Assembly (NCBI GenBank): GCA_949296825.1
Contig: CASFQZ010000015.1
Location: 1 to 55,387, forward strand
Source of the DNA: an uncultured Eubacteriales bacterium
Lineage (GTDB): Bacteria > Bacillota > Clostridia > Oscillospirales > Acutalibacteraceae
DNA: 55,387 nucleotides
Direction of reading: 5' to 3'
A program made the position numbers and the translations under genes. The notes beneath the pieces are model-generated. The model did not search any database and was not told where the DNA came from. It saw only the letters and a list, made by a program, of their open reading frames with translations. Of the stretch, positions 1 to 55,387 are shown in pieces (within the stretch, counting starts at the first letter, position 1; each line of letters opens with the position of its first letter).

Positions 1-1
1 T

Positions 2-622
2 GAAATCCCCGGTGAATATACCATCCGTGAGGGAACCATTACCATCGGCGATGGGGCGTTCGTGTACTGCGATGCCTTGACCTCAATAGTGATCCCGGAC
101 AGCGTAACCACCATCGGCGATTCTGCGTTCTGGAGCTGCGATGCCCTGACCACGGTGTATTATACCGGCACCGAGGAACAGTGGAATGCCATTTCGATTG
201 GTGAATCTAATGAGGAGCTTTTGAATGCGGCGCTGATTTTCGGCGAGATGCCAGAAGACCCCTGCGCCGCCGGTCACACCGAAGCAATCATCCCCGGCAA
301 GGCGGCGACCTGCATCGAAACCGGCTGGACCGAGGGCAAGAAGTGCTCGGTCTGCGGCGAAATCTTGCTGCCGCAGGAAGAAATTCCGGCGCTGGGACAT
401 ACACCCGGTGCGTGGGAGGTCGTGCGTGAGCCTTCCGTTACGCAGACCGGATGGGAGGAACAGCATTGTACGGTTTGCGGCGCCCTGCTGCATAGTCGCG
501 AAACGGAAAAATTACAGGAGTCTCCGGCAGATAAAAATCCCATTTTAGAAATCTTTGAAAAAATCATCGATTTCTTTAAGCAAATCATCAGCTGGTTTGA
601 GCGTTTATTCCGGATTGTCTGA
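2..622 (+). CDS. BspA-like leucine-rich-repeat surface protein, C-terminal part (5' truncated by window)
   Basis: The reading frame is open from the left edge, so the N-terminus is missing. The first ~65 residues contain two BspA/Treponema-type LRR units (pattern IGDGAF..C..LTSIVIPDSVTTIGDSAF), followed by the YYTGTEEQWNAI closing motif typical of such arrays in gut Firmicutes. A Cys-rich module with two CxxCG pairs (CSVCGE, CTVCGA) in repeated 'GW.E...C..CG' units follows, then a short linker and a C-terminal amphipathic segment rich in Phe, Ile and Trp (about 28 residues, starting NPILEIFEKI). LRR proteins of this type are extracellular and bind host or matrix partners; that role is family knowledge, and the partner is unknown here. 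No LPxTG motif is seen. A strong terminator follows directly. Confidence 0.8.
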   Translation, partial: EIPGEYTIREGTITIGDGAFVYCDALTSIVIPDSVTTIGDSAFWSCDALTTVYYTGTEEQWNAISIGESNEELLNAALIFGEMPEDPCAAGHTEAIIPGKAATCIETGWTEGKKCSVCGEILLPQEEIPALGHTPGAWEVVREPSVTQTGWEEQHCTVCGALLHSRETEKLQESPADKNPILEIFEKIIDFFKQIISWFERLFRIV

Positions 623-636
623 TCTGTATGTGTAAG

Positions 637-677
637 CAGCCGCCTGCAGGATTTTACTCCGCAGGCGGCTGTTTTTT
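637..677 (+). terminator. Intrinsic terminator of the LRR gene
   Basis: An 11-bp GC-rich perfect stem (CAGCCGCCTGC with its complement at 661-671) has a 13-nt loop and is followed by six T. It begins 15 bases after the LRR stop codon. Confidence 0.92.
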
Positions 678-718
678 GTATGATGGGCATCCCCTTGGTC
701 TGTGGTGAAATCCACAAG

Positions 719-1066
719 GGGCGTATTTGTCGGATAAGCCGGAAAAAGACAGCGAAGCCCCGTAACCCATGGGGGTAGGCAGACAGGTTGACGGGGCAAG
801 ACCGGCAGGCTTATCCCTCAAGGATTCACAAGAGGGGTATGCAGAAGCTGGGAATCGAAAAAGACCTGGTGAGGCTGACAGCGTTTTGTGGCGACCGCTG
901 CTGCCGGGTCACGGCTAAGACATGCGTTGCCAGGGGAATCACGAAAGATGTGTTAGCAAAATCAGGGCTTGTAAGCTGTCTTGATTGCTGCAATGAGCTT
1001 ATGCCGAACCGGCGTATGCCGAACGGCATGTATGGTGGTGGGGGAGGAAGAGAAAATCTCTTATAT
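719..1066 (+). mobile_element. Probable ORF-less group II intron remnant
   Basis: This stretch has no credible gene. At 1008-1039 it folds like a group II intron domain V: a 9-position lower helix (ACCGGCGTA with TATGGTGGT), a 2-nt bulge (TG), a 4-bp upper helix and a GAAC tetraloop. Just downstream, AAGAGA/TCTCTT with a short loop and an unpaired A after the stem resembles domain VI with its branch-point adenosine. The upstream part (about 719-1000) is stem-rich, as expected of domain I, but I cannot fold it by eye. No reverse transcriptase/maturase is present. The lower helix contains a G-G mismatch, which suggests decay. The 5' boundary is uncertain because no clear GTGYG start is visible. 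Function is inferred from fold resemblance only. Confidence 0.5.
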
Positions 1067-1147
1067 TCGTTATTCCAAAGCTTTGATCCCGTTTCCGGCA
1101 CACGTCGATGCGCTCTGCATCGGTATATGAGATTGTGTAAAGACAGT

Positions 1148-1190
1148 AAAAATCCTTCTAAATGACATATTGCCAGATAGAAGGATTTTT
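1148..1190 (-). terminator. Terminator of gdhA (works in both directions)
   Basis: A 13-bp stem (AAAAATCCTTCTA with TAGAAGGATTTTT at 1178-1190) has flanking A and T tracts, so it can terminate gdhA on the minus strand and anything reading rightwards through the intron-like region. Confidence 0.85.
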
Positions 1191-1218
1191 TATCGTTACC
1201 TTTCTTTTCGCGAACGGC

Positions 1219-2565
1219 TTATACTAAACCCTGTTCCAACATCGCATCTGCTACCTTGGTAAAGCCCGCGATATTGGCACCTGCGATCAGGTCGTAGCCC
1301 ATGCCGTATTCTTCGGACGCGGCAGCGGAGGAATCATGGATATTGATCATGATCTCTTTCAGCTTGTGATCGACCTGCTCGCCGCTCCACATATTTCTGG
1401 TGGAGTTCTGGCTCATTTCCAGCGCGGAAACCGCAACGCCGCCGGCATTGACTGCCTTGGAGGGGGCGACCACCAGCTTCTTCTGCAAATATTCCAGAGC
1501 TTCGTTTGTGGTAGACATATTGGAACATTCCAGATAATACTTTGTTCCGTTGTTAACAATGGTTTCGGCATCTTTGATGTCGACTTCATTCTGCGTTGCG
1601 CAGGGCATGACAATGTCGCCCTTTACGCTCCAGGGTTTTTCACCCTCGTGATACTCGGCGCCGAATTTGTCGGCATACTCCTTCAGCACATTGCCGTGAC
1701 CCTTTGCGCGCATGACCAGAAGATAATCGATTTTTTCATCGGTCACAACGCCGTCTTTATCGTAAACATAACCCTTCGAGCCGGAAATGGTAACAGGCTT
1801 TGCGCCCAGCTCCACCAGTTTTTTAATCGCACCCCAGGTTACATTGCCGTAACCGGAAAGCACAACGGTCTTGCCCTTGACAATCTCATTAAAATGCTGC
1901 AGCATTCTTTCAAGATAATAAATCGCGCCGTAGCCGGTCGCCTCGGGGCGAATCAGCGAACCGCCGTAACCCAATCCCTTGCCGGTCAAAACGCCCTGCA
2001 GACTCGCGCCGGTGATGCGCTTATACTGACCGTACAGATAGCCGACCTCTCTTGCACCAACGCCGATATCACCGGCGGGTACGTCGGTATCCGGACCGAT
2101 ATGACGGTAAAGCTCCGTCATAAAGCTTTGACAGAACCGCATGATTTCCGCGTCACTCTTGCCTTTGGGATCAAAATCAGAGCCGCCTTTGCCGCCGCCG
2201 ATGGGCAGTCCGGTCAGACTGTTTTTGAAAATCTGCTCAAACCCAAGGAATTTCACCGTGCCGATGTATACCGAAGGATGGAAGCGCAGCCCCCCTTTAT
2301 AAGGTCCGATCACACTGCTGAATTGAATGCGGAAACCGCGGTTGACCCGGAAATTCCCCTCATCGTCAATCCACGGTACACGGAAGATGATCTGGCGCTC
2401 CGGCTCGGTAATGCGCTCGGCAATATTTGCCTTTTCATATTCCGGATGCCTGTCAAACACCGGGGAGAGGGAAGTGAGCACTTCCTCGACGGTCTGGATG
2501 AATTCAGGCTCCGCTGCATTCTTTTCTTTGACCTTGGCGATCACTTTTGCAAGATACTCGTTCAT
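1219..2565 (-). CDS. gdhA: Glutamate dehydrogenase, NADP-type hexameric family
   Basis: The 448-residue protein has the usual length for bacterial hexameric GDH. It interconverts glutamate with 2-oxoglutarate and ammonium in the cytoplasm. The N-terminal substrate domain has the Lys-containing glycine-rich signature GLPIGGGKGGSDFDPKG and the catalytic region DVPAGDIGVGAREVGYL. The Rossmann coenzyme domain follows, with GYGNVTWGA and, nearby, ISGSKGY. The S-G-S rather than an acidic residue after beta-2 favours NADP, as in the family. The start ATG is preceded by GGAAGGA at normal spacing. It is transcribed alone, divergently from nifJ, with its own promoter at 2647-2675. Gut Clostridia use this enzyme both for ammonium assimilation and in amino-acid fermentation; the sequence does not decide direction. 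Confidence 0.97.
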   Translation of the reverse strand: MNEYLAKVIAKVKEKNAAEPEFIQTVEEVLTSLSPVFDRHPEYEKANIAERITEPERQIIFRVPWIDDEGNFRVNRGFRIQFSSVIGPYKGGLRFHPSVYIGTVKFLGFEQIFKNSLTGLPIGGGKGGSDFDPKGKSDAEIMRFCQSFMTELYRHIGPDTDVPAGDIGVGAREVGYLYGQYKRITGASLQGVLTGKGLGYGGSLIRPEATGYGAIYYLERMLQHFNEIVKGKTVVLSGYGNVTWGAIKKLVELGAKPVTISGSKGYVYDKDGVVTDEKIDYLLVMRAKGHGNVLKEYADKFGAEYHEGEKPWSVKGDIVMPCATQNEVDIKDAETIVNNGTKYYLECSNMSTTNEALEYLQKKLVVAPSKAVNAGGVAVSALEMSQNSTRNMWSGEQVDHKLKEIMINIHDSSAAASEEYGMGYDLIAGANIAGFTKVADAMLEQGLV

Positions 2566-2646
2566 GGCTATCTGTCCTTCCGATTAAAATTGAAAATGCG
2601 TTCTGCTTCGGCTTACAGTCGAATCATATCTGCAAATTTAGCTTGA

Positions 2647-2675
2647 ATTATAGCATAAACTGTATATATATGCAA
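2647..2675 (-). promoter_or_regulatory. gdhA promoter (sigma-A type)
   Basis: On the minus strand a TTGCAT -35 is followed after 17 bases by a perfect TATAAT -10. It lies 82 bases upstream of the gdhA ATG. The -35 is weak (3 of 6). Confidence 0.65.
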
Positions 2676-2808
2676 GAACTTTGCCGATTTTTTTCATCTT
2701 TATACAGTTGCCCAAAAATTTCACCGTTCTTCCGTATGATTCTGAAAAATATACTAATTTTACGCCAAAACCAATCTGTATTTTTTCACCATTTATTGAA
2801 TTTTTATA

Positions 2809-2837
2809 TTTACATTCGCCTTCAAGAGTGCTAAAAT
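2809..2837 (+). promoter_or_regulatory. nifJ promoter (sigma-A type)
   Basis: TTTACA, 17-base spacer, TAAAAT (5 of 6 matches in both elements). Transcription starting near 2844 would give a leader of about 137 bases before the nifJ ATG. Confidence 0.7.
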
Positions 2838-2843
2838 ACTAAT

Positions 2844-2980
2844 TGTTGCAATGGAATGCGGATTGCGGCTGTCTTGTCATGTCCAAAGATGACAGCGGTC
2901 TTTCGCAGAGATTGCCTGTCGGCGCTCCCGGCAGTATTGGCGTATCAACAATTTTTCTCTCAAGGAGGATTTGTCAGCTT
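2844..2980 (+). promoter_or_regulatory. Structured nifJ 5' leader with competing pairings
   Basis: The leader holds three mutually exclusive pairings. GCTGTC (2868-2873) can pair with GACAGC (2891-2896). TGTCAT (2875-2880) can pair with ATGACA (2889-2894). GACAG can instead pair with CTGTC at 2916-2920. No terminator T-tract is seen before the Shine-Dalgarno AAGGAGG at 2962-2968. No known riboswitch class is recognised. Confidence 0.35.
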
Positions 2981-5900
2981 ATGGCAAGAAAAATGAAAAC
3001 CATGAAAGGTAACGCCGCAGCGGCATATGTGTCCTACGCGTTTACCGAAGTAGCTGCCATTTACCCGATCACGCCTTCTTCCGATATGGCGGAAGAAACG
3101 GATCAGATGGCTGCAAAGGGTGTTAAGAACATTTTCGGTCAGACCGTCAAGGTTGCTGAAATGCAGTCTGAAGGCGGCGCTGCAGGTGCCGTTCACGGCT
3201 CCCTTGCTGCCGGCGCTCTTACCACAACTTATACCGCATCGCAGGGTCTTCTTTTGATGATCCCCAATATGTATAAGATTGCGGGTGAGCTGCTCCCCGG
3301 TGTGATTGATGTTTCTGCGCGCTGTGTTGCGTCTCATGCGCTGAACATTTTCGGCGACCATTCCGATGTTTATGCCTGCCGCCAGACCGGTTATGCCATG
3401 CTTTGCTCCGGTAATGTGCAGGAAGTTATGGATCTGGGCGCAGTGGCGCATCTGTCCACCATTAAGAGCCGCGTGCCGTTCCTTCATTTCTTTGATGGTT
3501 TCCGTACCTCCCATGAGATTCAAAAAATCGAAGTTTGGGATTATGACGAGCTGAAGAGCATGGTCGATTTCGACGCTGTCAACGACTTCCGCCGCAGAGC
3601 TCTGAATCCTGAGCATCCTGTTCTTCGCGGCTCCGCGCAGAACCCTGATATTTTCTTCCAGGCGCGCGAGGCCTGCAATCCCTATTATGAAAATGTTGTC
3701 GATGTAACCGAAAAGTATATGGAAGAAGTTAATAAGCGCATCGGCACCAACTATAAGCTCTTTAATTATTACGGCGCGCCCGATGCCGAAAAGGTCATCA
3801 TCGCCATGGGCTCTGTCTGTGATACTATTAAAGAGACCGTTGACTATCTCAACGCCCAGGGGCAGAAGACCGGTCTGATTACAGTCCGCCTGTACAGACC
3901 TTTCTCTGTGAAACACCTTCTTGCAGTTATGCCTAAGAGTGTAAAATGCATCTCCGTTCTGGATCGTACCAAAGAGCCCGGCTCTCTGGGTGAACCCCTG
4001 TATCTTGACGTTGTTGCCGCTCTGCATGATTCTGAGTTCAAGGATGTTCCCGTTTATGGCGGCAGATACGGTCTCGGCTCCAAGGATACCAATCCTGCCT
4101 GCATTGCTGCGGTTTATACCAATATGGATGCTGCCGAGCCGAAGAAGCGCTTCACCATCGGCATTGACGATGATGTGACCCATCTGTCTCTGCCCATCGT
4201 TCCCTTTGCCGATACCACGCCTGCGGGTACCTATTCCTGCAAATTCTGGGGACTTGGCTCCGACGGCACCGTTGGTGCGAACCAGAACACCATTAAGATC
4301 ATCGGCGATAATACCGATATGTACGCCCAAGGTTATTTCGCCTATGACTCCAAGAAATCCGGCGGTTTGACCGTTTCGCATCTTCGTTTCGGAAAAAATC
4401 CGATCACATCCACTTACTATATCAATAGTGCCGATTTCGTTGCCTGCTCCAATCCTTCCTATGTTACTAAATACAACATGGTGGAAGATCTGAAAGACGG
4501 CGGTACATTCCTTTTGAACTGCCAGTGGACGCCCGAAGAGCTGGATAAGGAACTGCCCGGCCATATGAAAAAATATATTGCCGAGCATAAGGTCAATCTC
4601 TATATTATCGACGCGATTTCCATCGCTAAAGAACTTGGTTTGCGCGGCAGAACCAATACGGTGCTGCAATCCGCTTTCTTCAATCTGACCGGCATCATCC
4701 CTGCGGATAAAGCCAATCAGCTGATGAAAGACGCCGCGACCCGTTCCTTCAGCAAAAAGGGCGAAGAGATTGTTAAGATGAACCATGACGCCATTGACAG
4801 AGGCGCCAACAGCGCGGTCAAAGTCGAGGTTCCCGCTTCCTGGGCAAAGGCTGAGAGCACCGTTGTAGAAAAGACCGTTGTTTCCTCTCGCCCCGAGATG
4901 GTTGATTTCGTCAAAAACATCCTTGATCCCATCAATGAGCAGAAGGGTGACGCTCTGCCGGTTTCTACCTTTGTTCATGCGGCGGATGGCACCTTCCCCC
5001 AGGGCTCTGCCGCTTTTGAGAAGCGCGGCGTAGCTGTGGATGTCCCCACCTGGGATCCCGCCAAGTGCGTTCAGTGTCATCTGTGCTCGCTGGTTTGCCC
5101 TCACGCCGTTCTTCGTCCGGTGATTATGACCGAAGACGAAGCCGCTGCTGCTCCCGCACAGGCACATATCACCGACGCAAAGCAGCTGCCGGGCTATAAA
5201 TATGTCATGACCGTTTCCGTTCTGGATTGCACCGGCTGCGGCTCCTGCGCCAATGTCTGCCCGACGAAGGCATTGACCATGACTTCTCTGGCATCTCAGG
5301 AAGATCAGCAGGCTGTCTTTGATTACGGTACCACCGTCCCTGCCAAGCAGGAAGCGAAAGACAAGTTTGCCAAGCAGTTGATTAAATCCAGTCAGCTCAA
5401 TCAACCGTTGCTCGAGTTCTCCGGCGCTTGCGGCGGATGCGGTGAAACTCCTTATGCGAAGCTCGTTACCCAGCTGTTCGGTGATAGAATGTATATCGCC
5501 AATGCTACCGGCTGTTCCTCGATTTGGGGTGGCAGCGCGCCGAGCACGCCCTATACGGTCAATAAGGAAGGCAAGGGTCCCGCTTGGGCTAACTCCTTGT
5601 TTGAAGATAACGCCGAATATGGTTTCGGTATGATGCTGGCGAATAACCAGATCCGCGCTCGACTGGCGGAAAAAGTTGCCATGCTCAAGGATTGCGACAA
5701 GGCATCCGATGAGCTGAAAGCCGCCTGCGATGCCTGGCTTTCCACCATGGATGACAGCACCACCAATGCTGCGCCTGCGGAGGCTTTGACTGCGGCTCTG
5801 AAAGCCTATACCTTCGATTCTGCTGCCTGCAAAGCGGTCGCCGATGAGATTCTGACCGATTCCGATTATCTTGCCAAAAAGTCTCAGTGGATCTTTGGCG

Positions 5901-6541
5901 GCGACGGTTGGGCATATGATATCGGTTTTGGCGGTCTGGATCATGTAATCGCCCAGAATGAGGATGTCAATATTCTGGTATTCGATACCGAGGTCTACTC
6001 CAACACCGGCGGACAGGCTTCTAAATCCACACCGACCGGTGCGGTCGCCAAGTTTGCTGCCAAGGGCAAAACCGTCAAGAAGAAAGATCTGGCGCAGATT
6101 GCGATGAGCTATGGCTATGTTTATGTCGCACAGGTCGCGCTTGGTGCGGACCCGAATCAGTGCATCAAGGCGCTGAAAGAAGCTGAAGCATATAAAGGAC
6201 CCTCCATCGTTATTTGCTATGCTCCCTGTATCAACCATGGCATCAAGGGCGGTCTTGCCAATAACATTGCCGAAGAGAAAAAAGCGGTTGCTGCCGGGTA
6301 CTGGAACAATTTCCGCTTCAACCCCGAATTGGCTGCTGAAGGCAAGAACCCGCTGACCATCGACAGCAAGGCGCCGACCGCGAGTTATCGCGACTTCATC
6401 ATGAATGAGACACGCTATACCTCCCTGCAAAGGACCTTCCCGGATAGAGCGGAAGCGCTCTATGAAAAATCCGAAGAGTTTGCAAAGGATAAGTATGCGC
6501 ATCTGCTGAAGTTGGTTGCTCTGTACGGTTCGGAAGAATAA
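2981..6541 (+). CDS. nifJ: Pyruvate:ferredoxin (flavodoxin) oxidoreductase
   Basis: The single-chain PFOR of 1186 residues converts pyruvate and CoA to acetyl-CoA and CO2 with reduction of ferredoxin, the central step of clostridial fermentation. The domain order is visible: N-terminal pyrimidine-binding domain (YPITPSSDMAEE), transketolase-like domain II, gamma domain, an inserted two-[4Fe-4S] ferredoxin domain (CVQCHLCSLVCPHAV and CTGCGSCANVCPTKA), the proximal-cluster cysteines (GACGGCGETPY), then the ThDP domain with GDGWAYDIGFGGLDHV and NTGGQASKSTPTGAVAKF. Start choice: ATG 2981 follows AAGGAGG by 12 bases; a longer frame reaching back to 2843 has no ribosome site and encodes unrelated leader residues. 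It is monocistronic and closes with a hairpin. Confidence 0.98.
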   Translation: MARKMKTMKGNAAAAYVSYAFTEVAAIYPITPSSDMAEETDQMAAKGVKNIFGQTVKVAEMQSEGGAAGAVHGSLAAGALTTTYTASQGLLLMIPNMYKIAGELLPGVIDVSARCVASHALNIFGDHSDVYACRQTGYAMLCSGNVQEVMDLGAVAHLSTIKSRVPFLHFFDGFRTSHEIQKIEVWDYDELKSMVDFDAVNDFRRRALNPEHPVLRGSAQNPDIFFQAREACNPYYENVVDVTEKYMEEVNKRIGTNYKLFNYYGAPDAEKVIIAMGSVCDTIKETVDYLNAQGQKTGLITVRLYRPFSVKHLLAVMPKSVKCISVLDRTKEPGSLGEPLYLDVVAALHDSEFKDVPVYGGRYGLGSKDTNPACIAAVYTNMDAAEPKKRFTIGIDDDVTHLSLPIVPFADTTPAGTYSCKFWGLGSDGTVGANQNTIKIIGDNTDMYAQGYFAYDSKKSGGLTVSHLRFGKNPITSTYYINSADFVACSNPSYVTKYNMVEDLKDGGTFLLNCQWTPEELDKELPGHMKKYIAEHKVNLYIIDAISIAKELGLRGRTNTVLQSAFFNLTGIIPADKANQLMKDAATRSFSKKGEEIVKMNHDAIDRGANSAVKVEVPASWAKAESTVVEKTVVSSRPEMVDFVKNILDPINEQKGDALPVSTFVHAADGTFPQGSAAFEKRGVAVDVPTWDPAKCVQCHLCSLVCPHAVLRPVIMTEDEAAAAPAQAHITDAKQLPGYKYVMTVSVLDCTGCGSCANVCPTKALTMTSLASQEDQQAVFDYGTTVPAKQEAKDKFAKQLIKSSQLNQPLLEFSGACGGCGETPYAKLVTQLFGDRMYIANATGCSSIWGGSAPSTPYTVNKEGKGPAWANSLFEDNAEYGFGMMLANNQIRARLAEKVAMLKDCDKASDELKAACDAWLSTMDDSTTNAAPAEALTAALKAYTFDSAACKAVADEILTDSDYLAKKSQWIFGGDGWAYDIGFGGLDHVIAQNEDVNILVFDTEVYSNTGGQASKSTPTGAVAKFAAKGKTVKKKDLAQIAMSYGYVYVAQVALGADPNQCIKALKEAEAYKGPSIVICYAPCINHGIKGGLANNIAEEKKAVAAGYWNNFRFNPELAAEGKNPLTIDSKAPTASYRDFIMNETRYTSLQRTFPDRAEALYEKSEEFAKDKYAHLLKLVALYGSEE

Positions 6542-6559
6542 GCGATAGGTAAATTTGTC

Positions 6560-6595
6560 AACGGCGTTTGTCAAACCGACAAACGCCGTTGTTAT
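6560..6595 (+). terminator. nifJ terminator hairpin
   Basis: A perfect 13-bp stem (AACGGCGTTTGTC with GACAAACGCCGTT) with a 5-nt loop is followed by a T-rich but interrupted tract. Confidence 0.8.
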
Positions 6596-6633
6596 CTTTT
6601 GATCGCAGATTTCATGGTCCGGCAAATATTTCC

Positions 6634-6662
6634 TTGAAAACCGGGAATAAATATGCTATAGT
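6634..6662 (+). promoter_or_regulatory. Promoter of the 6687 gene
   Basis: TTGAAA, 17-base spacer, TATAGT, with an extended -10 TG one base before the hexamer. It lies 24 bases upstream of the start codon. Confidence 0.65.
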
Positions 6663-6686
6663 TTAATTTGTTAGGGGGAATGCCTG

Positions 6687-7136
6687 ATGAAAAGCATGGT
6701 ACTTAAGCTGCTGTTTTCTGCGCTATTCTGGTTTGTCATGTTCTTATCCTCCGGCAAACTGAAAGAGCTTTTTAAGAAGGAGAAAATTGAAGCGTTGACG
6801 GCTGATTATATTCAGTATTTTGAACGCGAAGGGAAGCAATATCTGAAATTTACCATCAAAAATGATACGACCGCCGAGGTTTGCTATAATACCGAGGGGT
6901 ATCTTTCGCAAAAAAAGGCGGAGAATGTGCTTACCGTGCCAATGAAAGAGCATCATGCTTATTCCGGAGCATCCTATTTTATCGCCCCTGGTGACATGAT
7001 GGATTATGAGATTTGCTTAAGTGATTATTATGATCCATTGCCGCCCGGCGCCTATTGTTACCATAAAACGGTCGGCTGTTTTACTGTGGATGTGAATTTC
7101 CCAATTCCCGAGCCGCCGAAACACAGAGAAAAATAA
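6687..7136 (+). CDS. Small membrane-anchored extracytoplasmic protein of unknown function
   Basis: The 149-residue product is not assigned to a family. Residues about 4-22 form one hydrophobic segment (VLKLLFSALFWFVMFL) followed by a Lys-rich stretch, so it is probably anchored with the rest outside; orientation is inferred. The body, residues 35-140, is predicted beta-rich, with YLKFTIKNDTT near its start and a late motif LPPGAYCYHK. This pattern of 'KFTIKN...' strands and a 'PPGxY' turn is reminiscent of immunoglobulin-like domains in small Firmicutes surface proteins, a weak similarity by eye. The tail is Pro-rich (PIPEPPKHREK). It has its own promoter and GGGGG-type ribosome site, and is monocistronic between nifJ and ruvC. 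Confidence 0.7.
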   Translation: MKSMVLKLLFSALFWFVMFLSSGKLKELFKKEKIEALTADYIQYFEREGKQYLKFTIKNDTTAEVCYNTEGYLSQKKAENVLTVPMKEHHAYSGASYFIAPGDMMDYEICLSDYYDPLPPGAYCYHKTVGCFTVDVNFPIPEPPKHREK

Positions 7137-7151
7137 GGATAATTTTTTCAC

Positions 7152-7183
7152 AGCAGTTTGACTGTATGCCAGGCTGCTTTTTT
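7152..7183 (+). terminator. Weak terminator before ruvC
   Basis: AGCAG/CTGCT 5-bp stem with a long loop followed by six T. It sits 15 bases after the preceding stop codon. Confidence 0.5.
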
Positions 7184-7220
7184 GTTGCTTTGGAAGTTAG
7201 AGATTTGATACATTGTTTGC

Positions 7221-7249
7221 TTGCATTCGACGGAAACTTTTGCTATAAT
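7221..7249 (+). promoter_or_regulatory. ruvCAB promoter
   Basis: TTGCAT, 17-base spacer and perfect TATAAT with an extended TG motif (TGCTATAAT). It lies 28 bases upstream of the ruvC ATG. Confidence 0.75.
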
Positions 7250-7277
7250 AAGCTGAATATGTGTCGGAGGGTCGGAT

Positions 7278-7784
7278 ATGCGAATTCTTGGAATCGACCC
7301 GGGCTACGCCATCGTTGGCTGGGGTGTTGTCGATTACGAAAAAAATCATTTTTCTACTGTGGATTACGGCGCGGTTTTTACCGAAGCAGGCACCCCTTTT
7401 GAACGGCGGCTGGAGATGATTTTTGATGATGTCACTGCTATCATCGCCCGATATCATCCGGATGTCATGTCCATTGAGAAGCTGTTTTTCAATACCAATG
7501 CAAAGACTGCCATTGATGTCAGCCAGGCGCGAGGCGTTACATTATTGGCGGCAGTGAAAAGCGGAATCGACATTTTCGAGTATACTCCGCTGCAGGTTAA
7601 ACAAAGCGTTGTCGGTTACGGCAGAGCGGAAAAAAATCAGGTGCAGGAAATGACAAAAATTCTACTTCACCTGCCGCGCATTCCAAAACCGGACGATACC
7701 GCAGATTCACTGGCTCTGGCAATTTGCCATGCCCACGCGGGAACCTCTGCGCTGGGAATTTTAAATCATAACAGGGGACGATAA
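7278..7784 (+). CDS. ruvC: Holliday junction resolvase RuvC
   Basis: The 168-residue RNase-H-fold endonuclease cuts four-way DNA junctions in homologous recombination. It opens with RILGIDPGYAIVGWGV, whose Asp is the first catalytic acid. Glu of SIEKLFFNTNAKTA and the late acidic residues in PKPDDTADSLALAICHAH supply the remaining metal ligands. Length is normal for RuvC. The start is supported by GGAGG upstream and the promoter at 7221. It is first in ruvC-ruvA-ruvB, so resolvase and branch-migration motor are co-expressed. Confidence 0.97.
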   Translation: MRILGIDPGYAIVGWGVVDYEKNHFSTVDYGAVFTEAGTPFERRLEMIFDDVTAIIARYHPDVMSIEKLFFNTNAKTAIDVSQARGVTLLAAVKSGIDIFEYTPLQVKQSVVGYGRAEKNQVQEMTKILLHLPRIPKPDDTADSLALAICHAHAGTSALGILNHNRGR

Positions 7785-7815
7785 TTTCCGGTTCTGACCA
7801 GAAAGGGCGAAAGTC

Positions 7816-8424
7816 ATGTTTTACAGTTTAAACGGAACCGTTGTTGCGGTGGAAGGCAGCAGCCTTGCCATTTCCTGCGGCGGCGTCGCCTTCCAGGTGC
7901 TGACAAGTTTCGGAACCGCAAAAAAAATCGGCTCTGTCGGCGCGGAAGCAACGGTATATACCTATCTCAGTGTGCGTGAGGATGCGCTGGAGCTATTCGG
8001 TTTTGCTGATCGTGAGGAACTGTCCTGTTTTAAGCTTCTGATTGGGGTGAACGGCGTCGGGCCCAAAGCGGCTCTTGGCATTTTATCCGAAATGTCTCCG
8101 GATCGGCTGGCTTTTTGCATTGCCGCCGGGGATGCGAAAGAGATTCGCAAAGCGCCGGGTGTCGGTCCGAAGCTTGCACAGCGAATCGTACTGGAATTGA
8201 AGGACAAAATTTCCCGATCTCTGGATGCGACTATGGATTTTTCTTCTCCGGCGACCGCAGTCGGTGTAATTTCCGCGTCCGGTACTGCTGAGGAGGCGGT
8301 GACGGCGCTGGAAGTGCTTGGTTATTCCAGAATCGAGGCTGCTTCAGCTGTTGCAAAAGCCGACGAGGAACTTTCCGTGGAAGATAAAATTAAATTCGCG
8401 CTCAAGCTGCTTGCGAGAGGTTAA
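7816..8424 (+). CDS. ruvA: Holliday junction DNA helicase subunit RuvA
   Basis: The 202-residue junction-recognition subunit forms tetramers that load the RuvB motor on four-way junctions. The N-terminal OB fold begins [13 protein letters not shown]. Two helix-hairpin-helix motifs follow, [14 protein letters not shown] and [17 protein letters not shown] flexible linker leads to the C-terminal RuvB-contact domain ([17 protein letters not shown]). It sits 31 bases after ruvC and 2 bases before ruvB. Confidence 0.97.
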
Positions 8425-8426
8425 TT

Positions 8427-9461
8427 ATGCTGTTTCAAAATGATGAAGAAGGGCGTTTGGTTTCGCCCGATTTTAATCGTGAAAACGACAACGAAACGGA
8501 GATTTCACTGCGCCCGAAAACGTTGGATGAATATATCGGGCAGGAAAAAATTAAGGAAAATCTGAAAATTTTTATCGATGCCGCTGTGAAGCGTGGGGAA
8601 TCGCTGGATCATGTTCTGTTATACGGTCCGCCCGGCTTGGGAAAAACGACGCTTGCCGGCGTGATCGCCAATGAAATGAATGTGCAAATTCGCGTTACTT
8701 CCGGCCCTGCCATTGAAAAACCCGGTGATTTGGCGGCGCTTCTAACCAATTTGAATGAGGGCGATATTTTATTTATTGATGAAATCCATCGTCTTTCCCG
8801 TTCGGTCGAAGAGGTTTTATATCCAGCCATGGAAGATTATTCGCTGGATATTATCATCGGTAAAGGACCGTCCGCTCGTTCCATACGTTTGGATCTTCCG
8901 CATTTTACTCTGATTGGCGCAACGACCCGTGCCGGTCAGCTGACAGCTCCTTTACGAGATCGCTTCGGTTGTTTGTTCCGACTGGAATTATATACACCGG
9001 AGGAGCTGGGCACGATTGTGCGGCGCAGCGCCGGAATTCTTGGAATCGCTGTGGATGAAGAGGGCGCAATGGAGATTGCATCCCGTGCAAGAGGAACGCC
9101 GCGTATTGCAAACCGACTCTTGAAACGCGCCCGTGATTTTGCGGAAGTCATGGGGGAGGGCATAATTACGGAAGAGGAAGCCCGCCGTGCGCTTTCGCGG
9201 TTGGAAATCGATGAATACGGCTTGGATTCCATCGACCGCCGCCTGCTTTTGACCATGATTCAAAATTATAACGGCGGACCTGTAGGCTTGGAAACCATAG
9301 CGGCAGCCATTGGTGAAGAGGCGGTTACCATAGAGGATGTGTATGAGCCGTATCTGATGCAGATCGGTTTTCTCTCCCGAACCCCTCGGGGCAGAACAGT
9401 TACCGGCGCCGCTTATCGGTATTTTGACCTTCCGGTTCCCGGACAGCAGACGCTTTTATGA
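8427..9461 (+). CDS. ruvB: Holliday junction branch-migration ATPase RuvB
   Basis: The 344-residue AAA+ motor drives branch migration together with RuvA. Visible motifs are the RuvB signature [19 protein letters not shown], Walker [12 protein letters not shown], Walker [12 protein letters not shown], sensor 1 IGATTRAG and arginine-finger region APLRDRFG. The C-terminal winged helix carries the DNA-binding wing ([14 protein letters not shown]). It begins two bases after the ruvA stop, consistent with translational coupling. Confidence 0.98.
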
Positions 9462-9484
9462 ATAGAGATAATTGAGTTGATGAT

Positions 9485-10354
9485 ATGATTCTTTCTGATG
9501 AGTGGCGTGATTATGAATTGATCGACTGCTCCAGCGGAGAGCGCTTGGAGCGCTGGGGCAATATCCTATTGATTCGTCCGGACCCTCAGGTAATCTGGGC
9601 AACAGCAAAACAGGATAAACGATGGCAAACGGCGGACGCCCGTTATTTTCGATCTAAAACCGGTGGCGGGAAATGGGATATTTACCACAAAATTCCGGAC
9701 TGCTGGTCCATTTCCTATCGCAGCCTTCGTTTTGGCATTAAAACCATGGGATTCAAGCATACGGGACTTTTCCCGGAGCAGGCTGCCAATTGGGATGCCG
9801 TTGCTGATATGATTCGCGCATCGTCCCGGCAATTGAAGGTATTGAACCTTTTTGCCTATACCGGCGGCGCGACGGTCTCTGCGTTAGCAGCCGGCGCCGC
9901 CGTCACCCACGTGGACGCCTCCAAGGGTATGGTGGCGTGGGCAAAAGAAAACGCCGTGCTGAGCGGAGTATCCGATCGACCGGTTCGCTGGCTGGTAGAT
10001 GATTGCCGAAAGTTTGTGGAACGTGAAATTCGCCGCGGCAACCGATATGATATCATTATTATGGATCCTCCGTCATACGGCAGAGGTCCTGGCGGCGAAG
10101 TTTGGAAGCTGGAAGATGAAATATATCCGTTGGTTGAGCTTTGCGTTCAAGTGCTTTCCTCGGACGCAAAAGCCTTTTTGATTAATTCTTATACGACAGG
10201 ACTTTCACCTGCCGTGATGCAATATATTCTCGGCGTTATTGCCGTAAAACGATTCGGCGGCAGTGTTGAGGCGAGAGAGCTTGGCTTACCGGTTACATCA
10301 AGCGGTTATGCCTTGCCCTGTGGTTCCACTGCAATATGGAGAAGCAATGAATAA
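9485..10354 (+). CDS. Class I SAM-dependent methyltransferase, RlmI-like (PF10672-type)
   Basis: The 289-residue protein has a SAM-binding Rossmann fold with motif I VLNLFAYTGGATVSALAAGA, the acidic end of beta-2 (THVDASKGMV) and motif IV IIMDPPSYGRG. The FAYTGG and MDPPSYGRG forms are those of the rRNA cytosine-C5 methyltransferase group (RlmI/RlmK-like), so 23S rRNA is the likely substrate. It lacks the N-terminal PUA domain of true RlmI, so the exact target is unknown. It starts 23 bases after ruvB and its last codons overlap the ecfA1 start, so it joins the repair genes to the ECF operon. Confidence 0.85.
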   Translation: MILSDEWRDYELIDCSSGERLERWGNILLIRPDPQVIWATAKQDKRWQTADARYFRSKTGGGKWDIYHKIPDCWSISYRSLRFGIKTMGFKHTGLFPEQAANWDAVADMIRASSRQLKVLNLFAYTGGATVSALAAGAAVTHVDASKGMVAWAKENAVLSGVSDRPVRWLVDDCRKFVEREIRRGNRYDIIIMDPPSYGRGPGGEVWKLEDEIYPLVELCVQVLSSDAKAFLINSYTTGLSPAVMQYILGVIAVKRFGGSVEARELGLPVTSSGYALPCGSTAIWRSNE

Positions 10355-11210
10355 CGAAATCATGATTCAAATCCAAAATGCAAGCTATGCCTATGACGGG
10401 GACGATGAAGGCGTCAAATCCGAGCCGGTGCTTCGTAACCTTTCACTTGACATTTACCGCGGTGAATTTTTGGCAATTCTCGGGCACAACGGCTCCGGAA
10501 AATCGACCCTTACTCGTCTTTGCAACGCCATGGCACAGCCGGACAGCGGCAAAGTTTTTGTGGACGGCATGGATACCGCCAATGAAGCTCTGGAATATGC
10601 CATCCGTGAGAAAGTTGGCGTTGTTATGCAAAACCCGGACAATCAAATTGTTGCTACCATTGTAGAAGAAGATGTGGCATTCGGTCCCGAAAATTTAGGC
10701 GTCGAGCCGTCTGAAATTCGCCGAAGGGTTGATGATGCGCTGCGTCGGGTCGGGATGTATGAATACCGCGGGCACGAACCACATAAGCTTTCCGGCGGGC
10801 AGAAGCAGCGTGTTGCCATCGCCGGCATTTTGGCAATGCAGACGGAATGTATTATCTTGGATGAACCGACTGCCATGCTGGATCCGCAGGGCAGACAGGA
10901 AGTGTTGAAAACCATACATGAGCTGAATCGTGATATGGGTATCACTGTTGTCTTAATTACCCATTTTATGGATGAAGCTGTGCAGGCGGATCGCGTAGCT
11001 GTCATGGATGAAGGAAAAATTCTCCTTTTAGGCACACCCCGTGAGGTATTTGCTCATCGAGAGGTTCTGTTTGACAGCGGTCTGGATATTCCGCAAAGCG
11101 CGAAGCTTGCCGATCGTTTGGCGCAGTTCGGCATCTGTTTGCCCGGCAGCATTTTAACGCCGGAGGATTTCCTTGCTTCTTTTTGCGCTTACCGGGAGGG
11201 GAAGAAATGA
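10347..11210 (+). CDS. ecfA1: ECF transporter energy-coupling ATPase A1
   Basis: The 287-residue ABC ATPase is one of two that power energy-coupling-factor vitamin and metal-ion uptake with shared S components. Motifs are Walker A GHNGSGKSTLTRLCNA, Q-loop MQNPDNQIVATIVEEDVAFGPENLG (the DNQ form is typical of EcfA1), signature LSGGQKQRVAIAG, Walker B CIILDEPTAMLDPQG and switch His ITHFM. ATG 10347 was chosen because GGAG stands just before it and it overlaps the preceding stop; an in-frame extension to 10263 lies inside the methyltransferase gene. Its 3' end overlaps ecfA2 by 4 bases. Confidence 0.95.
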   Translation: MNNEIMIQIQNASYAYDGDDEGVKSEPVLRNLSLDIYRGEFLAILGHNGSGKSTLTRLCNAMAQPDSGKVFVDGMDTANEALEYAIREKVGVVMQNPDNQIVATIVEEDVAFGPENLGVEPSEIRRRVDDALRRVGMYEYRGHEPHKLSGGQKQRVAIAGILAMQTECIILDEPTAMLDPQGRQEVLKTIHELNRDMGITVVLITHFMDEAVQADRVAVMDEGKILLLGTPREVFAHREVLFDSGLDIPQSAKLADRLAQFGICLPGSILTPEDFLASFCAYREGKK

Positions 11211-12070
11211 GCCTGGTTGAAGTAAAAGATCTGGTTTATATTTACGGTCAGAATACCCCCTTTCGCAAAACGGCGCTGGACCATGTTTTTTTAACGCTGG
11301 AGGAAGGTGGGATCAAAGCGATTATTGGTCACACCGGAAGTGGCAAAAGTACACTCATTCAGCATTTGAACGCCCTTCTGTCCCCGACAAGCGGCACGGT
11401 TTATTTTGAGGGACAAAATGTAAACGAGTCCAAGGAAATCGCTTATCAAATTCGGTTCCGGGTCGGATTGTGTTTTCAATATCCGGAATATCAGCTTTTT
11501 GAAAGTACGGTTTATCAAGATATCGCTTTTGGTCCCAAAAATATGGGACTGGACGAAAAACAGATTGATTCTGCCGTTCGCAAGGCGGCATCTTATGTCG
11601 GTATTACTCCTGATTTGTTTGAGCAGTCGCCCTTTGATCTTTCCGGCGGTCAAAAGCGTCGCATTGCCATGGCGGGTGTGATGGCTATGGAGCCGGATCT
11701 TTTGATATTGGACGAGCCGACTGCAGGTCTTGATCCACGGGGCAGAAAGCAGATTCTTTCTTTTATTCGCGATTATAAGGAGCGCTCCGGCAAAACTGTT
11801 CTTCTCGTTTCCCACAGCATGGATGATGTAGCTGAGACTGCCGATGAAGTTATCGTGGTCAATGAGGGTAAAATTGCCATGCAGGGAAGTGTCCGGGAGG
11901 TTTTTTCTCGCAGTGAAGAGTTAACAGGAATGGGACTAACCGTTCCGGAGTCAACGCGCATTATTGAGCGCTTGCGCGCCGAAGGCTATTCGCTGCCCAC
12001 CGGGATTTTTACCGTCGAGCAGGCAGCGACTGCGATCCGTGATTTCCTGAAGGGGGCGACTGCCAATTGA
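11207..12070 (+). CDS. ecfA2: ECF transporter energy-coupling ATPase A2
   Basis: The 287-residue partner of EcfA1 has Walker A GHTGSGKSTLIQHLNALL, Q-loop CFQYPEYQLFESTVYQDIAFGP (the YPEYQLF form is characteristic of EcfA2), signature LSGGQKRRIAMAG, Walker B LLILDEPTAGLDPRG and switch VSHSMDD. ATG 11207 overlaps the ecfA1 stop as ATGA and has GGGAGGGG upstream. Together with ecfA1 and ecfT it makes a complete group II ECF core; no substrate-specific S component is encoded nearby, as expected for the shared-module type. Confidence 0.95.
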   Translation: MSLVEVKDLVYIYGQNTPFRKTALDHVFLTLEEGGIKAIIGHTGSGKSTLIQHLNALLSPTSGTVYFEGQNVNESKEIAYQIRFRVGLCFQYPEYQLFESTVYQDIAFGPKNMGLDEKQIDSAVRKAASYVGITPDLFEQSPFDLSGGQKRRIAMAGVMAMEPDLLILDEPTAGLDPRGRKQILSFIRDYKERSGKTVLLVSHSMDDVAETADEVIVVNEGKIAMQGSVREVFSRSEELTGMGLTVPESTRIIERLRAEGYSLPTGIFTVEQAATAIRDFLKGATAN

Positions 12071-12882
12071 TCAAAGATATTACGCTCGGTCAGTATTTCC
12101 CGGGAAATTCGCCGATCCACCGTTTAGATCCCCGTTCCAAACTTGTTTTGGTTTTTGCGCTTCTGATTATCATTTTTCTTTGTCAAAACTTTTTTTCCTT
12201 GCTTTTGGTTTCTGCCTTTTCTCTGTTCTGTGTTCTGCTTTCCCGCATCCCGCTGAAAACTATGCTTAAAGGACTTAAAACCATTGTTTTCGTGATTTTA
12301 TTGACGTCTATCCTTCAAATCTTTTATAATCACGACGGTAAGCTTTTATGGCAGTGGAAAAGCATTCAGATTACCACCGGCGGCATAAGTATGGCAATTT
12401 TTATCACCGTAAGAATCATCTGCCTGATTTTCATCAGCTCCCTTTTGACTTATACCACATCTCCTACGCTGCTGACTGACGGCATTGAACGACTTTTGAA
12501 ACCGCTGAAAAAGATTCATATTGAGCCGCATACGCTGGCAATGATGATGACCATTGCACTGCGGTTTATTCCGACCCTGATTGAGGAAGTGGATCATATT
12601 ATTTCCGCGCAAAAGGCGCGCGGTGCAGATCTGGAAAGCGGTAATCTCATAAAACGTGCGAAGGCATTGATCCCCATTCTGATTCCGCTGTTTGTTAATT
12701 CGTTCCGCCGCGCTTACGATCTTGCGTATGCAATGGAATGTCGATGTTATCGCGGCGGCGACGGCAGAACAAGGATGCGCGTTATGAAATTGAGCGCAGT
12801 GGATTACCTTGCTTATGTTATTTGCGCTCTGCTTTTGGCGGGCGTTATCGTATTGAATATCTTTTTTGAGGCGGTTATATGA
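12067..12882 (+). CDS. ecfT: ECF transporter transmembrane component EcfT
   Basis: The 271-residue integral membrane scaffold couples the two ATPases to S components. The N-terminus HRLDPRSKLVLVFALLII is the conserved EcfT entry, followed by several hydrophobic segments. The coupling helices carry the Ala-Arg-Gly motif QKARGADLESG and the second motif AMECRCYRGGDGRTRM. The start is a TTG overlapping the ecfA2 stop (TTGA), with AAGGGGG upstream; no ATG is closer. The cysteine in CRCYRGG replaces the Gly usual in 'RGY'. Overlaps truA by 4 bases. Confidence 0.93.
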   Translation: MIKDITLGQYFPGNSPIHRLDPRSKLVLVFALLIIIFLCQNFFSLLLVSAFSLFCVLLSRIPLKTMLKGLKTIVFVILLTSILQIFYNHDGKLLWQWKSIQITTGGISMAIFITVRIICLIFISSLLTYTTSPTLLTDGIERLLKPLKKIHIEPHTLAMMMTIALRFIPTLIEEVDHIISAQKARGADLESGNLIKRAKALIPILIPLFVNSFRRAYDLAYAMECRCYRGGDGRTRMRVMKLSAVDYLAYVICALLLAGVIVLNIFFEAVI

Positions 12883-13616
12883 GCCGGAATCTTTTGCTGA
12901 CTCTACGCTTTGACGGTACGGCGTATCATGGCTGGCAATGGCAGAGCAATGCAATTTCTGTGCAGCAAAGAATTACAGAAGCGGCGCAGTCTGTTTTTTG
13001 CGAGCCAATTAAAATTCACGGATGCAGCCGAACGGACGCAGGCGTTCATGCCCGCATGTTTTGCTGTAATTTCCATGCGGACAAAGAAATACCGGTCGAT
13101 AAAATTCCGGCGGCGTTAAATGCGTATTTGCCTCGGGATATCTCCGTTTATCAGGCGGAGGAAAGAGCGCAGGATTTTCACGCCCGCTATTCCTGTATAA
13201 AAAAGGAATATGTCTACTGTATTTGCAATACAAAATATCGTGATCCTTTTTTGGAAAATCGAGCATATTTTTATCGTTACCCTCTGGCGGTGCATGATTT
13301 GCACGATGCCGCGCAGGCTTTTGTTGGGACACATGATTTTTCATCGTTTTGCTCCAGCGGATCCTCCGTTGAGCAGAAGATACGGACGATCAGCGAATTT
13401 TCCGTAACCCGAAACGGTGAGTTGGTATTGTTTCGCGTTTCCGCCGATGGGTTCCTATATAATATGGTTCGTATTATGGTCGGCACGCTTTTAGATGTAG
13501 CGGAAAAAAAATTTTTCGCTCGCGATATCCCGAATATTATCACTGCGAAAAACCGTGAAGCTGCCGGCATTACAGCGCCACCGCAGGGGTTGTATCTGAA
13601 TAAAGTTTTTTATTGA
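12879..13616 (+). CDS. truA: tRNA pseudouridine(38-40) synthase
   Basis: The 245-residue enzyme isomerises uridines 38-40 in the tRNA anticodon arm. The catalytic Asp lies in GCSRTDAGVHARMF. Other family blocks are the N-terminal LRFDGTAYHGWQWQ, the central DFSSFCSSGSSV and the C-terminal FLYNMVRIMVGTLLDV. The ATG overlaps the ecfT stop (ATGA). Linkage of the ECF module with truA is conserved in Firmicutes. Confidence 0.97.
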   Translation: MSRNLLLTLRFDGTAYHGWQWQSNAISVQQRITEAAQSVFCEPIKIHGCSRTDAGVHARMFCCNFHADKEIPVDKIPAALNAYLPRDISVYQAEERAQDFHARYSCIKKEYVYCICNTKYRDPFLENRAYFYRYPLAVHDLHDAAQAFVGTHDFSSFCSSGSSVEQKIRTISEFSVTRNGELVLFRVSADGFLYNMVRIMVGTLLDVAEKKFFARDIPNIITAKNREAAGITAPPQGLYLNKVFY

Positions 13617-13634
13617 TCAAAGGAGGTGCCACGC

Positions 13635-14945
13635 ATGGAAAATTGGGACGTTTTGGAGGGTGGAAAAAAGCGTCCGGCGGTTCGCCGTCAGAGGAAGGCG
13701 ATGGAAATACTGCGGATTGTGATGATTGTTTTAATCATTCTGATGGTGCTGTTCTTTTTTGCCCGTCTTCTGTCTGAGCGGAGCGGTGCGGGGGAGCAGA
13801 CCGTCGATGGGGAGCATTACATTTATCAAATTGACGCAGATTCCGTTTTGGATATGAAGTGCTGCAACGGCGGACTGGCTGTTTTGACGAGCAATTCGGT
13901 GTTATATGTGTCACGGTCCGGGGCTGCGTCGCATTATAACGGACATAACTATTCTACGCCTGCGATGTGTGTTTCTGATGATCGCGTACTTCTATATGAT
14001 CGCGGAGGAAAAAATTACCGGATCGAAAATGAAAACGGGATTCTTTATGATAGCGAAACGGATGCACCGATTATTACTGCTGCCCTCGGCGATAAAAAAA
14101 ATTATGCCCTGGCTTTGAAAACTGCGGATACCCAGTCCTCTCTGGTCGTTTTTAATCAAAAATTTAATTTGGCGTTTCAATGGCAGTGCGCATCCGAATA
14201 CATTGTCAGTGTTGATCTTTCCGACAATGGCAAAGGGGTTGCTGCTGCCGTGATGAGCGCTGAGCAGGCAGCCGTTTATTCTAAGGTTCATTTGTTTCAT
14301 TTGAACGGTACGGAGCCTTATGCCTCGTATGATTTCGATTACGCGCTCATGTCTGTCGACTTTATGGGCTCTTCTATGGCGTCGATTCTTGGAGATAACG
14401 GCGTTTCCTTTGCTGACAAGGCTGAATGTATCTTAGCATTGGATTTAACCGCCTCCGAGGCTCGCCGCTATGCGATGGACCGCAGCGGCAAAACAATGGC
14501 GCTGCTTCTGACAAAATATGGCAGTGAACAGGCAAGTCAGCTCAAAGTATTTGACCGACGCGGAAACGAAACGTTTTCGCGCGACCTGCCGGAAACAGCC
14601 AACTGGATTACGGTTTCCTCGCGCTATGTAGCGGCGGCTTATGAGGATCGAACGGAGGTTTATAATTTTTCCGGTGATGTGGTCGGCTCTATTGTATCGA
14701 ACGATGCACCGGAGCGCATCCTGATTGACGGCGGAAGTATCTATATTCTTTCTGCCAATGGAATCTCTGTATACAGCACAACGGCGCACGTCGCCATTGA
14801 TGCGCTTCTGACAGAAAATACAACGGTTCCTGAAACCGCATCAGCAGCCGACGATCCCTTGTCCAGTACGACGGGAGCTTCGACACTGCCTCCTGTTGCG
14901 GTTTTTACAGAAGAAGGAACCACGGTTTATTCTGCGGAGGGATAA
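13635..14945 (+). CDS. DUF5711-family single-pass membrane protein
   Basis: The 436-residue protein has one transmembrane segment near residues 27-47 (ILRIVMIVLIILMVLFFFA) after a basic cytoplasmic head. The large outer part has repeating short strands (VLDMKCCNGGLAVLTSNSVLYVS, then SYDFDYALMSVDFMG), consistent with a beta-propeller, as in DUF5711 proteins of Clostridia. A Thr/Ser/Pro-rich tail follows. Function is unknown. Start ATG 13635 follows a perfect AAAGGAGGTG site; the upstream in-frame GTG lies inside that site. The CvpA-like gene begins immediately afterwards. Confidence 0.75.
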   Translation: MENWDVLEGGKKRPAVRRQRKAMEILRIVMIVLIILMVLFFFARLLSERSGAGEQTVDGEHYIYQIDADSVLDMKCCNGGLAVLTSNSVLYVSRSGAASHYNGHNYSTPAMCVSDDRVLLYDRGGKNYRIENENGILYDSETDAPIITAALGDKKNYALALKTADTQSSLVVFNQKFNLAFQWQCASEYIVSVDLSDNGKGVAAAVMSAEQAAVYSKVHLFHLNGTEPYASYDFDYALMSVDFMGSSMASILGDNGVSFADKAECILALDLTASEARRYAMDRSGKTMALLLTKYGSEQASQLKVFDRRGNETFSRDLPETANWITVSSRYVAAAYEDRTEVYNFSGDVVGSIVSNDAPERILIDGGSIYILSANGISVYSTTAHVAIDALLTENTTVPETASAADDPLSSTTGASTLPPVAVFTEEGTTVYSAEG

Positions 14946-14946
14946 T

Positions 14947-15621
14947 ATGTCGATTGTCGTTGATTTGATTTTTGTTGTGTTTGCCTTTTTTGTCATTCTT
15001 CATGCGGCAAAAAAAGGCTTTGTAGCTTCTGCTTTTTCCTTTGCCTCCTCTCTGCTTGGGACGGTGCTTTCCTGGCTTTTTGCAGGCGTGCTTTGCGAAA
15101 CCGTTTATACACGTTTTGTCAAAGAGCGCTTGCTCTCTTTTCTTCAGAATTCCGTCCTCCCCGCGGCAGAAAATCAAGTGGACGCTGACTTATCAGCCAT
15201 AGCCGCTTCTATTCCGGACCCTTTATTGGATTTGGCGCGGCAGCTTGGACTCTGGGACGGTGGAACAGCGATGGATCTATCTTCCATTGTAAATGTGCAG
15301 CAGCTGGAGAGTGCATTTCTCGGTCCGATTGCTGTTTTTCTGGTAAAATGTGTTTTATTTGTTCTATTCTCTATTATCCTTGGCATCGTTTTTCGTCTGC
15401 TTGCTTCGCTGTTAAATCGACTGGTCAAGCATTCTTTTCTGCGTGGAGCAAATATTGCGCTCGGCGCTCTTTTTGGTGCACTGCAAAGCGCACTGCTTGT
15501 GTTTGTTCTTGCTCTTTCCTTGACTGCAATTTGTATCCCGTCGGCAGAAACTTCCTTTGCCGCAGCGGTTGCTGATTCAAAAATTTGCGGATTGGCAGTA
15601 GAAATTTTACATAGTTTATGA
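14947..15621 (+). CDS. CvpA-family membrane protein
   Basis: The 224-residue protein has an N-terminal hydrophobic pair (VVDLIFVVFAFFVILHAAKKGF, then ASAFSFASSLLGTVLSWLFAG) that matches the start of CvpA/colicin V production proteins, a soluble middle of ~75 residues and two more hydrophobic segments (IAVFLVKCVLFVLFSIILGI and ALLVFVLALSLTAICI). The family role is poorly defined (envelope homeostasis, colicin V export in E. coli). Start ATG 14947 follows GGAGGG; an upstream in-frame start at 14896 lies inside the previous gene. It is probably co-transcribed with the DUF5711 gene one base upstream. Confidence 0.75.
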   Translation: MSIVVDLIFVVFAFFVILHAAKKGFVASAFSFASSLLGTVLSWLFAGVLCETVYTRFVKERLLSFLQNSVLPAAENQVDADLSAIAASIPDPLLDLARQLGLWDGGTAMDLSSIVNVQQLESAFLGPIAVFLVKCVLFVLFSIILGIVFRLLASLLNRLVKHSFLRGANIALGALFGALQSALLVFVLALSLTAICIPSAETSFAAAVADSKICGLAVEILHSL

Positions 15622-15753
15622 TACAATACTTTTAATATCTCTGTGAGTCTGAAAAACTCTTTCCGATTTACAGTGTATCCATTTCTTGATGGATAAAATC
15701 CTTGCCGGAAGACTAAAAACGGTTAAGATTCCTTGTGAATGGGAGAATGCATA

Positions 15754-16443
15754 ATGAAGGAAGATAATAAGAAGTTTTATCTGTTTGAGAATGTTTGGAC
15801 CGTACCAAACCTTCTTTCGCTTATCCGTATTTTACTGATACCGATCTTTGCTGTTCTGTTTTACAAGGGCGAATTGGTTGGCGCCGTGATTTGTCTTGCT
15901 GTATCTGGCATTTCTGATTTTCTGGATGGAAAAATTGCCCGCCGATTTAACCAGATCAGCGAGCTGGGAAAGATTCTGGACCCGGTGGCGGATAAATTGA
16001 CGCAGATTACCATTGCCATTGTTTTATTCCTGAAAATGCACCAGGCGCAGGACGATTTAATGCGCGCTTTTAGTTGGATCTTTTTGGTTTTTGTTGCGAA
16101 GGAGCTTTTGATGGTTTGCTTTGGCGGCATTATGATCCTGATCGGCATTCGTCCGGGCGCTGCCGAAATTTATGGAAAAATTGCGACCTTTGTTTTCTAT
16201 GCCGTAATGATCATTGTCGTTTGTTTTGGTCCGGAGGTCGGTGCATTTTCTGCCATAGATCCTTCACTGGCGCTTCCGGACGGCGTGATGATCGCTCTTG
16301 TCGTGATCTCTGCGATTTTGACGCTGGTTGCTCTTGCCAGCTATATTCCCGGCGTATATTCGCAACTTAAAGAGCGGCATCAAGCCATCAAAAACGGCAC
16401 TTGGGATAAAAAGAAAAATCAATTTGTTGACAGTAAAAAATAA
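15754..16443 (+). CDS. pgsA: CDP-diacylglycerol--glycerol-3-phosphate 3-phosphatidyltransferase
   Basis: The 229-residue integral membrane enzyme makes phosphatidylglycerol phosphate from CDP-diacylglycerol, the committed step to anionic phospholipids. The CDP-alcohol phosphotransferase signature D-x2-D-G-x2-A-R-x8-G-x3-D-x3-D is complete in SDFLDGKIARRF...ELGKILDPVADK. About six hydrophobic helices are present; the insert of ~30 residues near GPEVGAFSAIDPSLALP is longer than in B. subtilis PgsA. ATG 15754 was preferred over the in-frame ATG 15739, because GGGAG lies over the latter. The C-terminus is basic (KKKNQFVDSKK). Confidence 0.93.
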   Translation: MKEDNKKFYLFENVWTVPNLLSLIRILLIPIFAVLFYKGELVGAVICLAVSGISDFLDGKIARRFNQISELGKILDPVADKLTQITIAIVLFLKMHQAQDDLMRAFSWIFLVFVAKELLMVCFGGIMILIGIRPGAAEIYGKIATFVFYAVMIIVVCFGPEVGAFSAIDPSLALPDGVMIALVVISAILTLVALASYIPGVYSQLKERHQAIKNGTWDKKKNQFVDSKK

Positions 16444-16464
16444 GTATTAGGAGTAACTTTTTGA

Positions 16465-18768
16465 ATGAAAACCATGCTTTGTTCCCGTTGCAAAAAAAAT
16501 CCCGCTGTGGTTTTTGTGCAGAAAATGGAAAACAATAAATCGGTGCAGGAAGGACTTTGCCTGAAATGCGCTCTTGAATTAAATATTCCGCCGGTTCGTC
16601 AGATGATAGACCAGATGGGGCTGACTGAACAGGACATCGATGACGCCATGGAGCAAATGAACGAAATGATGAATTCCATGGGGGATGATTTTGAGCCGGG
16701 CGGCGCATCCGTTATCCCGTTTTTGAACGGCATTATGGGCGGTAATCTGCCGCAGCGTCCGTCGGAAAACAAAGATGGCGGCGAAAAAAAACTGACCGTC
16801 TCCGAAGATAAAAATGATCCAGAATCGGGGAAGCGCCGACACGGAAGAGATAAGAAAAAGTCAAAGCGCAAGTTTTTAACGCTGTATTGTACCGATTTGA
16901 CGGCTCGTGCCAAAGATGGACAAATCGACCGTATTATCGGCAGAGACAGTGAAATTTATCGTGTCACTCAGATTCTTTGCCGCCGCACAAAAAATAATCC
17001 CTGTTTAATTGGCGAACCCGGCGTCGGCAAGACCGCCATTGCGGAAGGGCTCGCGCTGAAAATTGCGCAGGGTGAAGTGCCTGCAAAGCTTGCGGACAAG
17101 GAGATTCATTTGCTGGATCTGACGGCGCTTGTCGCGGGGACGCAATTCCGCGGCCAGTTTGAGAGCAGAATCAAGGGGCTGGTTGAAGAAGTGCGGGCAG
17201 AAGGCAATGTCATCCTTTTTATTGATGAAGTGCATAATTTGGTCGGCACCGGTGACGCGGAAGGCTCCATGAATGCCGCGAATATTTTAAAGCCTGCTCT
17301 TTCCCGTGGCGAAATCCAGGTGATCGGCGCCACTACCTTTAACGAATACCGCAAACACATCGAAAAGGACGCGGCTTTAGAGCGACGCTTTCAGCCTGTG
17401 AAAGTGGAAGAACCTTCGATTGCGGATACCTATGAAATTTTAAAAGGCATTCGCGAATACTATGAAAACTTTCATAAGGTTCGTGTGTCCGACGAGCTTT
17501 TGTATCGTGCGGTCACACTTGCTGAGCGCTATATTACAGATCGCTTTCTGCCGGATAAAGCGATTGACCTTTTGGATGAAGCTTGCGCCTGTGCTAATTT
17601 GCGCAACAAAGCAATCAGTGACTATGAAAAGAATGAAAATGCTCTTCAGCAGCTGAAAGAAGAAGAGGAAGATCTGATGGCAGAGACGGATAATGTCGAT
17701 TATGAAGAGCTGGCACGTGTTCGATCGGAAATCCTTGCTCTGCAGCAAAAGGAAGAGCCTCTCAAAATAAAAGCGCAGGACAATGCCGTAACGGACAATG
17801 ATCTGGCGCAGGTGATTCATCTTTGGACAGGGATTCCTACCCAAAAGGTTATGGACAGCGACATCAAGCGCCTTTCTCAACTGGAATCGCATTTGAAAGC
17901 GCGCATCATCGGTCAGGATGAAGCCATCGACGCTGTGGTAAAGGCAATTAAGCGGACCCGTTTGCAGCTGAATCCCGTCAGAAGACCTGCTTCTTTTATT
18001 TTTGTAGGACCGACCGGTGTCGGAAAAACCGAGCTGGTCAAACAATTGGCCTCCGAGTTGTTTGATGCGCCGGAGACATTGATTCGACTTGATATGTCAG
18101 AGTTTATGGAGAAGCATTCCGTTTCCAGACTGATTGGTTCTCCTCCGGGCTATGTTGGCTATGATGAGGCAGGGCAATTGACGGAAAAAGTGCGTCGTAA
18201 GCCCTATTCGGTGATTCTGTTCGACGAGATAGAAAAAGCGCATCCCGACGTGATGAATATTCTTCTGCAAATTCTGGACGAGGGCAAAACCAATGACGCA
18301 CAGGGGCGCACGGTCGATTTTGCCAACACGGTGATAATTATGACTTCCAACGCCGGCAGCGAGCGGCAGGAAAATCCCGTGGGCTTTGCAAAAGACCCTT
18401 CGAGCGCCAGCCGCGACAAGGCAATGAAATCTCTGCGGGAATTTTTGCGTCCGGAATTTATCGGCAGGGTTGATGAAATTATCGTTTTCAACCAACTGAC
18501 AAAAGATGACTGCCGGAAAATCGCAAAAATTCTTATTGATGAATTTCGGCCGGCGCTGAAAGAAAAGGGCATTGAGCTCAATGTGGACAATGCGGTTTAT
18601 ACTGCCGTGGCGGAAAAAGGAAGCGGCGGCACAAGAGGCGCACGAGACCTGCGTAATGTCATTCGCCGGGAAATAGAAGATCCCATTGCTGATATTATGA
18701 TCGGTGCAAGCCTGCCGGTCACTGAAATCACGGTTTCGATGGTTGACGGTAAGATTATGGTTGCTTGA
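16465..18768 (+). CDS. clpE: ClpE-type Clp protease ATPase (Hsp100) with N-terminal zinc finger
   Basis: The 767-residue unfoldase feeds substrates to ClpP. Residues 6-35 hold a Cys4 zinc-binding module (CSRC-x22-CLKC) like ClpE and McsA, replacing the Clp N-domain repeats of ClpC. A Met/Asp-rich and then Lys-rich linker of ~100 residues leads to AAA+ domain 1 (Walker [11 protein letters not shown] at ~183-192, Walker [12 protein letters not shown]), a short coiled-coil middle region (~390-440), and domain 2 (Walker [11 protein letters not shown], Walker [30 protein letters not shown] pore region). The tripeptide VGF in [10 protein letters not shown] is at the ClpP-docking loop position. At 767 residues it is longer than B. 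subtilis ClpE, mainly because of the linker. No CtsR heptad repeat is obvious upstream. Confidence 0.88.
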
Positions 18769-18773
18769 TCTAC

Positions 18774-18804
18774 TGGCGGCAGAGCTTTCTGCCGCCATTT
18801 TTTT
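18774..18804 (+). terminator. Strong terminator between clpE and the NifU-like gene
   Basis: A perfect 10-bp stem TGGCGGCAGA/TCTGCCGCCA with a GCTT loop is followed by seven T. Its T-tract ends only 3 bases before the AGGAGG ribosome site of the next gene, so no promoter fits between them. Confidence 0.92.
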
Positions 18805-18820
18805 AATAGGAGGAACAATA

Positions 18821-19063
18821 ATGGAGCTTTCGGAGTATATTCAAAATACGATTCGCCCGAAAATTCAGGGCGACGGCGGTGAAATTTGCTATCTTGGCGA
18901 GGATGATAAGACGGTAACTGTTGTTTTTCGCGGGGAATGCTCTAAATGCAGGATTTTGGATCGCTGTGTGCATTGGATCGAGTCGGAAATCCTCCGTGAA
19001 ACCGGCAAAACCGTAACCTTGCGTTATACGCGCAGAAAGCCTTATTTTTGGGATAAAGGATAA
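18821..19063 (+). CDS. Stand-alone NifU-like C-terminal domain protein
   Basis: The 80-residue protein matches the NifU C-terminal (Nfu) domain: N-terminal IRPKIQGDGGEICYLG (the P-x-L/I-x2-DGG motif), then VVFRGECSKCRILDRCVHWIES with the CxxC that binds a [4Fe-4S] cluster in Nfu scaffolds. An extra Cys stands 7 residues after the second (CRILDRC). The expected role is Fe-S cluster carriage; no isc or suf genes are nearby. Start ATG 18821 follows AGGAGG (18808-18813); an upstream in-frame extension runs into the terminator. It ends 12 bases before the mannosidase gene, with which it probably shares a transcript. Confidence 0.75.
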   Translation: MELSEYIQNTIRPKIQGDGGEICYLGEDDKTVTVVFRGECSKCRILDRCVHWIESEILRETGKTVTLRYTRRKPYFWDKG

Positions 19064-19075
19064 GGAGGCGGCGAC

Positions 19076-22015
19076 ATGGCACACATCAAAGTACAAAGAA
19101 GAAGTATGCGACCGGAGGAGTTTGTCGAGCTTCGCTATGGGTGGCTGAAACGACATATCCTTGAGGATACAAGAGAGATTACAACATTTGAAATTCGGGA
19201 CGCTCGCCAGATTGCAGAAGAAACCTATGAATTTTATACCGATTCTTATCGCGCGCTGAAAAAGGGAGATCTGTATTTTACGCCGGATGGCACGGCGTTC
19301 ATTCGCGCAAGTGCCCGCATCCCGCAGGAATGGTCGGGAAGGGAAGTCTGGTTTTCTCTGAAAACAGCGGCGGAGATGGTGATAAAAGTCAATGGCGTTT
19401 ATGTCGGCGGCATTGATCCGAACCGTGATCGGGTGCTGCTTTCGCCCTATATCGATAGTCGCGATCTTCATTTTGAAATTGTTGGTTATAATCGCTCCAA
19501 GCCGGATGACGAGCGCAACCCGGATAGTCTGTCCGTTCGCGGGTGCCGGCAGATTTTTGAAGGCGGATATCTTGCGCTCGTAAATGATGCGATCCTTTCT
19601 TTGGTCTATGATTTGGACCTGCTTTTGGATGCCGCTTTGTCCGGTGTCTTTGATGAGGATTTCAGTGCCATGGTCATCCGTGAGCTGGACAGCGCACTGA
19701 ATCTTATCGATTTTGACGCGATTTCTACCGAAGATGTTGCGAAAGCCTCTGCCTATATCGAATCAAATATTTACCGGAACAAAAATTACAACGGCTCCGG
19801 CAGTGTTGCCTTGATTGGACACTCTCATCTGGATTTGGCGTATTATTGGCGAAAAATTCACACAGTTCAAAAAAATTTACGTACGGTATTGATTCAACTT
19901 CGTCTAATGGATCGCTATCCTGATTTTCATTACGCGCATACACAGCCTTATACCTACGAAACGCTGGAAAAATTTTACCCCGAGGTATTTGCCGAGCTTT
20001 GCGAAAAAATCAAAGCCGGACAATTTGAACCGGCTGGCGTAATGTATGTTGAGCCTGACTGCAATATTCCTTCGGCGGAGAGCCTGGTGCGTCAATGCCT
20101 TTATGGTCAGATGTATTACCGGGAAAAATTCGGCTTGACTGTTGATAATTGCTGGCTGCCGGATGTATTTGGCAATAGTTGGATTCTGCCTCAAATACTG
20201 AAAGGCTGCGGCGTTTCCTATTTTGTGTCCAATAAAATGTCGACCTGGAACGATACCAATCGCTTTCCGCATAACAACTTTATTTGGCGGGGTATTGACG
20301 GAACGGAAGTCTATGCCTGCGTTCCCCCGACCCATTTTATTTCCTGGAACGCCCCTTCTCAAATTAAAGAAAATTGGGACGCGTATCAGGATAAGGACAC
20401 CGGCGGCAGCACCATGCAGATGTTCGGATATGGAGACGGCGGCAGCGGCTGCACAGAGGAAATGATCGAATTGATGCACCGCTTCGAGAAGCTCTCCATC
20501 TTGCCGAAAACGGAGCATATGACCGGCAAAGAGTTTTTACATCGCAATTTTGACAACAACCAGAATCTTTCCGTTTGGGACGGCGAGTTGTATCTTGAAA
20601 TGCATCGTGGTACTTTTACCACAAAATCCCTGCTGAAACGGATGAATCGCAAGCTGGAATTTAAGTTTCGCGATGCCGAGATGCTTTCCATTGCCAGATT
20701 GGCGGCGGGAGAGGAGTATCCTGCCGATGCGCTGCGCACGTTATATAAAAAGTTTCTTGTAAATCAATTTCATGATATTTTACCTGGCAGTCATATTGCT
20801 CCCGTCTGGCGAGATACCATGGATGAACTGCATCAAGTGGAACTGCAATTAAATCACCTGATCGGCACCGGAGAGCGCTGGATCAATACGCTGAATTTCA
20901 GCCGCCGGGAGCCGGTTTTTATTGAAGATGCAAAGGGCGTTTTTTGCCGCCATGGGAAGCGCGGAAGCTTTTTCCGGTGTTCTGATGACGTTCTTGCGCC
21001 GGTAACCATACAAGCCGGTGACAATGCTGATTGGTTCGTTTTCGAGCACAACACCGTGACCACACCACAGTATGTTTTACGGTTCGGAGAGGATGGCGGC
21101 TTCCTTTCCCTTTGGGATCGTGCGCTTTCCCGTGAATGGGTAAACGGCGATTTCAATACGCTGCATATTTATCGAGATTGTCCGGGAAACTATGACGCGT
21201 GGGATATTTTGTCCGACTATGAAGCGGTTGAATCAACGGTTCATGTGGTGAAGCCGTTGTCTTATGTAAAAGCCGATGGCAGCTGCGCTGAATTTTCCGT
21301 AACACTTGGTGTCGGCAAAAGCACTTGGGCGAGACAGATTCGGCTGTTTCGCTATTCCTGTGGCATTGAAGTGGAAAATCTGGTGGATTGGCAGGAGGAC
21401 CATAAACTGGCAAAGGCAGTTTTTGATGTCAATGTTTTATCCAGAGAGCTAATTTGCGATACTTCGGCAGGATTTATTCGTCGGGAGACCCATCGAAATA
21501 CCACTTGGCAGCAGGCTCGATTTGAGGTCTGTCACCATAAATGGTGTGATATGGCAGAAAGCGGCGGCGGCGTAGCGCTGATCAATGAAGGCAAATATGG
21601 CGTTGGCGCGAAAAACAGTCGCGTCAGCCTTTCTTTGCTTCGGTCGACCGAGCGCCCGGATCCGGAAGCGGATAAGGGAACCCATGACTTCTGTTATCTG
21701 ATTATGCCTCACAGCGGCTCCTTCCTGGAGGCGCAGATCAACCGGCGCGCATTGGAATATAATGTCCCCCTGCTTGCGGCAGATTCTTTCCGTCTGCCCG
21801 TGAAGCTGCCGGACGCCTTGATTTTGCAAGCGGTCAAGCTATCAGAGGATGGCAAAAAAATAATATTCCGTCTCTCGGAACAAGATGGGAAACGTGGATC
21901 TGTTCCTCTGGAGCAGCGGATGATAAGGATGAACCTTTTGGAAGAACCGCTGGAGGAAATCGACGTATTGTCGTATCACCCCTTTGAAATCATCACCCTT
22001 GCGGTGAACAGATAG
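19076..22015 (+). CDS. Alpha-mannosidase, glycoside hydrolase family 38
   Basis: The 979-residue enzyme hydrolyses terminal alpha-mannosides. After ~240 N-terminal residues, the zinc-binding HxD motif is IGHSHLDLAYYW (His249, Asp253). The nucleophile region is NCWLPDVFGNSW (Asp363), and the downstream zinc/substrate His lies in VNQFHDILPGSHI. C-terminal beta-sandwich domains with IEVENLVDWQEDHKLAKAVF follow. There is no signal peptide, so it acts in the cytoplasm on imported oligosaccharides. Start ATG follows AAGGAGG. The N-terminal domain and length fit bacterial GH38 of the ManC/lysosomal-like type; linkage specificity (alpha-1,2, 1,3 or 1,6) cannot be told. It is followed after 9 bases by the GH43-like gene, suggesting joint attack on one glycan. 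Confidence 0.93.
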   Translation: MAHIKVQRRSMRPEEFVELRYGWLKRHILEDTREITTFEIRDARQIAEETYEFYTDSYRALKKGDLYFTPDGTAFIRASARIPQEWSGREVWFSLKTAAEMVIKVNGVYVGGIDPNRDRVLLSPYIDSRDLHFEIVGYNRSKPDDERNPDSLSVRGCRQIFEGGYLALVNDAILSLVYDLDLLLDAALSGVFDEDFSAMVIRELDSALNLIDFDAISTEDVAKASAYIESNIYRNKNYNGSGSVALIGHSHLDLAYYWRKIHTVQKNLRTVLIQLRLMDRYPDFHYAHTQPYTYETLEKFYPEVFAELCEKIKAGQFEPAGVMYVEPDCNIPSAESLVRQCLYGQMYYREKFGLTVDNCWLPDVFGNSWILPQILKGCGVSYFVSNKMSTWNDTNRFPHNNFIWRGIDGTEVYACVPPTHFISWNAPSQIKENWDAYQDKDTGGSTMQMFGYGDGGSGCTEEMIELMHRFEKLSILPKTEHMTGKEFLHRNFDNNQNLSVWDGELYLEMHRGTFTTKSLLKRMNRKLEFKFRDAEMLSIARLAAGEEYPADALRTLYKKFLVNQFHDILPGSHIAPVWRDTMDELHQVELQLNHLIGTGERWINTLNFSRREPVFIEDAKGVFCRHGKRGSFFRCSDDVLAPVTIQAGDNADWFVFEHNTVTTPQYVLRFGEDGGFLSLWDRALSREWVNGDFNTLHIYRDCPGNYDAWDILSDYEAVESTVHVVKPLSYVKADGSCAEFSVTLGVGKSTWARQIRLFRYSCGIEVENLVDWQEDHKLAKAVFDVNVLSRELICDTSAGFIRRETHRNTTWQQARFEVCHHKWCDMAESGGGVALINEGKYGVGAKNSRVSLSLLRSTERPDPEADKGTHDFCYLIMPHSGSFLEAQINRRALEYNVPLLAADSFRLPVKLPDALILQAVKLSEDGKKIIFRLSEQDGKRGSVPLEQRMIRMNLLEEPLEEIDVLSYHPFEIITLAVNR

Positions 22016-22024
22016 GAGGATACT

Positions 22025-22876
22025 ATGTTAGCGAAAGATATTCATATTCGCGACCCCTTTATTCTGCCGAAGGATGGATTATACTACCTTTATGGCACAC
22101 GAGCCTCTCATTTCGGTACGGTGACCGGCGGGTTTGATGTTTATATCAGTCGTGATCTGATCCATTGGAGCGAACCAAAAGAAATATTAAATTCGGCGGA
22201 TTTTGATTTGAATAATGGCGTCAACTGGGCGCCGGAAGTCCATGAATACCGCGGTAAGTTTTATTTATTTGCGACTTTTACAAAGAAGGACTCCGATTTG
22301 CGCGGGACCGCTATCCTGAAATGTGATTCACCGGACGGACGGTTTGTTCCGAACAGCGACGGCTCCATCACACCAAAGGACTGGTATGCCCTGGACGGTA
22401 CTTTTTATCAGGAAAACGGCGTTCCCTATATGGTTTTCTGCCACGAGCATGTCCAAATTCTGAACGGCACGGTAGAGGCGGTTCCCTTGTCCGAGGATCT
22501 GAGCCATCCCGTCGGCGCGCCTTTTACTTTGTTTCGAGGTTCTGATGCTTTCGGGCTCACCTTTCACAAAGGAGATCGCTATGTCACGGACGGCCCCTTC
22601 CTGTATCGCCACCGGAACGGTGCGCTGTCCATGATCTGGTCTACCGGCATTAACGGAAAATATGCGCAGTGCCGCGCTTTGTCGGACAACGGGAGCATCA
22701 CCGGACATTGGATTCAGCAACCCCATCTTTTTACCGAAGACGGCGGGCACGGTATGATTTTCCGAACTTTTGAGAATCAATTGATGCTGACTCTTCATCG
22801 TCCGAATCGTCAACCGGATGAACGCCCCCATTTTCTTCCGCTTTCCGAACAAGGCTCTATCCTGTCTGTGATATAA
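22025..22876 (+). CDS. Glycoside hydrolase family 43-like five-bladed propeller enzyme
   Basis: The 283-residue protein begins with HIRDPFILPKDGLYYLYGT, the GH43 catalytic-base motif, then GGFDVYISRDLIHWS and NWAPEVHEYRGKFYLF, blade motifs of GH43. The second acid is in DWYALDGTFYQENGVPYMVF. At the third catalytic position it has VTDGPFLYRH, that is Asp where GH43 enzymes usually carry Glu in EGP. Family knowledge points to beta-xylosidase or arabinanase-type activities; the Asp change and the link with a mannosidase make the substrate uncertain. No signal peptide. The protein is short (single catalytic domain, no C-terminal module). Last gene of this block. Confidence 0.8.
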   Translation: MLAKDIHIRDPFILPKDGLYYLYGTRASHFGTVTGGFDVYISRDLIHWSEPKEILNSADFDLNNGVNWAPEVHEYRGKFYLFATFTKKDSDLRGTAILKCDSPDGRFVPNSDGSITPKDWYALDGTFYQENGVPYMVFCHEHVQILNGTVEAVPLSEDLSHPVGAPFTLFRGSDAFGLTFHKGDRYVTDGPFLYRHRNGALSMIWSTGINGKYAQCRALSDNGSITGHWIQQPHLFTEDGGHGMIFRTFENQLMLTLHRPNRQPDERPHFLPLSEQGSILSVI

Positions 22877-22889
22877 CTGTTTAAAGCCG

Positions 22890-22965
22890 CGAGAAAGTTT
22901 CTGCGAAGTCAATAGGCACGGAAAGCTCTTTGTGTACAGACTCTGAACTTTGCGCGACTTTCTCG
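22890..22965 (+). repeat. Nested inverted repeats after the GH43-like gene
   Basis: Outer arms CGAGAAAGT (22890-22898) and ACTTTCTCG (22957-22965) are perfect complements. Inside them GCGAAGT (22902-22908) can pair with ACTTTGC (22947-22953) with one G-T, and CACGGA with TTTGTG. Together they could form one 76-base rod. No T-tract follows, so it is not a standard terminator; it may stabilise the mRNA end or be a small structured RNA. Confidence 0.45.
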
Positions 22966-22982
22966 AAAATGCAATGAAATGG

Positions 22983-23011
22983 TTGCGTTCGCTATTTTTG
23001 TTTGGTATAAT
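22983..23011 (+). promoter_or_regulatory. Promoter of the nusB operon
   Basis: TTGCGT, 17-base spacer, perfect TATAAT. Predicted start near 23018, giving a leader of about 97 bases to the nusB ATG. Confidence 0.7.
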
Positions 23012-23058
23012 AATACAAACCGTCGGCGTTGCTCCTTTTGAATTACATACTGCTGCTG

Positions 23059-23090
23059 CGCCCTCGGTCGTCCCGGGGGCGTTTTATTTT
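23059..23090 (+). terminator. Terminator-like hairpin in the nusB leader (possible attenuator)
   Basis: CGCCCTCGG (23059-23067) pairs with CCGGGGGCG (23073-23081) over 9 bp with a 5-nt loop, followed by TTTTATTTTA. It lies between the promoter and the nusB ATG. CCGTCGGCG at 23020-23028 can form a competing partial pairing with the 5' arm. Confidence 0.65.
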
Positions 23091-23114
23091 ACTATTGTAA
23101 CAGGGGTTGGCTTT

Positions 23115-23519
23115 ATGACAAGGCGCGAATCCAGAGAACAGGCTTTTATTTTAATTTTTGAGCAGATTTTTCATCCTGATTCATCGGTCGGTGAAATTTT
23201 AGAGGCCGCAGGTATCAGCGATGACGTTCAGTATCCCGATGCTTTCGCTGTTTCTCTGGCAGAAAAAGCTGCAAAAGAGCGAGAAAAAACCGATGATGTC
23301 ATTCAAAGATTTGCGAAGGGATGGAAATTAAATCGTTTATCCCGGGTTTGTCTGGCGGTCCTTCGGTTGGCAATTTGTGAAATTCTATTTTTTGACGACA
23401 TCCCGCGTGGTGTTTCTATAAATGAAGCAGTTGAGCTCGCCAAAAAATATGCCACGCCGGAAGATGCTGCCTATATCAACGGTGTTCTCGGCGCTTTTCT
23501 TAGGAGCTTGAACGCATAA
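23115..23519 (+). CDS. nusB: Transcription antitermination factor NusB
   Basis: The 134-residue all-helical RNA-binding factor works with NusE (S10) on boxA to keep RNA polymerase processive, chiefly on rRNA operons. It begins TRRESREQAFILIFEQIF, has the mid-protein NRLSRVCLAVLRLAICEILF and ends with the conserved PRGVSINEAVELAKKYATPEDAAYINGVLGAF. ATG 23115 gives the family length; the in-frame extension to 22950 would cross the promoter and the hairpin. Its stop overlaps the next start (TAATG). Confidence 0.95.
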   Translation: MTRRESREQAFILIFEQIFHPDSSVGEILEAAGISDDVQYPDAFAVSLAEKAAKEREKTDDVIQRFAKGWKLNRLSRVCLAVLRLAICEILFFDDIPRGVSINEAVELAKKYATPEDAAYINGVLGAFLRSLNA

Positions 23520-24463
23520 TGGGGCTTTATATTGGTGTTGACACAAGCAATTACACCACTTCAACTGCGCTTTATGATTCCAATACAAACCGGATCTGGC
23601 ACTGCCGCAGCTTTCTGCCGGTGAAAGCGGGGGAGAAGGGAATTCGACAAAGCGATGCGGTCTTTCACCATACGCAGGCGCTGCCGGAGCGGATATCGGA
23701 ATTATGCGCCCTTTATGGCGCGCCGGTCTCTCTTGCTGCCGCCGGGGTATCCGATCGCCCCTGTGATCGAGATGGCTCTTATATGCCCTGCTTCACCGTC
23801 GGCGTCTCTTTTATTCGTGGGATATGCACTTTAGAAAACATTCCGATGTACAGGACGACCCATCAGCACGGGCATATCGCAGCTGCTTTGTACAGTGCGG
23901 ACCGTCTGGATTTCTTGTTCCATGATTTTCTGGCATTTCATGTATCCGGCGGCACGACGGAAGCGGTTCTTTGTCAGCCGGCGCATGATAACGTTTTTTC
24001 CTGTCGACAGCTGATTTCTTCGTCGGACCTGAAAGCGGGACAGGCGATCGATCGCGTTGGTGTCATGCTGGGGCTGCCTTTTCCCGCCGGAAAGGCCCTG
24101 GATACGCTTTCTTTGGAAAGCAAGCTGCATTGCACACCGAAAATTTCCCTCAGCAATGGCAACCCCAGCTTATCCGGTATCCAGAATCAATGTGAGAATA
24201 TGCAGAAAAACGGCGCCCCCGCATGCGACATTGCCCGGTTCTGTATCGAATCGATTGCTTTTGCTCTTTGCCGCATGACGGACAGCCTGCGTGACGCGTA
24301 TCCTTCGCTGCCGATTTTGTATTCCGGCGGTGTAATGTCAAATACATTGATCCGAAAAAGTCTTTCCGATTTTTCAAATACGATTTTTGCTTCTGTGGAG
24401 TTAAGCAGTGACAATGCGGTCGGACCCGCAGTGCTTGCTGCCATAAAGGATGCGATATTTTGA
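23519..24463 (+). CDS. TsaD/Kae1/Qri7-like paralogue (O-sialoglycoprotein endopeptidase-like)
   Basis: The 314-residue ASKHA-fold protein resembles TsaD, which transfers threonylcarbamoyl to tRNA A37. The N-terminal LYIGVDTSNYTTSTAL corresponds to TsaD 'ILgIETSCDETS'. The metal-binding HxxxH is present as THQHGHIAAAL (TsaD has HLEGH), the ATP-binding FHVSGGTTEAVL is clear, and the C-terminal SSDNAVGPAVLAA keeps the Asp metal ligand. It differs at the start (no CDET) and is slightly shorter. It lies between nusB and xseA rather than with tsaB/tsaE. It is more likely a paralogue than the essential TsaD; the function is unproven. Confidence 0.75.
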   Translation: MGLYIGVDTSNYTTSTALYDSNTNRIWHCRSFLPVKAGEKGIRQSDAVFHHTQALPERISELCALYGAPVSLAAAGVSDRPCDRDGSYMPCFTVGVSFIRGICTLENIPMYRTTHQHGHIAAALYSADRLDFLFHDFLAFHVSGGTTEAVLCQPAHDNVFSCRQLISSSDLKAGQAIDRVGVMLGLPFPAGKALDTLSLESKLHCTPKISLSNGNPSLSGIQNQCENMQKNGAPACDIARFCIESIAFALCRMTDSLRDAYPSLPILYSGGVMSNTLIRKSLSDFSNTIFASVELSSDNAVGPAVLAAIKDAIF

Positions 24464-25680
24464 ATGCCTCCGTGTTATCGGTTTCTCAATTGAATTTTTT
24501 CATTAAATCCATGTTTGAATCGGAGCCGAGATTACAGCGAGTTCCTGTCAGCGGTGAAATTTCAAATTTTGTTTGCCACTATCAATCAGGGCATTTATAT
24601 TTTTCTCTGAAGGACGAAAAATCCACAGTTAAAGTTGTAATGTTTCGTTCCCATGCGGCGCGGATTCGTTTCCAGCCGAAAAACGGAATGAAGGTTGTTG
24701 TGACGGGCAGAGTTTCGGTCTTTGAGCGTGACGGGCAATATCAGATTTACGCGGATTCCATGTTCCCGGACGGTGCCGGGGCTTTGGCGCTGGCGTTTGA
24801 ACAGTTGAAAGATAAGCTCAGCCGTGAGGGGCTTTTTGACGAGAATAACAAAAAGCCAATTCCCCGCTTCCCCAGGACAATTGGCGTTGTTACAGCGAAG
24901 ACCGGCGCTGCAGTTCGAGATATTCTGCATATTTTATGCCGGCGCTGGCCGATGGCAGAGGTTCTGCTGGCGCCGGTGCTGGTTCAGGGCGACCTTGCTG
25001 CGCCAATGATTGCTGCCGCAATTTCAAGACTGAACGATCTTCACGCCTGCGATGTAATCATCGTTGGGCGAGGCGGCGGCTCCATGGAGGATTTGTGGTC
25101 GTTTAACGAAGAAATCCTTGTTCGTGCTGTTGCATCCTCGGAAATTCCGGTCATTTCTGCGGTTGGGCACGAAACGGACTTTACACTCTGTGATTTTGCC
25201 GCTGATTTGCGCGCGCCAACTCCCTCCGCAGCGGCGGAGCTTGCGGTGCCGGACCAGTCGGAAATTTCAGCGTCTCTTCTTTTGTTAGCTCAGCGCTTAA
25301 AACGAGCGCAAACCGTTTATTTAGCCGCTTGTGAAGCGTCGCTATCCCGCTCAGACTCCGCAGCTGCAAAACGCCGCCTGCTTTATGAAATTGATACAAA
25401 AGCGCAGATTTGCGACGGATTGTTTGAACGGTTACAGCTGGCGGAGCGCAATAGAAATACAAGCAGGCAAAAAACATTCGGACAATTGGTCGCCTCTCTG
25501 GAGGCGCTGAGCCCACTAAGGGTTTTGTCCCGAGGCTATATCGTTTGCCAGAAAAACGAAATTGCCATAACCTCTGCGTCGCAATTACAAAAGAACGATG
25601 AGGTCCGCTTGCTTTTACGGGATGGCTCTGCGGATTGTAAAATAGTAAAGGAGCCTATTTATGAAAAAACTGACATTTGA
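24460..25680 (+). CDS. xseA: Exodeoxyribonuclease VII large subunit
   Basis: The 406-residue nuclease subunit degrades single-stranded DNA from both ends together with XseB. The N-terminal OB fold contains RVPVSGEISNFVCHYQSGHLYFSLKD; the catalytic core has IGVVTAKTGAAVRDI, VIIVGRGGGSMEDLWSFNEE and PVISAVGHETDFTLCDFAADLRAPTPSAAAEL, the hallmark blocks of the family. A coiled-coil tail precedes SPLRVLSRGY. The start is a TTG overlapping the previous stop (TTGA), with AAAGGA nine bases upstream; no nearby in-frame ATG exists. Overlaps xseB by 20 bases. Confidence 0.95.
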   Translation: MNASVLSVSQLNFFIKSMFESEPRLQRVPVSGEISNFVCHYQSGHLYFSLKDEKSTVKVVMFRSHAARIRFQPKNGMKVVVTGRVSVFERDGQYQIYADSMFPDGAGALALAFEQLKDKLSREGLFDENNKKPIPRFPRTIGVVTAKTGAAVRDILHILCRRWPMAEVLLAPVLVQGDLAAPMIAAAISRLNDLHACDVIIVGRGGGSMEDLWSFNEEILVRAVASSEIPVISAVGHETDFTLCDFAADLRAPTPSAAAELAVPDQSEISASLLLLAQRLKRAQTVYLAACEASLSRSDSAAAKRRLLYEIDTKAQICDGLFERLQLAERNRNTSRQKTFGQLVASLEALSPLRVLSRGYIVCQKNEIAITSASQLQKNDEVRLLLRDGSADCKIVKEPIYEKTDI

Positions 25681-25870
25681 AGACGCATTGCAGCAGCTTC
25701 AGCAAACGGTTGAGAAGCTGGAACATGGTGATGTTACCTTGAATGAATCATTAAAATTATATGAAAAGGGGACCAGGCTTTCTGCTTATTGTGCTGATTG
25801 TCTGAAAAAAGCGCAGCAAAAAATAACGGAATTGGAGAGCGATGAGAATGATACTGAAGCAACCGAGTGA
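25661..25870 (+). CDS. xseB: Exodeoxyribonuclease VII small subunit
   Basis: The 69-residue helical hairpin protein has the family pattern LTFEDALQQLQQTVEKLEHGDVTLNESLKLYEKG. Several copies dock on the XseA coiled coil. The start lies inside the 3' end of xseA, after AAAGGAG, so the two are translationally coupled, and its own end overlaps the ispA start. Confidence 0.95.
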   Translation: MKKLTFEDALQQLQQTVEKLEHGDVTLNESLKLYEKGTRLSAYCADCLKKAQQKITELESDENDTEATE

Positions 25871-26714
25871 TTGCCTCGAAGAAGTCAACCGCGCGTTGAT
25901 GGAATATCTTCCTGACGAAACGGATCCGATGCGCGAGGTAATGGCTTATTCTCTGCGCAATGGCGGTAAGCGGATTCGTCCTTTTTTGACCCTTGCCTTT
26001 TGTGAGCTTTGCGGCGGCAGTCGGGAAGTCGCATTGCCCTTTGCCTGTGCGGTTGAATACATTCATACCTATTCTCTGATTCACGATGATTTACCCTGTA
26101 TGGATGATGACGATATGCGGCGCGGACAGCCTGCTTCTCATATTCGTTTCGGCGAGGCGAACGCTTTGCTGGGCGGCGATGCGCTCCTGACCCGAGCCTT
26201 CGGAGTTCTGACCAGCGCTGATTTGCCGCCATCTCTGGTGGTGCGTGCTGTTGACGCTCTCTCCCAGTATGCGGGAACAGCGGGAATGATCGGCGGACAG
26301 GTTCTGGATCTTGCCGGTGAAGGTAGCAACCAAACAATTGAAGCTCTAAAAAGAACCGATATCGGTAAAACAGCGGCACTGATCAAATGCGCCTGCGTTC
26401 TTGGCTGCATCGCAGCCGATGCGCCGTGGGAGCAAATCGATGCGGCGGAAAATTTCGCCGAATATCTCGGGATCGCCTTTCAGATCCAGGATGATATTCT
26501 TGACGTCACATCGGATGATAAAGTTCTGGGTAAGCCGGTCGGCAGCGACAAAAAGAACGGAAAAAGCACCTATGTTTCTTTGCTTGGATTGGAAGGCGCC
26601 CGTAAAGAAGAGCAGATATATACCGATCGCGCCGTTCATGCGCTGGATATTTTTGGCGAAGACGCAACTGTTTTGCGGCAGTTCGTCAGAGAATTGTCTC
26701 ATCGCCTTTCCTGA
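25848..26714 (+). CDS. ispA: Farnesyl diphosphate synthase family (polyprenyl synthetase)
   Basis: The 288-residue prenyltransferase joins IPP units to allylic diphosphates. The first Asp-rich motif is HDDLPCMDDDDMRRGQP, with the two residues between Asp pairs typical of bacterial FPP synthase; the second is IAFQIQDDILD. GGKRIRPF and GSDKKNGKSTYVSL are further family blocks. Either ATG 25842 or ATG 25848 may start it; 25848 stands better spaced (10 bases) from GGAG. It is next to dxs, giving a small isoprenoid block for cell-wall carrier and quinone precursors. Confidence 0.93.
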   Translation: MILKQPSDCLEEVNRALMEYLPDETDPMREVMAYSLRNGGKRIRPFLTLAFCELCGGSREVALPFACAVEYIHTYSLIHDDLPCMDDDDMRRGQPASHIRFGEANALLGGDALLTRAFGVLTSADLPPSLVVRAVDALSQYAGTAGMIGGQVLDLAGEGSNQTIEALKRTDIGKTAALIKCACVLGCIAADAPWEQIDAAENFAEYLGIAFQIQDDILDVTSDDKVLGKPVGSDKKNGKSTYVSLLGLEGARKEEQIYTDRAVHALDIFGEDATVLRQFVRELSHRLS

Positions 26715-26737
26715 ATTTTTCCGGATCGGGTGACAAT

Positions 26738-28606
26738 ATGGAAGATCTTTACTTAAAACAGATTCATTCCCCGCAGGATCTTAAAAAATTAAATGAAGAA
26801 CAGTTGGAAGAGCTGGCAAAAGAAATACGGGAAGAATTGATAGAAACCGTTTCCAAAACAGGCGGACATTTGGCTTCCAATCTGGGCGTGGTTGAACTGA
26901 CCATTGCATTACATAAGGTTTTTCGTTCCCCGGAGGATAAAATTGTCTGGGATGTCGGACACCAAACCTATGTCCATAAGCTATTAACCGGGCGATATGA
27001 TCGTTTTTCTTCCCTGCGTACCGAGGGCGGCATTTCCGGCTTTTCTCGCCCCAGTGAGAGCGAGCATGATATGTTTTACAGCGGTCACAGCAGCACATCT
27101 GTTTCCGCGGCCTTGGGCATTGCCGAGGGCAATAAACTTAAAGGAAATAAAAATTATGCCATTGCCGTAATCGGTGATGGCGCGTTTACCGGCGGAATGG
27201 TATATGAAGCGTTGAACAATGCCGGGAGATCCGGTACTCGTTTGATTGTTATTTTGAACAACAACGAAATGTCTATTTCAAAAAATGTCGGTGCTGTTGC
27301 CAAGTATTTGGCGGTCATTCGCTCGAAACCATCGTATTTTCGATTGAAGGAGCGGACGGAAAATTTTCTGAATCGTATTCCGCTGATTGGCAAAAAATGC
27401 GCCAAGGCTATTTTTAATTTAAAAACTCATATCAAAAATCTGATTTATTCCAGCACAATGTTTGAGCAATTCGGATTCCGCTATATGGGTCCGATTGACG
27501 GTCATAACATCCAGCAGCTTTGCGATGCGCTCGAAGGCGCAAAAGAAGCAAAAAAACCGGTTCTTTTACATATTCACACCATAAAAGGGAAGGGGTACGA
27601 TTTTGCTGAAAAGGCGCCAGCCGCCTTTCATGGTGTTTCCGAGTTTGACATTAATACCGGAGAACCAATTTTTTCCGACGATAATTTTTCTAAGGAGTTC
27701 GGCACGTTTCTCGCAGAGATGGCGGCGAAAGATCGCCGCATTTGTGCGATAACGGCTGCCATGTCTCTCGGCACGGGGCTCGCCGTCTTTCAGAAAAAGT
27801 ATCCGGAACGCCTATTTGATGTAGGCATCGCAGAGGAACACGCGGTCACTTTTTGCTCTGGCCTGGCGAAAGCCGGTATGCTCCCTGTTTTTGCCGTTTA
27901 TTCCTCTTTTTTGCAGCGCGCCTATGATCAGATTGTCCACGACGGCGCCCTGCAGGGGCAAAAAATAATTCTTGCGGTTGATCGCGCCGGTTTTGTCGGC
28001 GAGGACGGAGAAACGCATCAGGGAATTTTAGATGTTCCGTTTTTAAATACAATTCCAGACATTACAATTTTCAGTCCCGCAACTTACAGTGAGCTGCGCG
28101 CAAATTTTGTGAAGGCTTTTTATCATATGGATGGTCTTGTTGCCATCCGTTACCCGCGCGGCGCTGAAAAAGAGCTTCCGAATGATTTCCATTTTTCCGA
28201 CAAAACCTTTGATATTTACGGGGACCCGGCGCTGGATATTGCTGTCCTTGCATATGGCAGAGAATTTGCCTTCGCCTGTGAAGCAAAAAGCATTCTTGCG
28301 TCAAAAGGCATTTCTTTTAAGATTGTTAAGCTGAATCAAATCAAGCCGATTGATTTGAAAATTTATGAACAGCTGCTTAATTGTCGCGCCGTCTTTTTCT
28401 TTGAAGAATCAGAAAAAAATGGGTCTGTCGGCGAAGTGATTGGCGCGTCGCTCTGCAACCGGGGGTTTCGCGGAATCTATCATCAGATTGCGGTCCCCAA
28501 TGAATTTGTGTGTCATGCCGGCGTTGCTTCACAATTGCATCGGTACCATTTGGATGTTAACGGCATGATAGAAGAGATTCAAGGCGTATGGAATGAAATT
28601 TCATGA
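26738..28606 (+). CDS. dxs: 1-deoxy-D-xylulose-5-phosphate synthase
   Basis: The 622-residue ThDP enzyme condenses pyruvate and glyceraldehyde-3-phosphate, the first step of the MEP isoprenoid pathway. The ThDP/Mg motif is VIGDGAFTGGMVYEALNNAG, with HVGHQ-type context VWDVGHQTYVHKLLTGR. The segment THIHTIKGKGYDFAE-like (HTIKGKGYDFAEK) and the catalytic Glu region DVGIAEEHAVTFCSGLAKAG complete the family pattern. Length is typical. The ribosome site is modest (GGGTGAC). Its stop overlaps the tlyA ATG by 4 bases. Confidence 0.97.
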   Translation: MEDLYLKQIHSPQDLKKLNEEQLEELAKEIREELIETVSKTGGHLASNLGVVELTIALHKVFRSPEDKIVWDVGHQTYVHKLLTGRYDRFSSLRTEGGISGFSRPSESEHDMFYSGHSSTSVSAALGIAEGNKLKGNKNYAIAVIGDGAFTGGMVYEALNNAGRSGTRLIVILNNNEMSISKNVGAVAKYLAVIRSKPSYFRLKERTENFLNRIPLIGKKCAKAIFNLKTHIKNLIYSSTMFEQFGFRYMGPIDGHNIQQLCDALEGAKEAKKPVLLHIHTIKGKGYDFAEKAPAAFHGVSEFDINTGEPIFSDDNFSKEFGTFLAEMAAKDRRICAITAAMSLGTGLAVFQKKYPERLFDVGIAEEHAVTFCSGLAKAGMLPVFAVYSSFLQRAYDQIVHDGALQGQKIILAVDRAGFVGEDGETHQGILDVPFLNTIPDITIFSPATYSELRANFVKAFYHMDGLVAIRYPRGAEKELPNDFHFSDKTFDIYGDPALDIAVLAYGREFAFACEAKSILASKGISFKIVKLNQIKPIDLKIYEQLLNCRAVFFFEESEKNGSVGEVIGASLCNRGFRGIYHQIAVPNEFVCHAGVASQLHRYHLDVNGMIEEIQGVWNEIS

Positions 28607-29403
28607 AAAGACTTGACTTATTCCTGACAGAAAACAATCTTTGCCGCAGCCGCTCTCTTGCTGCTGTACTGATAAAAAATGGTTGTGTTCTGGTAAACGG
28701 CGTTTGTGTTGTGAAGCCTTCTTACCTTGTGCCTGATAACGCGCAAATCCAATTGACGGATGCTTCCACCGCAGAAACGGAATTTGTCGGCAGAGGCGGT
28801 AAAAAATTAAAGAAAGCTCTCCGTGTTTTTTCCGTTGATTTAAGCGGCGCAGTCTGTATGGATATCGGCGCTTCTACCGGTGGATTTACGGACTGTATGC
28901 TGCAAAACGGTGCGAGGAAGGTTTATGCAATTGATGTTGGGAGCGGTCAGCTGGCGCCAAGTCTGCGAAGTAATCCTAAAGTAGTCAATCTGGAAAATAC
29001 CAATATACGCCTCTTGCAGCCGCAACAGGCGGAGTTGGTAGATTTTATCGGTTGTGATGTGTCATTTATTTCCCTGCGTTATATTTTTCCTCAAATACAT
29101 TTATTCTTAAAGATGTCAGGAAGCGCGGTTTGCCTGGTAAAACCGCAATTTGAAGCCGGCAAAGAATTCATTGGGAAAAACGGCATTGTGAAGGATCCGG
29201 CGGTTCATCGCCGTGTTTTATCCGATGTGATTAGTCAGGCAATGAATGTCGGCTTGTTTCCATGCCAGGTGGATTTTTCTCCGATCCGCGGTGGTGAAGG
29301 AAATCTGGAGTATCTGTTATTGCTTCGTGCGCAGCGCAGCAGGGAATGCGCCATCGATATCGATAAGACAGTCAGTCTTGCGCACGATTCTCTAAAGGGG
29401 TGA
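28603..29403 (+). CDS. tlyA: TlyA-family rRNA 2'-O-methyltransferase
   Basis: The 266-residue protein joins an N-terminal S4 RNA-binding domain (RLDLFLTENNLCRSRSLAAVLIKNG) to an FtsJ-like methyltransferase. SAM motif I is VCMDIGASTGGFTDCMLQNGA, followed by VYAIDVGSGQLAPSLR and the catalytic Lys region CLVKPQFEAGKEFIGKNGIV. TlyA enzymes methylate cytidine ribose in 16S and/or 23S rRNA and influence capreomycin sensitivity in mycobacteria. The position between dxs and nadK is conserved in Firmicutes. Starts within the dxs stop. Confidence 0.93.
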   Translation: MKRLDLFLTENNLCRSRSLAAVLIKNGCVLVNGVCVVKPSYLVPDNAQIQLTDASTAETEFVGRGGKKLKKALRVFSVDLSGAVCMDIGASTGGFTDCMLQNGARKVYAIDVGSGQLAPSLRSNPKVVNLENTNIRLLQPQQAELVDFIGCDVSFISLRYIFPQIHLFLKMSGSAVCLVKPQFEAGKEFIGKNGIVKDPAVHRRVLSDVISQAMNVGLFPCQVDFSPIRGGEGNLEYLLLLRAQRSRECAIDIDKTVSLAHDSLKG

Positions 29404-29408
29404 TTTCT

Positions 29409-30254
29409 ATGCTGGCTGCGATTGAACCAAACACCACACGACCCGGCGCGTTAACCGTTACAAAAAAAATTTGCAGAGAATTGAAGTCGCTGAAAATTGA
29501 CTACGCGTTTTCTACGCGAAACCGTGACTTTTGTCAAGAGCTCGACGGGAATATTTTACCTGACGAACAGCTGTATGCTTCCTGCGATCTGGTCATTGCC
29601 GTTGGTGGTGATGGTTCCATCATTCGCTCTGCAAAATATGCTGCGGTTCATGATAAACCGGTGCTTGGCATAAATGCCGGAAATGTCGCTTTTATGGCGG
29701 GGTTGGAAGCCAATGAACTATCCCTCCTTCGCGCGTTGATCCATGGAGATTATGCGATTGATGAGCGAATGATGCTGCGTGCCGACATCATTCGAGATGG
29801 AGAAGTACTGTATTCCGCTCATTGCCTGAACGATGCTGTTTTTGCGCGCGGTGCGGAAATCTATCTGACCGAAATCAATCTATCCTGCGATGGCGTCCCT
29901 GTGAATCGATATCGCTGCGACGGGGTCGTTCTGGCGACACCAACCGGGTCCACGGCCTATTCGTTTGCCGCGGGTGGTCCCGTGGTAGAGCCGACGCTGG
30001 AAAGCATTATACTAACCCCGATTTCCCCCTATGCCATGTCGTCCCGCTGCGTCATTTTTTCATCTGAAAGCGTTCTTGATGTTTCGCCTGCCGATTCCCG
30101 TCGTCCGCTATATTTTTCCGCCGATGGCGGCAGTGCGCGACTGATTCCGGACGGAGGGCATGTCAGCGTGCGAAAATGCGAGCATTATGCAAATTTTATC
30201 CGAATCAAAAATGATAAATTCTGGACTGTGTTGGAGAATAAAATCGAGAAATAG
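29409..30254 (+). CDS. nadK: NAD kinase
   Basis: The 281-residue kinase phosphorylates NAD to NADP. The ATP-binding GGDG motif is VIAVGGDGSIIRSAKY; the NE/D motif is LNDAVFARG; the conserved GDG-type block is YRCDGVVLATPTGSTAYSFAAGGPVV. ATG 29409 follows AAAGGGG by 8 bases and was preferred over the in-frame GTG 29400, which overlaps that site and the tlyA stop. Within the nusB-recN cluster. Confidence 0.95.
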   Translation: MLAAIEPNTTRPGALTVTKKICRELKSLKIDYAFSTRNRDFCQELDGNILPDEQLYASCDLVIAVGGDGSIIRSAKYAAVHDKPVLGINAGNVAFMAGLEANELSLLRALIHGDYAIDERMMLRADIIRDGEVLYSAHCLNDAVFARGAEIYLTEINLSCDGVPVNRYRCDGVVLATPTGSTAYSFAAGGPVVEPTLESIILTPISPYAMSSRCVIFSSESVLDVSPADSRRPLYFSADGGSARLIPDGGHVSVRKCEHYANFIRIKNDKFWTVLENKIEK

Positions 30255-30265
30255 TGCTTTTGCCC

Positions 30266-30294
30266 TTGCAAATGAGCAAATTTTTTGGTTTAAT
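30266..30294 (+). promoter_or_regulatory. argR-recN promoter
   Basis: TTGCAA, 17-base spacer, TTTAAT (5 of 6). A weak TTTGC/GCAAA stem followed by six T overlaps it and may partly end nadK transcripts. Confidence 0.6.
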
Positions 30295-30351
30295 ATAGAA
30301 TTAGATGTTGTTGCAATTCGACATAGAGGAAGAACAGGAGACAGGTTTTCA

Positions 30352-30816
30352 ATGAAAAAGAGCAGACACGCGTTAATTTTGCGATTGATTGAGCAATACA
30401 ATATCAGCACGCAGGATGAGCTTCTGAATAAATTGCTGGAAAGCGGTGTTTCTGTAACTCAGGCTACAGTTTCCCGCGACATCAAAGAATTAAAGTTGAT
30501 TAAGCGTCCTTTTGCCAATGGATTGTATAAATATTGTGCGGCTGATACCGCAAGCGCTGATGAGGAAAGCGAGCACAATTCCAAGTATTATAATATTTTC
30601 GTCCAATCAGTGATTTTTGTGGATTGCGCAGAAAATATATGCGTACTGAAATGCCACACCGGCACGGCGAATGCCGCCTGTGCTGCGCTGGATTCTTTAA
30701 ATTTTGATGATATTGTCGGCACACTTGCCGGTGATGATACTGTTTTTGTGCTGTGCCGTACCACCGCCGCAGCGACACAGACAAAAGAAAAAATGGAAAA
30801 GCTTTTGCATTTCTGA
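30352..30816 (+). CDS. argR: Arginine repressor ArgR/AhrC
   Basis: The 154-residue transcription factor has the N-terminal winged helix (ALILRLIEQYNISTQDELLNKLLESGVSVTQATVSRDIKELKLIK) and the C-terminal hexamerisation/arginine-binding domain with CHTGTANAACAALDSLNFDDIVGTLAGDDTVFVLCR, in which the DD pair binds arginine. It represses arginine synthesis and activates catabolism in response to arginine. Start ATG 30352 follows CAGGAG by 11 bases; longer in-frame starts overlap nadK and the promoter. It stands before recN, as in many Firmicutes. Confidence 0.95.
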   Translation: MKKSRHALILRLIEQYNISTQDELLNKLLESGVSVTQATVSRDIKELKLIKRPFANGLYKYCAADTASADEESEHNSKYYNIFVQSVIFVDCAENICVLKCHTGTANAACAALDSLNFDDIVGTLAGDDTVFVLCRTTAAATQTKEKMEKLLHF

Positions 30817-30829
30817 AAGGAAAGGCACG

Positions 30830-32512
30830 ATGCTGTCAGAGTTGACCATTGAAAATATTGCCGTGATTGAAAAGGCGACCATCGCTTTTCCGAACGGCTT
30901 TTCCTGCCTGACCGGTGAAACCGGTGCGGGCAAATCGATTATTATCGATGCAATCAATTGCATCACGGGCGAAAAAACCTCTCGCGACCGGATCCGCGCC
31001 GGCGAAAATAACGCGCGAGTCACGGCGGTTTTTTGTGATCTTTCGGAGGATATTCGTCATATTTTACGCGATAATGAGTTAGATGACAGTGAAGAAGAAC
31101 TGATTCTCTCCCGGCGCATCACCAGAGACGGCAGAAATAGCTGCCGCGTCAATGGCTATCCGGTTCCGCTTGCTTTGCTGCGCCAGCTTGGAGAGCGTCT
31201 GGTAAATATTCACGGACAGATGGACAGTAAAAATCTGCTGAATGCCGATCTGCACTTTGCATACATCGACTCTTTTGGTCAAACCGACGCTCTGCTCGCC
31301 TCATATCGTCAGATATACGGCACCCTTTGCGCGCTTCGTCGGGAAATGAAAAAACTATCCATGGATGAGTCGGAGAAGCTGAAAAAACTGGATTTGCTGG
31401 ATTATCAAATCGAAGAGCTTACATCTGCAAATTTAATTCCCGGAGAACGCGAACAGATCGAGCAACAACTACGCGTTTTGCGAAACGCAAAAAAAATTGC
31501 GGAAATTCTGGCGCGCGTATTCGATTTATTGCTGGGGAGCGATGAAAAGGACGGTGCTGCCGAAGCAGTCCGTCAGGCTGCGGAACAACTGAGCAGAGCG
31601 GGAGAATATTTCCCCGAATTTTCCGACGCGTCTGCCTCTTTGGAAGAAATCACCTACTCCTTGACCGAAATTGGCAATCTTGTTTCTGAAAAATGGCATA
31701 CCACTGAATATTCGGAGCAAAAAGAACTTGAGCTGGACGAACGGCTCAACGAGTTGAACCGCTTAAGCCGAAAATACGGCGAGACGGAAGATGAAATGCT
31801 TGCATATCTTTCGCAAATTGAGCAGAAGAGAGATGAAATTGACTCCTCGCAGGATCGACTGATTGCGCTGAACAAAGAATTTGACCAGGTTGTTGATGAA
31901 GCAAAAAATGCAGCCAGGAAGCTGTCGCGGGCTCGTAAGGATGCCGCATTGCGTTTTTCCGAAGCGGTCCAAAAGGAATTGTGCTTTCTGAATATGCCGA
32001 ACGTTCGATTTTCTGTCTGCGATACTTTAGTCCCGTTAAACGAAAACGGTGTAGATCAAATGGCGTTTCTTTTTTCCGCAAATCCCGGGGAACCGCCAAA
32101 ACCTTTGAGCCGCATAGCCTCCGGCGGCGAATTGTCTCGCGTGATGCTGGCAATTAAAAATGTTTTAAGTACCTGTGACAGCGTGCAGACAATGATTTTT
32201 GACGAGATAGATACCGGCGTCAGCGGAAGCGCAGCGGAAAAAATTGCAATGAAGCTGTATCAGGTTTCACGCGGCAGACAGGTGATTTGCGTTACACACC
32301 TGACGCAGCTTGCCATGTTTGCCGATACACAATTCCTGATTCAGAAAAATTCCGATGGCAAAACAACAAAAACGACGGTTAAAAGATTATCTGATGATGA
32401 GCGCAAGAAAGAATTGGCTCGCATGGGAAGCGGCGGAGAAATCGGCGAAACCCAGTTGGAAAATGCGGCGCAGCTTTTACATTATGCGAAAGAATACAAG
32501 CAAAAACTGTGA
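30830..32512 (+). CDS. recN: DNA repair protein RecN
   Basis: The 560-residue SMC-like ATPase acts early in double-strand-break repair. Walker A is CLTGETGAGKSIIIDAI, the ABC signature LSRIASGGELSRVMLAIKNVL and Walker B MIFDEIDTGVSG; long coiled-coil segments (about 155-375) separate them. Start ATG 30830 has AAAGGAAAGG upstream; the in-frame extension to 30704 lies inside argR. Thirteen bases after argR, so co-transcribed. Confidence 0.96.
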   Translation: MLSELTIENIAVIEKATIAFPNGFSCLTGETGAGKSIIIDAINCITGEKTSRDRIRAGENNARVTAVFCDLSEDIRHILRDNELDDSEEELILSRRITRDGRNSCRVNGYPVPLALLRQLGERLVNIHGQMDSKNLLNADLHFAYIDSFGQTDALLASYRQIYGTLCALRREMKKLSMDESEKLKKLDLLDYQIEELTSANLIPGEREQIEQQLRVLRNAKKIAEILARVFDLLLGSDEKDGAAEAVRQAAEQLSRAGEYFPEFSDASASLEEITYSLTEIGNLVSEKWHTTEYSEQKELELDERLNELNRLSRKYGETEDEMLAYLSQIEQKRDEIDSSQDRLIALNKEFDQVVDEAKNAARKLSRARKDAALRFSEAVQKELCFLNMPNVRFSVCDTLVPLNENGVDQMAFLFSANPGEPPKPLSRIASGGELSRVMLAIKNVLSTCDSVQTMIFDEIDTGVSGSAAEKIAMKLYQVSRGRQVICVTHLTQLAMFADTQFLIQKNSDGKTTKTTVKRLSDDERKKELARMGSGGEIGETQLENAAQLLHYAKEYKQKL

Positions 32513-32521
32513 GGTGGTCCC

Positions 32522-33334
32522 ATGAGATTTGGTGTTTGTACAGCGGTTGAGCAGGAAGAGAATATGCGTGTTTGCGCCAATTGCGGCTTTGACTATGTGG
32601 AAGCGAATTTCCGGATGCTGGCAACGGCAACGGAAGAAAAAGCACAAACGCTCCATCGCCTGGTTCGGCAGTATCAACTTCCGGTGGAAGCTGCTAACTG
32701 TTTTTTACCGGGGGAGCTGAAAACCTGCGGTCCGACGGTCGATCCATCAGCGCTGCGTGCCTATATCAAAAAAGGTCTGACGCTCGGAAAATCACTGGGA
32801 CTGAAAAAAGTTGTGTTCGGAAGCGGCGGCGCACGAAAAATGGAGCCTGGTATGAATTTTGCCAGTGCTCTGCAAGATAATCTCTCATTTCTGCGAACGA
32901 TTGCTTTGCCGCTTTTTGCGCAGGCGGATGTTTTGCTTGTAATCGAGCCTCTTCGTCCGCAGGAATGTAATTTTATCAATACAGTCAAAGAAGCCGCGAT
33001 GCTGGCTGTTATGGCAGGCAGCGAGAGAGTCGGCGCGTTGGCGGATCTTTATCACATGGTGGAATCCGGCGATCGCATTGAAAATATTTCTGATCTGAGC
33101 GGGCGCCTGTTCCATTCTCATATTTCATACCCCATTGCCCGAGGTGAGAAAAAAAGAAGCTATCCCCTGCGGGGGGATGAATATGATTATCAGATTTTTT
33201 TACAGGCTCTTCGACGGGCTGGCTGCGAGACCTGTTCTGTCGAAGCAGGCACGGACGATTTTGCGCTTGATGCGCCTGTCGCCCTTGCTTTGCTACGTGG
33301 TATTGATAGAAAGTTGGAGGATATGAACCAATGA
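32522..33334 (+). CDS. Sugar phosphate isomerase/epimerase-like TIM barrel protein
   Basis: The 270-residue protein belongs to the xylose-isomerase-like TIM barrel fold (AP endonuclease 2 family). It begins MRFGVCTAVEQEENMRVCANCGFDYVE. The metal-ligand pattern of the family is visible: Glu in VLLVIEPLRPQECNF, Asp in GALADLYHMVESG, His in RLFHSHISYP and a C-terminal Glu in CSVEAGTDDF. The substrate is unknown; relatives isomerise or epimerise keto-sugars. It starts 9 bases after recN and its stop overlaps the tyrS start. Confidence 0.8.
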   Translation: MRFGVCTAVEQEENMRVCANCGFDYVEANFRMLATATEEKAQTLHRLVRQYQLPVEAANCFLPGELKTCGPTVDPSALRAYIKKGLTLGKSLGLKKVVFGSGGARKMEPGMNFASALQDNLSFLRTIALPLFAQADVLLVIEPLRPQECNFINTVKEAAMLAVMAGSERVGALADLYHMVESGDRIENISDLSGRLFHSHISYPIARGEKKRSYPLRGDEYDYQIFLQALRRAGCETCSVEAGTDDFALDAPVALALLRGIDRKLEDMNQ

Positions 33335-34557
33335 ATGTTTTTGAAGAGTTAAAGGCGCGCGGACTGGTCGCGCAGCTTACCGATGAAAAAAAAGTAGAAG
33401 AATTGATGACCGGCGCACCGATGAAGTTTTACATTGGATTTGACCCGACGGCTGACAGTTTGCATGTCGGGCACTTCGTTTCCGTTATGGTCATGGCGCA
33501 TATGCAGCGCGCCGGGCATATCCCGATTGCGCTGTTTGGCGGCGGCACCGGGCTGATTGGCGATCCATCCGGAAAAACAGATATGCGTAAAATGCTGACA
33601 CAGGAAACCATTGCCCACAATATTTCATGCTTCCGCAAGCAAATGAGCAGACTGATTGATTTTTCCGATGGCAAAGCCATTATGGCTAACAATGCCGATT
33701 GGCTTTGTGATTTGAATTATATTGAATTTCTTCGTGATATCGGCGTGCATTTTTCCGTGAATCGGATGCTGGCTGCGGAATGCTATAAGCAGCGATTGGA
33801 GCGCGGCTTGTCCTTTTTTGAATTGAATTATATGATTATGCAAAGCTACGATTTTTTGCATCTTGCGCGCACCTATGACTGCAAAATGCAGCTGGGTGGC
33901 GACGATCAATGGAGCAATATGATTGGCGGCGTGGAATTGAACCGGCGCGCCGACCAGCGTGAAGTCTGCGCGATGACCTTTACCTTGCTGCTGACCAGCG
34001 AAGGCAAAAAAATGGGAAAAACCGAAAAGGGTGCGGTCTGGCTTGATCCCGATAAAACATCGCCCTATGATTTCTATCAGTATTGGCGCAATATCGACGA
34101 TGCAGATGTAATCAAGTGCTTAAAAATGCTTACCTTTGTCCCGCTGGAGGAAATCAGCGAATTTGAAAAGCTCGAAGGCAGCGAGCTCAATCCGGTCAAG
34201 GAACGTCTCGCTTACGAAATCACCGCTTTAATTCATGGCGATGAGGAGGCGAAGAAAGCCAGAAGCGCTGCACGCTCGGTGTTCGGTGGCGCGACTGACG
34301 TTTCTGAAATGCCTGAGCGCGAAATTTCTGAAACTGATTTTACCGATGATTCGATTTCTCTTGCCGATTTGCTGGTTAAAATGCAGATTGCAAAATCAAA
34401 AAGCGAAGCAAAAACCCTGATTAAGCAGGGAAGTGTTAGTGTGGACGATGTAAAAATCACGGATATGTTCGCATCAATACCGCATTCGGCTTTTGACAAA
34501 GGCTATGTTGTTGTAAAAAAAGGCAAAAAAATCTTTCTAAAAGCGATGATCCGCTGA
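33331..34557 (+). CDS. tyrS: Tyrosyl-tRNA synthetase
   Basis: The 408-residue class I synthetase charges tRNA-Tyr. The HIGH motif is [11 protein letters not shown]; the KMSKS motif has the form KKMGKTEKG; the tyrosine-binding core has LQSYDFLHL-like [14 protein letters not shown] and [16 protein letters not shown]-terminal S4-like domain ([31 protein letters not shown]) binds tRNA. The ATG overlaps the previous stop with GGAGG upstream; no T-box leader is present, in contrast with many Firmicutes tyrS genes. Confidence 0.97.
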
Positions 34558-34571
34558 AAGGAGAACGCAAA

Positions 34572-35621
34572 ATGAAACTTTCTTTTCGTTGGTATGGACC
34601 CGATGATGCGATCACACCGCAGATGATTCGGCAGATTCCGGGAATGCATTCTATTGTTACTGCGGTGTATGATGTGCCGGTTGGTGAAGTCTGGAGCCGG
34701 GAGAGCATTGCCGCTCTGAAAAAGCAAACAGATGACGCCGGACTTGCTTTTGATGTCATTGAAAGCGTACCCGTTCATGAGGATATTAAATTGGGGAAGC
34801 CGACCAGAGACCACTATATTGAAAATTATTGCGAAAATCTTCGCCGTCTCGGAGAAGCTGGTATTCGATGCGTCTGCTATAATTTTATGCCGGTTTTTGA
34901 TTGGACCAGAACGCAGCTGGATCATGTGCGGGATGATGGCTCTACCTGCCTTGTCTATTATAAAGATCAGGTTGACGCGGTAGATCCACTGAAAAGCGAT
35001 AGCGATTTAACCCTGCCCGGCTGGGACGCAAGCTATACGCGCGAACAGCTCAGTGCGGTTGTCGCGGAATATAACGCCATGACGGAGGAGGACCTGTGGA
35101 ATAATCTGCAATATTTCCTTGAAAAAGTAATCCCCGTTGCCGCATCCTGCAACATCAATATGGCGATTCATGAGGACGATCCCTGCTGGAGTATTTTCGG
35201 TCTTCCGCGCATCATTACGGATGAAAAAAACCTCGACCGTTTTCTTCATCTTGTGGACGATCCGCACAATGGCATTACCCTTTGCACCGGATCGCTCGGA
35301 TGCAGCTGTAAAAATGATGTGGTGCACATGGCGGCGAAATATGCCGCAATGGGCAGAATTCATTTTGTACATATGCGTAATGTTAAAATTCTTCCCGATG
35401 GTTTCGAAGAAAGCGGTCACCTTTCCTCTGATGGCAGTCTGGATATGTATGCCATTGCCAAAGCGCTGCATGACAACGGCTTTGACGGCTATGTCCGTCC
35501 GGATCACGGCAGAATGATCTGGGGAGAAACCGGCAGACCGGGCTATGGCCTCTACGATCGCGCCCTGGGCGCCGCCTATATCAACGGTTTGTGGGAAGCC
35601 GCCGAAAAGGAAGCCCAATAA
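34572..35621 (+). CDS. uxuA: D-mannonate dehydratase
   Basis: The 349-residue Mn/Fe-dependent TIM barrel enzyme turns D-mannonate into 2-keto-3-deoxygluconate in glucuronate breakdown. Family blocks are [64 protein letters not shown] and the late [16 protein letters not shown] precedes the start. No glucuronate isomerase or KDG kinase lies nearby; the neighbouring isomerase-like TIM barrel and sialidase suggest glycan breakdown. Followed by the sialidase after 28 bases. Confidence 0.95.
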
Positions 35622-35649
35622 AGCAGCCCAAAGAATGGAGCGACTGGTT

Positions 35650-37221
35650 ATGAAAAAAGAAATGGTGCTGTTTGCCGGCACAAATTATTCTTTCCTTGAC
35701 AAGGTCCGCCCATCCGGATTTTCCGCTCCGGATTATCGAATTCCCTCCCTTATAACTGCAAGGGGGAACATTATCGCCGCCATTGACAGCGCCTCCGGCG
35801 GAATGGACTGGGGAAAAATTGGCATTTCCGTTAAAGTCAGCGAAGACGCCGGAAAAACCTGGAGCGATGAAATTCGCGTTGTGTCGCCGCCGTGCGGTAA
35901 AGCCCCCGTGGGCGGCAACGATACAACCAGCGCGATTTTTATGGATCCGGTTATGGTTGTTTCCGGGGAAAAGATTATTATGCAGTTTGATATGTTCCCG
36001 GAAAGCAAGGGACTTCATGACCGCAGCAGATTGGAGAAATCTGACGGCTATTGCGAGATTGACGGCAAGCGGTATTTAATGCTGTTCTCCAATCAGCAAT
36101 CCGTCAAAAAACTGAAAAAAGGGAATGCTGCAACCGGCTGGAATTGCTATACACTGCGAGAAGACGGATTTGTTTATGATCCGGACGGACAAAAAACCCG
36201 TTATTATCTGCCAAAAAAGCACGATTTTTCCCATGCTTTTGAAACAATCGGCGATCTGTATTACGGCGACGGGGAATTTCTTACCGCAGCACCGCCGCTT
36301 TATCCGGAAAACACAAAGGATATTTATGTCGGGAACATCTACCTGAATACCAATATGCCGGCGCTGTCGGATAAACCTGCTCCCGTAAAGAAATCGCACT
36401 ATCGCGAACGTTATGTTACGCCGGAGACCCAGGCTGCCCCTCTGCGAGCTGCCGTGGCTTCCTATATCTGGCAGACGGAAAGCACCGATGGCGGCAAAAC
36501 CTGGACCTGCCCGACGGATATCACACCGATGGTTAAATTACCGAAGGACGGAAAGTTTTTCGGCACCGGTCCCGGTGTTGGGATTTGCCTTTCTCATCAA
36601 GCTGATCCCCAAAGAAACGGACGGCTTCTGATGCCAATGTATGCCCTCGGCAGGTCTGCTGTTATTTTCTCGGATGATGAAGGAAAAACCTGGCGCAGAC
36701 AGGCGGGAAAATACTCTAAAAATTTAGATGAATCCCAGCTGATGGAGCTTTCGGACGGAACCATCGTCTGCATGGGCAGACAACTGAAATATGGTAAAAC
36801 CCCAACCTCGATTAGTAAAGATGGGGGAGAGCATTTCTCCCGCGCCAGGGCTTGCGGTTTGTATTCTGTTCGCTGTCAAAAATCCATACTGAAGCTGCCG
36901 CGCTGCGGTGAAAATGGTTTTCAATATGCCGATGATATGGATAAAAACAAAGAATATTTTGTCAGCGTCCATCCCTCCGGTCACCGGGGAAAGGACAGCT
37001 CTCGTACGGACGGCGTTTTGTCTTTGTGCGAAATCGATGGCGCAAAGGTAATTACGGTAAGAGAAATCGAATTGAAGAATAAGAGCGAATACGAGTTTTT
37101 AGAAAAAACGAAAGATTTCTTCGCTTATTCCTCCATTGCCCTGCTTGGCGACGGCAGCATCGGCGTCTTTTACGAGGCACATCCCTCCGGACTTTTGGCC
37201 TATCAGCAAATTCGATTATAA
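35650..37221 (+). CDS. Exo-alpha-sialidase/BNR-repeat protein (GH33-like), no signal peptide
   Basis: The 523-residue protein has the sialidase RIP motif (PDYRIPSLITARG) and four Asp boxes: SEDAGKTWSD, STDGGKTWTC, SDDEGKTWRR and the degenerate SKDGGEHFSR. Near the C-terminus FAYSSIALLGDGSIGVFYEA matches the GH33 nucleophile Tyr/Glu region. It would release terminal sialic acid from glycans. Unlike most bacterial sialidases it begins MKKEMVLFAG with no signal peptide or anchor, so a cytoplasmic role on imported sialosides is inferred. Start ATG 35650 follows TGGAG; the longer frame overlaps uxuA. Confidence 0.85.
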   Translation: MKKEMVLFAGTNYSFLDKVRPSGFSAPDYRIPSLITARGNIIAAIDSASGGMDWGKIGISVKVSEDAGKTWSDEIRVVSPPCGKAPVGGNDTTSAIFMDPVMVVSGEKIIMQFDMFPESKGLHDRSRLEKSDGYCEIDGKRYLMLFSNQQSVKKLKKGNAATGWNCYTLREDGFVYDPDGQKTRYYLPKKHDFSHAFETIGDLYYGDGEFLTAAPPLYPENTKDIYVGNIYLNTNMPALSDKPAPVKKSHYRERYVTPETQAAPLRAAVASYIWQTESTDGGKTWTCPTDITPMVKLPKDGKFFGTGPGVGICLSHQADPQRNGRLLMPMYALGRSAVIFSDDEGKTWRRQAGKYSKNLDESQLMELSDGTIVCMGRQLKYGKTPTSISKDGGEHFSRARACGLYSVRCQKSILKLPRCGENGFQYADDMDKNKEYFVSVHPSGHRGKDSSRTDGVLSLCEIDGAKVITVREIELKNKSEYEFLEKTKDFFAYSSIALLGDGSIGVFYEAHPSGLLAYQQIRL

Positions 37222-37228
37222 AAATCTA

Positions 37229-37256
37229 AGCGGTCCGCCGAAATCGGAGGACCGCT
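37229..37256 (-). terminator. Bidirectional hairpin between the sialidase gene and spoIVB
   Basis: AGCGGTCC pairs with GGACCGCT around a short inner CC/GG pairing. On the minus strand it is followed by the T-rich TTAGATTTTT, so it chiefly ends spoIVB. Confidence 0.7.
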
Positions 37257-37277
37257 GTATTATCATTCGGCGCTGAT

Positions 37278-38495
37278 TTACGCCGCTTCTTTTGCTTCAG
37301 CAACACGGTCGGCGTGCGACATCATATGCGGTGCCGATATTCCGTAGCCTTTTGCGTGATCATCCAGAAAAACATGCGTCACTGCGCCGATAAATTTACC
37401 GTCCTGGATCAATGGACTGCCGCTCATTCCCTGCACAATACCGCCGGTAGCCGCAAGAAGAGCAGTATCCGTCACACGAATCAGCAAATCCTTATTTTCG
37501 GCAGAGAGATTGACATTTTCAATTTCTACCGTATAAGCGCAAGGACCGTTGTTGTCAATGGATGTGATCACCTGTGCCGGTCCTGTCTTTATTTCATCTG
37601 CATTTGCAACAGGATAAATGCCATAGGCAGTTGGCTTTTCGGTCAGTGTGCCATAAACGCCGTTTTCACTGTTTTCGTATATGCTTCCCAATACTTTCTG
37701 TCCCAAAGCGCCGGTTATCTCACCGGCTGTTCCATCGCCGCCTTTTTTCACTGCTTGTATCACTGCGGTCAAAACATCACCGCTGCGAACGTTGATTGCT
37801 TGCCCGGTATCCGCGTCGCAGACCGAATGTCCCAAACAGCCGAAGGTCATGGTTTGCGGATCGTAAAAAGTCATGGTGCCGATTCCGGCAGCGCTGTCTC
37901 GTAACCAGAGACCCGTACGATACGTGCCAGTGTTTTGATCATACTGAGGAGCCAGACTCAGTATGATCTGCGTGTCTCCTCGTTGGATCGTAAATGATAT
38001 TACGTTCCCGTTTGCTCGTTCAATTGCGTCGGAAACTTCCTGCGCCGTATTGACTTCAATCTCGTTGATTTTTAGAATGACATCGCCTTTTTGGAAGCCA
38101 GCGTCCAAAGCCGGACGCTTCAAGCCGTCACTTGTTAAAAGCGTATCGGTGTCAACGACAGTAACGCCTTGCGAATAGATACGCAGTCCGCAGAGAGTTC
38201 CGGATACCACGACCTGTCTGCGAGCCGTCTCTGAAATTTTGACATTTTTTACGGGAATTACTCCCAAAACCGAGACTTCCGCTTCATAGACCGATGACTC
38301 ATCTGACTGTTTACTCTCAGAAAATACATCCTTTGTTCTCTCTTTGATCGAATACAATGTTCCGATGGATAAGGCATCGCCTTCTGTGATTTCATAGGAA
38401 TCAGGCAATAAAAAACAGCCTGCCGCGGCAGCGCTCATCCCGAATACACAAAAAATTCCGATCAAAAAAAGGGAAAGCTGAATCAATCGCTTCAT
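37278..38495 (-). CDS. spoIVB: SpoIVB peptidase (family S55)
   Basis: The 405-residue serine peptidase is released from the forespore and triggers sigma-K activation in the mother cell. The N-terminal segment (about residues 4-24) is a membrane anchor/signal. A PDZ domain follows (ALDAGFQKGDVILKINEIEVNTAQEVSDAI). The S55 domain has His in FGCLGHSVCDADTG and the nucleophile Ser in GIVQGMSGSPLIQDGKFIGAVTHV. GGAGGTG precedes the start. It points to true endospore formation. The gene lies downstream of the SASP gene on the same strand. Confidence 0.95.
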   Translation of the reverse strand: MKRLIQLSLFLIGIFCVFGMSAAAAGCFLLPDSYEITEGDALSIGTLYSIKERTKDVFSESKQSDESSVYEAEVSVLGVIPVKNVKISETARRQVVVSGTLCGLRIYSQGVTVVDTDTLLTSDGLKRPALDAGFQKGDVILKINEIEVNTAQEVSDAIERANGNVISFTIQRGDTQIILSLAPQYDQNTGTYRTGLWLRDSAAGIGTMTFYDPQTMTFGCLGHSVCDADTGQAINVRSGDVLTAVIQAVKKGGDGTAGEITGALGQKVLGSIYENSENGVYGTLTEKPTAYGIYPVANADEIKTGPAQVITSIDNNGPCAYTVEIENVNLSAENKDLLIRVTDTALLAATGGIVQGMSGSPLIQDGKFIGAVTHVFLDDHAKGYGISAPHMMSHADRVAEAKEAA

Positions 38496-38534
38496 AATTC
38501 ACCTCCTTGTTCATAGCTTTTCCGATTGGCGGCC

Positions 38535-38556
38535 TTGATATTTGCGGCAATATCAA
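38535..38556 (-). promoter_or_regulatory. Dyad upstream of spoIVB
   Basis: Perfect 8-bp inverted repeat TTGATATT-6-AATATCAA located 39 bases upstream of the spoIVB ATG. It may be a regulator site or leader hairpin. A weak sigma-F/G-like TGGATA-18-CAAATAT overlaps it. Confidence 0.4.
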
Positions 38557-38592
38557 ACTGAATATCCATAGTCCCTAAGAAGCTCTTATGTG

Positions 38593-38622
38593 AAAAAAAG
38601 CGCTCCCGCCGAGCGAAAGCGC
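38593..38622 (-). terminator. SASP gene terminator
   Basis: On the minus strand GCGCTTTCGC pairs with GCGGGAGCGC (10 bp, two G-T) around a 3-nt loop, followed by seven T. Confidence 0.9.
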
Positions 38623-38636
38623 CTTTTGAAATCAGC

Positions 38637-38834
38637 TTATTTCATACCGTTTTCGTAAGCTTCGATCATCTTTTTCACCATCTGACCGCCGACAGAGCCA
38701 GCCTGACGGGAAGTCAGATCGCCATTGTAGCCCTGCTTCAGATTAACGCCGACTTCACTAGCGGCCTCCATCTTGAACTTGTTAAGTGCTTCACGAGCCT
38801 GGGGCACAAGAGAAGAATTACCGGACTTCGCCAT
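38637..38834 (-). CDS. Alpha/beta-type small acid-soluble spore protein
   Basis: The 65-residue protein saturates spore DNA and protects it. It has the GPR protease cleavage region in MEAASEVGVNLKQGYNG and the second conserved block LTSRQAGSVGGQMVKKMIE. AAAGGAG precedes the start. It is preceded by a sigma-G-like promoter and has its own terminator, so it is a single-gene forespore unit. Confidence 0.96.
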   Translation of the reverse strand: MAKSGNSSLVPQAREALNKFKMEAASEVGVNLKQGYNGDLTSRQAGSVGGQMVKKMIEAYENGMK

Positions 38835-38878
38835 TGTGTTTCACTCCTTTTCGTTTCAATCCCCTGCGCTTGCAAGGG

Positions 38879-38907
38879 TAGTATGTGCCGCCTACAGCAA
38901 AAATACA
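38879..38907 (-). promoter_or_regulatory. Sigma-G-like promoter of the SASP gene
   Basis: On the minus strand TGTATT, 16-base spacer, CATACTA. The -10 equals the B. subtilis sigma-G consensus; the -35 matches 4-5 of 6 and the spacer is slightly short. It lies 45 bases upstream of the SASP ATG. Confidence 0.65.
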
Positions 38908-39065
38908 AAGGTAATTTTTACAGAGATAAAAATATTTTTCAACGGCACGCTTTTATCTTATGTCGGAATGAAAACAATACGCCTGTTATTTTTTTCTGAA
39001 TCATGACAAAAAATTCAATGTCAAATTTATCGCTTTTGCAAAGGCATAATTTTACATTTCATCTA

Positions 39066-39094
39066 TCGACAGCAAAACAAAAGTATGGTATACT
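39066..39094 (+). promoter_or_regulatory. Promoter of the DUF1846 gene
   Basis: TCGACA, 17-base spacer, TATACT (5 of 6 in both). The palindrome TACTAA-T-TTAGTA at 39091-39103 begins within the -10 and could be an operator. Confidence 0.7.
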
Positions 39095-39128
39095 AATTTA
39101 GTATTTTGTCAGAAGTGAGGTTCTCCGT

Positions 39129-40616
39129 ATGCTTCCAATTGGCTTTGATAATGATAAGTATCTAAAAACGCAATCGGAGCAGATCCGAAAAAGAATCGAT
39201 GCCTTCGGCGGGAAGCTTTATCTGGAATTTGGCGGCAAATTATTTGATGATTACCATGCGTCTCGCGTACTGCCTGGGTTTGCCCCGGACAGCAAAATGC
39301 AGATGCTCCGCAAATTAAAAGATGATCTGGAAATTGTGATTGCCATCAACGCGGCGGATATTGAGTCCAATAAGGTTCGTGCTGATCTTGGTATTTCCTA
39401 TGAAGATGATGTTCTGCGGTTGATTGATACTTTCCGCGAATTGCAGCTGTATGTCGGCAGCGTTGTATTGACCCAGTTTGATGGACAGGCGTCCGCCAAT
39501 CAATTTTACCAGCGCCTGCAATCTCTTGGTGTTAAGTGTTATCGCCATTATCCGATTGCCGGGTATCCTTCGGATATCGCGCATATTGTAAGCGACGAAG
39601 GCTTGGGTAAAAATGAATATATCGAAACCAGTCATTCACTGATTGTCGTTACCGCGCCGGGACCGGGCAGCGGTAAAATGGCGACCTGTATCAGCCAGCT
39701 GTATCATGAACATAAACGCGGCGTAACGGCTGGATATGCAAAATTTGAAACGTTCCCCATCTGGAATCTTCCTCTGAAGCATCCGGTCAATATTGCATAC
39801 GAGGCAGCTACCGCAGATTTGAACGATGTTAATATGATCGATCCCTTCCATCTGGATGCCTACGGGGAAACTGCCGTGAATTATAATCGTGATGTTGAGA
39901 TTTTTCCGGTGCTGAACGCCATGTTTGAGCGGATTCAGGGTGAATCTCCCTACCGCTCACCAACGGATATGGGCGTTAATATGGCGGGCTTTTGTATTGT
40001 TGATGATGACGTTTGCTGCAAGGCCTCTAAAATGGAGATTTTGCGCCGCTATTATACTTCCGCCGTCAATCTGCTGCGTGGAAAAAGCAGTGAAGAAGAG
40101 CTGCGCAAGCTTGAGCTGTTGATGAATCAATCGCACACGGATGCTTCCGTTTTCCCGGCAGTGGCTGCTTCTCTGGAAAAGGCAGAAAAAACCGGTGCGC
40201 CGGCTGGCGCTATGATTCTGCCGGACGGAAGAATGGTAACCGGTAAAACATCCGACACCCTCGGAGCCGCTTCTGCGCTGCTGTTGAATGCGCTGAAGGT
40301 TTCCGCCGATATCGATGACCGCTTTGATTTGATTGATGCCAGCGTCCTTGCCCCAATCTGTGAATTAAAAACGAAGTATCTTTCCCATAAAAATCCCCGG
40401 CTCCACACAGATGAAGTGCTGTTGGCGCTTGCGATTTCCGCATTAACGAATCCATTGGCAAAAAAAGCACAGGAGCAGCTTCCCCTGTTAAAGGGCAGCG
40501 ACGCGCATTTTACTGTGATCCTAAGCGAAGAAGACGAAAAGCTCCTGAAGCGTCTCGGGATTCGCGTCAGCTGTGAAGCTTATTATGAAACAAAACGACT
40601 TTTTCATCGGAACTGA
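39129..40616 (+). CDS. DUF1846 family protein (UPF0371)
   Basis: The 495-residue protein matches the DUF1846 family over its full length: opening IGFDNDKYLKTQSEQIRKRI, the nucleotide-binding-like HSLIVVTAPGPGSGKMATCISQLYHE and the central FPIWNLPLKHPVNIAYEAATADL. Structures exist for the family but its biochemical role is not established. The glycine-rich GPGSGKMA resembles a P-loop but is not a canonical Walker A. It is preceded by GTGAGG and its own promoter and ends with a strong hairpin, so it is monocistronic. Confidence 0.88.
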   Translation: MLPIGFDNDKYLKTQSEQIRKRIDAFGGKLYLEFGGKLFDDYHASRVLPGFAPDSKMQMLRKLKDDLEIVIAINAADIESNKVRADLGISYEDDVLRLIDTFRELQLYVGSVVLTQFDGQASANQFYQRLQSLGVKCYRHYPIAGYPSDIAHIVSDEGLGKNEYIETSHSLIVVTAPGPGSGKMATCISQLYHEHKRGVTAGYAKFETFPIWNLPLKHPVNIAYEAATADLNDVNMIDPFHLDAYGETAVNYNRDVEIFPVLNAMFERIQGESPYRSPTDMGVNMAGFCIVDDDVCCKASKMEILRRYYTSAVNLLRGKSSEEELRKLELLMNQSHTDASVFPAVAASLEKAEKTGAPAGAMILPDGRMVTGKTSDTLGAASALLLNALKVSADIDDRFDLIDASVLAPICELKTKYLSHKNPRLHTDEVLLALAISALTNPLAKKAQEQLPLLKGSDAHFTVILSEEDEKLLKRLGIRVSCEAYYETKRLFHRN

Positions 40617-40622
40617 TAAAAT

Positions 40623-40665
40623 GAAGAGCGGCACTCCACAAAAGGAATGCCGCTCTTCTTTATTA
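40623..40665 (+). terminator. Convergent terminator between the DUF1846 gene and prmA
   Basis: GAAGAGCGGCA-C-TCC pairs with GGA-A-TGCCGCTCTTC around a 6-nt loop; a T-rich tract follows. Serves both converging genes. Confidence 0.9.
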
Positions 40666-41589
40666 TTATTGTGTAAAAGCCATCATGACCCAGCCGTTAT
40701 CCTCTTCATGGCGAATCATGCGCAGTTCCAAAGCTTCCAGCGCCCTGCGCACCTCGGCGGCTCTGGTGTCAATGATTCCGGAAATCAGATAGATCGATCC
40801 ATCCTTCATAAAACGACGAATATCCTTCGATAACGCCAGGATAGCATCCGCTACGATATTGGCAGCAATCACATCGAAGGTTCCGCTGATTTTATCGACG
40901 AGATTGCCTTGCAGCAGTGTAAGCTGCTTTGCGGAAAAACCATTCATTTCGCCGTTTTGGGCGGCGGTCTTAACCGCCAGCGGATCAATATCGACGCCGG
41001 TGGCATGCTCAGCGCCCAGAAGGAGAGATGCAATCGATAAAATCCCGCTGCCGCAGCCAACATCCAGCATGGTGCAGCCGGGAATAATATAATCTTCCAG
41101 TGCAGCGAGGCAGAGCTTTGTGGTTTCATGGGTCCCGGAGCCAAAAGCGATGCCCGGCTCCAATTCCATTACGATCCGATCTTGTGCCTGCGCTTTTTCT
41201 TCCCAGACCGGGTGGATCAATAGCTTTTTCCCAATCGGAATTGGTTTGAAATATTTTTTCCAATTGTTGATCCAATCTTCCTGATTGCAGCTGCTGCTGT
41301 CAATGGAAAAGGGAATTTCTTCGCTTACTAACCGCTCTGTGATAAACGAAACTGCTTCAGCTGGATTGTCTTTTGGGGAGATATAAATATGAATGATTGC
41401 GTGCTCCCGATCTTTTTGAAGAAGCTCCTCATCAATCAAGTCAATATGCGCAATCTCCTGCGCGCCCTGCTCAAGATCACTGTAGTCTTCCGTATAAATG
41501 CCATAGGGCACGCACATATTGGCAATAGCGCCGGCGGTATCCGCGTCATTTACCGGAACGGTAATTTTAATTTCAGTCCAAATATCCAT
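40666..41589 (-). CDS. prmA: Ribosomal protein L11 methyltransferase
   Basis: The 307-residue enzyme trimethylates lysines of L11. The N-terminal recognition domain begins MDIWTEIKITVPVNDADT; the SAM domain has AFGSGTHETTKLCLAALED, motif I MLDVGCGSGILSIASLLLGA and motif IV DVIAANIVADAI. A strong AAGGAGG site (41610-41616) lies 20 bases from this ATG, further than normal, and no alternative in-frame start lies between, so translation may be weak or coupled to argS, which ends 30 bases upstream. Last gene of the ddl-DUF1934-argS-prmA operon. Confidence 0.95.
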   Translation of the reverse strand: MDIWTEIKITVPVNDADTAGAIANMCVPYGIYTEDYSDLEQGAQEIAHIDLIDEELLQKDREHAIIHIYISPKDNPAEAVSFITERLVSEEIPFSIDSSSCNQEDWINNWKKYFKPIPIGKKLLIHPVWEEKAQAQDRIVMELEPGIAFGSGTHETTKLCLAALEDYIIPGCTMLDVGCGSGILSIASLLLGAEHATGVDIDPLAVKTAAQNGEMNGFSAKQLTLLQGNLVDKISGTFDVIAANIVADAILALSKDIRRFMKDGSIYLISGIIDTRAAEVRRALEALELRMIRHEEDNGWVMMAFTQ

Positions 41590-41619
41590 AAAAAATCCCG
41601 GGAAGGGCGCCTCCTTTCA

Positions 41620-43308
41620 TTACATGCTCTCCGGCGCACCGATTTTCAGCAGCGACAGTATATTTTTCATTACGGTTTGTACGGTTCGGCAAAGTGTCAA
41701 CCGCGCATAGCGCAGCTTGTCATCGTCGGTATTGCAGCGGCAGGCATTATAAAATTTATGAAAGAGGGAGGCAAGGGTATAAACATACCGGGTAATCATT
41801 GATGGATCCAGCGCCTTGGCGGCGGCAACAATTTCATCCGGCAGTGTGCCGATAAAACGGATCAATTCCCGCTCTTCCGGTGCAGTCAGGGAATCCAGAC
41901 AGTCGGAATCGCAAATCTCATCCAGATCAAATTGCTCGCTCTTTTTTAAAATGCTGCAAATGCGCGCGTGAGCATATTGACAATAATAGACAGGATTTTG
42001 CGCCGATTCCTCGACCGCCAGATCAATATTAAAATCACAATGACTATTTGGCTCACGCTGATTAAAGAAGAATCGCGCCGCATCAATCGGAACTTCCTCT
42101 AAAAGCGTAACCAATGTAATGGCTTTTCCGGAACGCTTGGACGCCTTGATGATCTCGCCGTCTTTGTTAACAAGACGCACCATCTGCATCAGTACCACTT
42201 CCAGTCGGGCGGGATCCAAGCCGATGGCAGCCAGAGCCGCTTTCAGACGGGGAACGTAGCCATGATGATCCGCACCCAGCACATTGATGGCACGATCGAA
42301 ATTTCGGATTGCCAATTTATTATAGTGATAAGCGATATCCGGCACAATATAAGTGGGAATACCGTTAGAACGCACCAGCACAAAATCTTTTTCACAGCCG
42401 AATTCTGTCGCCTTGAACCAGAGCGCACCGTCCTGTTCATAAGTATAACCGCTGTTTTTCAGCCGTTCGATCACTTTTGTGACAGAGCCATCCTTGTGAA
42501 GCGTGCTTTCTTTGAACCAGGTATCATATGAGATACGATATTTTAAGAGGTCACGCTTTAATCCTTCAATATTCAGCGGCAGCGCGTAAGCAACCAGGGC
42601 TTGCTTTCTTTCCTCAACACTCCTGTGCATATATTCATCTCCATGAATGGCAGCGAACTGCTTCGCATGGTCGATAATATCCTGCCCATGATAAGAATCC
42701 TCCGGCATTTCCACGCCGTCTTTATATAATTGCTGATATCTCAAATCAAGAGAAAGGGCGAATTTTTCAATTTGATTGCCGGCATCATTGATATAAAATT
42801 CCCGTTTGGTCTCATAACCAGCCCAGGACAGAGTCTCCGCCAGGCAATCACCGATCGCGCCGCCGCGCGCATTGCCGACATGCATTGGTCCGGTTGGGTT
42901 CGCCGAAACAAATTCGACCACCACACGCTGCCCCTGACCAAAATCAGACTTTCCGTAATAACTCCCCTCATCATGCACTTTGCGGATGATATCGCTATAA
43001 TAAGCGGCGCCAAGGGTAAAATTGATAAATCCGGGACCGGCGGCCTCGACTTTTTCAAAATAAGTGCCGGTCAAATCGATTTTCGCCAGCAGTGCTTGCG
43101 CGATTTTTGCCGGCGCTGTGCGGAATATCCGCGCATTTGCCATTGCTGCATTGGTGGAATAATCTCCATGGCTGCGGTCCGCCGGAATCTCGATGATAAA
43201 GGGGGCTGGGTCTCCATCGGGCAGCAAGCCGTCGGCACAGGCAGCCTCAAAAGCGCCATGGATTAAGTCATTGATTTGTAATTTTGCTAATTCTACAGGG
43301 TTTTTCAT
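41620..43308 (-). CDS. argS: Arginyl-tRNA synthetase
   Basis: The 562-residue class I enzyme charges tRNA-Arg. The N-terminal Add-1 domain is followed by the HIGH equivalent SANPTGPMHVGNARGGAIGD, then VLGADHHGYVPRLKAAL and the KMSKS-like region IIKASKRSGKAITL. The C-terminal helical DALR anticodon-binding domain ends the protein. GGGAGG precedes the start, which lies within the 3' end of the DUF1934 gene (41-base overlap). Confidence 0.97.
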   Translation of the reverse strand: MKNPVELAKLQINDLIHGAFEAACADGLLPDGDPAPFIIEIPADRSHGDYSTNAAMANARIFRTAPAKIAQALLAKIDLTGTYFEKVEAAGPGFINFTLGAAYYSDIIRKVHDEGSYYGKSDFGQGQRVVVEFVSANPTGPMHVGNARGGAIGDCLAETLSWAGYETKREFYINDAGNQIEKFALSLDLRYQQLYKDGVEMPEDSYHGQDIIDHAKQFAAIHGDEYMHRSVEERKQALVAYALPLNIEGLKRDLLKYRISYDTWFKESTLHKDGSVTKVIERLKNSGYTYEQDGALWFKATEFGCEKDFVLVRSNGIPTYIVPDIAYHYNKLAIRNFDRAINVLGADHHGYVPRLKAALAAIGLDPARLEVVLMQMVRLVNKDGEIIKASKRSGKAITLVTLLEEVPIDAARFFFNQREPNSHCDFNIDLAVEESAQNPVYYCQYAHARICSILKKSEQFDLDEICDSDCLDSLTAPEERELIRFIGTLPDEIVAAAKALDPSMITRYVYTLASLFHKFYNACRCNTDDDKLRYARLTLCRTVQTVMKNILSLLKIGAPESM

Positions 43309-43759
43309 GGGGTTCCTCCCGTTTTTTTATAACGATTTTCATGTGGGTTTCACTTACCTGCTGACGATCGGAAAACAAATGATAGTGCAGCTGTAAAATA
43401 TGCCTGTCCGCTTCCTGCGAGTAAATCGCTTTCATTGTATGAAGGGTCATAACGACCGTACCGTAGGGCGTTTCATAATCAACAGAACGAGGTGTTTCCG
43501 TAGAAAAAACAAACTCTGCACGACAAGCGCCCCGGTGACACAGGGAAATGTCAGATCCGTTTTTTACCGTCAGCGTAGAAAGGCGAATATTGCTCGGCGC
43601 CGCCGGATCCGGACTATCCTGATAGGTAAAGGTAAAACCGTTTTCCGACTCATGTAAAACGCCTTCATATATATTTTTCTCATGTGTCCGTTCGCCGTCT
43701 TCCGTGCGATACGTTAACATTTCGGCAAAGGCATTATTCTTCGGTGCAGGAATGTTCAT
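43268..43759 (-). CDS. DUF1934 (YwiB-like) calycin-fold protein
   Basis: The 163-residue protein has the pattern of DUF1934: a beta-barrel with YEGVLHESENGFTFTYQDSP, a central LCHRGACRAEFVFSTET and PYGTVVMTLHTMKAIY, then LQLHYHLFSDRQQVSETHMKIVIK. Its position just before argS matches ywiB-argS in Bacillus. Molecular function is unknown. It overlaps ddl by 26 bases and argS by 41, indicating tight coupling. Confidence 0.8.
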   Translation of the reverse strand: MNIPAPKNNAFAEMLTYRTEDGERTHEKNIYEGVLHESENGFTFTYQDSPDPAAPSNIRLSTLTVKNGSDISLCHRGACRAEFVFSTETPRSVDYETPYGTVVMTLHTMKAIYSQEADRHILQLHYHLFSDRQQVSETHMKIVIKKREEPHEKPCRISKITNQ

Positions 43760-44816
43760 GTCGTCGGAACCTCTTTTCCGCGAAAAACAGCAGGCGATCG
43801 ATCAGCTCGGAATAAGGGATGCCGGAATAGGCAAAAAGCTTCGCATACATGCTGATTTTGGTAAATCCCGGGATCGTGTTAATCTCGTTGAAAAATAAGC
43901 GATTATCCTCTGTAAGGAAGAAATCAACGCGCGAAAGACCGGAGCAATTACAGAACTGAAAAATTTTCAGAGCCTCTTCCTGGACAATCCGTGCTGTTTT
44001 CTCGTCCACCCGTGCCGGAATGTACAGCTTGCTGTCACTGACATATTTCGCGTCATAATCATAAAACTCCGCACAGGGTTCAATTTCGCCGGGCGCCGAC
44101 GCAATTGGCGCTTCATTGCCTAAAACCGCGCATTCGATCTCTCTGCCTTTTATGGTTTCTTCCAGCACAACTTTATCGTCAACCGAAAAAGCGAGGGTCA
44201 TCGCCTCTTCCAACGCAGCGCGATCTGCGGCTTTTGTCACGCCGACAGAGGAACCGGCACACGCCGGCTTTACAAAAATCGGATAGCCAAGCGCATCTTC
44301 CGCCTCTTGTAAAAAACTCTCTTTTTGGTTCAAATAGGTATAATGGTCGATAGCGCGCCATTTCGCCTGCAAAATATGATAATAATCCGCCAATAAATTG
44401 GTGATCGCTTTATCCATGGTCAGTGCGGCGGCAAGGGTAGAAGAGCCGACGCAGGGGAGTCCGGCAATTTCCAAAAGTCCCTGGATGGTGCCGTCTTCGC
44501 CGTTTTTGCCATGCAGCACCGGAAAAACCACATCAATAGGAATCCGAATATTTTTTGAATCCTTTTCCACAAACACGCCTTCGCCACAGTTCGGAGATAT
44601 CCACGCGCGATGTGTTTTGCGGGTTTGCCAGGTGTTGTTTTCAATGGCATCAGGATCGCCGTCGCTTAATAGCCATTGACCGTCTTTTGTGATTCCAAGT
44701 GCATAAACTGTATAAGCATCATGAGAAATATTACGCAAAACACTGGCGGCGGAACAGAGAGATACATCATATTCCGTTGATTTCCCGCCAAAAAGGATTA
44801 AAATATTTTTCAGCAT
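43734..44816 (-). CDS. ddl: D-alanine--D-alanine ligase
   Basis: The 360-residue ATP-grasp enzyme makes D-Ala-D-Ala for peptidoglycan. Blocks are ILFGGKSTEYDVSLCSA, PVLHGKNGEDGTIQGLLEIAG, the ATP-binding IFVKPACAGSSVGVTKA and the Mg-binding RLFFNEINTIPGFTKISMYAKLF. The active-site loop region around KYVSDSKLYIPARVDEKT carries K-Y rather than a clear Van-type His, favouring a Tyr-type D-Ala ligase over D-Lac. It is first in the four-gene minus operon with its own promoter. Confidence 0.92.
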   Translation of the reverse strand: MLKNILILFGGKSTEYDVSLCSAASVLRNISHDAYTVYALGITKDGQWLLSDGDPDAIENNTWQTRKTHRAWISPNCGEGVFVEKDSKNIRIPIDVVFPVLHGKNGEDGTIQGLLEIAGLPCVGSSTLAAALTMDKAITNLLADYYHILQAKWRAIDHYTYLNQKESFLQEAEDALGYPIFVKPACAGSSVGVTKAADRAALEEAMTLAFSVDDKVVLEETIKGREIECAVLGNEAPIASAPGEIEPCAEFYDYDAKYVSDSKLYIPARVDEKTARIVQEEALKIFQFCNCSGLSRVDFFLTEDNRLFFNEINTIPGFTKISMYAKLFAYSGIPYSELIDRLLFFAEKRFRRHEHSCTEE

Positions 44817-44863
44817 GGAAGATTCATCCCTTTGTATCGGTAAAACTTACCGTAGTCTGCATT

Positions 44864-44892
44864 ATTTTATCATATCTTTTTCATCTTTGCAA
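44864..44892 (-). promoter_or_regulatory. ddl operon promoter
   Basis: On the minus strand TTGCAA, 17-base spacer, TAAAAT with extended TG. The dyad CGGTAA-3-TTACCG (44838-44852) lies just downstream of the expected start. Confidence 0.65.
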
Positions 44893-44921
44893 TTGCTTTG
44901 TACGGTAAAATATGTTACAGT
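44893..44921 (+). promoter_or_regulatory. Promoter of the U32 gene
   Basis: TTGCTT, 17-base spacer, TACAGT with extended TG. Its -35 directly abuts the -35 of the divergent ddl promoter. Confidence 0.5.
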
Positions 44922-44964
44922 GAATTGAATTATGTGTGCTCGAGGCAAAGGATGAGGTGATACC

Positions 44965-46176
44965 ATGAAAAAAGCGGAGCTTTTGGCGCCTGCCGGTGAC
45001 GGGGAAAGTCTGCGCGCCGCCCTTCGCTTTGGCGCTGACGCCGTTTATATCGGCGGAGAAATGCTGCAATTGCGCTCAGAAAAAGCATCCTTCAATCGCG
45101 AAGAACTTCTGGATGCTGTACAATACACCCACCAATCAGGGAAAAAGATTTATGTAACGGTGAATTCCTTTCCGACTGATCAGGAGCTGGACGCTTTGCC
45201 GGAATATGCGCAGTTTTTGCAAAAAGCCGGGGTAGATGCGCTTATTGTGTCCGATCTTGGTTCGATTTCTGTAATCAAGAGGGCTGCACCAAATCTCACA
45301 ATTCATGTCAGCACACAGGCGAATTGCTGCAATGCCGAGGCGGCGAAGGTTTACGGACGTCTCGGAGCGAAGCGCATTGTCCTGGCGAGGGAAATGACTT
45401 TGGAGCAAATCCGAGCTCTTCGGCAGCGGCTCCCGACAGACCTCGAGCTTGAGGTTTTTGTTCACGGCGCGATGTGTATGGCGTATTCAGGCAGGTGCTT
45501 AATCAGCTCCTATCTCAATCAAAGAAGCGGCAATCGCGGCGAATGTACCCAACCGTGCCGTTGGGGCTACGCCCTGATGGAGCAGAAGCGCCCCGGGGAG
45601 TATTTCCCCATCGAAGAAAACGGCGCAAAAACCGCGATTCTCAGCTCCCACGATCTATGCTGCATTGATTTTCTGGATCAACTCTCAGAGGCTGGCGTCG
45701 TCTCTTTCAAAATAGAAGGACGAATGAAATCAGCCAATTATGTAGCAACCGTTGTTAATGCCTACCGTCACGCCCTTGATGAAGATGTGGTATTGCCTTT
45801 ACTGAAACGGGAATTGCACAGTGTCAGCCACCGACCGTTTTCTTCCGGTTTTTACTTTGGTAATGAGCAAAAAACGCCATATAATGACGGAATTTATCGT
45901 TCTGATTGTGTGTTCGCTGCCGTTGTTATCAGAAAAACAGCGGAGGGCTATTTGATTGAGCAGCGAAATCGTTTTGCGGTCGGCGATGAATTAGAACGAC
46001 TTACCCCAAATAGGGTAGGCGATGTAATCCGCGTAACGGCGTTATATGACGAAATGCATCTCCCGGTTGAAGACGCCAAGCTGGTGCAGCAACGACTGAC
46101 GCTGATTTGCAACGGAGAGCTGGAAGTTGGCGATATTTTGCGTTTGCGACGCCAAGTTGACGAGAGACCATTTTAA
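44965..46176 (+). CDS. Peptidase U32 family protein (TrhP/YrrO-like)
   Basis: The 403-residue protein has the U32 signature E-x-F-x2-G-A-x-C-x4-G-x-C in LEVFVHGAMCMAYSGRC, with further cysteines in GECTQPCRW and SHDLCCIDF that probably bind an Fe-S cluster. It opens ELLAPAGDGESLRAALRFGADAVYIGG, the TIM-barrel start. U32 proteins such as TrhP hydroxylate tRNA uridine-34 and RlhA acts on 23S rRNA, so RNA modification is more likely than collagenase activity. Short for the family, as there is no long C-terminal extension. Own promoter. Confidence 0.85.
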   Translation: MKKAELLAPAGDGESLRAALRFGADAVYIGGEMLQLRSEKASFNREELLDAVQYTHQSGKKIYVTVNSFPTDQELDALPEYAQFLQKAGVDALIVSDLGSISVIKRAAPNLTIHVSTQANCCNAEAAKVYGRLGAKRIVLAREMTLEQIRALRQRLPTDLELEVFVHGAMCMAYSGRCLISSYLNQRSGNRGECTQPCRWGYALMEQKRPGEYFPIEENGAKTAILSSHDLCCIDFLDQLSEAGVVSFKIEGRMKSANYVATVVNAYRHALDEDVVLPLLKRELHSVSHRPFSSGFYFGNEQKTPYNDGIYRSDCVFAAVVIRKTAEGYLIEQRNRFAVGDELERLTPNRVGDVIRVTALYDEMHLPVEDAKLVQQRLTLICNGELEVGDILRLRRQVDERPF

Positions 46177-46221
46177 TTCACGCGCTCAACCTGCTTTTCG
46201 CGCTTTTTGCCGGGGAAAGAC

Positions 46222-46250
46222 TTGACTTTTTCCGGAAAATGATGTTTAAT
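46222..46250 (+). promoter_or_regulatory. pfkA promoter
   Basis: TTGACT, 17-base spacer, TTTAAT (5 of 6 in both). Start near 46257, leader about 42 bases. Confidence 0.75.
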
Positions 46251-46298
46251 AGATGCGTTTAAGGATACGATCGAAACGATTTATCGGAGGTATGGAAA

Positions 46299-47288
46299 AT
46301 GAAAACGATTGGAGTATTAACCAGCGGCGGAGACGCGCCGGGTATGAATGCGGCGATTCGCGCGGTCGTTCGTTCCGGTTGTGAAAACAACATGAAGGTC
46401 CTCGGCATTCGCCGTGGTTATACCGGTTTGATCAACGGCGATATGTATGAAATGAATATCCGCTCGGTTTCCGACATCATTCATCGAGGCGGAACGATGC
46501 TGTATTCCGCCCGTTGCCCGGAATTCAAAACCGAGGAAGGTATCCAAAAGGCTGTGGATGTTTGTCATGCAAACGGCATTGAAGGTATTGTCATCATCGG
46601 CGGTGACGGCTCCTTCCGTGGTGCGCGGGATCTTTCGCTCAAAGGCATCCCCTGCGTCGGTATTCCCGGAACCATAGACAATGACATCGCCTGCTGCGAT
46701 TACACCATTGGTTATGACACAGCGCTAAGCACAATTATGGATATGGTGGATCGTATCCGTGATACGACCGAGTCTCATGACCGCTGCTCCGTTGTGGAAG
46801 TCATGGGCCGAAGAGCCGGTTATCTGGCTTTGAACGGTGGCATTGCCGTCGGCGCAACTTCCATTTTGATTCCTGAGAATGATTTCGATGTGCAGCGTGA
46901 TGTAATTGACCGGATGCACCGCACCCAGAATACCGGCAAGCGTCACTTTATCATCATGGTTGCTGAAGGGGCCATTGACAAGCTGCGCAATCAGGGCATT
47001 CACGATACCATGTCGCTGGCTGCCTATATCGAGGAGAAGACCGGCGTTGAAAGCCGCGCTACGATTCTCGGTCACGTGCAGCGCGGCGGCTCTCCTACAG
47101 CGAAAGATCGTATCGTGGCGAGTGAGATGGGATATCGTGCGGTTGAACTGCTTAAACAAGGAATTGGCAACCGTGTTGTCGCGACCCAAAAAGAAAGTAT
47201 CGTCGATTATGATATTTATGAAGCGCTGAATATGTCCAAGCATATCGATTTGAATCTTTATAAAATTGCAATGGATATTTCAATCTGA
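46299..47288 (+). CDS. pfkA: ATP-dependent 6-phosphofructokinase
   Basis: The 329-residue glycolytic kinase phosphorylates fructose-6-phosphate. Motifs are IGVLTSGGDAPGMNAAIRAVV, the ATP-site IIGGDGSFRGA with Gly at the position that favours ATP over PPi, the catalytic GIPGTIDNDIACCDYTIGYDTAL and HVQRGGSPTAKDRI. CGGAGG stands 8 bases before the ATG. Monocistronic with its own promoter and terminator. Confidence 0.97.
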   Translation: MKTIGVLTSGGDAPGMNAAIRAVVRSGCENNMKVLGIRRGYTGLINGDMYEMNIRSVSDIIHRGGTMLYSARCPEFKTEEGIQKAVDVCHANGIEGIVIIGGDGSFRGARDLSLKGIPCVGIPGTIDNDIACCDYTIGYDTALSTIMDMVDRIRDTTESHDRCSVVEVMGRRAGYLALNGGIAVGATSILIPENDFDVQRDVIDRMHRTQNTGKRHFIIMVAEGAIDKLRNQGIHDTMSLAAYIEEKTGVESRATILGHVQRGGSPTAKDRIVASEMGYRAVELLKQGIGNRVVATQKESIVDYDIYEALNMSKHIDLNLYKIAMDISI

Positions 47289-47299
47289 TGTCCTCTGCA

Positions 47300-47330
47300 A
47301 GCGGCAGACTCCGGTCTGCCGCTTTTTATT
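47300..47330 (+). terminator. pfkA terminator
   Basis: AGCGGCAGA/TCTGCCGCT 9-bp stem, 6-nt loop, TTTTATT. Confidence 0.92.
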
Positions 47331-47435
47331 GTACATATAACTCCTATTTGTTTGATATTTTCGCATCAACTGTTGTATATTTTTCTTGATTTCATGATTT
47401 GTTCAAATAAATGCAACATTTGCCCCATCGTAATA

Positions 47436-47444
47436 TGATAAAAT
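47436..47444 (+). promoter_or_regulatory. Extended -10 promoter of the M28 gene
   Basis: TG-A-TAAAAT with no good -35. Start near 47451, 53 bases before the ATG. Confidence 0.5.
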
Positions 47445-47503
47445 ACTAATGTTTTTTGAATAAACTGTTTCCTTTTTGTCGAAACGGTACCAGGAGGATA
47501 TCT

Positions 47504-48742
47504 ATGAAATTGGATCGGCTGATTGCAAAAAAAGACATGTATGCCAAATATATGCTGCAGGAAATCACCCATATCTGCAAGAACATTCCGCCCCGCGATC
47601 CCGGTTCTGAGGGCGAAAAACTGTCCTGCGAGTATATGGCAAAAGTTCTCAAGGAAGATTGTGGCTGCGAAGAAGCAACCGTTGAGAGCTTCCAGGAACA
47701 TCCCGGCTCCTTTTTCGGCTGGATCTATCTGACCTTTACCTTTCTTTTTATTGGCGTTGCTTTGTTCTTTGTCGCGCCGATCATTTCAATTCTTTTGATT
47801 TTTTTGGGTTTTCTGTTGGCGTTCTTACAGTTTGGCTTTTATAAAAAAGCGGTCGATTTTCTGTTTCCCGAAAAAACAGGTCATAATGTAACCGCAATCA
47901 AAAAGTGCAAAGGAGAAGTTAAACGCCGCATTTTCTTCAATGGTCACCCGGATGCCGCGTGGGAATGGCCAGTAAATTATGCCCTCGGCGGCGTCGGTTT
48001 TGAGGGGCACGCCTTGATTTCCATCGTTGGAGCGCTGTATTATTTAATTCTTTCTATTGTTGTCACGGTAAAAGAGGGCGCCTTTGGTGTTCTTCCGATG
48101 GATTCCGAATATGTCAAATGGGCGCTGGGCGGTCTTGTCTTTGTACCATTCTGGATTGGCATGTATTTTATGTGGAATAAAAACCGTGTAGTAGACGGCG
48201 CCAACGATAACCTTTCCGGCTGTTATATGGGCATTGCTGTACTAAAAGCGCTGAAAGATGAAGGCATTGAATTGGAAAATACTGAAGTAGGCGTAATTTT
48301 GACCGGCTCCGAAGAGGCTGGACTGCGCGGCTCAAAAGCATGGGCAGAGCAGCACAAAAACGACTATGACGATGTACCGACCTTTATCATTTCCTATGAC
48401 ACCATTCATGATCCCAAATATCTGATGACCAACTATCGCGATTTGAATGGCACGGTCAAGGCAGATAAGGATGTTTCCGATCTGTTCATGGAAGCTGCTG
48501 CAGAATTAAAAATCCCCTGCAAAAAAGGCTGGGTCCCGCCCCTGGGCGGCGCAACCGATTCCGCTGCGTTTGCACAGGCGGGCTTTCGCGCCACAGGTAT
48601 CACCGGTTTGAACCATAAACTGGAATCTTATTATCACACCAGAAGAGATTCCTACGACAATATGAATCTGACAGGACTCGGCGATTGCTTCGCTATCAGT
48701 GTTAAGGCCCTTGAAATGTTTGACGAGGGCGCAAAACAATAA
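47504..48742 (+). CDS. M28-family metallopeptidase with membrane segments
   Basis: The 412-residue protein has all five zinc-ligand positions of an M28 aminopeptidase: His148 (FFNGHPDAAW), Asp235 (DGANDNLSG), Glu270/271 (LTGSEEAGLRGSKAW), Asp299 (ISYDTIHDP) and His378 (YYHTRRDSYDN). Unusually, about four hydrophobic helices lie inside the fold: roughly residues 70-93 and 93-112 before His148, and 168-190 and 205-223 between His148 and Asp235. No signal peptide is seen. ATG 47504 follows CAGGAGG; the in-frame ATG 47456 has none. Substrate unknown. Confidence 0.85.
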   Translation: MKLDRLIAKKDMYAKYMLQEITHICKNIPPRDPGSEGEKLSCEYMAKVLKEDCGCEEATVESFQEHPGSFFGWIYLTFTFLFIGVALFFVAPIISILLIFLGFLLAFLQFGFYKKAVDFLFPEKTGHNVTAIKKCKGEVKRRIFFNGHPDAAWEWPVNYALGGVGFEGHALISIVGALYYLILSIVVTVKEGAFGVLPMDSEYVKWALGGLVFVPFWIGMYFMWNKNRVVDGANDNLSGCYMGIAVLKALKDEGIELENTEVGVILTGSEEAGLRGSKAWAEQHKNDYDDVPTFIISYDTIHDPKYLMTNYRDLNGTVKADKDVSDLFMEAAAELKIPCKKGWVPPLGGATDSAAFAQAGFRATGITGLNHKLESYYHTRRDSYDNMNLTGLGDCFAISVKALEMFDEGAKQ

Positions 48743-48758
48743 TCTTCTTATCTTATAA

Positions 48759-48790
48759 AAGGCTGCCGGACAAACTCGGCAGCCTTTTTT
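48759..48790 (+). terminator. Terminator of the M28 gene (also convergent methyltransferase)
   Basis: AAGGCTGCCG/CGGCAGCCTT 10-bp stem, 8-nt loop, then T-tract; it lies two bases before the stop of the minus-strand gene and may serve both. Confidence 0.92.
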
Positions 48791-48791
48791 C

Positions 48792-49628
48792 TCATATTTT
48801 TTGGAAAATATCCAGCGTATGATCCGATATGCCGCTCATATCCAATCTTTCACAGGTGATAAAATGATAGTTCAGATAACATTCAAAATCCGCAGGATTC
48901 ATTTGATCCACGGCGTGTCGAATCAGATTGGTACAGCCGTCTGTCGCGACATAATGCAGCTGCTTAACTGGAAAAGCTTCGCGCAGCGCATCGATTTCCT
49001 CTTTTCTGATCAGCTGAAAAATATCCTTTTTACCGGAATGGCAGGAAAAAGTTTCGGTGTCGACCTTACCGCGGGCAATAAATTTACGAATTTCTCCGCC
49101 GCCGAATCCATGCAGGATTAGCACCGCATCCGCCATACAGTAAGCGGCAAAGATAACCCCGCCTGTTTTTGTAACACGAATTGCTTCCGAAAGCGCCTGT
49201 TTTTGATCTTCAAAAGTGTAAAGATGATACAGCGGTCCCAGCAGCAAAGTAATGTCAAAGGTATTATCAGGGAAAAAAGAAAGGTTCATCGCATTGCCCT
49301 GACGAATTGTAACGGTCTCATTGGGCAACGTCTTTTTTTGAAAATGCTCAATGTTGCTTTGCACCAGTTCAACTGCGTCAACCGCATAGCCCTTTTGGGC
49401 AAAATAATGGGAATATCTTCCGGTAGCGGCGCCGATTTCAAGAATGCGCATTCCATCTTGCAGGTATTTTTCTACATACCGCAGGGTGGTCAAAAACTCC
49501 ACCTGTCCGCGTCTTGACAGCAGACGATTGTCCTCATCAAAGGTTCCATAATAAGCTGCAATTGGTCCCAAAGTTTTTTCCAGTCGTTTTCGTTTTTCTT
49601 TGCGATACAGTTTTTGAATAAGATTCAT
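48792..49628 (-). CDS. Class I SAM-dependent methyltransferase under leader control
   Basis: The 278-residue protein has SAM motif I MRILEIGAATGRYSHYFAQKGY, the acidic beta-2 end (VDAVELVQSN), GNAMNLSFFPDNTFDITLLLGPLYHL (motif post-I/IV) and RVTKTGGVIFAAYC. The C-terminal CERLDMSGISDHTLDIFQKI resembles a conserved tail in a group of Firmicutes methyltransferases, as far as I recall. It is not an Erm-type rRNA methylase: there is no NPPY motif. ATG 49628 follows AAGGAG; a longer frame to 49751 would cross the terminator. The upstream leader peptide and terminator suggest induction by translation inhibition, so a drug- or ribosome-related substrate is possible but not shown. Confidence 0.85.
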   Translation of the reverse strand: MNLIQKLYRKEKRKRLEKTLGPIAAYYGTFDEDNRLLSRRGQVEFLTTLRYVEKYLQDGMRILEIGAATGRYSHYFAQKGYAVDAVELVQSNIEHFQKKTLPNETVTIRQGNAMNLSFFPDNTFDITLLLGPLYHLYTFEDQKQALSEAIRVTKTGGVIFAAYCMADAVLILHGFGGGEIRKFIARGKVDTETFSCHSGKKDIFQLIRKEEIDALREAFPVKQLHYVATDGCTNLIRHAVDQMNPADFECYLNYHFITCERLDMSGISDHTLDIFQKI

Positions 49629-49675
49629 TCTTTCTCCTTCTTTCCAAATGGTCGATTCGCGCTTTTTTGCGATAT

Positions 49676-49708
49676 AAAAAAGCGGTGCAGCCAATCGACT
49701 GCACCGCT
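49676..49708 (-). terminator. Attenuator terminator before the methyltransferase gene
   Basis: On the minus strand AGCGGTGCAG/CTGCACCGCT is a perfect 10-bp stem with an 8-nt loop followed by six T. It stands between the leader ORF and the methyltransferase ATG. A competing partner (CTG-3-CCGCT, 49752-49762) in the leader ORF can pair with its 5' arm. Confidence 0.9.
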
Positions 49709-49732
49709 CAGCATTTGTATCACAAAAAGCGT

Positions 49733-49831
49733 TCATTTGTGAAGAAAACACAGCGGAAACAGCCCGACGGAAACAAAATCAGCGCCGTCAAGCCAGAAAA
49801 AATCTTGATTGTTAGAATAGTGCATCAACAT
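49733..49831 (-). CDS. 32-residue leader peptide
   Basis: The small frame begins at ATG 49831, ten bases after GGAGGA (49842-49847), and reads MLMHYSNNQDFF.. to ..PLCFLHK. It is rich in Phe, Leu, Val and Trp and has no domain. It directly follows a consensus promoter, and its stop is 24 bases before a strong terminator. Its codons contain one arm of the predicted antiterminator. The frame is open further upstream, but that part lies before the predicted transcript start. It resembles regulatory leader peptides of attenuated resistance genes; conservation could not be checked. Confidence 0.65.
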   Translation of the reverse strand: MLMHYSNNQDFFWLDGADFVSVGLFPLCFLHK

Positions 49832-49858
49832 TGTTCTTAAATCCTCCGTGTTTTTTTG

Positions 49859-49887
49859 AGTATAGCAAGCTATAAATGTTTTGTCAA
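49859..49887 (-). promoter_or_regulatory. Promoter of the leader-methyltransferase transcript, set in two dyads
   Basis: On the minus strand a perfect TTGACA, 17-base spacer and TATACT. The dyad AAATGTT-5-AACATTT (49874-49892) covers the -35 and TATAGC-2-GCTATA (49861-49874) covers the -10, so both could be operators. The first dyad may also act as the weak end of the upstream kinase gene. Confidence 0.82.
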
Positions 49888-49893
49888 CATTTT

Positions 49894-50886
49894 TTAAAAT
49901 TTTTCGCAAAACAGCGCCCGAATTTCTTCCGCAGTTGCCGTACCGGTTTCCCCGATTTTTTGAATGGTGACTGCGGACGCCAAAGAAGCAAATTCCGCGC
50001 AGCGAAGCAAATTGCAGCCGGTACCCACTGCCAGAGCAAATGCAGAAAGAAAACTGTCGCCGGCACCGCAAATATCCAGAGGACCGTCTATGGTAACTGC
50101 CGGAATATTTCGTAAATAGCTGCCGTCGGTGATAATTGCACCCTGGCTGCCCAGAGTTTCAATAACCGTGGCGTAACATTTACTCGCCAGTTCGCGGGCA
50201 TTTTCTTCAGCGGAAAGAGAGGAGTTTTTGCCGCAAGCAGCTTGGCATTCGGATTCATTTGGCTTCAATATAACATTCCGGTATTCCGCAATATGATACC
50301 GGCTGTCCGCAATAATTTTCAATCCGTCTTGCGCCAGGGAAGACAGTTTGTCTCGCACCGCCGGCGTGACAATGCCGTTTTTAAATTGATCGGCGACCGC
50401 CAAAACATCCATCGAGGAGGACAAATGCTCCAGCAGTAAAAGAATTTGTTCTTCCGTCTCTTTTGACGGCGGATTCGGAGACACAAAATCCAGGCGGGGA
50501 TCTTCATAAATCACATCGGATATCCCCTTGCGCAGCGGCTTACAATAGGCGCTGGTCCACCGCTCAGGGCATACGATCAGAGATGCGTCGATTCCTTTTT
50601 GCGAGAGCGCTTCCTCCAGCAGCATACCGCGCCAATCATCGCCCTTAATGCCAAGACAGTGGAGAGATGCAGGACGCAGGGCGGCAAGATTTGCCGCGAC
50701 ATTTCCTGCGGCGCCCGGCGCCACCCGTTCTTCCATAATCGGAAGAGGGAAATGCGGTGTTTCCTTGGAAAGCTCACTTTGCGTCATATCGGCAAGCCAG
50801 TAAATATCAACGCAAAAGTCTCCTAAAATTCCGATATGAACTTTTTGAATATCTTCCAGTAATTCATTGAGATTTCCGATTGTCAT
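49894..50886 (-). CDS. PfkB-family carbohydrate kinase (RfaE1-like)
   Basis: The 330-residue kinase begins with VHIGILGDFCVDIYWLAD and has PGAAGNVAANLAAL, the family N-terminal Gly-rich pattern, and the PfkB signature 2 PLDICGAGDSFLSAFALAVG with the catalytic Asp. VAPGAAGNVAANLAAL and the RYHIAEYRNVILKPNESE block resemble the kinase half of heptose-phosphate enzymes (RfaE/HldE). No nucleotidyltransferase half is attached and no heptose genes are near, so the substrate sugar is uncertain. Its start overlaps the coaX stop by 4 bases. Confidence 0.85.
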   Translation of the reverse strand: MTIGNLNELLEDIQKVHIGILGDFCVDIYWLADMTQSELSKETPHFPLPIMEERVAPGAAGNVAANLAALRPASLHCLGIKGDDWRGMLLEEALSQKGIDASLIVCPERWTSAYCKPLRKGISDVIYEDPRLDFVSPNPPSKETEEQILLLLEHLSSSMDVLAVADQFKNGIVTPAVRDKLSSLAQDGLKIIADSRYHIAEYRNVILKPNESECQAACGKNSSLSAEENARELASKCYATVIETLGSQGAIITDGSYLRNIPAVTIDGPLDICGAGDSFLSAFALAVGTGCNLLRCAEFASLASAVTIQKIGETGTATAEEIRALFCEKF

Positions 50887-51674
50887 TCGTTGTACTCCTT
50901 TCCGTCTTTTCGATTTTTCTCATAGATGAGCAGCAGTCCGTCGTGGATCAGATGAGGGGATACTTCCATCTTGCGGCGGCAGTGACGAACAATATCTTCA
51001 CACAATCCGCCGGTTGCCACCAACGATTTTACCGGTGTTTTCAGCTCCGCTTCAATTCGGTCGCAAAGTCCATCCAGCATCGCGGCTGTGCCATAAACCG
51101 TACCGGAGAGCATACTGGAAACCGTATTGGTGCCGATCACCGAGCGGGGCGCTTCCAGCGAAAGCCCCGGTAATTGTGATGCGCCGCTGCTGAGTGCGTG
51201 CAGCGATATATTCACGCCGGGACTAATGGTGCAGCCAAGGTATGCGCCGTTTTGATCAAGTACGCTGATTTTTGTTGCTGTCCCCAGATCCAGAACAAGG
51301 CAGGGGAGGGGATATTGTTGAATCGCGGCAACCGCAGCGCAAACCAGATCCGCACCAAGCTGCGCTGGATTATCGATCATGATGTTCAACCCGCTTTTTA
51401 GCCCGGGACCGATAATCAGCGGTTTTTTTCCGCAAATTTTTTCAATGGCACCGGCAATCGCATAGGCGCATTCCGGTACAACACAACTGATGATTCCATC
51501 TGTGATGTCTTTCATCTTAAATTGATATAGTTCAAGAATGCATAAAATCTCTGCGGCGTACTGGTCTGCGGTATATCGGTGCTCTGTTGCCATCCGGGCA
51601 GTAAAGCAAAGCTCTCGTTTTTCATAGCCGCCGAAGGTAATATTTGTATTGCCGACGTCAACAGTCAGAATCAT
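50883..51674 (-). CDS. coaX: Type III pantothenate kinase
   Basis: The 263-residue ASKHA kinase phosphorylates pantothenate in CoA synthesis and is insensitive to CoA feedback. Motifs are the N-terminal LTVDVGNTNITFGGYE, NPAQLGADLVCAAVAA, LVLDLGTATKISVLDQNGAYLGCTISPGVNISL (with DLGTATK) and ATGGLCEDIVRHC. AAAGGAG precedes the start. Followed by the PfkB kinase with a 4-base overlap. Confidence 0.95.
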   Translation of the reverse strand: MILTVDVGNTNITFGGYEKRELCFTARMATEHRYTADQYAAEILCILELYQFKMKDITDGIISCVVPECAYAIAGAIEKICGKKPLIIGPGLKSGLNIMIDNPAQLGADLVCAAVAAIQQYPLPCLVLDLGTATKISVLDQNGAYLGCTISPGVNISLHALSSGASQLPGLSLEAPRSVIGTNTVSSMLSGTVYGTAAMLDGLCDRIEAELKTPVKSLVATGGLCEDIVRHCRRKMEVSPHLIHDGLLLIYEKNRKDGKEYNE

Positions 51675-51696
51675 ATAAAAAACTCCTTTATTTCGA

Positions 51697-51725
51697 TTGA
51701 ATTCAGATAACTAAAATGCTATAAT
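51697..51725 (+). promoter_or_regulatory. proC promoter
   Basis: TTGAAT, 17-base spacer, TATAAT with extended TG (TGCTATAAT). Start near 51732, leader about 19 bases containing AAAGGTGG. Confidence 0.75.
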
Positions 51726-51750
51726 GATGGCTGAAAAGGTGGTATGAACA

Positions 51751-52551
51751 ATGAAAATTGGTTTTATCGGCTGTGGCAACATGGCACGCCCAATTATTAG
51801 TGGACTGGCGGAATCTGTTGCAGAGAGTCCGACGGATATTTATGTCACAGATTTACAGAGAGAAGCGTTGGCATCTTTTTGCAGTAAAATCGGCGTGAAC
51901 GCTTCGACGCAGGATGAAATTGTGCAGAAATGTGATTGCATCTTTCTTGCTGTTAAGCCACAGAATCTGCCGGAGCTGCTACCGCAGCTTGCGGAGGAAG
52001 TAAATCGGCGAAATATTTTCATGCTTTCGATCGCCGCCGGGAAAACAACGGAATATATCTCCTCTTTCTTCGCGGCGCATATCGCGGTTGCCCGTATTTT
52101 CCCCAATTTGAACGCCAATGTTAAGACGGCGGTTTCTGCTTATTGCGGCAATCAAAATGTTACAGCGCAGCAGCTGGCATTTACCGCCCGATGCTGCGAA
52201 AGTTTCGGAACCGGCTATCAGGTGCCGGAAGAAATCATTGGCATCTTTGGTGTGCTGGGCGGCTGCGCGCCCGCTTATACTTTTTTCTATATTCGCGCTC
52301 TGGCGCAGGCGGCGATTGATGCCGGCATGGAGGAAAGCATGGCATATGATGTTGCTGCCAAAATGACTGAGGGCAGCGCCAAATTTTTAGCGTTTTCCGA
52401 TGACACGGCAGACGAACTGATCAAAAAGGTCTGCTCACCCGGGGGGACTACGATTGAAGGCATTCGTTCGCTGGAAGCGAATAAAGTAGATTCGCTTCTG
52501 AAGATCGCATTTCAATCTTCTCTCAAACGAGATAAAGAATTATCTAAGTAA
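51751..52551 (+). CDS. proC: Pyrroline-5-carboxylate reductase
   Basis: The 266-residue NADPH enzyme completes proline synthesis. The dinucleotide-binding start MKIGFIGCGNMARPIISGLAES, the central IFLAVKPQNLPELLPQL, and the signature region VCSPGGTTIEGIRSLE are those of ProC. Monocistronic; it converges on tcdA with a gap of 9 bases and no recognisable terminator between them. Confidence 0.96.
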   Translation: MKIGFIGCGNMARPIISGLAESVAESPTDIYVTDLQREALASFCSKIGVNASTQDEIVQKCDCIFLAVKPQNLPELLPQLAEEVNRRNIFMLSIAAGKTTEYISSFFAAHIAVARIFPNLNANVKTAVSAYCGNQNVTAQQLAFTARCCESFGTGYQVPEEIIGIFGVLGGCAPAYTFFYIRALAQAAIDAGMEESMAYDVAAKMTEGSAKFLAFSDDTADELIKKVCSPGGTTIEGIRSLEANKVDSLLKIAFQSSLKRDKELSK

Positions 52552-52560
52552 TACATTTAT

Positions 52561-53268
52561 TTAAAAAATAATATCCTGCACGATCTGCGACGCCATGAGA
52601 AGACCGGCTGCAGCAGGAACAAAAATCATACTCGCCGGTATTGGTTTTTGCGTTTCCGGATCCAAACCGGCTTCCTGCGCAGTAAAGGGCTTTTCCGATG
52701 AGAACACTACCGTTTGTCGCTCAATGCCGCGCTTTTTCAGCTCTCGCCGTAGGACCCTTGCCAGCGGACAGGTGTGCGTTTGATAAATATCTGCGATTTC
52801 AAGCCTTTCCGGATGCAATTTATTGCCCGTTCCCATACAGCTGATCAATGGAATCCCTTTTTCTTTGGCGGCAACAATTAAATCAATTTTCGCAGTTACA
52901 GTATCAATCGCATCGCAAATATACGTATAGGATGTGTCAAAAAATTTCTCCCGTGTCTCCGGCAGATAGAAATCACAAATTGTGTGCACGCGACAGGCAG
53001 GATTAATATTCAAAACACGTTCTTTCGCAAGCTCCGTTTTCCATTCGCCAACGGTAGAATGCAAAGCGTAAAGCTGGCGATTGATATTTGATATATCAAT
53101 TCGATCACGGTCCACCAATGTCAATTCGCCAACGCCGCTTCTGGCAAGCGCCTCCGCAGCATAAGAACCGACGCCTCCTAAACCGAAAACGGCAATATGA
53201 GAGGATCGCAATCTATCCATGGCGCCGCTCCCAATCAGCATTTCTGTCCTGTCTGTAAAAGCTTCCAT
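52561..53268 (-). CDS. tcdA: tRNA threonylcarbamoyladenosine dehydratase
   Basis: The 235-residue ThiF/E1-like enzyme converts t6A37 of tRNA to cyclic ct6A. It has the ATP-binding IAVFGLGGVGSYAAEALARSGVGELTLVDRDRI and NINRQLYALHSTVGEWKTELA, IDTVTAKIDLI, and PASMIFVPAAAGLLMAS near the end. Start 53268 was chosen because MEAFTDRTEMLIG aligns with the family N-terminus and the predicted transcript starts near 53278; longer frames (53289, 53313) would begin inside the promoter. The mRNA leader is then only about 10 bases, with GGTGA as ribosome site. Confidence 0.9.
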   Translation of the reverse strand: MEAFTDRTEMLIGSGAMDRLRSSHIAVFGLGGVGSYAAEALARSGVGELTLVDRDRIDISNINRQLYALHSTVGEWKTELAKERVLNINPACRVHTICDFYLPETREKFFDTSYTYICDAIDTVTAKIDLIVAAKEKGIPLISCMGTGNKLHPERLEIADIYQTHTCPLARVLRRELKKRGIERQTVVFSSEKPFTAQEAGLDPETQKPIPASMIFVPAAAGLLMASQIVQDIIF

Positions 53269-53284
53269 TTGTTTCACCGGTGAT

Positions 53285-53313
53285 AGCATAACATATCTTT
53301 TCTTTTTTGGCAA
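53285..53313 (-). promoter_or_regulatory. tcdA promoter
   Basis: On the minus strand TTGCCA, 17-base spacer, TATGCT. It decides the start codon of tcdA. Confidence 0.65.
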
Positions 53314-53396
53314 GCGAATCCGATCTTTTTACTATATTTTGAGATTACAAATATTTTACGTATTTTTATAGTCCGTTCATTTTTTTGTATTTTATT

Positions 53397-53405
53397 TGCT
53401 ATAAT
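53397..53405 (+). promoter_or_regulatory. Promoter of the CotH gene (extended -10)
   Basis: TG-C-TATAAT, with a weak TTCATT -35 18 bases upstream. It gives a leader of about 180 bases. The A/T-rich stretch 53314-53396 before it holds nothing else that I recognise. Confidence 0.6.
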
Positions 53406-53511
53406 TTTTCAATATTATATCAATTGGTGGATCGGTTTTCTCTACTTACCGTATTCCGCAAATTAACGCAAATTAATAAAAGAGTGAAGAGGAGGTTTTT
53501 TATTCTTCCGT

Positions 53512-53552
53512 AGCCAATCACCGGCTTTTTTCGGTGACTCACGGCTGTTTTT
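53512..53552 (+). terminator. Terminator-like hairpin in the CotH leader
   Basis: TCACCG/CGGTGA (53518-53523 with 53532-53537) is extended by AGCC/GGCT across a small internal loop, followed by GTTTTTC. A Shine-Dalgarno-like AGGAGG (53490-53495) lies upstream within a nine-codon frame from GTG 53484 to TAG 53513. Confidence 0.5.
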
Positions 53553-53591
53553 CTATCCAAATGTAAAACTAACAATTAAAGGAGAAAAATT

Positions 53592-55387
53592 ATGAAAAAA
53601 TTCAAGAGGGCCCTACTTGTGCTCTTCGCTGCTGTTTTGATGTTCGGCATTATGACCGCAGTTAACGCCCTTGCTGCCGATACTCCGCTTGAGCAATCAT
53701 TGGTGTACAGCCAGACGACAGAGGAAGGGGACGCCATTGTCCGTCCGCAGACGGCGCGGGACGGGAAATGGTATTTGTTCCTGCCCTCCAATGCGGATTA
53801 TGCCGCGCTGCCGCTTTCTGTTGTGGAAGGCGTAGAATCAGTCACCTTGTCGGCAAAGGGTACTTCCGTTTCAGTTGCCGCCGGACAGACGACGGATGTT
53901 TCGGCTTTGCTGCAGGATGGCAGTGAGCATTCCGTTACGGTAACGGTCACAAAGGACGGCACGACGCAGAGCTTTGCGCTGATTTTGATGAAATCGGAAA
54001 ATCTTCGCTCCTTGTTTTATACCAGTGACGATCCGATCTATCATGGCAGAGATTATGTGGATGCCAGCAAAGAGAACGAAGACGCCAGCGGCGTAGCACT
54101 GATGCTTTCCGCCAATGGAGAGCCGGATTATGAAGGCGAAGTATCCGAGCTGAAAGGCAGAGGCAATTCCACGTTCTTCTATTTTGACAAGAAGCCTTAT
54201 CAGATGAAGCTGGATAAGAAGGCGGAGCTGGTCGACGGGGCAGGAAAGTCCAAAAAATGGATTCTGCTTGCCAATGCCGCAGACCCGACCTTTATGCGCA
54301 ATTCCATCGTATTTGACGCTGCGGAATATCTGGGCATTCCCTATCCCTGCGCCAATGAAGTGATTGATTTCTATTTTGACGGGGAATATCGCGGCACCTA
54401 TCTGCTCTGTGAAAAGGTAGAGGTAGGTGACAGCCGCATTGAAATTTCCAATACAGATGATTTGATTGAAGATGCGAACAAGGATGCCCCCGCCTACGAG
54501 GAGCCTTCCGTAAAGGCAGTCTCCCGCAAGGATGGCACAACGGAAACCGCTGTCGATGCTGCCGGTTCGTTCCGCTATGTTGAAAATCTGGTAGAGCCGG
54601 AGTATCCGGAGGGTGCGTCGCATCACGCCTATCTTCTTGAGCTCGAATTGGCGGCGCGTTATCCGGACGAGTTGACCGGTTTTGTTACCGACAGAGAGCA
54701 GCGGATCGTTACCAAAACACCGGAATACCTTACCTATGCGCAGGGAATGTATATTTCCAACCTCTGGCAGGAGTTTGAGGACGCCGTTTACAGCGAAGAC
54801 GGCTACAACGCGGCAACCGGTAAATATTACTATGATTACTGCGACATGGAGTCACTGGTCAATACCTATATTCTGAATGAATTTGTGAAGAACTGTGACT
54901 ATTACGATTCCTCCACCTTCTTCTATCTGGCAGAGGATGCGGATAAATTCTTAGCCGGTCCGGTTTGGGACAATGACCTTGCCTTTGGTATCGGCTTTGA
55001 TGTGGACCGCAACGCATTGATCACCAAGCCCGAGTATTTCTACAGCGCAGACAAAACCGCTTTTTCGCGGGCGCTTTTGAAAATTGAATCGTTCCGGGAC
55101 GCGGTGAAAGCAAAAATGTCTGGCGATGGAGAGATGCAGCAGCTGAGAGAGCTGATGACAGCCGACGGCGGCTGGATTGATACCTATGCCGAGCAGACGG
55201 CAGCTTCTCTTGCGATGAACTATAAGCTTTGGGATATCACCAACAAGGATGTGCTGTATGTCACCCTGCCTGATGGCACAACGGTGGACGGACAGGTCGC
55301 GAAGCTGAAAGATTTTGTTTCTGCCCGCGCGGACTGGCTGACGACGCAGACTTCCCAATGGAGCGGGGATGATTATATCATCCAGAC
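53592..55387 (+). CDS. Secreted CotH-kinase-family protein (3' end beyond window)
   Basis: Frame open to the right edge, at least 598 residues. A signal peptide is clear (MKKFKRALLVLFAAVLMFGI, cleavage likely after NALAA near residue 29). A ~110-residue beta-rich domain follows (TLSAKGTSVSVAAGQTTDVS), then the CotH-type kinase-like domain: ELKGRGNSTFFYFDKKPYQM, WILLANAADPTFMRNSIVFD, DFYFDGEYRGTYLLCEKVEV, and the late Asp region GPVWDNDLAFGIGF. CotH-like secreted kinases phosphorylate proteins; in gut Clostridia they are often cell-surface proteins. AAAGGAG precedes the start. The 3' end, possibly with anchoring modules, is not seen. Confidence 0.88.
   Translation, partial: MKKFKRALLVLFAAVLMFGIMTAVNALAADTPLEQSLVYSQTTEEGDAIVRPQTARDGKWYLFLPSNADYAALPLSVVEGVESVTLSAKGTSVSVAAGQTTDVSALLQDGSEHSVTVTVTKDGTTQSFALILMKSENLRSLFYTSDDPIYHGRDYVDASKENEDASGVALMLSANGEPDYEGEVSELKGRGNSTFFYFDKKPYQMKLDKKAELVDGAGKSKKWILLANAADPTFMRNSIVFDAAEYLGIPYPCANEVIDFYFDGEYRGTYLLCEKVEVGDSRIEISNTDDLIEDANKDAPAYEEPSVKAVSRKDGTTETAVDAAGSFRYVENLVEPEYPEGASHHAYLLELELAARYPDELTGFVTDREQRIVTKTPEYLTYAQGMYISNLWQEFEDAVYSEDGYNAATGKYYYDYCDMESLVNTYILNEFVKNCDYYDSSTFFYLAEDADKFLAGPVWDNDLAFGIGFDVDRNALITKPEYFYSADKTAFSRALLKIESFRDAVKAKMSGDGEMQQLRELMTADGGWIDTYAEQTAASLAMNYKLWDITNKDVLYVTLPDGTTVDGQVAKLKDFVSARADWLTTQTSQWSGDDYIIQ

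Follow-up and report, generated by a model that had tools for sequence, protein, structure and literature searches.

A gene for a class I SAM-dependent methyltransferase, designated MT1, is encoded on the minus strand of the window, i.e. the entire analysed stretch of 55,387 nt, which belongs to a genome of 2.1 Mb in 109 contigs (92% complete). Upstream of MT1, a promoter is followed by a small open reading frame (leader ORF) with its own Shine-Dalgarno (SD) sequence and by an intrinsic terminator. The segments proposed to pair alternatively are numbered 1 to 4, and the features of the locus are the following:

49882..49887, minus strand: -35 element TTGACA of the leader promoter (sequence reading)
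49859..49864, minus strand: -10 element TATACT, spacer of 17 nt (sequence reading)
49842..49855, minus strand: segment 1, leader SD region AAAACACGGAGGA, putative anti-antiterminator strand; pairs with 49745-49759 (-14.9 kcal/mol)
49847-49843, minus strand: GGAGG, SD of the leader ORF (sequence reading)
49733..49831, minus strand: leader ORF of 32 codons, ATG at 49831, stop codon at 49735-49733, peptide MLMHYSNNQDFFWLDGADFVSVGLFPLCFLHK; same layout in the locus L032
49793..49795, minus strand: Trp codon W13, upstream of the Trp register of other leaders
49766..49789, minus strand: internal hairpin GACGG...CCGTC within the leader ORF, found in folds and shared with L032
49752..49762, minus strand: segment 2, putative antiterminator arm CTG-3-CCGCT; the homologous arm covaries in 48 leaders
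49745..49759, minus strand: antiterminator box, portion complementary to segment 1 (folds, duplex energy)
49721..49741, minus strand: CACAAA/TTTGTG hairpin in the antiterminator loop, predicted with a ribosome on the start codon
49699..49708, minus strand: segment 3, terminator 5' arm AGCGG-2-CAG (sequence, pairing energy)
49681..49690, minus strand: segment 4, terminator 3' arm, with the T tract at 49681-49676 (sequence, pairing energy)
48792..49628, minus strand: MT1, class I SAM-dependent methyltransferase of 278 aa, ATG at 49628 (Methyltransf_11, E 5.8e-16)

The stop codon of a PfkB-type kinase gene is located 6 nt ahead of the leader promoter (49882-49894). The best NCBIfam match of this kinase is rfaE_dom_I, under the cut-off of that model, and its gene and one for a type III pantothenate kinase share 4 nt. 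On the other side, MT1 and a convergent gene for an M28-type peptidase end 49 nt apart (48742-48792), and the inverted repeat AAGGCTGCCG...CGGCAGCCTT between the two could terminate both.

The original prediction, a leader peptide with terminator and antiterminator in front of a methyltransferase gene that is not of the Erm type, describes the elements of the locus correctly. The promoter, the 32-codon ORF, its ribosome site, the terminator and the MT1 start codon are all found where it had placed them, with a gap of 24 nt between the leader ORF stop codon and the perfect 10-bp terminator (49708-49681). The mutually exclusive pairings and the CACAAA/TTTGTG hairpin are likewise present, with -18.9 kcal/mol for the terminator and -12.9 kcal/mol for the antiterminator including the inner hairpin. 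The duplex between SD region and box (-14.9 kcal/mol) is found in the minimum free energy (MFE) structure of the ribosome-free nascent transcript. The 224-nt leader folds with a z-score of -5.0 that is equalled by none of 200 shuffles. Among 2000 mononucleotide shuffles, 50 match the pairing of ORF and terminator arm and 85 that of the SD with the 3' part of the ORF. These window-only pairings are moderately unlikely to arise by chance, so that conservation in relatives (recurrence and covariation) is decisive.

MT1 scores 21.6 bits with the Erm model NF000499 (cut-off 212) and matches no NCBIfam equivalog at its cut-off. Its AlphaFold model has a mean pLDDT of 73, and the 50 Foldseek matches listed are assorted class I methyltransferases with query TM-scores of 0.34-0.46. 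The fold is thus that of a generic class I methyltransferase, from which no substrate follows.

Relatives of MT1 were identified in 45 of 300 family genomes (E <= 1e-20), complemented by 10 loci from a collection of genome contigs. Homologues of the methyltransferase gene had been named as the place to seek the same small ORF and terminator, and this leader architecture is found directly upstream of MT1 in 23 of 40 loci (L002-L041, the window counted). In three of the other 17 loci (L035, L036, L039), the leader is located farther up, before the gene for a second methyltransferase (MT2) that precedes MT1. The -35 element of the 23 MT1-linked leaders is TTGACA in 21 and TTGAAT in L008; none was located in L034. 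In the nearest relative, L032, MT1 is 81% identical and the ORF, the GACGG/CCGTC hairpin and an antiterminator arm are all kept.

The alignment of the 23 leaders (A1), which extends from close to the Trp codon as far as the terminator, was the source of a covariance model (R1). At E <= 0.01, R1 has matches in 61 of 398 genomes of the family and in 66 of 394 of the order, with at most four per genome; these tallies include weak and antisense matches and contain false positives, since matches weaker than about E 7e-4 are mostly uninspected. Among the R1 and R2 matches, some mirror a real leader on the opposite strand. Including the 23 starters, 101 places were collected, of which 98 are distinct, 92 were accepted and six were dropped. 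The candidates L124, L130 and L133-L136 (R1 E 6e-5 to 7e-4) are terminators without leader or box and were excluded from all counts; L124 still scored E 2.7e-6 with R3, a model without the Trp-codon region that was built from R1 finds. In the same 394 genomes, R3 yields 60 places at E <= 1.1e-6, 59 of them already in the R1 list; six extra R3 matches were fetched, of which three are real (L187, L188, L191) and three false, and all were kept out of the statistics.

Nearly all of the 92 accepted leaders come from one order of gut Clostridia. Class-wide, at E <= 1e-3, the model R2 has matches in 13 of 341 genomes, of which three belong to the order; among seven inspected loci outside the order, one is real (L138, before a gene that is MT1-like by eye) and six lack a leader, with four weak places uninspected. 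As judged from the inspected class-level loci, the leader element is rare beyond the order. Methyltransferase homologues located on a Subdoligranulum plasmid record or a phage-labelled faecal contig are without an R2 match. A search of IMG/VR with the box pattern gave three contigs that were rejected as chance, two of the matches falling within the coding frames of unrelated genes; with R2, two contigs score poorly (E 1.8e-4 and 1.6e-3) and the third gives no match.

The samples differ between analyses. All 92 leaders, of which five are doubtful owing to weak arm pairing (L114, L115, L121, L128, L129), were used for partner swaps and nascent-transcript folding. A model-aligned set of 66 is the basis of the 1:2 register, of the anatomy and frame counts and of the ribosome geometry; the 26 leaders outside it comprise 22 close relatives and the weak L114, L115, L121 and L129. 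Of the 68 rows of the underlying alignment A2, two are antisense (L078 on the plus and L010 on the minus strand); these were kept in R2 and removed from the 1:2 counts. For covariation of 2:3 and 3:4, the model-aligned 66 were thinned by similarity to 48, with L010 and L128 omitted. A different set of 66, obtained by thinning the 92 by peptide similarity, was used for the Trp register, the first genes and the open-frame counts, and 69 leaders, thinned otherwise, for the residue bias.

The medians in the model-aligned set are 76 nt from start codon to arm, 18 nt from arm to stop codon and 27 nt from stop codon to terminator. Segment 2 of most leaders contains the box GGGCTTRYATTGYCGTACYC. Its 5' half pairs with the terminator 5' arm and its 3' half, in many leaders, with the SD and start codon of the same leader, as in L104, where GTGTGACCATG pairs with CATGGTCATAC. 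In the 48 leaders, 93.0% of the 525 cells of the 2:3 helix are paired, compared to at most 44.3% in slid registers, and 97.5% of the 3:4 cells; the corresponding values for the 23 leaders of A1 are 87.6% and 97.2%. Changes on both sides occur in nine of the 11 pairs of the 2:3 helix, i.e. the homologues carry the compensatory changes expected from the original prediction, and the number of double-change cells (50) exceeds the 18.2 found in shuffles (0 of 500 reach it). The antiterminator, which is mutually exclusive with the terminator, is thus kept through compensatory changes. In the canonical register of the 1:2 helix, 77.0% of the cells are paired in the 66 leaders, as opposed to at most 56.2% in slides and a mean of 72.2% (maximum 74.5%) in row shuffles, none of 1000 reaching the observed value. 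Compared by alignment, the 1:2 signal appears weaker than that of 2:3, though significant. In the window and the subgroup with peptides MNTYL.., 1:2 pairing takes another register than the canonical one.

Exchanging pairing partners among the 92 leaders shows that the own partner is better on average by 3.69 (1:2), 2.34 (2:3) and 8.91 kcal/mol (3:4), with three control pairings at 0.0 to 0.3 kcal/mol in the opposite direction. The ranks of the window are 0.52 (1:2), 0.06 (2:3) and 0.00 (3:4); its segment 1 is no better than foreign ones, the tested piece having missed part of the strand. Ranks above 0.4 are found in 21 of 92 leaders for 1:2 and in 21 of 92 for 2:3. All 92 leaders possess a terminator-like hairpin, for which the model itself selects, and 89 an SD-like motif, the ORFs having been chosen to span the box. 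Alignment of the leaders shows their conservation, the covariation of 2:3 and 3:4, a weaker signal for 1:2, a shared geometry and the gene contexts described below. As far as sequence comparison can tell, this conserved family of ribosome-mediated transcription attenuators is real.

The first genes behind the 66 peptide-thinned leaders were assigned by BLAST against reference proteins from these loci. They encode MT1 in 35 cases (a label that includes distant matches of 25-31% identity in L071, L093, L099 and L114), MT2 in eight, a RimJ/L-like GNAT in seven, a double GNAT in three, another GNAT in three and a small AAA_18-like kinase in two; a nucleoside phosphorylase/AMP-nucleosidase-like protein, an S51 peptidase, an S66 peptidase, ANT(6), a MetRS-like protein and a further GNAT are found once each, and two genes are unassigned. 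The view that the leader controls a methyltransferase gene is consistent with the 23 of 40 loci; specificity for this gene is not, as many unrelated genes carry the leader. Some RimJ/L-like GNATs are fused to an MT1-like domain: in L103, L104, L107, L112 and L125, both domains lie in one frame of ~440-470 aa under the leader, with the domain evidence shown for L103. In L110 (2065-2916), a gene resembling ANT(6)/streptomycin adenylyltransferase directly follows the leader and is itself followed by MT1; it scores 348 bits with Pfam Adenyl_transf and 248.9 with NCBIfam ANT_6, under the cut-off of 420. The MetRS-like gene of L115 (975-2903, 643 aa) follows a leader in which the true ORF start is probably a GTG ahead of the assigned one, and an S66-like match (37% identity) is located further down. 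The downstream genes thus belong to families that include resistance and detoxification enzymes, and from family membership a resistance role may be inferred for them. Two further observations concern single loci: the MT1 frame after the leader of L073 ends at 65 codons and the gene looks broken, and the leader-controlled gene row of L117 contains a short 4Fe-4S protein (1902-2621) that resembles part of QueG.

The arrangement of pairings, ORF and terminator suggests that the leader is probably a ribosome-mediated transcription attenuator of four segments that senses slowed or stalled translation. Segment 1 would be the SD and start codon, segment 2 the box near the end of the ORF, and segments 3 and 4 the arms of the intrinsic terminator. 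The off state would combine 1:2 (anti-antiterminator) with 3:4 (terminator), and the on state would consist of 2:3 (antiterminator). Without a ribosome, 1:2 would form and RNA polymerase would terminate. During fluent translation, a ribosome would be over segment 2 as segment 3 emerges, again leading to termination. If a ribosome were instead halted on the start codon or at any later position until ~13 nt ahead of segment 2, 2:3 could pair and the gene would be read. Such a switch would report slowed or stalled elongation largely regardless of which amino acids are encoded, in line with an induction by translation inhibitors.

For folding, the nascent transcript was cut in the terminator loop and ribosome footprints were kept unpaired. 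The mean 2:3 probability across the 92 leaders is 0.51 with no ribosome, 0.72 with a ribosome on the start codon, 0.68 in mid ORF and 0.36 on the stop codon; the values for the window are 0.25, 0.82, 0.90 and 0.71. A ribosome on the start codon gives a 2:3 probability higher by >0.1 than one on the stop codon in 61 of 92 leaders, and the reverse holds in three. Compared to no ribosome, masking the start codon raises 2:3 by >0.1 in 42 leaders and lowers it in five, with little change in the rest; a 1:2 probability above 0.25 is reached by only 36 of the 92 leaders when no ribosome is present. In the window, the ribosome-free MFE structure pairs the SD with the box and leaves the terminator arm largely unpaired, and a ribosome on the start codon yields the antiterminator and inner hairpin with additional pairs. 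We infer from the constrained folds and the analogy to vmlR and bmrB (see below) that a stall at the start codon or early in the ORF corresponds to the on state; that the leader switches at all, and upon which inducers, is likewise deduced.

The original prediction needs to be amended in its mechanism. The leader-ORF-dependent attenuator stands, conserved with compensatory change; the third helix, between SD/start region and box, had been missed. As this region can pair with the box, an untranslated leader is predicted to terminate, not to be read through. Moreover, a ribosome at the ORF stop codon was thought to cover the antiterminator arm; given a footprint assumed to extend from -12 to +15 of the P-site, it covers 0 nt of it in the window and in 56 of 66 leaders, and in the window the arm is covered only with codons about 20-32 in the A site. 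Since a ribosome on the stop codon leaves the arm free in these leaders and the 2:3 probability of the window is still 0.71 there, the off state under normal growth would depend on timing, with transcription and translation running in step.

The E. coli trp attenuator follows a logic of 1:2, 2:3 and 3:4 pairings in which segment 1 includes tandem Trp codons. The leaders share this logic and, in many cases, a Trp codon; unlike in trp, segment 1 is the SD/start region, and the Trp codon is usually single and absent from many leaders. A classical aminoacyl-tRNA attenuator, at least for the MT-type leaders, in which a ribosome waits at the Trp codon when Trp-tRNA is low (e.g. under a tryptophanyl-tRNA synthetase inhibitor), is unlikely, even though several counts speak for it. 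Among the 66 peptide-thinned leaders, 45 in-frame TGG codons lie no more than 45 nt ahead of the arm, and 27 of these begin at a distance of 13-14 nt from it, compared to 1 of 22 out-of-frame TGG; this in-frame register is present with the arm in any of the three frames. In vmlR, the toeprint lies at +16, counted from the start codon's first nucleotide (PMC9226507, excerpt); given this distance, the register of 13-14 nt is that of the last A-site codon with the arm fully exposed. This codon is Trp in 28 of the 66 model-aligned leaders, the window not among them: its Trp13 is found 33 nt ahead of the arm, and Phe19 is the final residue that can occupy the A site with the arm free, which speaks against a Trp trigger there. 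A Trp precedes the arm in 29 of 35 MT1 leaders versus 9 of the 29 that precede other genes (Fisher p = 3.5e-5, in the peptide-thinned set, whose leaders are phylogenetically non-independent), which leaves 20 of 29 leaders before other genes without Trp; in several MNTYL.. leaders the arm is misplaced and Trp scored as absent, which acts against the trend. The residues before the arm are biased towards Trp (3.1x), Met (2.5x) and Asn (2.35x) and against Glu (0.17x) in 69 leaders. As the segments behind R1 started close to the Trp codon, leaders with Trp may be over-represented and their counts inflated, and R3, from which the Trp region was omitted, derives from R1 finds with 59 of its 60 places already R1-listed; the in-frame preference cannot arise in this way. 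A general lack of Trp runs and of any Trp-metabolism gene among the assigned first genes also argues against Trp-tRNA as the common trigger.

The leader peptides comprise 29-60 aa with a median of 35 in the 66 model-aligned leaders (ORFs mostly of 29-45 codons), and they are poorly conserved. The arm is read in all three frames of the ORF (38, 24 and 4 of 66 leaders), e.g. as GLALSYP, GLYCRT or RACIVVP, so that the peptides end differently. A comparison of 19 independent pairs of related leaders finds 29 synonymous and 72 non-synonymous single-nucleotide codon changes upstream of the arm, with 23.3 synonymous changes expected without selection, and the differences are spread over the codon positions as 51, 62 and 56. 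Across leaders, the SD, the distances and a frame open until just beyond the arm are retained. All 66 peptide-thinned leaders have an open leader frame up to the arm, compared to 24 and 18 for the other two frames and 17.3 expected from shuffling; as leader frames were picked for openness, this count is weak evidence alone. With the box in three frames and so little conservation of the peptide, selection appears to act on RNA and translation and not on an arrest peptide. An attenuator of the Erm, Cat or MsrD kind, with a drug-specific arrest peptide, would fit a leader peptide and terminator preceding a methyltransferase gene, and is very improbable given peptides that diverge almost as if unselected. 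From the earlier idea of an antibiotic-inducible attenuator, the logic thus persists and the Erm-like recognition of a peptide falls away. Separately, the leader ORF of L010 lacks the stop codon of its sister L013 and continues for 60 codons through the terminator, and the frames of L017 and L054 are shifted relative to their sisters just before the box, with the box kept and the C-terminal peptide wholly changed.

The strong conservation of the box in most leaders could also reflect an RNA that binds a small molecule or protein, with the ORF being incidental. This is highly improbable: the box pairs with segments 1 and 3, which accounts for its conservation, and the SD-like motif in 89 of 92 leaders and an open frame from start codon to arm at near-constant distance (ORFs chosen open) argue for translation. 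The leader also has no Rfam match: the window gave none at the gathering threshold, and 10 loci gave two at E <= 1, neither at the leader. An ordinary terminator beside a small protein gene, without switching, would explain the promoter and intrinsic terminator, both real, and is practically dismissed by the covarying antiterminator helix and the swap tests.

A ribosome-mediated attenuator sensing slowed translation, the preferred reading, has counterparts among known systems, compared here on the basis of excerpts from the cited papers. B. subtilis vmlR shares a uORF with anti-antiterminator, antiterminator and terminator; a ribosome held on the uORF blocks the anti-antiterminator, so that the antiterminator forms, and of three uORF sequence variants tested, two were as functional as the wild type (PMC9226507). 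It differs by a 3-codon uORF inside the anti-antiterminator stem-loop, a single-stranded SD and a single ABC-F gene (PMC9226507); here, the ORF mostly has 29-45 codons, the SD/AUG region itself is the pairing strand, the box lies near the ORF end and many genes follow. The pause motif TTNTTT matters in vmlR (PMC9226507) and is not enriched here: among 59 leaders, 7, 6 and 6 carry this NusG motif in three regions versus 6.2, 4.7 and 5.9 expected. The ORF of the window has two matches ahead of the arm. B. subtilis bmrB-bmrCD, as described, shares a longer leader ORF, a predicted anti-antiterminator, antiterminator and terminator, and the sensing of several ribosome-targeting antibiotics in which translation rate matters; its terminator lies within the leader coding region and its target is an ABC transporter (PMC4191407). 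In E. coli toiL-topAI, a uORF also senses several inhibitor classes and a stall almost anywhere works, and it differs in acting on the topAI ribosome-binding site and Rho without an intrinsic terminator (PMC12121999).

Two other systems share single elements. In the Sinorhizobium DUF1127 uORF, the ribosome-binding site pairs with the uORF's own codons when ribosome-free; unlike here, the pairing blocks C-rich codons at the beginning of the uORF, on whose accessibility attenuation depends, and gene and phylum are others (PMC12218461). B. subtilis tlrB/yxjB likewise has a leader peptide and terminator before a drug-inducible rRNA methyltransferase gene, and is described with a 9-aa leader, an RYR arrest motif, a NusG pause and, in the excerpt, no identified antiterminator (PMC6851288); the leaders studied here have no shared arrest motif. 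The attenuation logic is thus already known (vmlR, bmrB, toiL), and the leader family itself is, as far as searched, undescribed: searches of open PMC papers and of Rfam yielded no description (subscription papers were outside the scope), and no such motif appears in the uORF-related excerpts of two RNA-motif surveys (PMC11109978, PMC6429828).

A more far-reaching and rather doubtful interpretation is that of a widespread, gene-swapping sensor module of the gut Clostridia. The box would serve both as antiterminator and as a lock on the leader's ribosome-binding site, in three frames, and one A-site codon at the fixed register of 13-14 nt would tune each copy to a particular translation block (e.g. 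inhibition of one aminoacyl-tRNA synthetase), driving the matching detoxification gene. If so, Trp would tune most methyltransferase leaders and other codons other genes, the matching genes being those for the methyltransferase, N-acetyltransferase, S66 peptidase, nucleoside phosphorylase-like enzyme, ANT(6) and a spare MetRS-like protein.

For the attenuator family as such, the 92 leaders represent a natural comparative dataset in which the sensor RNA is conserved and peptide and reading frame drift. From its sequence alone, the leader indicates which of the otherwise uncharacterised enzymes in uncultured gut Clostridia are likely to respond to translation stress, and it points to candidate resistance or detoxification functions of MT1, MT2, the small kinase and others that are directly testable.
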